A stretch of DNA of 64,000 nt from the NCBI RefSeq assembly GCF_051622035.1, contig NC_135367.1, positions 14,808,501 through 14,872,500 of the forward strand, read 5' to 3'. The notes beneath the pieces were generated by a model. The model did no database searches. It was not told where the DNA came from and worked only from the letters and a program-made list of their open reading frames with translations. Source of the stretch: Arctopsyche grandis. Lineage: Eukaryota; Arthropoda; Insecta; Trichoptera; Hydropsychidae. Shown here piece after piece: positions 1 to 64,000 of this stretch (positions are counted from its first letter, which is position 1; each line of letters opens with the position of its first letter). The translations under genes were made by a program, and so were the position numbers.

Positions 1-36
1 TTAACAATGAACAGCACGCTTCCGTTCCGCTCACTA
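1..36. mobile_element. Partial 133-bp-family hAT-like MITE cut by window edge
   Basis: The first 36 bases resemble the terminal part of the 133-bp MITE family found complete at 7223, 7364 and 19539: an AACAATG block, a CGCTTCCG block and a CTA terminus. The 8-mer GTCATGAC follows at 37-44 and would be its right target duplication. The left end lies outside the window. Confidence 0.55.
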
Positions 37-44
37 GTCATGAC

Positions 45-191
45 CAGAGATCGGCGGACGATTTGCTTTTGCCCACAAAAATGGTTCACTATAGTCAATT
101 AATATTGCCAACCTTTTTTTTGCTCACTTGCTTTGTAAGACAAAAGTGAACCATATTTTATAGGCGAATGCAACTTATCCGCCGATCTCTG
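45..191. mobile_element. hAT-like MITE, 147 bp
   Basis: Terminal inverted repeats CAGAGATCGGCGGA (45-58) and its exact complement at 178-191 bound a 147-bp non-coding element. GTCATGAC stands on both sides (37-44 and 192-199) as an 8-bp target duplication. CAGAG-type ends and an 8-bp duplication are the signature of the hAT superfamily. The interior is partly palindromic (TGGTTCAC near 91 and GTGAACCA near 147). There is no transposase, so it would depend on one encoded elsewhere. Confidence 0.85.
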
Positions 192-194
192 GTC

Positions 195-558
195 ATGACA
201 AAACGCTCACGGACATAACACTGACATCATAACGCTGACGCGACAAAACGATCACAGAAATCATATTCACAGATAAAACGCTCATGGAATTATTCCAAAT
301 ATTGAGTTTAAACTGGTTTATCTAATATATATTTCATTTATTAATCTACATATAATAGTATAATGTGTAAATTCATCACGACACGTTTTATTGAATTTTG
401 GATTAATTTTGTTGTAAAAAATAACATTTTTATACGTACGAATAATTCCGTGAGCGTTTTATCTGTGAGTATAATGTCCGTGAGTGTTTTGTCGCGTGAG
501 CATTATGTCGTCCGCGTTGTGTCGTTGAATGTTAGGTCCGTGAGCATTTTGTCGTGGA
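195..558. mobile_element. Foldback-like element with minisatellite arms
   Basis: Two inverted arms, about 195-297 and 437-558, flank an AT-rich core. The right arm is a degenerate tandem array of a 15-16 bp unit close to CGTGAGCATTTTGTC, repeated about seven times. The left arm is its complement with roughly one unit missing. The inner ends match as GGAATTATTC and its complement. Long inverted repeats made of short tandem units are typical of foldback elements. The outer boundary and target duplication are not resolved, and the left end abuts the duplication of the neighbouring MITE. Confidence 0.65.
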
Positions 559-930
559 ACGTGGGTATAATACCGTAAGATGAAAACGCTTTCTTAATCC
601 CAATGATATTTTTAATGGAAGGTCTTGGATCGAACGTATTCCAGATTGGAATCTGATCCAATATTGATTATGATTCAACCGATATGAATTTATTCATTCA
701 AATACAAAAAATTAACTCGATTTATCAGATTTTTTTAATATATGTACTAAATTAGCTAGATAGCTAAAATATATATAAATAAATATATTTTACCATGATG
801 CCATTATGGGTTTTACCCCCAAGCGACACGTATGGCATTAAACTTGTACATATATACATTAAGATTATATGTTTGAAATATTTGAAATCTTATTCAAATA
901 GTGTTGACAAAATAATAGTAAGTAAGTTTT
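559..930. other. AT-rich intergenic stretch, no gene seen
   Basis: Only very short open frames and simple AT-rich sequence. No splice-supported exon or recognisable repeat was found. Confidence 0.5.
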
Positions 931-1108
931 GACAATTTGATGAGGAACCGTTTCAGTTAAATTGGCAAACTCTCATGAGAAACGATCCACCTGGAATCAC
1001 AAATATACAAGTCTGACCTGAACACCAATCGGGGTCAACCCAGGGCTTGAACCCGGGAACCTCTTGGTGGTTGGCATTATCGGAACCAGCGAGCTAAGCT
1101 GCCGGCTA
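931..1108 (-). mobile_element. tRNA-derived SINE, minus strand
   Basis: Read on the minus strand, the element begins with a tRNA-like head: an A-box-like TTAGCTCGCTGG and, about 35 bases on, a B-box-like GGGTTCAAGCCC. These match the internal promoter of RNA polymerase III. The body then runs to an end near TTCCTCATCAAATTGTC. A second copy with the same order of blocks lies at 13713-13905 on the plus strand. The extended body and second copy argue against a functional tRNA gene. Confidence 0.75.
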
Positions 1109-4100
1109 AGTTTGCTAAAATTTAATTCTAGAAGTTACATACATATATACAAATAATATTCTTACTAATAAACACTCTTCTTATTAATAAACACACTCGT
1201 ATATGATGTGTATTTGACGTGAATTGTGTATATAAATAAACGATTTACGGCATTGAAATCTCAAATATTTCGGGTCGTAAAAATATAATCATAGAAAGTG
1301 GATTGGAGAATTTCATATCCCCATCCTCATACTTTCGCACTCCTCTTTCCCCTCGCCAACCATTTATTATACAATATTAAAATGGAGCTATTTTCACGCA
1401 GAAGGGAAAAAACTTGGCGACTCGCATTCGCATCGATCGTTTGCATAGCACACGTTTTAGAAAAGGGAGCGAGGTCTATATAGACGGTTGAGATAAGCAA
1501 AATAAGTCATAAAATGCTCGTCGAAAAACCAACAAGTTTCTTTATGCTCAGATAAATTAGAATACACCTCCACTTTCTAATAAAATATTTCTAAATCCAC
1601 TCATTCTTATACGCATACACATATCCAATTCTAAAAATGATAATTAAAACCATACATAAACTCTCATATATTGCACGTCGTTGTTGTTTATGAACTCGCT
1701 CACTTTGAAAAATCGGCAACAATTAACTAATGGACCGACTAACTGCTACGCTAATTTACTCGGTAAAACGACACAAAAAAAAACTAGTTAAATTGAAGTG
1801 GCTTTTAGTTTAGTTAGTAACGAAAATTTGTAAACGTCAAAAACATTACATACGCACGTAGGAACAGTGTGTGTAAAATTTGACGTACGAGTACAATACA
1901 GTCGAGCAGTGCGTATGACAGGTGACGAGAACCTTGGACGGAACCTTCAATTGACACATATTAATTGACCGCTTGAATAAATTATGGTATTTATTTGAAC
2001 TACATAGAGATTCAATCGTTAAAAGGCTCGACACGAATGTCTGTATGGCGTGCAACAATCGCAAAGGCCATACAGTTCGTCGAACGATAACATAGCAATT
2101 ATGCAAATATTAAAATTTACACTGCGATTTGTTATCAACACATAATCGATTTCGAAAGCAATTGACAGATATGTTTACTGTCTGTCGTGTGACTAAGTGT
2201 ATTTTATTTATGTCGGCTAGGATGAATTATACGAAGAAACGCTCATTTATCAGAGGCTGATCGATGACGGCCAAATACCAGATGTGTCAAATATTGAGTC
2301 CGAAATATTCCAAAAAAGTCGGTCTGTGTAAGTGGATCTCTTCAAGTTCACTTGCATCATGAGCTTTAGGGAGAAAACACACTGAGTGGTATGGGACGTC
2401 ACGTGTCCTTGGCTTCCCGCTGTGACTGTAAACAGTGGGTGTTCCCCAAACCGAATTCGGGTGTACTCACACGTGCAGAATGAATATGTCTGGGAGGTCG
2501 AACTTGTATACATATCCATATGCAAACGACAAGTTTCTCCTACATTTCTTCAAATATGGGATTCACCGTTATCGATCATTGTCAAGCAAGGATAAATACG
2601 AGGATAAAATATCACCGAAAACACTCCAGGGGGTAATTTTTGTGACTGAAACATATATGTATATGGACTAGAGGTGCTGCGTTTTTTTTGCATGTTTAAA
2701 CGTATCTAAAAAAACACGTACCACGTACCAGTCAGTGTGTTTTCGCCCTTAATCGCTTCGTTACTTGCTTTGAGTAGTGACCTTGTCAGCAAACATTAAA
2801 AAAAAATTGAATATATTTTTATGTCATCTATTAATCATCAGCCGGATTTTCTACCATTTTAATTGAATGGGTTTATGTGTAAAAAAAATCACATCAAAAT
2901 AATTGATGATGTAAAAGCTACACGATTATTGTTAATGGAATCGGATTTTGAAGCTAGTGTGTTTTAATGTTCCATTTTAATAATAAATATTGTGAAAGTG
3001 GAATCAAACTTTCATAACATGACCGCTATAAATGAATATTTCATTACACGTTGAAGAATTGATTGAAACTCGTCATTAAATATGGCAAACGCTCGCATGA
3101 CAGTTTCATAGTAAATACTCTGTATCTACAATATTTAAAAAAAAACCATCAAACTATCTAGTACATATAGAATTACATATCGCGTTTAATCTTTAAAAAA
3201 ATAGAAAATTTTATTGTATTATCTTTTTCAATTGAAATCGAATGTTTTGCGTCTGAATTTGGCAATTTAATTTAACTTTGTGGTTTTTGAGAGGCGACAG
3301 GACCGCCTACGGTCGTTGCCGTCATCTCGATTTGAACGTCTTAATAATATTATAAAATTGGAAATCAGACACATTTATATTTGTATTGTATTTAATAGCC
3401 TACTGTATGTACATATGAACAATTGCAAAGACAAAAGATATTTAAAAAAAGTCGATTGCGAAAAGCACTCAAAGTAAAGGCACAAAGTTTAGCACTGGCT
3501 ATGCTATAAATATAAAAAGTAGATATATTTAAATGAATGGTATCTGTTTTGTTGCCGCGGCAATTATTTTGAATAGCAAATAATTTTATGAAGTATGAAG
3601 TTTGCAAACGAAAACGATAAATTTTAAGGAAGCATTTCATTTATGTAAATCTACAGATGAACTGCTTAAGCCAAATTTATGCGCGAAGTAAATTTGCACG
3701 ATGAAACGAGAACTTCATTCTAAGCTCGTCGTACAAAATGAAATTCTAATGTAATTAACAACGTGACGTACACATAAACATTTAAAAAATATAAGACACA
3801 ATCAAAATAAATCAAATTTAACTTTCATAACATACATATTCAATTATCCTCGTTCGTGTGTAGAGATAATGAAAATCAAGAAAATAAACGTATGTATAAT
3901 GGAAAATACAAATATAATAACCGTCCAAGGGTTATGCCGATCAATAAGGTATTATATGGTATTTTTTTTATTATTTTATTTGTGGGTCGTGAGTACAAAC
4001 TCTCCGAATTCCATCAATACGTACGGAGAAAATCTGTGGAGAATTTGATCCAATTTCCCGCATGAAAAAAAAGTTCATGTCTTCAGCATCACGGTCGACC

Positions 4101-4331
4101 AAGTTGGGGGATGTTTTAAAAGAGCAATTCGACAAAAGAGAAAATATTTTCCGTTGTAAATATGGCCGTGACACGACCGTTTCCGTTTCCTTTCGGTGCG
4201 TTGCGTTCTCGCCCTGAAATTGTACGGAAAATTAAGCAATGAATGAAAAAATGGCGAGGGACAAAGAGTAACTCTATCAACGCGGGAAGTATTAAAAAAC
4301 TGATTTATACTGATGTGAAAGAGTAATGTAG
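1109..4331. other. Intergenic, no gene recognised
   Basis: About 3.2 kb with only short open frames (up to 91 codons) on both strands, low-complexity AT runs and no exon I could support. A somewhat less AT-rich patch at about 2340-2470 matches nothing I recognise. Confidence 0.45.
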
Positions 4332-6281
4332 CTTGAAATACACCCTTTATCCAAATATCCCCCTTGGTTTACATCGTCTCTTATTAAAATTATAAAAGAA
4401 AAAAACAAATTCCATAAAAAATTTAAAATTTATTCAAATCCCTTAGATTATCAAAGTTTTTCACTATTAAGAGCTCGAATTAAAAAATATTCTTTAATCT
4501 GCTTTAGAAATTATATTTCTCTTATTCAAAATAATATTAAAACTAATCCCAAATCATTTTGGTCATATATAAATTCAAAAAAAAATACCTCCTCTTCATA
4601 TCCTTCCGTAATGTATTATGGAAATAAGTCGGCTTCACATGGTTCTGAAATCTGTACCATTTTTGCTGACTATTTTGACTCCACTTTCAATAGTGATTCT
4701 ACCATTAACCTTTCTATCTCTAATACAGATACTTCTTCTTGTAACTTATCTACTTTTCATTTTGACTTATCTACTGTACTCAGTCACATCAACTCTCTCA
4801 ATGTTAATCTTGGTGCGGGTTGTGATGGTTTGCCTTCTTTTTTCCTTGTTAAATGTGCTGTCCCATTATCTCTTCCCATAACAATCCTTTTCAATCTTTC
4901 TATGTCGAACGGTAAATTTCCTGACTATTGGAAATTATCTTACATCACCCCTATTTTTAAAAAAGGTGATAAGAATCTTATTGAGAATTACCGTCCTATA
5001 TCTAAACTATCTGTCATTAGTAAAATCTTTGAAAAAATTATCTATAATTTCCTTTTCTCCAATTTCAAAAACTACATTATACCTGAACAACATGGTTTTT
5101 TTAAGGGGAGATCGGTAGAGACTAACCTGCTTAATTTCACTAGTACTCTCACATCTTATATGGACAAACGAATCCAAATAGACGTCGTTTATACGGATTT
5201 CTCTAAAGCTTTTGATAAAATCAATCACAACCTTTTACTCAATAAACTTTGGTCCCTTGGAATCCGAGGAAATTTATTTCGTTGGATCTCTTCGTATATA
5301 CTAAATCGTCACCAAATCATAATTCTCAATGGTTTTAGATCATCACTTAGACATATTCCTTCCGGTGTCCCACAAGGGTCGCATTTAGGTCCCTTATTCT
5401 TTTTACTCTATATTAATGATATCTCATACATCTTCAAACATTCCTTTATACTTCTTTACGCTGATGATTTAAAAATTTACAAACCTATATACACCATAGA
5501 CGATTGTCATAAGATACAAGAAGATCTAGATAGATTCTCTATATATTGTTTAAATAATGATCTTTTTATTAATCTAGAAAAATGCTCTATTTTAAATTTC
5601 ACTAGAAATAAGTCAATTATTACTAATCAATATCAATTAAATCATTCAATCCTTAACACGTCATCTTCTATTAAGGATCTTGGTGTAATACTCAATAATA
5701 AACTAGATTTCTCTGAACATATTTCTTTTATTACCAACAAAGCATTTAAATCTCTTGGATTCCTACTCCGCTCAACAAAACCCTTTAATGATCCTTATGT
5801 ACTAAAATTACTTTATTTTTCCTTTGTAAGGTCTCACCTTGAATTTGCCTCAATTATCTGGTCACCTTTTTATTTATCCCATATTAATTGTATTGAGAAA
5901 GTTCAACTTAAATTTATTAAATCCTTACGCTACCTTTTTCCTACCTATACCCATTCTACTGTTTCCGACATTTTAAAAATCCTTTCTTTTAACAATCTTT
6001 CTGTCAGGCGACGACATTCTGATGCTATATTCTTCTTTAAGCTCATAAATGGTTTCCTTGATTGTTCTGATTTACTGAATAAGGTTAATTTCAGAATCCC
6101 AGTTCGATACCCTAGACGCGTTACACTCTTTTCACTTGATCCTTTCAATACTAATTCCCAAAAATATTTTTATCTGCAGCGCGTTTATCGTATGTTTAAC
6201 GGAGAGCTGAATGAGGTTGATCTGTTTGGTATTTCCCTACATCAATTCAGGTCTAACATCAAGAGAATCTTGACCGATTGA
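4332..6281 (+). CDS. LINE reverse transcriptase, N-terminally truncated
   Basis: The frame is open from just after a TAG at 4329-4331 to the stop at 6281 (649 codons); the first ATG is at 4611 (556 aa). The part before that ATG already reads like the linker between endonuclease and RT in non-LTR elements (PPWF, then a basic stretch, then PKSFWSYINS), so the true start is lost. From the ATG, RT motifs appear in order: FKKGD and NYRPIS near residues 117-130, YTDFSKAFDKINH near 194-206, GVPQGSHLGPL near 252-262, and the catalytic YADD near 283-286. The C-terminal region (RRHSDAIFFFKLINGFLD and on) is typical of Jockey/CR1-type polymerases. It would copy its own RNA by target-primed reverse transcription but cannot act alone without the endonuclease. 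Confidence 0.9.
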   Translation, partial: LEIHPLSKYPPWFTSSLIKIIKEKNKFHKKFKIYSNPLDYQSFSLLRARIKKYSLICFRNYISLIQNNIKTNPKSFWSYINSKKNTSSSYPSVMYYGNKSASHGSEICTIFADYFDSTFNSDSTINLSISNTDTSSCNLSTFHFDLSTVLSHINSLNVNLGAGCDGLPSFFLVKCAVPLSLPITILFNLSMSNGKFPDYWKLSYITPIFKKGDKNLIENYRPISKLSVISKIFEKIIYNFLFSNFKNYIIPEQHGFFKGRSVETNLLNFTSTLTSYMDKRIQIDVVYTDFSKAFDKINHNLLLNKLWSLGIRGNLFRWISSYILNRHQIIILNGFRSSLRHIPSGVPQGSHLGPLFFLLYINDISYIFKHSFILLYADDLKIYKPIYTIDDCHKIQEDLDRFSIYCLNNDLFINLEKCSILNFTRNKSIITNQYQLNHSILNTSSSIKDLGVILNNKLDFSEHISFITNKAFKSLGFLLRSTKPFNDPYVLKLLYFSFVRSHLEFASIIWSPFYLSHINCIEKVQLKFIKSLRYLFPTYTHSTVSDILKILSFNNLSVRRRHSDAIFFFKLINGFLDCSDLLNKVNFRIPVRYPRRVTLFSLDPFNTNSQKYFYLQRVYRMFNGELNEVDLFGISLHQFRSNIKRILTD

Positions 6282-6719
6282 TTCATTTTTTCTTCTATTC
6301 TATTTTTCCAATATTTCCATTATTTTTATACTTTAGTTTAGTTATGTAATGTGCTATTTAATCATATTATAGCTTTCATTCCTTTCCATTTCATTTGTTT
6401 ATTTTGTATTTACCTTTTTCATTTGTTTTTTATATTTGTAAATTTCAATTTCTTCTTATATTCTATCTTATAACCTTTTCCAAATATTTTAATACTATAG
6501 TTTAATTATGCAATGTACTACATATTTTGTCATGCCTTTATTCTTTACTTTTTAATTTGTTTTCCTTATATTTATCTTTTTCATTTTTGTAAAAATCTAT
6601 TATTGGACTCGGGTGTTACATATATTATTTATTTACTTTTTGTGTTTTTTATACCTATCTCTGTACATCCTGTCTGTTGATTTTTCAATTAATAAAATAA
6701 AAATAAAAATAAAATAAAG
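4332..6719 (+). mobile_element. 5'-truncated non-LTR retrotransposon (Jockey/CR1-like)
   Basis: The element contains an open reverse transcriptase frame (4332-6281), an AT-rich 3' untranslated region and a terminal run of AATAAAA-type repeats at about 6690-6719. The upstream endonuclease and ORF1 are missing, as expected from incomplete reverse transcription at insertion. I saw no clear target-site duplication. The undamaged frame suggests a fairly recent insertion. Confidence 0.85.
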
Positions 6720-7214
6720 TGTGTGTATTACCGTATATAATATATGAATATACACTATGAACTTTGGGGGCCCAAATGGTACGCACGATATTTCCGTCAC
6801 CCACAAAAATTATTTGAAATATTGACTCCATGTTTGATGTATATTGTATAAATAATTGAAATATCTTATTATTACATTTAACAAATATTTTTTTTTATTT
6901 TAACAAATATTTTTTGTAAATACAAATGATTGTTACTGTTTATTGTATCGTAACGAAAACAGTCGCCGTCAGCTTGTTATTTTTTTAAAATGTAAATTTG
7001 TTATTTTAAATCTAAAACTTACCTGTATTGTACGTAAAATAAAAAAAATAAATAGTTTATTTTTAATTGATAATACTGAAAAAAAAACCGCCATAAGTTT
7101 TCGATTTTTACCAAAACCCGTATACAAATGTAGTAGTCGAAGTTGAAAACTGTTGATTTGCATGCATACAATTTACATGTAAGTATCTACAAACCAACAT
7201 TTATTTTCAGATGT
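6720..7214. other. AT-rich intergenic, no gene
   Basis: Poly-A/T-rich sequence with two overlapping spurious short frames on opposite strands. Nothing recognisable. Confidence 0.4.
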
Positions 7215-7222
7215 GTTATCAT

Positions 7223-7355
7223 TAGACACCGGATAGTCACAGTGCTATCCATTGTTCCATTGTTGTAAATCCTTTGTAAAAAAGGTTCGGCTAACCTTTA
7301 ACAATGCATTTACAACCTTTGAACAATACGCGGCACCTTCTGGGTCCGGTGTCTA
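7223..7355. mobile_element. 133-bp hAT-like MITE, copy 1 of a tandem pair
   Basis: The element starts TAGACACCGGA and ends with the exact complement. GTTATCAT flanks it on both sides (7215-7222 and 7356-7363). Most of the length is an imperfect palindrome centred on GGTTCGGCTAACC, with AACAATGCATTTACAACC in one arm. TARNG-type ends and an 8-bp duplication point to hAT. There is no coding capacity. Confidence 0.85.
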
Positions 7356-7363
7356 GTTATCAT

Positions 7364-7496
7364 TAAAGAGCGGACCCAGAGCGCGCTGTCCATTGTTCAC
7401 GTGTTGTAAATGCATTGTTAAAGGTTTGCCGAACCTTTTTTACAAAGCATTTACAATAATGGAACAATAGACGGCGCGCTTCCGGTCCTACCTCTA
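7364..7496. mobile_element. 133-bp hAT-like MITE, copy 2 of a tandem pair
   Basis: It starts TAAAGAGCGGACC, ends GGTCCTACCTCTA and has exactly the same length as copy 1. It shares the middle GTTATCAT (7356-7363) with copy 1 and has another at 7497-7504. The sequence therefore reads target, MITE, target, MITE, target. Confidence 0.85.
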
Positions 7497-7700
7497 GTTA
7501 TCATATTATCCTATATAGATTAGGCTGGAGAGCCTACATACATACATACTAGTTTAGATAACATAATATTTTTTTTATTGGCATATACATAAGTATTTCG
7601 CACGATTAAATCAATCAGATAATTAAATAATTACATAGATTTTTTTGATAAACATATTAAATATACATACGTACACTGAATTAATTTTTTACGATAAGGC

Positions 7701-7768
7701 CAGGGCCCCCTTTGAAAGCCGAGCCCGGGCTATATGCATACCCTTCCCCCCCCCTCTCGTCGGCCCTG
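7701..7768. mobile_element. 68-bp miniature hAT-like element
   Basis: CAGGGCC at the left and GGCCCTG at the right are inverted ends. GATAAGGC is present exactly on both sides (7693-7700 and 7769-7776) as an 8-bp duplication. The interior is GC-rich and includes a run of nine or ten C. It is probably an internally deleted relic of a CAGGG-type hAT element. Confidence 0.75.
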
Positions 7769-7776
7769 GATAAGGC

Positions 7777-9369
7777 TACCATTTATCTAATTCAAAAATA
7801 AATCTTTACAATAATAAAAAAAAAATCTAAATCTAAAATATGATATCTTAGAAATATGGTAAAAATTGTTATAATGTATGCAGATTAATTAAATTGGAAC
7901 TCAAATGATTATATAATGCAACACAGATAATTTTATATTTGTATTTCAGTAAAATATTATAAATAAAACTGAGAATAGAACTTAAACTTCGTTTAGTCGA
8001 TCCATACTACATACATATGTAATTGAATATATATGTAGTACACACGCACATTGTGAAGTAAGTATATTAAAATGTAGGGAAAAAAAATAAAAAAGTACAC
8101 TTTATGTGCAATATATTTTTATTTCCGGACTAGTATCGATCTTTTTGTGTCGGAAAGTAAAAATTTATTACCTTGTGTATTAACCTTTAGCTCGTGCGTC
8201 GCGTGCAATTAATTAATCTTTTTTTTTCTTTCTTTCGATAGGTTTTCATATACGCCCCCTCATACCTACATATACACATATTTTATTATTCCGTTATTAA
8301 TCTAGAGAAACGTAAAAGCGAAAAACAAAAAAATAAAAATAAATTTGGCCTATTTCCAACACCATTTGGAATAATATTTAAGAAAATAAACTTTCGTATA
8401 TTGCAAATTGGATATTTTTCATTGACTTCATACACCGCTCGAATATTATAGTCAACGAAATACGTGTCCATAACTGGATTGAAAAAAGTTGAATAAAAAA
8501 AATGCAAAAAATAAGCATATCGGGGGCATTGTACCACTGCGCTAGCGTGTCGATCTGTAAAAATTTCGTATGGAAATTAGATTTTTCAGCAAACAGGAAA
8601 CGTACTACTTATCGCTTCTGTTGAAAAAAAAAACAAAGATGATGGAACAAATTCATCAATGAAGCCTTCGCTGAAATTCCGTTAAGTAAGTACTAAATAC
8701 ATACAAAAATAGCCGTGACGTCAATTCGAAGCTTTGTCTCTTGAGATTTCAACATGAAAAATTTCGCACATCAACACGTTCAATTTTTTTCAGCAGACGG
8801 TGCTTAATTACCATAATTTACAATTGAATTGAAGAACTTTACTGCGGTATGATTAATGTAGCAGTGAACTGTATACATAATGGATAATGCAGATGATAAA
8901 AGTGACTCGGTAGTTTTATGTACGTATATACACATGTATTTAATTTTATACACATTGCAATATCATATTTGTCGGTAGATGAATCATACATATTTGAAAT
9001 TTTGCGCAAAAGCAAATCTTATTCATAATATTATACATATATTTTTGAACTAGATTGAAAATCAATATTCTAATAAGATTTGCATTTTCAATTCACGTTG
9101 TTATTATCAAATAATCTTTAAATCAAATAAGAATTGAGAATCACTGAAACAAATCGCTTACTTATGAAAATTGTTTTTCAGGACCACATGCAAAGTTTCA
9201 AGTTTGAGAAGCGTTGGTAAAAAAAAAATACCGATCGTCTCATCGATGGTCCAGATGAACCACATATGAAAAGCAGAATTATTCGGTTTTTATTTTGAAA
9301 GCCATAAATATATTTTACGGTTGATTTGAATAAATTGGCAAAAATGCACAATACAAATAAAAAGTCATT
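7777..9369. other. Intergenic, no gene recognised
   Basis: AT-rich sequence with scattered short TACATATGTA-like palindromes and no supportable exon. Confidence 0.4.
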
Positions 9370-9695
9370 ATCATCTACAGCCGTTCACCATCCACTGCTC
9401 TCCAGCACGGTTCGGTTCGTCTCTATTTTGATCTCTCATCCATCTGATCCCACACATTTTTCTAATTTCATCCACCCATCTCCCTTGAGACATTCCATGC
9501 ACCATTTCACATTCTCTCGGGTGCCATTCTAGCACTTCTTTCTTCAATTTTTCTATCTTCGTGACCCACCTATTCAATTTCTTCACTTTCTCCTACCCTA
9601 TCTCAACTACCAACTACCCTAGTCATGTTTCTCACCCACGTGTTCCGTTTCTTTCTTTCCTCACTATGCCGGGCATACAACGTTCTATTCTTCAT
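9370..9695 (-). pseudogene. RTE-like LINE 3' end, decayed fragment
   Basis: On the minus strand the translation contains RTLYARH, then EEVLEW-like, GRWVDEIRKMCG, RWMRDQNRDE and a final WMVNGC. These are the C-terminal blocks of RTE-like LINE polymerases and the same family as 25656-25901 and 63370-63800. It carries a stop and small deletions relative to the 25656 copy, and only the extreme 3' part is present. It is a dead, 5'-truncated insertion. Confidence 0.75.
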
Positions 9696-11329
9696 TGAAT
9701 TAATGCATAGAGAGTACGTTAATGATTTAACATCCGGAAAACTGAATACTACATAAAATTATCATGCCAAGTCCATTTATGTCAGAAGGAAACGAACGCA
9801 TTCAATTGACCTTGCCTCCACTGACATCGCATCGATGATAAATATGCAAACGGAATAAATTGATAACAATTGTTAAAAATTCAGTATGTATGGCGTGTGG
9901 TCAATAGCCCACTCTACCACCATAAAAATAGTCAAATGATATCCAAAAGCATAAAAAGAAAATAACTACATATGTACATTGAAGATGAAAACACAAGATC
10001 CTTCATATAAAATACTGTGTTTTATTTATAGGTATGTTGCTGATGAAGCGGCATAAAATACTGTGTATTCATCTCTTTTAATTAGAGATTATGATTGAGC
10101 GGTCGACAACCTGTTGCGCTTGAGCGATGCATCTCTATTTAAAAATAGGTATATGATTACCGGCGCCAATGATGGTAAATGATTGCTAGGTGTTCACACT
10201 AGAGGCGTGTGAAAGTACTTGGGTAATTACTTCAAGAATAACTAAATTATAGAAGAATACAAATACATATGTATGTTAAAATTACATATGTACATATGTT
10301 AGAGCCGACGAGCCTGCAAACTCCCGTCTGCCCAGCGGTGGCGAATTCGTCGACAAAATTCGTCAAAACACTGAAGTACTTATTAAACAATTATTTTTTT
10401 TATGTATAATCTCTCAGTAACTAAATACATACATATGTATGTATATACACAGTAAAAGAAATAAAAATTTACTGACTCAGAACTGAAATTTAAATTTTTT
10501 GTTTTTGTGATGTGCTGAGGTGCACAAATTTAGATATTACTCAAATAACATGACACTAAAATTAACTTAAACAAAAAATACTATGAACTTCATCTACATA
10601 CATTATGTATGCAATGCCCTTCATTCTTGACCATTTTGCACAGCCTTCATGGTGGGCGCGCATTATTAATTAAATGAGCTAGGAATAATCGAAAATGGGT
10701 CTGAATATACACATATACATACATATGTATGTATGTGTGTAGAAGCATATATTTGAATGGCTCATTGAATTTACATAGTTGGTTTCCTTTTCGATTTGCA
10801 TTGACGGGCACCATCATTCAAAATATAAATTTTGCATCGGACTTTTTATACAAAGCCAGCAAATTTCCCGCAAATTTTGATATATTAATAATATTGGAAA
10901 GTAGTCCTTCTGCGGTCAGTGTATGTACATATATACATAATACACGGATAGAATTTGAAACGGCGAGGGTTTAGAAACATCTGGTATACTCGTATGAAAT
11001 GAAAGTAATAGAACAAACATTTTTTCACATCAAACATGAGATATATTGCTTTTCATTTCGTCATATTCCATACGTAAGCGTTTCTATAAAATCACGGTTC
11101 TTCAGTACGTTTGAATTTGATTAAAAGGGAAATAGCTTCGTACACGAACTTTTTTTCCAAATTAAGACGTTTTCCACATCATTTATAATTTTTATTCAAC
11201 GTATCAATATTATAGCTAGCTCAAACATTTAAAGGAAACATGATTTTTTTTTATTTTAGTTAATATTTTAAAAAATCAAGATGATATTTATATAAACATA
11301 CATAGGAACATACATACATATGCACATAT
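9696..11329. other. Intergenic with short ACAT/ATGT repeats
   Basis: Several CATACATATGTATG-type short palindromic repeats (near 10265, 10430 and 10720) and no exon. A lone hAT-like end (CAGCGGTGGC near 10333) has no visible partner. Confidence 0.4.
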
Positions 11330-11550
11330 ATAGTACGTATAGATAATAAATGTATACTAGTGTTGTGCCCGTCGAAATCGGAACTGAAATCGGAATCGGG
11401 AATCGGAGCTGAAATCGAAATCGATATCGCAATCGAAGTCGATATAATAACTCTTGATAATTCTAAAATTTGTTTTTTTTGAAAACTCCATACTTGTAGA
11501 TGCACTCGCACATACATACATATGTACATCCCGTCCGTTTTTATATACAT
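11330..11550. repeat. Interspersed repeat with GAAATCGG-type minisatellite
   Basis: The stretch after ACTAGTGTTGTGCCCG is a degenerate 6-bp array (GAATCG, GAAATC). It is followed by a conserved segment with CTCCATACTTGTAGATGCA and a CATACATACATATG end. An inverted copy of the whole arrangement lies at 45455-45685, so it is an interspersed family. Class unknown. Confidence 0.6.
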
Positions 11551-12266
11551 TATTATTTCCAATATCTCTATTATGTTACGACTTTATTAAATTCAAATTA
11601 ATTATTTTAAATTAAATTATTATAGTAGAATTTTCAAGTTCAGTTTTGGTTTCATTACATATGTACATATGCAAATAGCTGCAAAAAACATAAAATTATT
11701 AATCTTATTCAAAATTGATGACTTGACAAAATTGAATTGATATTCAAGTATAGAAACGAAGAGTTCATGTAACGAGAATTGGTGAAACCAGACCCACCGA
11801 TTATTATTATATTATATAATATATCTAATTTCAAAAATCAATAAACAACTTCGATTAAAACAGAACAACTGGGGGGGAGGTTGGGGGTAACGAATAACGG
11901 TCCGATGAAATAAAATGTCAAATCCGCTAATGAAAAATCCGTAGGTTGTTAATAATAAAAACGGCGACGTGACATTTGACGATGGAAAATATAGCCTTTA
12001 TTTCACAACGTTTCAATTTATCTTCGTTACAAATAAAAAAAAAAGACGAAAGAGAAGACGAATTATTATCAGTACAAGACGAAGGGAAAATTGTTTTTCT
12101 TCGATTTCGCAAAATCTTTTATTGAGTTTGTTTTTGTTTTGTCGGAAAAAAAAATTGAATTGTACATTCATATAAATCGAAAGTCTATTGAAATAATAAT
12201 ACGACTGATGGTATAGAGAGAATGCATACATATGTACATATGCCAATACCGGAACTTACCGGAACA
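11551..12266. other. Intergenic, no gene
   Basis: AT-rich sequence; three overlapping short frames on both strands are spurious. Nothing else recognised. Confidence 0.4.
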
Positions 12267-12280
12267 AAATGGCCAATATT

Positions 12281-12493
12281 TTTTTTTTTTTTTTGATTTT
12301 TAAATGCTTTTTATTATTACGAAATTATGTTCACAATACATGTTATATCTATTTTAATAACTACTGATCTACTGATAATTTTCTATTTTACAATTTAATT
12401 TAATTTGGTTAGTAATCACAGTATTATATTATTCTAATGTTAATCTAAAGCATTATAGGAAAAATAGCTCAAAAACCTATTTACAATCCTTAT
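12281..12493 (-). mobile_element. LINE 3'-end or SINE-like retroposon with poly(A), minus strand
   Basis: AAATGGCCAATATT is present at 12267-12280 and again at 12494-12507, a 14-bp target duplication. The left side of the insert is a long T run (a poly(A) tail on the minus strand), followed by a body shared with 54076-54282 and 59198-59411 and, more diverged, 14862-15155 and 16190-16345. Copies begin at different points, which fits 5'-truncated insertions of one LINE family. No coding part is included. Confidence 0.75.
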
Positions 12494-12507
12494 AAATGGC
12501 CAATATT

Positions 12508-12709
12508 AAAAAGCGTTAACACCTCGACTCGACTGAATAAATTTACGTGTATCGATTAAAAGCTGAAAGTTAACGTGTCCCAGCATTATAATTGATTCAA
12601 CGATCGTTAAATTCGATATTATCCGTTTTTTGTTGCGATCGTTTTTTACGAATAAGAACGTTAAATTCTCTTCGAACGTAATATGTACGTACATCTAATA
12701 TAATACATA
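12508..12709. other. Short intergenic gap
   Basis: No gene or repeat recognised. Confidence 0.3.
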
Positions 12710-12905
12710 TAATTTCGAAAGAGACTTTGTATGTATGTATATATGTTTGTTTATTTGGTTCGTAGAATCTGTAACGTTCAATTTAATAAAAAAAGCAATA
12801 AAATAAAACTATTCAAATAAATTTAATAAAATGTTTACAATTAGATTGGCCATGTTTAAGCGGTTTATATTACAACTACCGAGTGAAGCCGGGTAATAAC
12901 ACTAG
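12710..12905 (-). repeat. ACTAG...CCCGGCTTCGCTCGG interspersed repeat, minus strand
   Basis: It has the same order of blocks as the triple array at 29348-30007: an ACTAG start, a CCCGGCTTCGCTCGGTA-like block, AACCGCTTAAACATGG, AT-rich TTTATTTGAATA units, then an ACAAACATACATACATA tail and CTTTCGAAATTAT. Here it is inverted. Another inverted copy lies at 52290-52637. Transposon class not determined. Confidence 0.7.
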
Positions 12906-12911
12906 TATAAC

Positions 12912-13016
<105 letters not shown>

Positions 13017-13347
13017 TACTCATACACGTACAGCTAGATTGTTGTATTATATTTAACGTTCCCCCATAAATTCGACGCAGTTAAGTGTCGAGTTTCCAGA
13101 ATAGATTTGCATACAAAACGATTTCGAACATTTCGGAAAAAAGCTCCGAGCAAAAACTACGATACCGCGGAAAAGTTAATTGCTACTTCCGGTCGAATGA
13201 CTGCGATACACGAAAAAGGCGAAGTCGCGTCAAGTACACACACTCAATTTCTTATAAATGTCCTATAAATCTGAGACAACAGAGGCGGTTGTTGACAACG
13301 CAAGTAGGTGTATTTGTTTGCAACGTTTGGATATGTACCATATAGAC

Positions 13348-13586
13348 CAGAGCATCGTAACCTGTGCACCGCGGTAGTATGTGTTCTCCGAACAGCACTT
13401 CGGCCTATTGCGTGCGAGTGAGATCGCGCTTGAGGGAGAAAACCGATGTTAGTTAGTGTTTTGTCCCTACGCATATACGGAATAACTAGCGACTGCCGAT
13501 GAAGTACATATGTATGTACGTAGCTGACGAACTCTACGAGTCGTAAACAATGTGTGCCGCGATTATCCAAAGGTTACGATGCTCTG
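13348..13586. mobile_element. hAT-like MITE, 239 bp
   Basis: CAGAGCATCGTAACCT at the left end is matched by its exact complement at the right end. ATATAGAC occurs immediately outside both ends (13340-13347 and 13587-13594). The CAGAG ends and 8-bp duplication indicate hAT. The interior is less AT-rich than its surroundings and has no intact transposase frame. Confidence 0.85.
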
Positions 13587-13712
13587 ATATAGACGTTCAC
13601 TTACGTAAGGTAACCTGCAAGCAAGTCAGGCTGATGGGACTACGCACAGTCTAATCGTGCGGGTTCACCGGGGAATGTAAAATCAAACGAAAGCGACATT
13701 ACAAGTAAAAAT

Positions 13713-13905
13713 AGCCAGAAGTATAGCTCGGAGAGGTACCCGGGGTCAAGCCATAGGTTGACCTCGATTGAAGAGAATTTATTCTGAGTATTTCCACAGT
13801 GCTGCTGGGCAGACTTGAATATTTGTGACTCCAAGTCGATCGTTTCCAATCAGAGTTTGCCGATTTATCTGATTTCGTTGTTCAAACGGTTCCTCATCAA
13901 ATTGA
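13713..13905 (+). mobile_element. tRNA-derived SINE, plus strand (diverged copy)
   Basis: It carries the same blocks as the copy at 931-1108 in forward order: TATAGCTCG (A-box region), CCCGGGGTCAAGCC (B-box region), GGTTGACC, then the SINE body with CAGACTTGAATATTTGTGA, CAGAGTTTGCC and the end GGTTCCTCATCAAATTG. About 20 bases between the A and B boxes are missing, so its internal promoter is probably broken. Confidence 0.7.
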
Positions 13906-13919
13906 AAAAACCACCCTAC

Positions 13920-14861
13920 CTACAATTTGAATATGACTTCAAAATTTATATATGTACAAGTTTAATAGCACATGGGCATCATGGTAAATATAAATTGAAA
14001 AAAATAAAATGTATTCTACATACATGTAACCACATCCTTAAAAAATGGGTTTTGAATTAACAATAAATGCGATCAAGTGTCATTTTTACACGACTTGAAT
14101 ATATTTTTGCAAGGAAAATCTTAAAAACTAGTCTTATTGTGAATCACCGCCAAAATGATAAAGAAGATAAATAATGAAAAAATATCATTCAAAATTTTAT
14201 TTTTATAACTTTACATTCACTATATTTACTGATCAAATACAAATGTTAAGTACACAAAACGAACCATAAAACAAATGTAATAAAAGTGTGATTTTTCACT
14301 TTATCTATGTACTTAATAATAATAGAAATGTAGTAGTACTTAGTACTATGTATTTAGTAATAATTTAAAAAAATAATTTACATAGATCATGCGAAAATTC
14401 GAATTCGAGATTTCGATTGATTTTCTTTTAATATATGTATTTGTACATATATGTACATATCCTCATTTCTTATACGAAATTTTAGATTGAATTGAGACGT
14501 AATTGAGGCCGCTAAGACCTCACAAGAACCTAAAATCTCAAAATTTCAAAAAAGTTGTGCTGTACTTTAGATCGTAGGGCGCAGACACACGGCACAAGTT
14601 TTATTTTTTAGATTGTAAAACACCGCTAGCATGCCTGATCAATGCTACGGCGATCCAGGCCAAAAATGACATACATAGGTTTGACAGTGATCGATAACGG
14701 GTGATCCCTATATTTGAAGAAATTTCGGAGAAACTTGTCGAAATAATAAGATCGTACGAATTAGCAATGAGATAAGCACACGCCCATTCACAGCTCGAGT
14801 CTACTAGGCATGCCGTGCCGTACGATTCTGTGAATTAAAATTAATATACATATTATGAACA
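13920..14861. other. Intergenic, no gene recognised
   Basis: AT-rich. A patch at 14576-14830 is less AT-rich and looks repeat-like, but I could not find ends or a partner in the window. Confidence 0.35.
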
Positions 14862-15155
14862 TTTATAAGAATTTTAAAAAGGTTGTTGAACTTTTTTCCT
14901 ATTGTGTTATTACTCTTATGGAAAAAATGGAAATGGAAAATATGATAAGCATTGTATACTATTTATAATGTATACGTTTTTTCCCTATTGTTCATATACA
15001 CTAACATTAAAAATATAATACTATATAAATACTAACAAGGAAAATAATGTGTAGAATAGATAATGATCACTGGATTAGTAGCTTTTATTCAGAATAGATT
15101 TAGGACGTATTGTGAATATAATTTATGGACAGAAAGCATTTAAAATCCAAAAGGT
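14862..15155 (+). repeat. Diverged LINE 3'-end repeat
   Basis: It shares the order of blocks with 59198-59411 (ATTATGA.CATTTATAAG, ATTAACATTA.AAT, GATCA..GGATTAGTAGCT, a TATTGTGAA block and GCATTTAAAA.TC) but is strongly diverged and contains an extra AT-rich insert. Confidence 0.5.
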
Positions 15156-16189
15156 TGTCCATCTCAGATCTAGTACACAAATAGACGAATTATTTTTTGC
15201 TCTCGATCGAAAAGCGTACATATGTATGTACATACATACATATCGCTCGCCATATGCCGCGTAATTATCGAATTAAATTGAGACTCGTGAAAATCAGCGT
15301 TTCCCAAGCTAACAATTTACCGATTGAGCAATATATAATTCCGATAGACACTGTGACATACATACACATGCACAATATGCCTACATATAATATAACACTG
15401 CTAATATAAGTGCCTGCATGCTGGTAGATATTTTATAAAATTTAATTTTTTAACATTATTACATTTTATAAATTCGAAATTAGGGCCGAGGGACGACGAA
15501 AGTATAAAATTACAGCGAATTTGTGAAAATATTTAAATGCAAATCAAAGTACATATGTATATAATACAACCCACCTCATTAGATCAATCTTTTTTAAGCT
15601 ACATTTATACATTTTACAGTGAAAGCCTCAAAAATCGAATCAGTATACACTGACTAGTAAGTGTATACACTAGCTTTAGTTTTTAGCTAAAGCTTACGAC
15701 GCTAGATCCCGCAGATACTATTACTACACAAAGTATAGCGCAAATTCATGCACTTGCTGCTGTGCACTAGTAAATCTGCTAACGAATGAAATTTGAGTGG
15801 ATTGATAGCTGACCAAAGTTTGACGTTGCTCTTCCAATGAATTTTATGCTCAAGAATATATAACTGCTTGTGTTCAAATAACTAATTTATTGTTGAATTG
15901 ATACGAAATAGACAAAAATTAACATGGTGAAATCCACTGTAGAAGACGCAAAATTACGTACATCCGTATTACCTACGACTTTAGGTTAGGTTACATTTTA
16001 TTTTGTTCAATAATAATATGTTCTTCGATATAATGTCGCATTCTTTCAGTTTTTAGTTTAATCCGTCATAGGCCGAGTTGTTAAGAATGTCAACTTATTA
16101 TTCCTTTCCTAAACATTTACTGCGTACGGATAGTTGGTGTATGAATCTACTAGTAAACGTGTTCATTCATTCTCCCGTGTATACTGATT
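15156..16189. other. Intergenic, no gene recognised
   Basis: Short frames only, with ACATATGTATG-type repeats near 15220. Confidence 0.35.
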
Positions 16190-16345
16190 CGAGACTTATA
16201 CTCTTACTGTAACATATACAATAACATTAAAATGAGATTATACTATAAATACTTAATGATCGCTGGATTAGTAGCTACTAAATAGACCTACGATGTATTG
16301 TAAACATAATATATGTAGGTATCAGATAATTTAAAAATCAAAATC
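16190..16345 (+). repeat. Diverged LINE 3'-end repeat, short copy
   Basis: It matches the downstream half of the same family as 14862-15155 (AATACTTAATGATCGCTGGATTAGTAGCT is only partly conserved) and ends at AATTTAAAAATCAAAATC. Confidence 0.45.
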
Positions 16346-17219
16346 AAATTCGACCGGTTTATTTGTAAAATATTCGATTCAATACTAAATGCTTTTTCCA
16401 ATGGAGTTAAAATAGTCTGATAATTCAATATATACATAAATAATTAAACATTCTGGCGAATTAGTAATTTGATAAATAACAAAGTAGGGAAACAGAGGGT
16501 GTCAATAAGCACCCAATTTTTATCCAATGAAAGGGAAAGTCTATTTGAATGACATAAGAAAAATTTGGTGAGTCATATAGAAATGTTCTCGTAACGCTTT
16601 TACACGTATCAAAAAAAAAAGCGTAATATTTCAAATCTAATCAAGACAGTTTTTAGATTCAAACAAACATAGATTGCACACATAAATTACTAATACAAGG
16701 AAAAAAAATTAACATATTATAGGAGTAATAATGAACGAAAACTTAACATTACATTGCGATTAAAATTATAAATCGTATTATCGAAAAAAAAAGCCTAACA
16801 AACGGTTCATTGAGCTGAATTCAAAATTCATTGAGCTGATTCACTCCAAAATATTATTATAGCGTGTCACACATGAGCGATACTGTAACGAAAGCAAAAT
16901 ATTAAATGATATGCAAGATTGCATTAAAAAAATATAATACATACGACAGTTCAACGCTCCTACAAACTGTCAGTTAACGAGTCGTTAAAGGCATACATTT
17001 TTAATAAATAAATTCCCCTCTGCATATGTAAAAATACATATAATATATATATGTATATATGTATATCGTGAGATCGGTCACCTCTCGGTCATCTTGAATT
17101 CTATGTAGATCGATACATAATACATAGTACAAAAAACACTATGTTGCAAAAACCGGTTTGCGGTGCAATTTGTTAGATCGCTTCAAAAGGAACACAAATA
17201 GGAATGGCAGTTGAGGTTA
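16346..17219. other. Intergenic, no gene recognised
   Basis: AT-rich, with poly-A runs and TATATATGTATATATG near 17045. Confidence 0.35.
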
Positions 17220-17279
17220 TGTGGTTCGGCGGGTGCATGGTCGTGATTTGGTCGTGATCAGGCATGCGAACCAAACGGG

Positions 17280-17731
17280 AATAATCGGGACCGGTGGCGG
17301 GTAGCGGGTAGTCGATTCGCAATGCGGATGTTTTGGTCGGGCTGACATCCGCCGCTCGCGTCCCCGCGAGGACGGGGGCGGAGGCCGGGTTTGGGGGGGC
17401 GAACGCTCTCGCGTCGTCGGCGTTTTTGTCGGAGATTGTGCAAAAGCTCACCTGGACCACAGTTGCCAAAGACAGAAACGCGCCGCACCAACGCACGTCC
17501 CACCGCGGCGAAAGACCGCGCGCAACTGACAAATCAACTTGGTGATGGCGGATAGAGGGCACCGCTGTCGACACAACACTGTATAACAGCTGATCGAGCA
17601 GGCAGGGGTGTACGACGCCTACATTCATACATATTTCCTACACATCTGGAAATCGTTACCGATCCGATTTTCAGCAATGGTTTGTCAGCTGATCGCTCTC
17701 GTGTAGAATTACGCTGTTTGCAAAGATACAT
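17280..17731 (-). promoter_or_regulatory. CpG-dense island, possible minus-strand 5' exon/promoter
   Basis: In otherwise AT-rich DNA, about 250 bases (17280-17530) hold roughly 35 CpG dinucleotides and two long G/C runs. On the minus strand CCAG|GTGAGC at 17452/17451 is a near-consensus splice donor. Overlapping open frames on both strands (up to 151 codons) show no family resemblance and are explained by high GC. The simplest reading is a promoter plus untranslated first exon of a minus-strand gene whose coding exons lie left of the window or were missed. A GC-rich repeat is also possible. Confidence 0.35.
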
Positions 17732-17739
17732 ATTAGCGA

Positions 17740-19116
17740 TAGTCTAATTAATCTACGCCATTGCGCGTTCAAACTTCATCAGCCAAACATTAGATTGGCA
17801 AACAAACAGAAGATGGCCAGTTTTGACTCACGTGCCACTTGCAGCTCATTTCGTTAAGGTGTACCAACCTCTACATTTAGAAAAATATTTTTGTTTCCCG
17901 AAGTTATTATTTTTATAATAATTTTATTTTGTTGTATAAATAAATAGCATTTTCTTAGTAAGAAACGTGAGCGATGCGGGCAAACATCAATAGACTCAAT
18001 AGAAAAAAAAAATCTGTGGGAACATAATTATCAAGAGATCGGTATTTAAACACTAATCTTTCCTGAAATCTAACCAAAAATCGTATTTGTTTGTAAATCG
18101 ACTTTTAACGTGATATCAGGAGAACTTGGAGAACTTCTCCTTTCCTCGATTGATAATGATGTAGTAGTCTAAAAGTTTTCTTTATCAAAAGGATCAACCT
18201 CTAAATTTTGCGTTCTGCATGAAAGTCAGCGTTCTGGATAAATGAAAAGGATGGGAAATGAGACGGACATGACAATCGTTTTTTGCAAATTGACATGTTG
18301 AGATTTACTAAGTCAATAATGTAGCCTAAGATCGTTGAGATAGCAGAAAAATATTCAGAGATGAGCTACGTTCGTTTTTTTAAGTCCTAAATATAATATT
18401 AATCTATGTTAATATTATAGAAAAAATATTCTAGATCAGTAGAAAAGCTTTTCTACGTGTCGAATTGTTTGTTGGGGCTGGTCATTACGTATCTTTAAAG
18501 CAAAAGAATAAACCGAGCATACACACCTGCCCTGTATTGATTCGAATTCAGCTGCCATCTATTGAGTGAGCGCGCTATTAGAGAATGCCGCTTTGCTGAC
18601 GAGATTTGAACTTCCAACGACTCATAAAACAATTGAATTGCAACAAATTTAAAATATCAAATTGAATTCGTGATTATATTTATATCATAAATTGAAGATG
18701 AATCAATTTTTCAAATATTATTTCTTTAAAATATAATGGTGCAATCTCGATATTTTAAGCAATATTTGATAACCCTAGTGAATTTATGGGATTTACCTCG
18801 TTGTACGGACCTTTTCTCTCGAGACTCGTTTTCCCAACTTTTCCGGTATATTTCGTAGTCGAGTATGAATACACATGTACTGTGCAAGATTGCTTTCTGT
18901 GGAATAATCACTGAACTACATAACACATATACAAACATGTTTTGTATATGTGTTATATACAAAACAAAACAGGTGTAAACATTACCTTTTAAAAAATATA
19001 GTAAAAATTGATTTATAAACGGTTATTAAAATATTTTAAAAGTGTGTTAATAGCTTAAAAAAATATGAATGATCATAATGTATCTCGTACATTAAATATA
19101 TATCATACATATTATA
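17740..19116. other. Intergenic, no gene recognised
   Basis: No exon seen. A perfect 15-bp-arm inverted repeat lies at 18921-18955 (arm TAACACATATACAAA, spacer of 5). Confidence 0.4.
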
Positions 19117-19296
19117 CAGGGATTTTTTTTTTTGAAAAATAGGTGCTGGAACTCACTTGTCAAGTATTTATTAGAAAAAATTATATTCAAATTATGTATA
19201 TTATATACATAGAATATTCGTTTGAAGCATAAAAAATGGCGAGAAAAAAGGTGCGGGAACGCCATTCCACCGCGTTAAATGGGAAAAAAATCCCTG
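19117..19296. mobile_element. CAGGG-type hAT-like MITE, 180 bp
   Basis: The left end is CAGGGATTTTTTTT and the right end TTTTTTTCCCATTT-like in complement, finishing CCCTG. Inner blocks GGAACTCAC and GGAACGCCATTCCACCGCG are shared with the larger copy at 32727-33331. The flanks ATATTATA and GATGTATA are only half identical, so the target duplication has decayed or the ends are slightly misplaced. Confidence 0.65.
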
Positions 19297-19538
19297 GATG
19301 TATATAAAAAACAAGCAAAATTTTGTATACAATATAAAAACTCCTGTTTAAGCAGTCAAAAAACCGAAAAAACGAGTCTCGAGATATTACAAGTTGGTAG
19401 AACGGAGCCCACCGGAATTGACAATATGAAAAGCTGTGATTTCTATAAATTATTTAATTATAATATATAATGTGTCAATTTTCCAAAAACAATCATTTTA
19501 GTTCGAGAAACGTCGTTTTTATGCAACAATACTATGAC

Positions 19539-19671
19539 TAAAGCTCGGACCCAGAGGGTGCCGCGTATTGTTCAAATGTTGTAAATGCATTGTTAAAGGT
19601 TTGCCGAACCTTTTTTACAAATGATTTACAACAATGGGACAGTGAGCGGCACCTTGGCTATCCTACCTCTA
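19539..19671. mobile_element. 133-bp hAT-like MITE, single copy
   Basis: It has the same 133-bp length and blocks as 7364-7496 (start TAAAGCTCGGACCCAG, central GGTTTGCCGAACC palindrome, end CCTACCTCTA). Flanks ACTATGAC and ATTATGAC differ at one position, consistent with an 8-bp target duplication plus one mutation. Confidence 0.85.
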
Positions 19672-19679
19672 ATTATGAC

Positions 19680-20553
19680 TTGTGTACGAATATCATGACA
19701 TAAATTTTGAATGTATGTAGATTTTGGCGTGATTTAGCGACAAAGCGCATAAAACATTGTATAGCCAAAGTGTGAACACAAACGCGTTATATTTTCATGC
19801 ATTCGTTGATATTCAAATATTTCATGCAAAAAGTTTTTATCATAGTTGACCCAACGTAAAGAAAGGGTATTAGAATTATTTTTTTAAAAGCTATGTTGTA
19901 AGTACATAAACATTTATTGACAAATAAAATGACGATTTTAGTAAAAATCCTATTTTTCCTCGAAAATATGAACATATTCCCAAAAATCCAAAAATATGTA
20001 TAATATCATTCATATTTTTTCCATAAAATTATATTTCATACGAAAATATCAAATCGAATTAAATTTTAAACAATTCGATTTCATGTCAAATATATTATTT
20101 TGATTCTAACAATTCAATTATATCTAAAATGAAGCTAATAAAATGCTTGTAAAAACATATATTTTATATATATTTTTATTTAATTTTCGTTCGGTGATTA
20201 TTCTGCATAAAGAGATCTCTCTCGCGTCACTAAAATCTCGATCGGAACATCTGGCACCCGAAAATTTCATACATATGAGAACTCAAGTGCCAAATATTCC
20301 GGTTTCGCGATTTTCATAGCAACGTTATGTTTTTTTTTAATTTTGTAAATTGAATAATTTACAAAATCACAAGCTGATTGTTATCAATATTTAATATATT
20401 AATGTCTTTTTTACAAGAAATGAAGATTAAATTTTTTGCCAAGAGGAATAAAACCGAGTGTTTGGGCCAAATACATAAAAAAAACGTTCTGTCAGTGCGC
20501 TGTCAAGAGGGCGGTTCCGCAATTCTCAACGTGTGGTGTCCGCTGGAGACACG
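19680..20553. other. Upstream region of Vps11
   Basis: AT-rich, becoming less so at 20460-20550 just before the Vps11 start, where a 5' untranslated region is expected. No TATA box or other promoter element stands out. Confidence 0.4.
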
Positions 20554-20701
20554 ATGGCATTTTTAGAAGTATTCATATTATTTTACTAGAATATAATATA
20601 TCGATGTTATTAAATTTCGATTCACGTTTTATAAAAAAACTATATCTGAAATTAATATTCTTTGTTATTGCAATTATTTTTGTAATATTTGAAAAAAATA
20701 G

Positions 20702-20764
<63 letters not shown>

Positions 20765-23700
20765 CACCTTTCACCGAACCTTTCAATCGCAACTAAATTA
20801 TAAAATATATTTATTTGTTATCAAATTTATCGATAAATCGTTGTGTTGTCTCTGTTGTCATTTTTAAATATTGACTGTAATTATACAAACACGATATCCA
20901 ACCAATATCACACTCGTTCAACAGTAGTTCACGCATTAGCATTGTCTAGGCATTTATTTTTCCCATCTTTGTTCCTTTTTGAATTACTTAATTTTGTGCA
21001 TAAGATGGATAAAATTAATTACGTGGACATTATGCACAACCCTTGGGTAAAATTTAATTTGACAAAAATTATGTAAATATAAGAGAAAATTTATGTTGTG
21101 TGGACTTTTTAATTTTGATTTTGAATCATTTTCAAATCCAGCATAAAAACTTAATTTTAATTTATTAGTTACACTTATTATATGTATGTGTATTGTCTTG
21201 GAGTATGTATGCTCATTCAAGTTTTTATTGATGAATTTTACTATTTGTGATAAAATATGTATATTTACATATGTGATTATTTATTGATTGTTTGTATTGT
21301 TTCAGTGGCGCAAGTTTAATTTCTTTGAATTGCGTAAAAATATTGATGGAGGCAAAGTTGCTGAAGCATTGCAGGTGAAAATACTTAAAACATCTGAAAG
21401 ATACAATGTGAAATTCATGTTTCATGTTTCAAAGTTTACAATGGGTCTACCTCACGGGCCGGAATGTGAAATTACCGAAAACGCAAATATCGCGTTATCG
21501 GTAATTTCACATTCTGGCCCGTCGCGGAGACCGGTTTACAATATATGTACTTTTGTGCCATATAAAATGTTTGTATCATGCTTTTTGTATTTTTTAGGAT
21601 ACCGCTATTGAAGTATGTTCCAGTGGATATTCCCAACTGGTAATTGGAGATGCTAAAGGTTGGGTGCATCTCTTTTCACGTGCGTGGAAAGTTACATCGT
21701 TTAAAGCTTACGAGCATTCCATTTTTCAAATTGTTCAATTGAGACATGATCCATGCATCGTTACAATCGGCGTAAGTTTATCTCGAGCTTTATCAAATTA
21801 TTTGTTTTATTTTTCTCAACAAATGTTATGAAATAATTCGGAATAGGAAGATGAAGTTGGCATTAAGTCAGTTATTAAAGTTTGGGACAGTGTGCGCCAA
21901 GATGGACAAGGCCGACCCGTTTGTCTCAGAGTTACCAAATTATCACGAATGAGACCGGCATCGACGTGTTTAACTATTCATGAAAATAAGGTATATTGAC
22001 ATATTTTTTTGAGAATTATCGCTAATTATACGAATAATTTAATGTTGGAACGCTTTAGAATTTGATGGCGATTGGGTTTGACGATGGCTCGGTAATTTTA
22101 TTCAGAGGTGATATAACGAGGCAACGGAGTAGTAAGGAAGTTGATATTCGCAATAAGCCTACTGACGGTACTCCGATTACTGGACTTGCGTTTAAGTATG
22201 TTTTTCATACGTATGTAGGGTGGTGTTGAATCGAATAATACATTTCAGAATACTTTTCTATTTTGAGTTAGATGAAAATAACAATACCTAATCATACTCA
22301 AGTTGAGTTTTATTGAAATTATATAATATTTTTTCTTATATGAGAGCCTCAAATGATTGGAAATTCTAATCTTTTCCAGTTTTATATTATAAAATTGAAG
22401 TTCACTAGTAAAAATAGAATTCTGAAGTGTGTTTATAGTTTAAACTTCACCCAGATAATTGTAGATTTTATTTCTCGAGATTTAATGTTGATTTTTATTT
22501 CAGGGGCACAACTCATTTATTCATTGCTAGTCGGTCGTCCGTCATGGTATACACTATTGGAAACAGTGGGAAAGAACGTAGTGTGATCATGGATGAAGGT
22601 GCTAGTGGATGTCGGCTTCACTGTGCTGTTTTAGTACAAGATCAGCAGTTTGTGGTGGCTAAAAATGATGTATGCATCTGATGTATTTTTGTATTCAAGT
22701 TCTTAACTTACTGTGCGATATGTTTTTAATCAAATTTAAATTTTTAGGCGATCTATTGCTATACAACTGACGGTAGAGGTCCGTGTTATGCATTAGAAGG
22801 CGTTAAAAAACGCGTTGATTGGTTCCGTAGCTATCTAGTCACCATTTCGAAAGACTCTGGATCTAAAACCACGGCTCCGGGAAGTGATGACTCGCCATCG
22901 GGCGATTTGATCACAATTTTAGACATTCAAAATAAATTTATAGTTTTTACGATGGCTCTGGAAGAAGTCAATGCGGTGATCACAGAATGGGGAGCGTTTT
23001 ATATAATTACAGAAGATAAACAAATTCATCATTTAGATGAGAAAGATCTTCAGTCTAAATTAAGTTTATTGTTTAAGAAAAATTTATATGATGTTGCTAT
23101 TAGAATCGCCAGCAGTCAAAAATATGATTCAGAAAGATTGATTGACATTTATACGCAATACGGAGATCACCTTTTTAAGAAGGTACATATTACTGTATTA
23201 TACAATATTTATTGTCTATTTATCTATGGAATTTTATTTATCGTTTATGGTCATTTATTATAGGGGGATCCTAAAGGAGCAGTAGAGCAATATGTTAAAA
23301 CTATCGGAAGACTTGAAACGTCTTACGTTATTCAAAAATATCTTGAGTCTAGACATTTGGAACCGTTGACTTATTATTTACAAGAATTACACAAAATGGG
23401 TTTAGCTACTGAAGACCACACCACTTTGCTTCTGACATGCTTCGTAAAGTTGGATCAGCACGATCAGCATGGAAAATTAAAAGAATTTATTAACGCCAAA
23501 GATCGCGTTATTGATTTTGATGTAGAAATTGCAATTAAAGTGAGTATAGAATAGAGACAATTTTTATTTACATTTCATTTTTATGTGGATATATGTAGTA
23601 ATAAGAACATGCTTTCAGGTGTGTAGACAAGTAAGTAGCGATGATGCTTTGTATTTATCCAAGAAACATAAACAACACGATTGGTATCTTAGGATAGTCA

Positions 23701-26700
23701 CCGAAGATAAAAAAGATTTTTTAGCAGCTCTGGATTATATTGCCGATCTAGAATTCGATGATGCTGATGTATATATGAAAAAATATGGCAATGTACTAAT
23801 ACAGCATGCTCCAGCGGAAACTACGCAATTTTTGAAACGTAAATAAATTATTTTAGATTCTTTATAAATTGTTTTTTAATACTTGAAATGGATATTAATG
23901 ATAATAGAAGAGCATAATTAAAAAATAATGTATTTATGTACATGAGTATTATCTCTTGGACCCTTAGTTCTTTTTTGCTAGGTTAATATAATATATGTAT
24001 GTTGATATTATACATCCTTCAATTGTTAAATGTCTTTGCCTGATCGTTTTCAGAACTTTGTATTGATTACAAACCCAAAAATAAACCATTGGTAGATGAT
24101 GCTATGATGGCTGGTGTCGTATCGCGTAATCAAGCAGACAGAGCTCGTCCCGAGGAGTATATTCATTTATTTTTGAATAATTCTGAACGGCTCGTCGAAT
24201 TCCTCGAACATTTGGTCAAATGCGAAATTAATTGGTCGACCTTAATTTACAATACTCTAATAGAGCACCATCTTCACGTATGGTCCAGCCTCAAGGACAA
24301 GCCCCAGTTGAGGGAAACCTACGAACAGAAGGTTGTCAAGCTCCTTCAGAACTCGGAAGCTAATTATGATAAAGATCAAACGTTGATAGTGTGCTTGATG
24401 CTCAATTTCAAACCAGGAATTTTGTATTTGTACGAAGAGTATAAATTGTGGGTATAGTTTCGGATTTGATATTATACAAATGTACAGTTTTGTTGTAATA
24501 ATTGGCTATGTTTTTTTTTTTAGATATCAACAGATTCTTCGATATCATGTTACTCAGAAAGATATGGACTCTGCGATGATCTGCTGTCGTAAATTTGGAG
24601 CTCAAGAACCTCATCTTTGGGTTGAAATGCTGTGGAGTCCACCTCCACCCAAACATTTAGCAGAAGTGCTTAACGTTATAGGTTTGTAAATAATATTTTT
24701 TATCGATTTTAAATAATTTATAAAGAATTCACATGATTCGGTATATTCTTTAGCTAACCAACGACTACTGTCTCCACTACTAGTCATCGATTGTTTAACA
24801 AATTCAACTACCTGTACTTTGGGAGATGTAAGAAAGTAAGTATTATGTATAATTTAATTCTCATATATCATATAAAACAGTCTAATTTTTATACTTATAT
24901 TTCTTTTTTGTTTATAATTAGATATTTAATGAATATATTAACTGGAGAAGAAGAGATAAGTGCACGAGAGGCAACGCAAGGCGATCGCCTTCGCGGGGAA
25001 GCTGCTCAAGGACGAAACGAATTACGTGATGCTCTCTTAAGACCTTTGGTGTGTCAAGCTTCGAGATGTGCTGCTTGCTCCCGGCCACTCGATTTACCTG
25101 CCAGGCATTTCTTATGTAGTCATAGCTATCATCAACAGTAAGGACTTACCTAAAATATGAAAGAGTTCCTCAATTCAATTTTACAATTGATTTTGTTTTT
25201 TAGTTGTTTTCAGAGCTTTTCTGAAAATGAAGAGGAATGTCCAGCATGCGTACCCAATAATAAAAAATTACTCGAAGTTCTACGTAATCAAGGTACTAGT
25301 GCTCAAACCACGGAAGCATTCCATGCTCAATTAGAAAAAGCAAGTGATGGGTATGTATTATAACAACCAATGTAGTAGAAATACCATAGTAATTGACCTG
25401 GAGTATAGTATTTTGATCACTGGTTTTGAATTTGAAAGTAGTCATACAAACATATGTAATGCTATCGATTAGTAGTAAGCAAGGTTGGTACATTGTGAGC
25501 ACAAAAAACTTCCATAAATATTTTTTGGATTTTGAATATAACTACAAATATGACTGACAATAGATCAGATCAATTTCTTTGATCTATCTCCAGTATGTTT
25601 TTATAATGTTATACTAGTTTTCTAAAGTTATATTTTCATATATTATCTTAAAATTGAAATGGTAATGGGCGGGCCACGTGGTCAGAAGAATGGACGAAAG
25701 GTGGACAAAAGAAGTGTTTGAATGGTACCCGAGAGAATGCAAAAGGGTAAAAGGAAGACCGCAGGGAAGATGGGTGGACGAAATTAGGAAAATGTGCGGT
25801 GTGAGATGGATGCGAGTTGCGCAAAACAGAGACGAGTGGAAGCGTGTTGGAGAGGCCTTCATCCAGCAGTGGATGGTGAATGGCTGTAAATGATGATGAT
25901 GATCTTAAAATTATATGTACATACATACAAGCAGTAATAATTTTGAATAATATAACTGATGATTTTACATAAAAAACTGATAAAAATTTTGTTTGAAGAT
26001 ATTTATGTCTGTTATCTATAATTCCAGATTTTCTGTAGTCGCTGAATATTTTGGTAGAGGTGTATTCAATAAGTTAACCATCATAACCGGTGATGATACA
26101 TCAGCTGAAGGTAAACCAGGTGCGTCTAAGATCGAATCTTACAGTCCTCCTAATTTAGCATTAGGTACTAAACTTCCAAAAGCGATAAAGCCTGAAACTT
26201 TGAATTATGGTCCTGGAGCCGAAGCCAGAATTCGATTAGAAGAAGGCGGAAAAAATAGACAAGGTTATTATTATTCTATTTTTAATACATATTTTATTTT
26301 GATAGCCAAAGCGACATTTGATTATATTTTTTTGCAGCTATTACTGTGGAAAGCCAAAGACCGCCACCGTCGAAAAGCTCAATTATTATACCGACGACTG
26401 AAGCTCGTATTCGTCTGATGGAGCAGAAACGTCAAGAGTTACAATACAGTTCTAGTCTCGAAGCCAACATAAACCGCTTCCCCCAACCCGAAGCAAAGCA
26501 GTCTAATTCGAATTTAGCAAATCTATCAAGTGATTTTTATGATAAGGATTCTTCGAAGAATACCACGCCAGCGAAGAACTCTCCTATATCGTTGAAAAGT
26601 AAGCGATTCGATAAAATCTCATCAAATATAGACAACAGTAGTTTAGGAAGCACAAGCTCTTTGCGCGACAATAAATCTCAAGGGTCAAAATCGAACTTTA

Positions 26701-26849
26701 ACCCATTCGAAGATGATTCTAATAATCCATTTGCGAACAGTGATGATGAGAAGCCTGTTAGTAATGTGTCGTCAAAAAATAATCCATTTGACGAAGACGC
26801 TGATGATGAATTGAGCAGCTCGGACAAACACACAAATCCTTTTGCATAA
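20554..26849 (+). CDS. Vps11: Vps11, HOPS/CORVET core subunit, with NPF tail
   Basis: The spliced gene encodes 1126 aa in 16 exons: 20554-20568, 21306-21374, 21598-21771, 21847-21990, 22059-22195, 22504-22669, 22748-23182, 23264-23539, 23619-23838, 24054-24447, 24524-24681, 24754-24835, 24922-25137, 25204-25350, 26028-26263, 26338-26849. All have GT-AG borders and matching phases. Exon 1 (MAFLE) joins WRKFNFF, as in Vps11 of other animals. The protein has an N-terminal beta-propeller (GEDE-type and FDDGSV blades), an alpha-solenoid (FKKNLYDVAIRIA, YGDHLF, EDHTTLLL) and a C-terminal RING-H2 at C806, C809, C822, H824, H827, C830, C841, C844, then GRGVFNKLT. Vps11 is a scaffold of the HOPS and CORVET tethers that drive endosome-lysosome fusion. 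Most Vps11 proteins I know (human 941 aa) stop soon after GRGVFNKL; here about 225 residues follow, hydrophilic and Ser/Asn-rich, with NPF at 1078, 1086, 1105 and 1123. Intron 2 carries a palindromic MITE and intron 14 an RTE fragment. The exon 1 assignment is by homology and splice fit. Confidence 0.93.
20703..20762. repeat. (AT)n microsatellite in Vps11 intron 1
   Basis: Uninterrupted TA dinucleotide run of about 60 bases, 134 bases after exon 1. Confidence 0.9.
21443..21534. mobile_element. 92-bp palindromic MITE in Vps11 intron 2
   Basis: Nearly the whole element is one inverted repeat: arms with GGGCCGGAATGTGAAATTAC and its near-complement surround a loop of about 7 bases. TTTACAAT flanks both ends (21435-21442 and 21535-21542), an 8-bp target duplication. 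Transcribed with the gene, it would form a hairpin with arms of about 45 nt. It is GC-richer than the intron. Confidence 0.8.
25656..25901 (+). pseudogene. RTE-like LINE 3' end in Vps11 intron 14
   Basis: The frame reads GHVVRRMDERWTKEVFEW, then GRPQGRWVDEIRKMCG, RWMRVAQNRDEWKRVGEAF and QQWMVNGCK before a stop, without breaks. This is the C-terminus of an RTE-like polymerase. It ends in a TGATGATGATGATGA tail typical of RTE 3' ends. ATCTTAAAATT occurs at 25645-25655 and again at 25902-25912, an 11-bp target duplication. It is 5'-truncated, and Vps11 splice sites are not disturbed. Confidence 0.85.
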
Positions 26850-28186
<1,337 letters not shown>

Positions 28187-31100
28187 TTAATATTTTATCT
28201 TCTTATGGGCTACGTTATCATTAGCCCCATTCATATGAATATCCCCATTTTTTGTCTTTTGTCTAGACTCCATCATGAATGGTATCTTATGCTCTAAATA
28301 CATGTGGTTATCCGGAGCAAGACCGATGCAAGCTCTGAGAATATTCTCGATGCAAGCGCGCTGTTTAAACAGTGCATTTATGACTGGAGTACCTTCAGGA
28401 ACAAGCGGCGCCTTGAGAAGATATGACAGTGGTGAAAGTATTGAATGAAACTTGGAAAAATCTCTATTAGAATTGGCTTCCTTGAATTCTATTCTAGAAA
28501 ATAATTCTGTTAGTAGAACCAAATCGAGGATTATTGGCGTTGCGAGGAGTGAATCTTCGCATGTATTGTGAACGACTATCGTATTATGTCCGCCAAGGAG
28601 AATTTCAGATGTGTACTCATCCATAGCTCGTTTAGAATCACCTAAAATTGCATCGACGTTTACTGGTGTGTCATTTTATTTACAATTTGTTGAATTTATT
28701 ATGTTTAGATACTTACCAACGTATGGTACATATTTAATGACCACACAATGATCAGGAGTTTCTCCTTTGGAGTATAGACACGAATTTGATTCGACCATAT
28801 CGTCGACGACATTGCTTTTGGTAATCTAAAACATTATCATTATGAAATCTTTCAATAACTATATTTTAAATGTATGCATAAGCTAAATTTTTGTCTACCT
28901 CTTTAGATCTGAACTGTTTGGGTGCTTGTAGATTTTTTCCATCGTTGTTTCCGAGGTGATTGTAACTTGCGATCGATACTGGTTTTATACCTGCATTGTT
29001 TAGTAAAGTTTTAAATCATATACTTTATAAATGGCTTGTAATTAAATTTTCGATCAATATTCACTGTAGTGATTCGATAGAGTTAGTAAAATAATATTTT
29101 GGTCAATATTATTTTACTAACTCAAAATATATTTGAGTAAATGAAAATTGATAAGTAAATATAATGTATACCAGCACTGATGAGGAAATCTACCAGAACA
29201 GATTTCAGTTTTGTTTGGCCGGATTTGAAGTCATCTCCACCGACAAACACTCCGTTGATTTCGGCCATTTCCATTATTCCAGGCACGATTGTATTTTGAG
29301 GAGATCCATTGATAAAGGAACACTAAAATAATCAAATATTATATAATACTAGTGTTTTTACTCGGCTTCGCTCGGTATTTGTAATGTAAACCGCTTAAAC
29401 ATGGCCAATTTAATAGTAAGCATTTTATTAAATTTATTTGAATAGTTTTATTGTATTTAAATTTATTTGAATATTCATTTGCTTTTTATTAAATTGAACG
29501 TCACGGATTTTACGAACCAAACAAACATACATACATACAATGTCTCTTTCGAAATTATATATTAGACTAGTGTTTTTACCCGGCTTCGCTCGGTATTTGT
29601 AATATAAACCGCTTAAACATGGATAATCTAGTAGTAAACATTTGATTAAATTTATTTGAATAGTTTTATTGTATTTAAATTTATTTCAATATTCATTTGT
29701 TTTTTATTAAATTGAATATCACGGAGTCTACGAACTAAACAAACATACATACATACAATGTCTCTTTCGAAATTATATATTAGACTAGTGGTTTTACCCG
29801 GCTTCGCTCGTTATTTGTAATATAAACCGCTTAAACATGGATAATCTAGTAGTAAACATTTGATTAAATTTATTTGAATAGTTTTATTGTATTTAAATTT
29901 ATTTCAATATTCATTTGTTTTTTATTAAATTGAACGTCACGGAGTCTACGAACCAAACAAACAAACATACATACATACAAAATCTTTTTCGAAATTATGT
30001 ATTAGATATATAGATATTTTTTTGTTTAGAATTTATCTGTAATAATACTAAAATGTGCATATTTATTTTACTTGATCAGTATTTTTATATCAGCTATTTA
30101 GTCAAGTATTATAAGAGCTGCTTTATGCACTGTACATAAGTACATATATAACACACAGACAAATTATAAAACTTACTCTTTCTTCAACTGCAGCTGCAGC
30201 ATAAATCGTCGATGGAGATATTTCAGAATGATTTTTCTTTAATGCATTTAGCACATTTTTCGACGTGTCATGAACACCATGAATCACATCACTAAACCTG
30301 TATAATATATTAATTATTACCTTTTAATATGCTATATACTATACATATGTTCATATTAAAAAGTATGAAATTTTCATACCTTTCAGTATTAGCAGTCCAT
30401 AAAACGATGACATCGTTTAGATTGTTTTTTGTTTTGAAATCTTTTATATCCGATCGTATTTGTAAGTACTGTTCATATCTGGTACCTTCTAGAATATTCG
30501 TCGCACGGTCGGCCTTAGACAAAATTGCGTGGTGAATTACAAAAGAATGTGAGATATGCACCAAAGTGTGATAAATATTATGCAACTGTTATGTCATTGC
30601 ATTAACCTTATGTTTGGTAGAAAATATTTTAATGACACATCCTATTAACAAAATACTAACGACGAGTAATAACAATTCAATCTTTTAAATAAGAATCAAG
30701 TTGTTATTATTTTTCCTGCTATATATGTACATAAAAATGTAATATACCTGATTGGCAGCTATGAAATCAGGGTCATAGATACCCGGTCTCGGCTTCATCT
30801 GTGACATTTCCTCCTTGAGCTGTTGCTGCAAATTGTAATCGAGCACTTGGGCACGTGTCATGGATTCGACCAAATTCAACGAGCTGATATCCCACCCGTC
30901 GATGACTGAAATGAAAATTTCATAATTGCATAGTGTGTCAAATTTTAACTCCAATAACATCTACACATAGTTAAATACAATACCCAAATCGTCAGGATTG
31001 ACCATAGGCAGGACATCACACATAGGTATATATACATCTTTGCCGCGTTCGTCCATACCCAGACGAACTGTGCTCGCTTGGGTTAAGGATCCGTACCTGA

Positions 31101-34100
31101 ACAAGAAGTGAAGTTTAGTTTGATACAAATTGAAACGTTTAAACTTTTAAGTGTTTAGAAATTGAAATAATACCAATTGCATTTTTGAACGCCAGTTTTA
31201 TCGTTCCATTGTACTTGATGCTTGTTAGCCAGGATTGCTGCTGTGAGGGTAGAACCGTTGTTGCCGCCCCATCCGATGAGCATCACTCCCAGTTTGGCCG
31301 GTGTCAATTTAGTGCGGATCTCTAAATTAGTTTTATGTTCTTCTACCTGTAATATTAAGATTGTTTCATTATTATTATAGTACAAGAGATCTCATTATTT
31401 TTCAATGGAAATTAAATGAAAGTAGTCTGCTAATAATTTAAAGATTTCAAATTTTGTAATCGACATTTGTTAATTTGGTAACTTTCAAGTTTCTAGTTCT
31501 ATATAATGTAAGGAAAAAAGATACAGAATTAAAAATTTTACTAATCACTTTTAGTTCACAACTTCTAACCAAAACTTTCAAAAAATCAGCTGTATTTACA
31601 AAATTTATTACGTTTTTAACCTTTTAACACATTCAGCCTGGCGCATGATTTCATACATTTGCCCATGTGGCGGCACTGTCACGCGTATCGGCACCCAATT
31701 ACGCGTGACGGCATTAAATCACTTTATATAATGAGTTGTCCCTAAATCTTTAAAATTTTATAAGAATTGTAGTGTTGGGGTGCTCAATGAAGTGGAACCG
31801 TAAAATTATAGTCTGCTATAGCACTATCCGCGTGGCCACCGGTGGTACACGCCGGGTTGAACGTGTGAAGCAAGAAATTTTTAAATATTAAATTTCAGTT
31901 CAATACATTGAATTGTTTCGGAAAAAAAAAAAACATGAAAAGCCACAGAACTCGAGTTACTTAAGTATTACTTCCAGTTGAGTTCTTAAGTATATTAGAA
32001 ATTTTGTTTTCTGAATCTTTCTATCCTTATTGTCAGTACTGTCAATATCTTTATGTCGTAGCTTTTTGGGTGGACTCAAGAGTCGTTAAAAAATCGAGCG
32101 ACCCAAACTTTAATTTCGCATTTATTTATTTTCAATATTTTCACTTTTAAATAGTATGTGAATATTGAATTATTGACGAACGTAAGACTTATGTTTGGAA
32201 CTAGAGTGATCCACCAATATCCAATGCACATACATATACAGATCTGAGACGCAGTGTTTCTATCTTTGTATTTTTCTAATTACTGACATTAGAGTGTTAA
32301 TACCCGAAACCCTAATAAAAATGATGGAAAATGCGTTCGAATGAGCCTGTCACGTTGAAGTTGAAAATGGCGGTAATTTATGGACAATATGAACATTTTA
32401 ATTTATGAACATTTTAACAATCAATGTAAAAAGATCACATCAATGTATTAAATAATTCAACTATTCGTAAATATTAAAAGAAAAAAGTGTAGTTAAAAGT
32501 TAATGATTTACACGAGCTCACTGTATATAGCAATGGCATGCAGTGGAAATTTATATGTTTCTATCGCACAGCTTTACTTAGGTGTGCGCGAGTAGGGTAC
32601 AAAAGGATGCGCTATGACGTCACAGTATGCTCTTGTATCCTACTCGATAGAAACAGATAAATAAAAATAAAGCTGTGCAATAGAAACAGATAAATTTTCA
32701 CCGCACGCCACTGATATATTGATATGCCGGGCTTTTTTGTAAAAAAAAGGTACCGGAACTCACTTCTTGTCAGGTTTTTTTATTAGAAAAGATAACATTC
32801 AAATTAAATTATATAGAATCATATATATAATATCGCTATTCTGTCTGTCTGAGATAACGCTCGCCGTACTATAATGTTTGGATTCGACATACATATGTAT
32901 GTACGTCACAGCTATACCTCTACCAAAACGTATGTACGAATACAAGGGCAGATAAATAATTTACCGCCATCTAGTGAAAATTTATTTTATTAATTAATTT
33001 TTCTATTGTGGTGTTTTATATTGTTTATATGTAGGTAGGTAGGTAGTTTTACCATTTTTTTCATATTAAACAATTAAATATAAATATTAAATTAAGTATA
33101 TTTATGTAAAAGGTATTTGAAAAAAAAATTAACCGCGTGGGGATCGAGCACATGACCGACGACACATGTCTTTTAGTTTTTTGTATTTGATAACTTAATA
33201 TGCCAACACCCATGCGATGATATGTCATCGGGTACAACACTAATATAGAATATTCGTTTGAAACGTAAAAATTGCTGAGAAAAAAGGTGCCGGAATGCCG
33301 TTCCACCGCGTTACATGGGAAAAAAGCCGTGTTGATATGTATATATGTATGTATGTATGTGACACTCTCTATTAGTACGTCAGAGTATTCGAAAATTAGC
33401 TAATTCGTGGAATTAGTTGGTGAAATTACGACTATTTGTGCACCTGAAAATGGTCGCCCATAGAGGAACAAACTTGGGGAATAAACAATTAAAATTTTTG
33501 TAAATTGGAGTTGGAGTCACGTTTTTTTAACGTTTTCCCAAAGTTTCAGCTCAATACATACCAATTAAAAAGAGGAAGCCTAAAATTTAAAAAAAAAATC
33601 GTTTTAGCATTATTACGTAACATAAGTACTTTTCTGTATTGTCTTAATCCATTTGATGCAAATAAAAAATCGGAAGTACACATCTCCGTATTCCGTTTGG
33701 TTCGATATACTATTACATTATGCTATCTATTTTTAAATATAATAGCAAATGAAAAGTAACAAAAACCTATATTGGCGCAACCAGGAGGGGGCCAGAGGAT
33801 TTTCTTTCCCCCAGATTAAATTATCGGTACACTACTGAAGACCTAGATATACCTTCGACGACTAATAGAAAAAATAGTACCTACGTATCCACATAAGACA
33901 AAACAAGAAAACAGTGTATAGTTTATATAACGAAGGAATGAAATTGGAAAATAAGTTGGGGTAAGCAATATTCCAGAAGTCGAGGACGCGTTCGAGAAAC
34001 TTCTCTTTTCAGCCGGGCGAGTATTGATTGAAAGCTGTTTGACTGTCAAGGCCAATGTCACAATCGATAAACCGGGTTGCAAACTATGACAGCACCATTC

Positions 34101-34314
34101 GTTAAGTGAATATATCGCGAATTCTATATTATAATAATATCATTAGAAAATGTTCGCAAGTGGCCCAAAGGGTTGTTTACATAAATCGACTCACCCGACA
34201 ATGGTCATCATGTTTGGTAACTCTGGTGTTGCAATAGGTGTAACTGGCCTGCATGTAACCGTTTTCATATTTCAAATTCGAATTTGACACCTTCAACAAA
34301 GGTGAACGATCCAT
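28187..34314 (-). CDS. Inos: Myo-inositol-3-phosphate synthase
   Basis: Ten minus-strand exons encode 541 aa: 34195-34314, 31174-31346, 30984-31096, 30748-30905, 30380-30513, 30177-30297, 29172-29322, 28899-28990, 28717-28825, 28187-28641. All borders are GT-AG and all phases close. The enzyme turns glucose 6-phosphate into 1D-myo-inositol 3-phosphate, the first step of inositol synthesis, with NAD in the cytosol. The NAD-binding glycine loop GWGGNNGST sits at 65-73. Family blocks follow: [81 protein letters not shown], and near the C-terminus [20 protein letters not shown]. The length is close to the usual 530-565 aa, so the gene appears complete. Intron 1 (2.85 kb) contains two MITEs, intron 6 three tandem repeat units and intron 7 a hairpin. 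It converges on Vps11. Confidence 0.96.
29080..29123. repeat. Hairpin in Inos intron 7
   Basis: Perfect 19-bp arms (29080-29098 and 29105-29123) around the 6-base loop TTGGTC. It may be a MITE relic or simple palindrome. Confidence 0.7.
29348..30007 (+). repeat. Three tandem ~220-bp repeat units in Inos intron 6
   Basis: Units begin with ACTAGTG at about 29348, 29576 and 29784. Each holds CGGCTTCGCTCG, AACCGCTTAAACATGG, AT-rich TTTATTTGAATA segments, ACAAACATACATACATAC and CTTTCGAAATTAT. The second and third units are nearly identical; the first is slightly more diverged. Single inverted copies are at 12710 and 52290. Head-to-tail arrangement suggests unequal exchange or repeated insertion at the same site. 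Confidence 0.85.
31628..31865. mobile_element. piggyBac-like MITE A, copy in Inos intron 1
   Basis: It begins TTAA then CACATTCAGCCTGGCG and ends CGCCGGGTTGAACGTG followed by TGAA, a mutated TTAA. It is about 80-90% identical by eye to the copy at 61424-61662. Inverted ends flanked by TTAA are typical of piggyBac-type transposition. No coding sequence. Confidence 0.75.
32727..33331. mobile_element. CAGGG-type hAT-like element, 605 bp, with internal insertion
   Basis: TTGATATG flanks both ends exactly (32719-32726 and 33332-33339), an 8-bp target duplication. The ends (CCGGGCTTTTTTGTAAAAAA and a right end finishing AAAAAAGCCGTG) and the blocks GGAACTCAC and GCCGTTCCACCGCG match the 180-bp copy at 19117. 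Relative to that copy, about 420 bases are inserted between about 32815 and 33245, including a GTAGGTAGGTAGGTAG run. Confidence 0.8.
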
Positions 34315-34331
34315 TCTCGCGTTTTGCAACG

Positions 34332-34339
34332 TGACGTCA
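34332..34339. promoter_or_regulatory. CRE palindrome upstream of Inos
   Basis: TGACGTCA is the consensus cAMP-response (CREB/ATF) site, about 18 bases upstream of the Inos ATG. Whether it lies in the promoter or the 5' untranslated region is unknown; a chance 8-mer cannot be excluded. Confidence 0.35.
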
Positions 34340-34702
34340 GAGGGTTAAGTGCGAAGAGTGGTGGGAATGGAGTGTTGTTTGAAAATGAGGCGGGCGTTCG
34401 AGTTTGCGCACTATATATCGTTCTGCATCACGCCACTGTGCAATGTTACCAACGCAATAATTGTTTTTGCAAATTACTTTACCATTCGAAAAAAGTTTTG
34501 ATGTATGATATCCATAGAAGTAGAATGCATAGAATCGCTCTCAGCCTCCAAAAATGTTGCTACAAAAACTCTGCGCGGCGGAGTTTGATCATTGTTTGCT
34601 AAACTTCGTCTCTCTTCTGATTTTCCGTCTCTCTGTTCGATGGCTCGCTTTTAGACGATAATTTTTTTTAACAATGACCATTCTATGATGATATCTTATT
34701 AC

Positions 34703-34865
34703 TAGACACAGTGCTTTTTCCAGGAATCGGGGCGGTTTAGCTCTATTTACAAAGCTATAGTCCAAAAAAAAAACGTTCGGCGAACCTTTAACAATGCAAT
34801 GAACAATACACAGCACCCTCTGGGTCCGTTTTTTTCAAGACGGCACCTTGGCTATCCGGCCTTTA
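34703..34865. mobile_element. 133-bp-family hAT-like MITE, 163-bp variant
   Basis: CTTATTAC flanks it exactly (34695-34702 and 34866-34873). The start TAGACACAG, the central GTTCGGCGAACC, AACAATGCAATGAACAATAC and the end block CGGCACCTTGGCTATCC match the 133-bp family. It lies about 390 bases upstream of the Inos start and contains extra non-family sequence in the left half. Confidence 0.8.
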
Positions 34866-34873
34866 CTTATTAC

Positions 34874-37264
34874 CTGCCATCAGTTTTTCTTAACGTGGGG
34901 CACATCTCTCCCATTTTTTTTTTGCTTAAACATATTATTATACATACCGAGAGTTGACGCGAACAAATGCGCTTGTGTAGTGTCAGTGAATAGGTGTATA
35001 GTATGCTGTCACACTATATTCCATAGTACATAAAAATACCCTCTGTCTCTTTCGCGCGCTTCTGTGCGAGTAAGAGAACGCGCCAACTCTCAGCAACAGA
35101 CCTATAGATAATATTAATCATAACATGCATATTTATTTACAACAGTCAAATTAAAATAGTTTTGACTGTGTGCATTTTTTTACTTGAAACAGCCATAATT
35201 TTTAGTGATTATAAAATCATCGAGATTTTTTAATCATTGCTCAAATAAAGTTGAAAAACACCAACTTACAAATGTATGCACATATCAAGATACATATGTA
35301 CGTTATACTGAATTCGTGAAATAGACAAGTATGTTCACGAAAAATGTAAGTTTATTCATGAAACCAGCACCACAAATCCATGTTGTGATTTTTGGTAAAA
35401 AAAAAATCAAAAAAATTAAAATTTCTCTAGAAGTGTAGAATTGAAAATTAAAGTATATGAAAAATAGTTACTCAGTAGTTTCTACATCTAAAATATTATT
35501 AATCTATTAATTGAAGTGTCGAATTTTAAAAAACTGTCAATTCCATTTGGATATTTCAATTAATTTCTATTATACATACATATCTATATGTACATATTTT
35601 GTTTGTTTGAATGAAATGATCATTTTTTTATGAACGACATATATTTTAATAAAAATATTCAAATAAATGAATTACGTTGAATATTGAAGAGAAAAAATGA
35701 TGAAAAAGTTTTCCATTAAATATGCAGTGTAGTTATTGATTTTGAAATTATACGTGTTTTTTGTGTTGGACAATGTAATATTAATAAAAAATATGGTAAG
35801 CATATTATATGTACATATGTATTATATATATACTTACTATGTATTATATGTACATAAGTATTATTATAACTGATCTGCAAAATTGTTGTCAGAGTTGAAT
35901 TTTTATGCAACTTGCTAAATTGAATTAATCATCAACTGTTTTTAGTTTGTTTAACTGAAAAATATGACGTTCACACATAACAATCGAACGATATTCCAAA
36001 ATTAAATAGTCATGTATAGCGATGATAACGTAGTTATGAATGCACGTTATCTAAGCTTCACAAAAATAGCAAATTTTTTGTCTAAACGTTATAAAACTAA
36101 TAATAATCAGATAAAGCATTAAACTTTTTTTTCCCAGTGAATTATCATTTCATACAGACTTGCATGACTTTTTTATCGCAAAATATACAAACATTAGATT
36201 TAGATGCTAAAAGTAAGATTAACTGATTGATGCTTTTCTAAAATTATAATTTTAATAATACTTATAGCATTAGTAAGCGACATCTAACTAACAAAAAAAT
36301 AATGTTTAAATTGATAATTACTTATATATCTATACATATTTAAATATACACATTTTGAATTTAACAAAAAAGTTTTGATTTTAAACAAAAGAAATCTCTT
36401 TATAATTCAAATATCGGAACACTAGGTTTTTATTCTTTTTTTATTTAATTAATGTTTGATAATTAATAAATTATACTAATACAGAAACTATGAAATCAAT
36501 CTATCGATATTCGTTTTTCGTACAATATCGCTAAATTATTCCAAATAGAATATTTTCACAATTTAATTTTTATTCAATAATACTTTTTTAACTATAAATC
36601 TTCTTTCAGTATTTCTTAAACGAGATTGACGAAAATACAAACCACTTTAATTAAAATTTAATTAAAGTGGTTTGTATTTAATTAAAAAAAAAAACAATTT
36701 AATTAAAAAAAAAGACAAAATTTCTTCAATATTTTCATTGGTAATCAAATTGTTTACCTTAGTAGATTCTCATGGTTAGACGTTCGTTTAATCATTTTTC
36801 ACATAGACATCACACGACAATGTCAATATGTATATTTTAACATACTACCTAATATATCTGTAATTCGCAACGAGCACACGTGGGTGGAATTTGTCACAGA
36901 TCGAGTCATCACGCCTTTTGTGATAAAAACATATATGCAAGCGGTGAACAACCAATACAAGTATTTTAGCAACGAGGGAAAAAAAAGGAAGGCCTCTCAG
37001 GATTCAATCCACGGTCATCGATGGCAATCCATTGTTCGAAAATGTCCATGTTGATTCGCTATCAAATAATATATTCATGGCGTTTTAATATTTGGGGACT
37101 GTTTTTTTTTTTATTACTCACACATATTAGGAGATGCACGTCTCTTTTGATGATGATCGGATCGGAAGAATTTTGAATATTTAAACCATGCAAAGTCTGA
37201 AATATTTCATATAATTTAAAATCTTATTTATAACATGGCTGTGATATTTTCAGTTGGTTAGCAT
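34874..37264. other. Intergenic, no gene recognised
   Basis: AT-rich. The first 250 bases are less AT-rich, with a CTCTTTCGCGCGCTTCTGTG patch near 35046. A perfect 47-bp palindrome is at 36633-36679. No exon seen. Confidence 0.4.
36633..36679. repeat. Perfect 47-bp palindrome
   Basis: Arms of 23 bases (AAATACAAACCACTTTAATT and three more) mirror around a single A. No flanking target duplication was evident. Confidence 0.85.
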
Positions 37265-37284
37265 TTAACCCTTTGAGTACTAAC

Positions 37285-37515
37285 TGGAAAAGACTTCGAT
37301 AATGGTTTGATGTAGTTTATTGAAATGTAAAATTTGCACGTGGTGGGCCAGCGGAGCGTACGGAACACAAGCTGTCCGTACGCCGTCTACTCGGTGACTC
37401 TGTCGACCGTCGCGTATTTCCGCTTGGGCCGACACTAATGCCAACTCGTCAATAATGCCAATCGACAATCAGTTAATAAGACTGTTTGCCACACGTCATT
37501 ACAAAAGTCGGAACA
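37285..37515 (-). repeat. BEL 3' LTR
   Basis: Copy of 43988-44218 with one visible base difference (CTCGGTGAC here, CTCGTTGAC there). The downstream (3') LTR on the minus strand. Confidence 0.95.
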
Positions 37516-38552
37516 TAGTCCCACATAGGAAAACTGTTGAACAATACAGTTATTCTACAGAGTTACAGCATTACTGACGAGTCGTTTACAATAAATCATA
37601 GCTCTTAAAATAATTAAATAGAGGGTGAATAATGAAACCTTTGCCTCATCCAGTGTGAGGATAAAATCAATTTATTGGTTCAGTAATATTTCAACTTATA
37701 GGTATACCTCTGGTGAATGTTGTTTCTATTTACATTAAAATTTTTGAAATCTCCTTTGAAGCTGTGAATAAGCATTACAAGATAAGTTTACTTTAAAGAA
37801 GAGAGAGTGGACTGTATATGGTTTAAAACTTAAGCATTCCTCATCTTGATGTTAACTTAGACAATACAATGTTGACACTGTTACAGTTGTCAAGACAGAT
37901 CAGCTATTACCGATCAACTAAACTTGATTAGTGAGTGTAATGCTCCTAAGTTAACTTGATTTCATCAACAAGTAGCACAAACATTGCTAAATTAAAAGTA
38001 AATTGGAAAGTCATTCATTCATTCCTACAAGCAGGAAATGAAGGCGAACTATGATTATAGATGTCTCTACGTTAAACATCGAAATGTTCAGTATTATAAT
38101 ATTTACTTATTCTATGATTCACATAAATACTATAAACAGTAAGAGTTAACTTATGGTTTCATAACAAGAAACATAAGACCTGCGGATGACTCCCGGCAGG
38201 TTATAATTAAGTAGACATGAAATAATTTAAGATGCTCCATTAAGTGTGGCTTGGAGACTAACATTAACAAATCATGAATCTAATTTTAACTGTCAAATTT
38301 GAACAGTTTATTTTAAACTCGGATATAATCCTTCCGAGTGATGACATGAGACAAGTCTTATATTATAAAGATAAAATGATTAGATTAAATTCGGAGATAT
38401 ATACTGCCGAATGTTAAAATGAAAATAGCTTAAATTATACACACAACACAATTAAAGTGAATTACGGAGTACTACTATTAACATTGAATGATTTAAACTC
38501 ATGATTACATCTAATAAGTAATATGAGTTGGGGGTAGTGTCTTCGGGTTAAA
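37516..38552 (-). other. BEL 3' untranslated region
   Basis: About 1 kb between the pol stop and the 3' LTR with no open frame. The bases next to the LTR are only weakly purine-rich, so the polypurine tract is not obvious. Confidence 0.6.
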
Positions 38553-40094
38553 CTAAGCTACCGAAGTTGACGGAATTGAAGCTGCTGTTTCTCCTCCCTC
38601 TTGCTGATCTTCCTTCCTGTCAAGTGGTCCTTGTGGTAGAATCGGCAATGGCGCCACTAGATGACTGGACCGACGAAACTCTCCGCTGGCAGTAAAGACG
38701 TCGACGACTCGAACTCTGCCATCTGGTCCGGGATACAATTTAGTGACTCGACCCAAGACCCATCGGGTTGGCAGCATGTGTTCCTCCTTTAACAGGACCA
38801 TTTGACCCACACTCAGATTGTTGCTCGAGTCCTTCTTCCATTTGTGTCGTAACTGCAAAGAATGTAAATATTCCGCCGACCAACGTTTCCAAAATGCTGC
38901 TGTGGTCAATTGTATCTGAAGCAGATTGGCATGGACATTAGTGTTATATTTAACCTCCATTGGAAGAGCGAGTAAGGATCTGCCAATTAAGAAATGTCCA
39001 GGTGTGAGGGGTAAAAGGTCTAGTGGATCCGAAGACAAGGGACTAAGAGGACGGGAATTCATGCAAGCTTCTATTTGAGTCAATACCGTACAAAATGATT
39101 CGAAATTTAAGGTGGTGGCCTTTAACACCTTGTTTAAATGAATCTTCATGGATTTAACCGCTGCTTCCCACAGCCCTCCCATGTGAGGCGCCCTTGGCGG
39201 GTTAAACTTCCAACGAATCCCTTCGGAGGCTACATACCGTAGTAGCTTCTCCTCATGAGGACGTTCGTAAATTAATTTTACTAAATTAACGAGTTCACGA
39301 CTTGCACCGACAAAATTAGTAGCATTGTCGGAATATATCGTATTGGGCCTGCCACGTCTGGCTACGAATCTTCTTAAACAATTTAAGAAATTTGAACTCG
39401 TTAAGTCTCCGACAAGTTCCAAGTGAACTGCCTTACTGGAAAAACACACAAAGACACAAACGTAACCCTCAATTATCTTAGAATTCTTATTGCAACCACT
39501 CTTCACAGGAAAAGGTCCTGCGAAGTCTATCCCCACATGACTGAAAGGAAAATTCGCAGTGGTACGTTCAAGCGGGAGCAATCCCATTAATCTATTGTGT
39601 GACAGTGGTTTATTTCTGAAACAAATGACACATGAACGCACCACTCCTTTGACAGTATTATGTCCGGCCAATGGCCAATAGGTCTGCCGCAATAACGACA
39701 GTAAGGCTTGAGTACCCAAGTGAATATATTTCAAGTGCGCATCTCGGACAATCATGTGTGTAAGTTTATGCTTATTTGACAAGATAATGGGTGACGTTGA
39801 TAGAGTTGTTCCCAGAGGAAGTCTACTTCCAACACAAATTAAATTCTCATGGAATAGAGGGGACAATTTAGCTAATTTACTGCTACTGGGAATTGGATGT
39901 CCCTTGCTCAGCAAACGATATTCCAATGGAAATGATTCCATTTGCGATAACCTTATCAAATTATTTAAAGCATCTTTTAATTCGAAAGCGGACGGTTCGT
40001 TATTTTCTTTAACGTTTAATTGTTTATTCCTTAGTGGCCGACGAACATATGATAAAACTCGAAGGAGTCTTGGAAGATGAGAATATTTATCTAT
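38553..40094 (-). CDS. BEL pol C-terminal part: integrase
   Basis: Open from just after the in-frame TAG at 40095-40097 to the stop at 38553 (first Met at 39959, 468 aa). It holds the zinc-binding HHCC region (H..H..CVIC), the DDE catalytic residues in VGIDFAGP, YSDNATNF and GLWEAAVK, and the BEL-type C-terminal domain with RWVLGRVTKLYPGPDG. Integrase inserts the cDNA into host DNA. It continues in the same frame as the upstream gag-pol part, so one stop codon separates them. Confidence 0.9.
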   Translation of the reverse strand: MDKYSHLPRLLRVLSYVRRPLRNKQLNVKENNEPSAFELKDALNNLIRLSQMESFPLEYRLLSKGHPIPSSSKLAKLSPLFHENLICVGSRLPLGTTLSTSPIILSNKHKLTHMIVRDAHLKYIHLGTQALLSLLRQTYWPLAGHNTVKGVVRSCVICFRNKPLSHNRLMGLLPLERTTANFPFSHVGIDFAGPFPVKSGCNKNSKIIEGYVCVFVCFSSKAVHLELVGDLTSSNFLNCLRRFVARRGRPNTIYSDNATNFVGASRELVNLVKLIYERPHEEKLLRYVASEGIRWKFNPPRAPHMGGLWEAAVKSMKIHLNKVLKATTLNFESFCTVLTQIEACMNSRPLSPLSSDPLDLLPLTPGHFLIGRSLLALPMEVKYNTNVHANLLQIQLTTAAFWKRWSAEYLHSLQLRHKWKKDSSNNLSVGQMVLLKEEHMLPTRWVLGRVTKLYPGPDGRVRVVDVFTASGEFRRSSHLVAPLPILPQGPLDRKEDQQEGGETAASIPSTSVA

Positions 40095-42728
40095 CTAATT
40101 ATTTTCCCTCACAAGGGTAGCGTTAGTGACTACCCTTCTCTCTGGAAGATCTATTGTGATCTCAGGAGGTCTTCGAGGCCATCGTGATTCATCTAATTTC
40201 AACCAACTAGGGCCGTCCCACCATAACGAATTATGATTTAATTGTACATTTTTATTTTTCTCTGCTATTTGAATCTGTCGGTACATCTGCTTAATATCCG
40301 CAGTAATCACGTATTTATGGAGTCGAAAGTTGAGTAGTAAACTTAACAAATCTGATTGGACACTAGGTCCCACCATCAAAATATTATTTAGTGAGATATT
40401 GGACGTTGTCTTTGCGGACGCATCAAAAACTACACGATATTTAGTGGTAAGGCTAGACTCCTTAACTACGACGTGATGAGGTGAATAACAATGAACCTCA
40501 TGTGCCTCCGGAGGTTCACACTCTGACATATGTCCTGAATTTATATACTCTTCTAAAACTTTATTGTATTCCATTTTTAAATTATTATTGGCTAAAAAAC
40601 GTCTTTCCAAAGTTTTGTGTCTTTTCTCCGCAATGTGCAATGAACTTCCTAATACTACCGGGGAATTTTTATATGGTAAAGCTACACAAAATCTACCGTT
40701 TTTATCTCGTGATGTGTGTGCTTGGAAATGTTCCTCACATCTTTTCTCCTCAAGAGATTGATGTTTTACCATAGGAACCTGGTCTATCATCCAAAAGTTT
40801 TGAATGTGACTGTCTAATTGACTTAAGCCTATGTGGCTCTTCCCTGGAGCATTATTTACTTCGGGATATGGACCAACTATTGTCCATCCGAATTCGGTAT
40901 CCTTTAAGATAGGCATACCTTTTCCTAACTGGATGGTTCCTGCTTTCATAGCATGAACGCAAATCTCGGCGCCGAGCAATAAATCGATTGGCGTCGGTTT
41001 ATTCCAAAGGGGATCTGATAACTTGATTCCCGCTGGTATTGAAATTAACTGTTGATCCAGTTTCACAGTTGGAATTTCGCCAGTAATTTCTGGTAATACC
41101 AAACACAACACTTTGGTTGAGTAATTAGTGGTTGAAGACCTTATGGTCACCTTGGTGATGTGACGAATGCTACTTTCTTGATTAGCGATACCTACAATTT
41201 TTTGAGAGATTTTCTCTAACTTGAAGTTATTCTTCTTAGCGAAAGATGTGGTAACATAGTTGACTTGTGAGCCGGAATCTAATAATGTGCGACCCTTAAC
41301 GACCGTTCCATTGGACGTTATAATGTCTACTTGTACCGTCGGTAAAATTATCTCCCTTTGAGAGAAATGAGTAGAATGAGCATTAATTGACTTCCTTCCC
41401 GTATTATTTGAACTAAATGTATCGTCCTGATGCAACAAAGTATGATGGTTTTGTTTGCACCTTAAGCAATTATAGTTAGACTTGCAATTTGTTATCTTAT
41501 GCGATGAATTTAAACATTTAAAACACATGTTATTAGATTTAACGAATTCATTTCTTTCCATACTGGATTTTGCTTTGAATTTATCACATTTGCCTATGAA
41601 ATGATTATTTCGACAGAATGCGCATGCGTTTACCTTACTTGATGGGTTTTTGTTCGCGACATGAGTTCTCATGATTCTTTGACGACTATGAGGGAATTCC
41701 TTCACCGTAGTTACAGATGCAGTAGATTGTAATACATTACATCTATTCTGCAGAAACGTTTCTAACTTCTCGTACGGTGGCATTTCTCTGTCAACCAGAG
41801 ATGTTTCCCAGTCCTTTAATAAACTAAATGGTAATTTCCTTAGAACTAAACATGTTACCCATGGATCTAAAATTTCTCTCGCGTAACCCAATGATTCAAT
41901 GTTTTTAATACACACCGTTACCTTATTTAATAGATCTCTCAATTCGATATGTGATTCCTTTGTGATTAATTTTAAGTCACAAAGTGAGTTGATCCTAGTT
42001 TTGAGATTAAGTCTTGGTAAATTATATTGCTTGTCTAAAATACTCCAAGTTGTTTCGTAATTGTCTGAGTTAATATCTAACCCTGAGACAGCTGCTAAAG
42101 CGGGACCGAGTAATGATTGATGCAAATATAGTAATTTAGTGACATTAGAATATTCAGGTTTATTTCCTATTATATTTTTGAAGGTTTGTTGAAATGATTG
42201 CCATTCAGATGGATCTCCCTGAAATGTGGGAATAGTCAACGTCGGTAACTTATCTCTAGCAAATTTAATTGTTGTTTGCTCTACTTTTAGTTGATTATTT
42301 TGAATGGATTGTCTATCTAATGTCGCTTTAAGATTTTGAATTGTCATTGAAATCATGTCGAACTCTTCGTCTATTTGATCCGCCTGCTCTATATCTGTGA
42401 GGTTATCTAAATACTCATAATGGAGTTTTCGGACATAATCGTATGCTTCTTTAATGGTTTGATACTGGCCTTCATTTATTTCGGAGGTTCTTTCTATTTT
42501 TCCCTTTAGTCTTTTTAACGCGCCCGAATACCTTAATTCTATTGACGCCATTGTAACTTCTACTTTATTTTCTTTCGCTAATATTTCTATCGATTGAGTC
42601 TGACTTCGAGTCTGATGTATTCTAGAGCTTGACCTGTCTCTAATAGGTTCTACGTCCCTAGTTGGATTTCGACCTTTATGCGACTTGGAAGTCGAAGCTT
42701 CTATTTCCTCGTTTTCAGCACTTGACAT
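40095..42728 (-). CDS. BEL gag-protease-partial RT
   Basis: 877 aa on the minus strand. In order it has a coiled N-terminal gag region; a gag domain with PTLTIPTFQGDPSEW; three cysteine-histidine knuckles (CAFCRNNHFIGKC, CFKCLNSSHKITNC, CLRCKQNHH) at about 41440-41640; an aspartic protease with LLDSGSQVNYV near 41270; and the start of RT with YRVVFDASAK and ITADIKQMYRQI. At about 40235-40245 the frame jumps to the LWWDGPSWL block, which in intact BEL elements lies several hundred residues further on. The YxDD catalytic centre and RNase H are therefore deleted, and the deletion kept the frame. A TAG then ends this part. Confidence 0.9.
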   Translation of the reverse strand: MSSAENEEIEASTSKSHKGRNPTRDVEPIRDRSSSRIHQTRSQTQSIEILAKENKVEVTMASIELRYSGALKRLKGKIERTSEINEGQYQTIKEAYDYVRKLHYEYLDNLTDIEQADQIDEEFDMISMTIQNLKATLDRQSIQNNQLKVEQTTIKFARDKLPTLTIPTFQGDPSEWQSFQQTFKNIIGNKPEYSNVTKLLYLHQSLLGPALAAVSGLDINSDNYETTWSILDKQYNLPRLNLKTRINSLCDLKLITKESHIELRDLLNKVTVCIKNIESLGYAREILDPWVTCLVLRKLPFSLLKDWETSLVDREMPPYEKLETFLQNRCNVLQSTASVTTVKEFPHSRQRIMRTHVANKNPSSKVNACAFCRNNHFIGKCDKFKAKSSMERNEFVKSNNMCFKCLNSSHKITNCKSNYNCLRCKQNHHTLLHQDDTFSSNNTGRKSINAHSTHFSQREIILPTVQVDIITSNGTVVKGRTLLDSGSQVNYVTTSFAKKNNFKLEKISQKIVGIANQESSIRHITKVTIRSSTTNYSTKVLCLVLPEITGEIPTVKLDQQLISIPAGIKLSDPLWNKPTPIDLLLGAEICVHAMKAGTIQLGKGMPILKDTEFGWTIVGPYPEVNNAPGKSHIGLSQLDSHIQNFWMIDQVPMVKHQSLEEKRCEEHFQAHTSRDKNGRFCVALPYKNSPVVLGSSLHIAEKRHKTLERRFLANNNLKMEYNKVLEEYINSGHMSECEPPEAHEVHCYSPHHVVVKESSLTTKYRVVFDASAKTTSNISLNNILMVGPSVQSDLLSLLLNFRLHKYVITADIKQMYRQIQIAEKNKNVQLNHNSLWWDGPSWLKLDESRWPRRPPEITIDLPERRVVTNATLVRENN

Positions 42729-42904
42729 TTGTTTCAGAAAGTTGCACTATTTCGTCTCATAAATACAGTTATTCTCTACTATAGCTGTCAATTGAACTAT
42801 TCGTAGAGATAAGGTAATAATATTCAATGATTAACCGTGAATCTTAATATTCTACTTTAACTATTATCACCAGAATCTATCCAACATATTTTGGAAGAAA
42901 TAAC

Positions 42905-43458
42905 AACCCTAAATTGGTGGGTGCTTGATTTAAACCACTTTGGGGCTACAAGTCTTGTGATTTATTTTAAATCACCACTGTTTCATCACACATTATGAAA
43001 CAAAGAGATCTACCGATGTATGAATATGCCGGTATGTACTTGATTTAATCCACTTTGGGGCTACAAGTGTAATTCCACATTTATCGTGGAAGGGGGGGGG
43101 GGGGAGGGTGTTTCTACACACATTAAGAAACAAAGATCTACCGATATGCATATACCGGTATGTACTTGGTTTAAGCCACTTTGGGGCTACAAGTATAATT
43201 CCACATTTATCGTGGAAGGGGGGGGGGGGGAGGAGGGTGTTTCTACACACATTAAGAAACAAAGATCTACCGATATGAATATACCGGTATGTACTTGGTT
43301 TAAGCCACTTTGGGGCTACAAGTATAATTCCACATTTATCGTGGAAGGGGGGGGGGGGGAGGGTGTTTCTACACACATTAAGAAACAAAGATCTACCGAT
43401 ATGAATATACCGGTATGTACTTGGTTTAAGCCACTTTGGGGCTACAAGTATAATTCCC
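42905..43458. repeat. 126-129 bp tandem repeats in BEL leader
   Basis: Units start with GGTATGTACTTG at 43031, 43157, 43286 and 43412, with a diverged earlier unit from about 42905. Three units contain a run of 13 G (13 C on the BEL sense strand) after ATTTATCGTGGAA, and each has the palindrome ATACCGGTAT or a variant. The array lies between the 5' LTR and gag. Open frames across it on both strands are artefacts of the repetition. Confidence 0.9.
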
Positions 43459-43966
43459 CACGTGCTTTGCTAATTTTACACTACATCTGATTTTACACTT
43501 TTAATACGAAATTCGATGCGACCGATGAAACCTTCCTTCGTAGCGCGATATTATTTTATACAATCGCGTTAATTAATTGTTATACTTTAAAACATATTTT
43601 AAAAACTGACCTACCCACATGATTGCCTTTTGAACAGATTGCCTGAGATTGAATACATTCACTTACTTGAATATCCTTTACGATGTTTATGTGATCGTTC
43701 CGATAATTTTGGATTACCTCTGTGTCCCATGCGTCTTTGTAGGTTATGTTTTTATTTATATATTTTCTGCGTCAATCACGCGGTCATGTACCTCTGTACA
43801 TCAATCAATATATTGCTGAAATAGAAGCAAACATGTTATTAGTATTGGAAAGGTATGGATAGTAACAAAGGAACGATACCGATTTCTTAATTGACATCCA
43901 TTTTTTCTCGACCACGTTTTTTCCTATTGGTTTGTCCGTTTGGTGTTGTGGCCTAGGTTACTGGTG

Positions 43967-43984
43967 TCCGGTTCGAAGTGACCA
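43967..43984 (-). promoter_or_regulatory. Candidate BEL primer-binding site
   Basis: Three bases inside the 5' LTR, the minus strand reads TGGTCACTTCGAACCGGA. It begins TGG, as expected for pairing with a tRNA 3' CCA. I could not assign the tRNA. Confidence 0.4.
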
Positions 43985-43987
43985 TCA

Positions 43988-44218
43988 TGGAAAAGACTTC
44001 GATAATGGTTTGATGTAGTTTATTGAAATGTAAAATTTGCACGTGGTGGGCCAGCGGAGCGTACGGAACACAAGCTGTCCGTACGCCGTCTACTCGTTGA
44101 CTCTGTCGACCGTCGCGTATTTCCGCTTGGGCCGACACTAATGCCAACTCGTCAATAATGCCAATCGACAATCAGTTAATAAGACTGTTTGCCACACGTC
44201 ATTACAAAAGTCGGAACA
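43988..44218 (-). repeat. BEL 5' LTR
   Basis: 231 bp with TG...CA termini on either strand; partner of 37285-37515. As the minus-strand 5' LTR it should hold the element's promoter. Confidence 0.95.
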
Positions 44219-44751
44219 CTAACGTCTTTTCTGTTGAAAGCCCGTCACGCTGAAAATTTCCAACTAGAATTATTTAGAAATCCATTAGAAAGCAGCTATA
44301 ATGAACTGTATAAGAGGTTAGTAAAAATTGTAGCTAATACAAACAAACCCCAGATAATTACTGAGGATTTCGAGTTTTGTAAAGGTGTGTTTAGACTATC
44401 TAATATCTTGCTATTAATGGTTGTATTTTTCCAAAACTAATTCCATCTTCTTCATTGTTGTTAAAATGTAATGCGGACAATCTAATATACTCGGCAGTTT
44501 CATCGAGAAATTCTGCGGGAAAATGGTTATAAATTTAGAAATTCCAGTGTAAACCAGTCTTTATAAACGTTGACAAATGAATGACACGGATTACACGACC
44601 CATGTTCAATGCAGTTTTTTTATGCTACCTGGAAAGGCTTAGCGGGTAGTATTCTTGTTTACTTTGTACATGCTCAAAATACAATGCATATCGGCGTTTT
44701 TCATGCCTATGGACTTGTTGGCAAAACGTTGATCAGCATTCAAAGGGTTAA

Positions 44752-45454
44752 GCACTCAAATGTCACTTTTATTATTTTACATAACTAGCTAGTCACCAAT
44801 CCATTCCAAAAGATTCTTTTAACTAATCGTATTAAAAATTGAGATGATGATGACATATGTACATACATATACACCTGCTAAATACATATATTCCATATAC
44901 AATATAATATAATACAAATTCCTTCACGTTCGATCGCCAACAAAATATGTGAATAAAATGCATGTAAAATACAATTGACCCTTTATGGACAATGAAGTCA
45001 TGCGTGGCATAATCGATGATAAATACATAGATATTCAATTGTGCAAACTGCATTTCTGAAGAATGTCAATTTCGGTCGACATTGTCCTTGTTTCGATAAT
45101 TAATCCAGTCGATCGATCGTTTCGAAATTTTCATTTGTCATTCATTACACGACCATTATTTTCCATTTAGTCATAACTACATACACCGTCATGAAAATTG
45201 GTAATAACTAATTTATTTGAACATTTATACATAGTCAATCGTTTCAATCTTGACAATGAATTAAAAACGACGTGTAAGTTAGTGACCATCAACTGTAAAG
45301 GTCAGAGCTCGATAAGCAATAAGATGCTGTTTATAGTTGGTTTCATGAGAAAACGTACATAAATACGTATACATACATATGTGCAAATATACATATAAAT
45401 ATACATATGTATGTATATTTTAATGTATATTTGCATTACGTGTAATCAGAGAAA
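44752..45454. other. Intergenic, no gene
   Basis: AT-rich with CATATGTACATACATATACA-type repeats. Nothing else recognised. Confidence 0.4.
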
Positions 45455-45685
45455 AAATATATGTATATAAAACCGGAAGGATGTATGTGGGTATGTGGTA
45501 AGTGCATCGACAAGTATGGAGATTTAAAAAAAAAATTAGAACTATCTAAAGTTATTATATCGATTTTGATTTCGATTCCGATTCCGACGACGACTTTCCG
45601 ATTCGGATTTTATTGTAATTCATGTATTAATTCCTTTTCCGGAACCATCCGTTGAAATATCAACAGACACAACACTAGTGTTATA
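45455..45685. repeat. Interspersed repeat with GATTTCGATTCC minisatellite (inverted copy)
   Basis: Inverted relative of 11330-11550: ATGTATATAAAACCGG, GTGCATCGACAAGTATGGAG, a TCGATTTTGATTTCGATTCC-type array, and the terminal ACACAACACTAGTGTT. Confidence 0.6.
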
Positions 45686-46521
45686 ATAATAGAAGTGTCT
45701 TTAGGCGTCATATTGTTGTCAGGTTGGAGTAGGTCCACCGACATACCTAGTCGTGTTTTATGTATGTTTGATAAAATTTCCTCTGTTCATATTACTCGCA
45801 AGATGGGCAAGTGCATCGTTTAAAATTGCACAATGCATTCAAAAACACAATAAACAGCATGGAATACATTTTCATAATTTAGTTAATCATTTAAGTAACA
45901 TACTATTCGATTAACATCGTAGTTTGACAGTTTGTAAAAGTGTCATGGCGACCACCGGCATTCTTCATAATTGTATGAAGAATGTATGTAAAAATTGAAA
46001 TGTAAAAAATATTTTTAAATAAATAAGTAAATATAAATAGAGTACATTTGCTCCAAATTTTGACGGAAACGCAGAATCATACGCATAAAGCAATAATCGA
46101 AAAATATTTTTTTACACGATTACATTTTGAAAGCAAAATGTTTACTTTAAAAGTTAAAGGCGAAAGTAACCGTCAACGCTTTAATAAGCAAATTCTTTTC
46201 AATGGTTTTTAATTTAAAGTTTGTATTATTTGTATAATTGTATCAATATGTAATTTTTTGCATTATGCACAGCCGTGCAGCTATTTAACTATATAGCTGA
46301 TCATACGAATAACGACATAATATGTGACTTATGGTCAGTTTATTATATCCATTCAGAATATTTTTCCTTCATTTTATTAATGTTCTTTCTTTTATCTTAT
46401 GTTTTCACTATTATTTTTATTCTTATTTTACTATATTTTTCTCATATTCATATGATTTAACGACATATTATTATTTTTATCTACTGATGTTATTTTCTTT
46501 TGTTATTATTGTTTATATTAT
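45686..46521. other. Intergenic, no gene
   Basis: AT-rich, with a T-rich low-complexity stretch at 46340-46520 that gives spurious Phe/Ile/Tyr-rich frames. Confidence 0.4.
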
Positions 46522-46895
46522 ACTAGCTAAACCCGGCATGCGTTGCAATGCCAGAATAAGGCATGCAATTCCGTTCCCGTTTCAAGTGATGGTTGGATCT
46601 CAATAGCGTGGAGTAACGTCTCCTCAACGCCATGTCGTCATAAACCAACTTGTTAACGTGGTTACCAACAAACACATTTCCTTGACTACACAATGACGCT
46701 TCATACTTTCGCGTCGGTAAAATCGTAATTACGAATATTATTACTAAGAGGTTTTTTTTCACAGCGTTCTTCCCGGACATGCATACAACAAATCCTGAAA
46801 GTTCCATCGTAATGGGTTGAGTGATTTACTAGCCTATATGAGATAGACAGACAGACAGACAAACAGACATTCAATTTTATATGTATGTATAGATG
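46522..46895. repeat. ACTAG...ACCCGGCATGCGTTGC interspersed repeat
   Basis: It begins ACTAGCTAAACCCGGCATGC and ends in a GACAGACAGACAGACAAACA run then TATGTATAGATG. The layout (ACTAG and CCCGGC start, 4-bp microsatellite near the end) parallels the 29348 family but the body differs. A less AT-rich body carries a spurious 94-codon frame. Class unknown. Confidence 0.5.
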
Positions 46896-47334
46896 ATGTA
46901 TTGAAATGGGTTTTTATCTGTTTATAAATAAATTGTAAATAAATCTATAACAAAATAAAATACGTATATTCTATGATCAAAAAGGACTTTTATTTCTGTA
47001 GTGAATATGTGACTATCCTGATTCTATTCCATGCGAATAGTAGTAGTGTACGCGTATATGTGTAGTTATGGAAAGGGTACGTGTGTCATTTTCTGACACA
47101 TGCTATTTATTGGAAAAGGCACTTTTATTACTGTCACATTTCTATGCGTGTAATCAGCAAAAAAAATAATGAAAAACTCAAGCTCATTACCGATTTCACG
47201 TATTCGGCAAATTTACAGTAAAATGTATGTACAAATCTAAATCCATAGATATCTATATGGATTAATTAATTAATAGTTGATTTCGAGTTTTTCAGCATCT
47301 CGAAATTCAGCGATTTATGTACTAAAAAATACTG

Positions 47335-47435
47335 CAATGTTTGTAATTGGCCAGGAAGGCGCATTGGGGTTTACCTGTTAGGCCTTTCTGGTATATATCT
47401 ATGTAAGATAAATAAATAAATTAAATTAAATGTGT
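47335..47435 (+). repeat. Retroposon 3' end with (TAAA)n tail
   Basis: GGCCAGGAAGGCGCATTGGG and GGCCTTTCTGG form a short hairpin, followed after about 20 bases by AAATAAATAAATTAAATTAA. This looks like the 3' terminus of a LINE or SINE. Only this end is seen. Confidence 0.45.
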
Positions 47436-48422
47436 CAGGTATTGCAATTCTTATGGCGACAAACTGCTCAACACTGCGTGAGGATTATGTTTGCATAAGC
47501 GTACTTTTCTTTTGGTCTTTCCCCTGGTGAAGATTGATTGAAATTTAATAACCAACGTTACGTATTTGCGCCAAGTGAATAAATCTACTTTTGAAAAATA
47601 TAGCCACCATGGGGGAAAAAATAAGTGATTTGTCATACCTTGTATATATCCAATATTTGAGATATGTATGTAGTATGTTGGATTATAATGTATGTATTTA
47701 CATATAATATGTAGGATTATTTTACAGCCTTGATTAAAGTTCGGTCCTTTACGGTTTTGGTAATCCTTAACCTTTTCCTTCATCCGCTTTACAGCGTTCA
47801 TAGTATAAATGCAAAATTGTGTCACGTTTATTTTTGAAAATTCGTTATTGTATGCAAATAATTTATTATGCCTGCAGGACAATGTTTTACTTTTTTGTGA
47901 ATGGCTTCAAACCTGATTTTCTTATTTGAAAAATAAGAAGATACTGTTATGTTCGTATTATATTCAAAAATAAAACGTCTTGGTGTTGACTTTTTGGAAA
48001 TATAATGCATATGGTAAAAATTTGGGACCACTAAAAATAATTCAGATAAATACAAATCTTAGTTCCGAAATACATACTATTATAAATATAATTATTTCGA
48101 CCTGATTCAAACGAATCAAATTCGCTCATACGTCATATCCAAGTAAAACATTATATATGTAGATAACGATAATAAATAACCAAAGCGTGGTTTGTTATTT
48201 ATTAATTTTAATCGGAATTCTCGGAATCCTGCAGCACAACAATGCCGATGGAAAATCCTTCCATCCATGAAAAAATTCTCATGAAATTTAATGTATGGGT
48301 TTGGGTTCCGGCTTTTGAACCGGATCATAAAGTTCCACTGTCAGCTGTTGTGCAGTTTAGCTACATACATGCATATTATATGTACATACATACATTAGTA
48401 TCACGGTGGGGGTACTCGATCT
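47436..48422. other. Region upstream of the lysozyme gene
   Basis: AT-rich with no supported exon. Immediately before the lysozyme promoter the sequence is mixed, with a GGAATTCTC motif near 48213 and a GTGGGGGTACTC patch near 48404 that loosely resemble insect NF-kB sites; neither is a clear match. Confidence 0.35.
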
Positions 48423-48460
48423 TATAAAGAGCACTGTATACGAGGTCTTCGCGTCAGTCG
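48423..48460 (+). promoter_or_regulatory. Core promoter of the lysozyme gene: TATA box and initiator
   Basis: TATAAA at 48423-48428 is followed about 30 bases on by TCAGTC at 48454, matching the arthropod initiator. The ATG is about 65 bases further. Position and spacing fit a classical TATA-dependent promoter of an inducible or tissue-specific gene. Confidence 0.7.
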
Positions 48461-48522
48461 CTTCCACTTCCAGTCCGTGAATAACTCAAATCACTTCAAG
48501 GATCTCAAACTTCTGAGAAACC

Positions 48523-56224
<7,702 letters not shown>

Positions 56225-57033
56225 TTTTAACAATCATCGTATTTTTGATATATTATAATTTTTTAAAACATTAAAGGGGCTTTTGAATGAATATTTATAT
56301 TTGTAATGTTATGAAGAGGAACAATTATAATATAATAAACACTTTTTAATGTAATAAAATGAAATCCTAATATAATATGAACTATTATATAAAACTTGTC
56401 ATATTTATTATTGAGTTTATTCAGGAAATTGCTTTCCGCTGAATGAGTTCTTAAAAACGAATTTGTGATATTTCTCAATAAAATTATGTATGTATTTATA
56501 GAATGTTGCATTTTTTTTATTCCTTAAAATATATTTAAACAAAAAGAATTGTGCTTTTAATATTATTTATTAACTTTCAAATATCATTCAATGTCGTAAA
56601 AAATAATTAATTTATACAAATAATATAAAAGTATGAGTATCCCATTTTTGAAGTCATACAACTTAAATATAATATAATTACCACAGTATATAATTAATTA
56701 AAACTAATTAAACACGAATACATATGAATATAGTAATTTTACAATAAAAAAATAGTAAAACTGCAACGCTGAGCAAAAAAGGCGTTAAAGATGATTTAAT
56801 ACTAAAATTTAATTAGTTCTGTATTTCGGCCACAATTTAGAGATAATTAGCTTATAGAAAAATTCAAATCCAACATATCTATTGACGAATCAAAAATACT
56901 AATGATTGGAGTATATAAAATATTTTTTAAATACAGTATTAAAAGTTATGTTTGAAAAGTGCTTGTAAATATGTTATATGATTATGTCATATATTAAAAC
57001 TACACCTATGCATTAATAAAACAAATCGAATAA
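56225..57033. other. Intergenic between convergent lysozyme and ARH-like genes
   Basis: Expected to hold both 3' untranslated regions. AT-rich, no other gene. Confidence 0.5.
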
Positions 57034-58464
57034 TTAGCTGATGACTGGATTCAACAGTCTGGCGGCTGGAGCATCACTCCACAGATCGAGTGTGCCTTCT
57101 TCTTCGAAAGAAACCTAAAATAATAATATAAAATTCCAGTTAAAAATTTTGAAATTTTTGTTTATTATTTATAGTATTTTGATTTGTAGAATATATACCC
57201 ATGGAGTGTTGATTAAACTTTCTCCTCCAAAATCAATCAATAGAGCTTTAGGTGCAGAGAAGACTGGAATCATATCGTCAACTTTTTTGTTTTTGTCTGA
57301 TAATATAAGCCTCTTCTCTTGGTTAGTCTGCCACATCTATACAAGACAATACTTGTTAAATATTTTATGTGCTTTTTAAATCTAAAACTTAATTTAGGGT
57401 GCAAATATATTTTACTTGATAAGCTGCATTGAAGCTTTGTGCTGCTGCCAAAGTAGCCGCTCTAGCCAATTTTCTTTTGGAACATAGAAAAGCGTGACAT
57501 TCGAGTATATCGTTGGGTCCTGATGCTATGAAGGCGAATATATTGCTATGAGCTGCATCCGCTGAACAATATGATATCCTGGAAATGATATTATGGGTAT
57601 TTTCAATATATATTATTTTATTTTTATCTTTATGATTATGAAACTTTATTTCAAATATAAAACATTTGTTTCGAGATTAATATTCTTAAGCGTTAATTAT
57701 TTAATAATACTTAATTGTCTCACGCAGAATTAATACACACACACATTATGACTAAGAGTAATTAATTATTGATTTACATTGAACTAAGTGGTAATAATAA
57801 AAAGCTTGTAAAAAGTTATAATTGAAGTAATAAATAAGATTAATCTAAATTTTAAGTGCTGATATTATTCAAAAGCAGTATATGACTTTACTTTTTATTA
57901 CAAAAGCAGTAAACCACTTTAAATCGATTACTGTGATCTTCATTTTCAATAAAATCCGAGGATAATTGTCTATTCTAACAATGAAATTAATTTCTCATAT
58001 CAAAAAGATTATTAAATAAAATAAATTCACCCATACCTATAAATAGAAACCTCTAAAACCCTTTCAGTTGTAGTTGCATCTTCGACAGTAATTCCTTTAG
58101 GCGAAACTGTTACATCAACCCTCTGTAATTTTCTTTTTCCGGCTGCTAAAAAACATATTTTATTATATTATACACATAACAAATTTGAATAGTTAAAAGT
58201 ACAATAGAAATATAATTATGTATATATATCAATGTTATATAAATATTTTTCTATTATTAATTATCAATGTAATATTGTATAAACCTTTTGCTTGTGTTAC
58301 AGCTTGGGATATGGCAGCGGCAGTAGCTGGAGCAGAACATGCTCTTTCAGCTGGTACCACTCCTACATATTTCAATCTGAAGGTCCTTTCCGTTGTCTCA
58401 CCAAGGGGATTCAGCGACAACTCAGATCCAAGGCCTTTATTTGACGTCCAATCTTCACATAGTT
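57034..58464 (-). CDS. LDLRAP1/ARH-like PTB-domain adaptor, 5' end missing
   Basis: Five minus-strand exons are clear: 58285-58464, 58037-58145, 57416-57578, 57199-57336, 57034-57114, with GT-AG borders and consistent phases (671 coding bases). The first begins one base into a codon, so at least one upstream exon with the start is missing. The product has a PTB/PID domain: FRLKYVGVVPAERACSAP, KRKLQRVDVTVSPKGITV, SIYRISYCSADAAHSNIF and LECHAFLCSKRKLARAAT, closest in my recollection to LDLRAP1 (ARH), which binds FxNPxY tails of LDL-family receptors and links them to clathrin and AP-2. After the PTB only about 72 residues remain; ALLIDFGGE is near a clathrin-box pattern and a C-terminal TLDLWSDAPAARLL may act similarly, but the vertebrate AP-2-binding helix is not recognisable. 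Other PTB adaptors (Ced-6, Numb) fit less well. Confidence 0.88.
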
Positions 58465-59197
58465 CTGAAACATTAAATGATAATAAATCATAAAAAGAAC
58501 TTGAATACTTATCTCATTGTAATATTAATAATTTTCAATGCTAGCAGACTTTGAGCTTGACAAAAAGATGACCGTATAACACAATTACGATTACGAGACA
58601 TATGTACGTTCAAATATCATATCATTCTAGTTATGATGTTTTAAACCAGTTTCAATGGTGAAATGTGTCGTTTTGCTATTGCGCATTTGTCGGCGCCTAT
58701 CATCGTTTTACAGTTCATGTAAGGTTGAACTGTAAATATTGCTGAACTGAAGTTGTGTACTTTGACTAGTTCGACGAAAAGATTTCAAAAAGATTATTAT
58801 TGCATTGAATGTTCGACCTTTGACGTTTATCGTCTCGTTTGTGAATTGTTTATTTTATACCAGGCACTAGCCTGGTACTATTACAGTATTGCCTTCAAAG
58901 AATGCGCAGTGATTTTTTTTGTTTAATAAACAAATTCTTTTATAACCTTATCAAAGAAAATACAACAACAACTTAATGTTTAATAAATTATATTTAACTG
59001 TTCTTTAATTTATATTTTATTAAAATCAATACCAAGCCGTTTTCCAGAAAAATCTTTACCTCCCTTCGTAAAAAAGTAAAAATTTCAAGAGGATGAAATA
59101 TCCCATATGAATAAAATCATAGATTACCTAAACACAATCTGCTTTAGGTACATCGACTTTAGAGAGTCTTTAATTAATATTATGTATTAGATGTATT
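58465..59197. other. Upstream of ARH-like exons; first exon not located
   Basis: The missing start exon should lie to the right on the minus strand. I examined ATG-to-donor combinations by eye here and to about 60 kb and found none with the required phase. Confidence 0.4.
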
Positions 59198-59411
59198 ATG
59201 AGCATTTATAAGGATTGTAAATAGGTTTTTGAGCTCTTTTTCATATTATGCTGTAGATTAACATTAGAATAATATAATGCTATGATTACTAACCAAATTA
59301 AATTAAATTGTAAAATAGAAAATGATCAGTAGATCAGCAGCTATTAAAATAGATATAAGATGTATTGTGAACATAATTTCGTAATAATAAAAAGCATTTA
59401 AAAATCAAAAT
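59198..59411 (+). mobile_element. LINE 3'-end retroposon copy
   Basis: Same family as 54076-54282 with few differences, extending slightly further 5' (ATTATGAGCATTTATAAGG). Confidence 0.7.
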
Positions 59412-61419
59412 ATTAATAAAATAATTTTGCAACATAGTATTATTACACATGATAATGTACAAAATGATAATTTATCTAAAATAAATATTGATTACTATGT
59501 GTAGTTTTAATCATTTACAAGTAAATAAATACCTAAAACTGTCTCTTCATTACATCTTTCCAAAAAATTAAATATGATTAAAAATATATGGGAGAAAATT
59601 TTTCTCCCCTACAAGTATATCAGAATTTTGAATATTTAGTCTTAAAAAATAATAAAACCTGCCATGACTTATTATAGTTTTATTTTATGTGTTGAAAATA
59701 ATTTAGAAATATGTACATGTCCATGTATTAATTAATTAATATAATTGCAGCTTTGAAATTTCATAAACTGTGAAAGTTTACATCGAAGATGATCATTTAG
59801 AAATGCTCGTTTATACACTATCTCTATAATGATTATCGTTCATCATCACTGAGGAGACTTGGTGACGGAATCCAGTCTGGTCAGTCACGCTAAAAAGCGG
59901 CAGACGATCCCTTTTACGGCATCCGAGTGTTGTCTGAACTACTTTTACAAAAAGGTTCGCATTATCGGATAGTTCTCGCCATTTTTATTCGCATACCTGC
60001 AATTACGAATTAATTATTTCAGCGCTAGCGGTCATGAACGGCAAAAAAAAATGTTGAGATATGTTTTACTACTCAATTTGACGTTTCAGAAGTTTCGATG
60101 GGTCGAATTAAATACTTAATATATTTTATAAACCGATATTTAATATATTAAAAATATTTAATATATTTTATAAACCGATTTATTTTAATTTTGTATGATA
60201 TAAAGAGATTTACTTACTTATTTTCACATTTATTTAAGTATGTACTTATTTCAGCCAGATAATGGACATATTCTTTGAATATCAATGGATTGCCAAATTT
60301 GTAAAGTTTTAATGTGTATAGTTTGCATGTAAGTATAAACGTTTGTATAAACAATGTATAAACAATGCAATGTATAAACGTTTGCAGATAAGTTATGAAT
60401 TAAAATCGAACCCGGCAGTGCGTCGTCATCAAATCTTTGGAATAATGCGATAAACAATAAATAATGACGCCTTGAAATGTAAATCAAAATATTTTTTCGT
60501 ACGATTCATTTATATTAAACAACAATATTTATATATTTTTGGTTGAATGCGCATTTCTCCAGAGTACTATTGAGGTCAATGTACATATGAACATTTATTA
60601 AAAAAATATATAATAATAATCGTAAATTCAATGTCAAACTGTAAAGTATAGAGGTACGAATTTAAATTTGGGATATTTTTTACTCCACCTAAATTACAAA
60701 TTAAATAAGATTCGTACATACATATGTATCTACCAATTAAATGGTCATTTTGCATATGTTTTTGAAGGTTGACAACCTCAATGGTGTGTGCTCACTTATT
60801 ACGTGCATATTTACCGTGTTATTAGACACAGCGATTGACCTAATCTCTAGCAGTTTCGCATTTATTCAACGATCATTATAGATCATTGATTATAATTTGC
60901 GAATGCTGCGTGCACTCGATTTTAATATTGCATTTCTAAAGTATACTTGTACCTACATATGTACTTACTCCAGTAGGTACATACATATATACGCAAATAT
61001 ATCTTTATGCAAATTCGACCGGTATTCTCATGCGTACTCGTATACTCAAATGCAGACGTATTCACTAAATAATTACCTTCGCAGTTTCAATTAATTGGTT
61101 TCAATACAGATTTCGAGTGACTTAAGTACCCGTTGGAATTGATGGCTAGTAATTCCATCCCTTTCATAAGACCCTCATGAATCTATTCGAGCGGTTTCCG
61201 CAATCTCAGCTAACGACAACAAGTCATTTTCATATATATATGTACATACATATACATAAACCATACAGTACTAATATAATTTCCAAAATTGATTACGAAG
61301 GTACTGTGAAGGTGCTAAATATGATATACAAATATAATAAATTTGCAACAGCGATGTATGTATATTTGTATTAGTGACACTTTTTATAGAAAAGTAAAAA
61401 TATTCTATTTAAATTTCAT
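59412..61419. other. Intergenic or ARH-like intron, no gene recognised
   Basis: AT-rich. A patch at 59840-59990 is less AT-rich (GGAGACTTGGTGACGGAATC) and could be an untranslated exon or promoter, but gives no coding exon. Confidence 0.35.
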
Positions 61420-61423
61420 TTAA

Positions 61424-61662
61424 CACATTCAGCCCGGCGCATGATTTCATACATTTGCCCGTGTGGCGGCACTGTCACGCGTATCGGCACTCAATTACGT
61501 GTGACAGCATTAAATCACTTTATATAATGAGTTGTCCCTAAATCCTTAGAGCTTTATAGGTATTTTAGTGTTGAGGTGCTCAATGAAGTGGAACCGTAAA
61601 ATTATAATCTGCTAATAGCACTATCCGCGTGGCCACCGTTGGTACACGCCGGGTTGAACGTG
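61424..61662. mobile_element. piggyBac-like MITE A, complete copy
   Basis: Flanked by TTAA at 61420-61423 and 61663-61666. The ends are CACATTCAGCCCGGCG and CGCCGGGTTGAACGTG, inverted repeats. Body shared with 31628-31865. Confidence 0.85.
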
Positions 61663-61722
61663 TTAATTGGGAAAATTTACTTGTGTATTCTCAGAGTTTT
61701 CCTTGTGTATTCCAGATTTTAA

Positions 61723-62292
61723 TCCTTTGAATGCTGACCAACGCCGATCGGCGTTTTTCCAACAAGTCCACGAAACTGAAAAACGCCGATAGGCACTGTA
61801 TTTTGAGCATGTACAAAGTAAACAAGAATACTACCCGCTAAGCTTTTCCAGGTAGCATTGAAAAAAATGCATTGAACATGGGTCGTTCAATCCGTGTCAA
61901 TGTTTATAAAGACTGGTTTACACCGGAATTTCTGAATTTATAACCATAGCAGAATTTCTCGATGGAAATCCCTAACTGCTGAGTATTTTAGATTGTGGCT
62001 TGCATTTATTGATTGCGATCATTACATTTTAACGATAATGAAGAAGATGGAACTGGTTTTGAAAAAATACATTCATTAATAGACTTCTTTAGTTTATTTT
62101 ATATTGTTGCAAGATATATTAGAGAGTCTAAATACACCTTTACAAAACTCGAAATCCTCAGCGGTAGTTATCTAGGGTTTGTTTAGATTAGCTACAATTT
62201 TTATACCTGCTTTCTATTGGATTTCTAAATGATGTTGGCGAAATTTTCATCGTGGCGGGCTGTCAACAGAAAAGACGTCAGCACTCAAAGGG
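61723..62292. mobile_element. piggyBac-like MITE B, uninterrupted copy
   Basis: 570 bp between TTAA at 61719-61722 and 62293-62296. The ends are TCCTTTGAATGCTGACC and GTCAGCACTCAAAGG, inverted. A subterminal perfect palindrome AACGCCGATCGGCGTT is near 61740. It is the empty-site relative of the BEL-interrupted copy at 37269-44747, in opposite orientation. Confidence 0.85.
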
Positions 62293-62296
62293 TTAA

Positions 62297-63369
62297 TGAA
62301 AAGAAACGTTTTTCATGTTTATTCCTTTTAATCATGTTTAAACTTTTCCACGACTTTATTTTTAAAACAATACAATCGAAGCGTTTTATTAAAGGACACA
62401 AACCAGAATTTGCGCACGTGTTGACAATAATTATTATTACTTATCGGAAAATTGCGATCTGCAAAATGAATATATTTCACCGGTAGAAATATTACTTTCT
62501 ACTCAAACATTTACATAACGTGGTGAAATACATAAACGTAAGTATGTACTTTGCGATATATACATAAAAGTCGTTTGAAAATATTTCCAATATCTGAAGC
62601 TTTTCCAATATCTTTTAGTGTCAAGCGTTGAAATGTCGAAAGGGTCGATAGGTGAGCAAGCGAAAAGCCGTAGCCCTTATCCCATGTACAAATTCTCGCT
62701 GTTGAAAAGGGCTCACCGAAATGAAAAGGGTCGTATCGAATGAGAATCACATCGGAAAAATACCTCCTTACATCTATTGCAATAATGACCGGTCCTTAGT
62801 TGCGACAAGAGCAAGCCATGGTTTATTTTATTTCAAGTGAAAAGTAACATTGATTCTTATTTCGAGTTAAATCACCTTGGGGTAATTAAATTATAAAATT
62901 ATTGTAAAACGAGCAATTGGAAAGTTGGAAATCCCCAAATATAGCGGATCTGCATATAGTGACGAGATTTCCGTGATAAATTATCTCAATTTTTCTACTA
63001 CAATTTAAGCAATTGTAGTAGAAAAATTAAGCTTTCCAAATTGCTTAAGCTTTCCGTGATGGGTAACGGAGATATTCTCGTTTTACAGTTTGCTTCCAAT
63101 ATTTTTTTCATATTTATTTATAAAAGTGGCAAAATGTTATATTATTATAAAATTATTATATTATTATGAAACACTATGTAAATACATTGATAGTTTGATT
63201 ATTCAGAAAATCGAAAAACTGGTTTGTAATATTTTAAGTTTTATACAAAATTAGTATCTATGTACTACCATTATTGCAATTTGGCAAAAAAGTGCATTTT
63301 GGTCGTATAAATGCCGTTTTTAAATGAAAAATTCCACTTTGCCTAAAGAGAAAGATCTTCGCTCAATAT
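62297..63369. other. Intergenic, no gene recognised
   Basis: AT-rich. Contains a hairpin at 62988-63028 with 18-bp perfect arms (AATTTTTCTACTACAATT) and the loop TAAGC. Confidence 0.4.
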
Positions 63370-63800
63370 GTTTTGCCAATGATGACGTATGGATGTGAAA
63401 CTTGGACATTGAACGCCAAGATGTGACACAAAGTCCAATACAATCAAACGAGTATGAAACGCTGTATGCTCGGCATAAAGAGGAGAGATGTGAAATGGAA
63501 TGTGTGGGTGAGAAGTATGATATGGGTAGTGGATATAGTGGAGAGACTAAAGAGATTGAAATGGCAATGAGTGGGTCAATTAGCTAGAAGAATGGATGAA
63601 AGGTGGATAAGAGAAGTGCTGGAATGATACTCGATAGAATGTAAAAGGGTGAAAGGAAGGCCGCAAGTAAAATGGGAGGATGAAATTAGAAAAAGGTGTG
63701 GTGTGAGATAGATGAGAAATGCGCAAAACAGAGACGAATGGAAACGTTTTCGAGAAGCCTTTATCCAGCAATGAATAATGAATGGCTGTAAATGAAGAGG
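63370..63800 (+). pseudogene. RTE-like LINE 3' end, decayed
   Basis: Conceptual translation across stops gives MTYGCETWTLN, LARRMDERWIREVLE, ECKRVKGRPQ, EDEIRKRCGVR and AQNRDEWKR...EAFIQQ. These are the C-terminal blocks of the same RTE-like family as 25656-25901, with slightly more of the upstream region. At least four in-frame stops make it a dead copy. It ends at NGCK and a short GAAGAGGAT tail. Confidence 0.8.
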
Positions 63801-64000
63801 ATATTCAAAATCCCCCATGATTATTTTAGAAATTTCAGAGTAGATAGTATCGAGATATGAAAATAAGTTTACCATCACGATATCCATCCTAAGTCATGAA
63901 GGACACAAGAAAAAGGATATTTGCGAAAAACTTATAGAAACTCCTTAATTTAATTCGAATGCAATACTTAACAAAATAAATAGCATATGAAATAATATCA

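Follow-up and report, generated by a model that had tools for sequence, protein, structure and literature searches.

The Vps11 gene of Arctopsyche grandis (Trichoptera) continues past the point where the conserved part of its protein family ends, and the added part contains four NPF tripeptides. This raises the question of whether Vps11, a core subunit of the HOPS complex, by which vesicles dock to lysosomes, could carry a docking tail for EH-domain proteins in this insect. The locus was analyzed in a window of 64,000 nucleotides (the whole stretch of DNA studied), to which the coordinates refer.

Gene structure and conserved domains of Vps11

Reconstruction from splice sites and phases gave a 16-exon Vps11 gene at 20554-26849 (+), with 15 introns, all of them GT-AG, and 3381 nt in the joined exons. 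The phases close, as a preliminary description of this DNA had claimed, in a single frame of 1126 residues with one terminal stop. A scan for prokaryotic promoters and terminators was uninformative for this gene. The exons and the features at the C-terminal end are as follows:

20554-20568, 21306-21374, 21598-21771, 21847-21990, 22059-22195, 22504-22669, 22748-23182, 23264-23539 (+), exons 1-8
23619-23838, 24054-24447, 24524-24681, 24754-24835, 24922-25137, 25204-25350, 26028-26263, 26338-26849 (+), exons 9-16
25064..25249 (+), RING-like zinc finger, exons 13-14, residues 805-844 (coordinates derived from the exon model)
25259..26070 (+), VPS11_C, exons 14-15, residues 848-892, the last block conserved within the family
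26080..26849 (+), C-terminal tail, exons 15-16 with intron 26264-26337 between them, residues 896-1126 (231 aa and stop)

Pfam comparison identified the N-terminal beta-propeller (PEP5_VPS11_N, PF23341, residues 6-333, E 2.3e-99), the clathrin-repeat/TPR solenoid (TPR_PEP5_VPS11, PF23356, residues 378-742, E 2.2e-82), and VPS11_C (PF12451, residues 848-892, E 6.4e-14), whose model was matched over its full length. Several RING models matched residues 805-844, the best with an E value of 2e-4 and each under its own curated cut-off; the same stretch also aligned with the RING region of PEP5 in the HOPS structure 7zu0, which places a RING in the C-terminal part of the protein. PEP5 chains (7zu0, 8cuk) were the closest solved structures. 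The propeller, repeat region, RING, and C-terminal block of PEP5/Vps11 in 7zu0 all align with the A. grandis protein, up to residue 892 of the latter and residue 1023 of the former; the 7zu0 chain, of 1029 residues, differs in ending 6 residues past the aligned part, without a tail. Because VPS11_C and the 7zu0 alignment both stop at residue 892, the conserved part of the family ends at GRGVFNKLT (residues 887-895), which agrees with the usual family end named in the preliminary description.

Coding character of the C-terminal tail

A tail of about 225 residues past GRGVFNKLT had been claimed; 231 were found, with the bounds of exons 15 and 16 unchanged. The GC content of the tail was 40%; that of the Vps11 introns was 26%, and that of the 451 bases 3' of the stop was 16%. 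Codon log-odds were +0.37 bits per codon in the frame used and -0.04 and -0.49 in the other two, and windows in the Vps11 introns scored at most -0.17 in their best frame; this is a modest test, since the codon table was trained on the core of Vps11 itself. Among 20,000 Markov sequences built from the dinucleotides of exon 16, a single one had any of its three frames open over 169 codons. A frameshifted intron or UTR as the origin of the tail was ruled out by composition and codon score. From the gene model, the tail is predicted to be a coding extension of Vps11.

In the 475.7 Mb genome of A. grandis, the exon 16 sequence had a single match, the Vps11 gene itself, and thus no second copy. The tail had no match in Pfam at E values up to 10, and nothing better than E 1.1 in the PDB; the best PDB match, a dioxygenase, was taken as chance. 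No relatives were found in the viral_contigs and genome_contigs collections (viruses and prokaryotes), as expected of such collections.

NPF motifs in the tail

Four NPF tripeptides occur at the positions given in the preliminary description:

26700..26708 (+), NPF 1, residue 1078, NPFEDD
26724..26732 (+), NPF 2, residue 1086, NPFANSDDE
26781..26789 (+), NPF 3, residue 1105, NPFDEDADDE
26835..26843 (+), NPF 4, residue 1123, NPFA, then stop

All four fall within 48 residues, and residues 1-895 of Vps11 contain none. When the tail was shuffled 200,000 times, four NPFs never arose and three arose six times; the Poisson probability of four or more, given the tail composition, is 5.9e-7. The six frames of the window contain 193 stop-to-stop ORFs of 60 aa or more; NPF is missing from 191 of these, occurs once in one, and occurs four times in that of Vps11. 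The four NPFs exceed chance, and the composition of the tail alone does not explain them.

Acidic residues occupy three of the positions +1 to +4 after the NPFs at 1078 (EDDS) and 1105 (DEDA) and one after that at 1086 (ANSD); there are none after the NPF at 1123, which is one residue from the protein end. The earlier statement that each NPF has acidic or Ser/Asn neighbors is thus to be qualified: only 1078 and 1105 have a strongly acidic flank, 1086 has one acidic residue, and 1123 is followed only by Ala. The net charge of the last 56 residues is -9, and that of the three blocks before these is +1 to +3.

The NPF codons partly differ (AACCCATTC, AATCCATTT twice, and AATCCTTTT), and no tandem repeat was found in 26028-26900; therefore, recent tandem duplication of DNA is not an obvious source of the motifs.

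EH domains as candidate partners

Ligands of the NPF type usually lie in unstructured protein regions. Six EH-domain matches, at four places, were found in the A. grandis genome. PDB comparison showed one place to be EHD-like, matching 2kff, the EH domain of EHD1, with an E value of 3.6e-35, one to be REPS-like, and one intersectin-like; the fourth was read by eye as Eps15-like. The 2kff entry set presumably includes complexes with NPF peptides. EHD-type EH domains favor NPF with an acidic flank, according to the available text of two reports (PMC13282721, PMC4398442).

The best-supported reading is that the tail may act as a disordered, multivalent array of EH-domain ligands on the HOPS scaffold, because NPFs bind EH domains, EHD favors acidic flanks, and the genome encodes EH domains of these types. 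We hold this reading with slightly better than even confidence; what we infer is that the animal translates the tail, that EH domains bind it, which proteins are the partners, and what follows for the cell. The translated, mostly disordered tail would hang off the C-terminal end of Vps11. Its acidic NPFs (1078, 1105) would favor EHD, a membrane-remodeling ATPase of recycling endosomes whose EH domain is basic, and its non-acidic NPFs (1086, 1123) could serve EH domains of the Eps15/intersectin/REPS type. In this way, the tethering machinery might be recruited to, or kept at, the endosomal sites where EH proteins act.

In its way of working, such a tail would be comparable to Rabenosyn-5, MICAL-L1, and Rab11-FIP2, in which an NPF with an acidic cluster is bound by EHD EH domains; however, as the accessible part of the same source describes them, these are unrelated EHD1 partners and not HOPS subunits, and the label of Rab effector covers Rabenosyn-5 and Rab11-FIP2 (PMC13282721). 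The preliminary description had likened the tail to the EH-ligand array of Rabenosyn-5. The NPF array does fit published EH ligands, but the likeness is one of motif only; the FYVE zinc finger and Rab-binding domains of Rabenosyn-5 were not among the 14 Pfam families that matched the A. grandis Vps11 at E values up to 1, nor were they found in the tail at E values up to 10.

Precedent in C. elegans and the case for NPFs without a partner

A Vps11 with multiple NPFs is neither new nor confined to insects, because one is already in print for C. elegans: a single sentence of a published study lists proteins "with several NPF repeats", vps-11 being one of them (PMC3570524). The likeness between C. 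elegans VPS-11 (R06F6.2) and the present protein is taken from that statement, which comes without NPF position, number, or flanks in the text available. With regard to spread among insects, a point raised in the preliminary description, this indicates that the trait is not insect-specific. It also makes an accident of one lineage less likely, since the nematode protein is said to hold several NPFs as well.

The same study screened a yeast two-hybrid library with five EH baits; VPS-11 was not among the 26 interactors in the available text, and vps-11 cDNA was present in the library at levels like those of recovered clones (PMC3570524). According to its authors, partners of RME-1/EHD were possibly missed because oligomerization was not achieved (PMC3570524). 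Since the screen lacked EHD oligomerization, room is left for EHD binding; the arm of the model that involves Eps15, intersectin, and REPS is weakened.

The screen bears on the foremost alternative, in which the tail is translated but no EH protein is dedicated to its NPFs. HOPS would then simply tolerate a disordered, rapidly evolving end rich in Ser, Asn, and Asp, with weak, redundant, or no selection on the motifs. The low complexity of the tail (38 Ser and 22 Asn among 231 residues), its lack of Pfam or PDB relatives, and the failure of the five C. elegans baits to recover VPS-11 (PMC3570524, as far as its text is available) are consistent with this. Against it stand the large excess of NPFs over the composition expectation, the several NPFs ascribed to the nematode Vps11 in that source, and the acidic EHD-type flank at two of the four motifs. 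This alternative is possible but rather unlikely.

Predicted structure of the tail

Exon 16 was modeled alone and as a single sequence with AlphaFold, which returned one helix and otherwise no structure (mean pLDDT 60.9, pTM 0.24):

26397..26471 (+), predicted helix, residues 977-1001 (model residues 20-44), beginning EARIRLMEQKRQELQ

The mean pLDDT of the helix was 97 for model residues 21-30 and 89 for residues 31-40, in a single-sequence model of low overall confidence. The NPF region is predicted to be unstructured in the same low-confidence model, with block pLDDT values of about 50-56. The hexapeptide EARIRL opens the helix (residue 978) and recurs at residue 943. An exact repeat of this length or longer occurred in 80 of 20,000 shuffles, for which reason the repeat is suggestive only.

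The tail might have its main job elsewhere, with the helix and the EARIRL pair docking, e.g., a HOPS subunit, a Rab/Arl protein, or an adaptor, and the NPF end being secondary. The confidence of the helix and the rarity of so long a repeat among the shuffles point in this direction. However, the helix has no found relatives, and such helices are common in single-sequence models; the repeat is modestly improbable and was chosen after inspection. A docking role for the helix as the main function is improbable, and the EH-ligand array is preferred.

Splicing of exons 15 and 16

Read-through past exon 14 meets a stop within a few codons. The use of exon 15 is required, since it encodes the final portion of VPS11_C and an end after exon 14 would truncate this domain. 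The donor of exon 15 is weak (AAG/GTTATT), and a better-looking one (CAG/GTGCGT) lies upstream in the same exon:

26120..26263 (+), in-frame stretch of 48 residues that would be skipped if the exon ended at 26119

The upstream site is likely an alternative exon 15 donor; its use would drop the 48 residues and retain all four NPFs. The frame of exon 15 runs on without a stop through intron 15, whose retention would terminate the protein at 26418, without NPFs. It is very improbable that the tail is a gene-model artefact, i.e. that exon 16 is left unjoined in most transcripts (through retention of exon 15 or of an intron, or through another 3' end) and the NPF tail is rarely made: the weak donor and the open intron favor this, but exon 16 is open throughout and coding-like solely in the joined frame, its acceptor (TTTTGCAG) is good, the phases close, and the end of VPS11_C calls for exon 15 at least.

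HOPS as the likelier context

Drosophila Vps11 has about 830 residues and is too short for such a tail. In the fly, the early-endosomal miniCORVET consists of Vps8, Vps16A, Dor, and Car and lacks Vps11, and loss of Vps11 resembles loss of HOPS subunits, as the available text of one report has it (PMC4935465). Drosophila Vps11 is thus, like the present protein, an insect Vps11 of the HOPS complex, although one known to stand outside miniCORVET (PMC4935465). Because the fly miniCORVET has no Vps11, HOPS is a likelier context for the tail than CORVET, and the tail would more likely belong to HOPS if A. grandis resembles the fly. The preliminary description had proposed tethering of a HOPS/CORVET scaffold; the HOPS part is retained here, and the CORVET part is considered less likely, since the CORVET-like complex of Drosophila lacks Vps11 in the account cited. 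A search of the A. grandis genome for zf-Vps39_C gave one match, which we judged by eye to be Vps39.

Significance

No published function for a multi-NPF Vps11 was found in the literature searched, in which the term "Vps11" misses spellings such as vps-11. Titles and abstract openings among the matches listed for Vps11, EHD1, and HOPS contained no link between Vps11 and EHD. In the literature searched, no earlier report was found of the tail of A. grandis Vps11, its acidic NPF pattern, or its helix. Should EH proteins bind to the tail, HOPS-dependent fusion would be directly linked to the endocytic and recycling machinery of these proteins. Such a link would have escaped studies in yeast, and perhaps also those in flies and mammals, whose Vps11 may lack a tail of this kind.

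A broader and more doubtful scenario may be put forward tentatively. A HOPS scaffold with a docking tail for EHD/Eps15 might be an old animal trait, kept in nematodes and at least some insects and lost or reduced elsewhere. It would physically join lysosomal tethering with membrane remodeling by EHD, and its acidic and non-acidic NPFs would address two classes of EH partners.

Neighboring features

Intron 14 of Vps11 has 677 bases, and 10 of the 15 introns have 66-86. It contains an open stretch of 75 codons (25666-25893, +) with no Pfam match, which we take to resemble the C terminus of a reverse transcriptase from a LINE; the LINE-like stretch inside may explain the length of the intron. Intron 2 holds a near-perfect inverted repeat at 21461-21515 around GGAATGTGAAATTACCGA; the two matches in the window are the arms of the repeat, which is possibly a small foldback element. 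Elsewhere in the window, a 649-codon frame at 4332-6281 (+) matches the RVT_1 reverse transcriptase (Pfam, 1.1e-28) and is probably a LINE. Two adjacent long frames at 38553-42746 (-) match integrase, DUF5641, DUF1759, and aspartyl protease in Pfam, and represent a BEL/Pao-like retroelement. The REPS-like EH gene lies on the same contig at contig positions 14738941-14739135 (-), some 96 kb upstream of the part of Vps11 that encodes the tail, which is probably a coincidence. An exon of myo-inositol-1-phosphate synthase was found at 28187-28675 (-), its gene being arranged tail to tail with Vps11.
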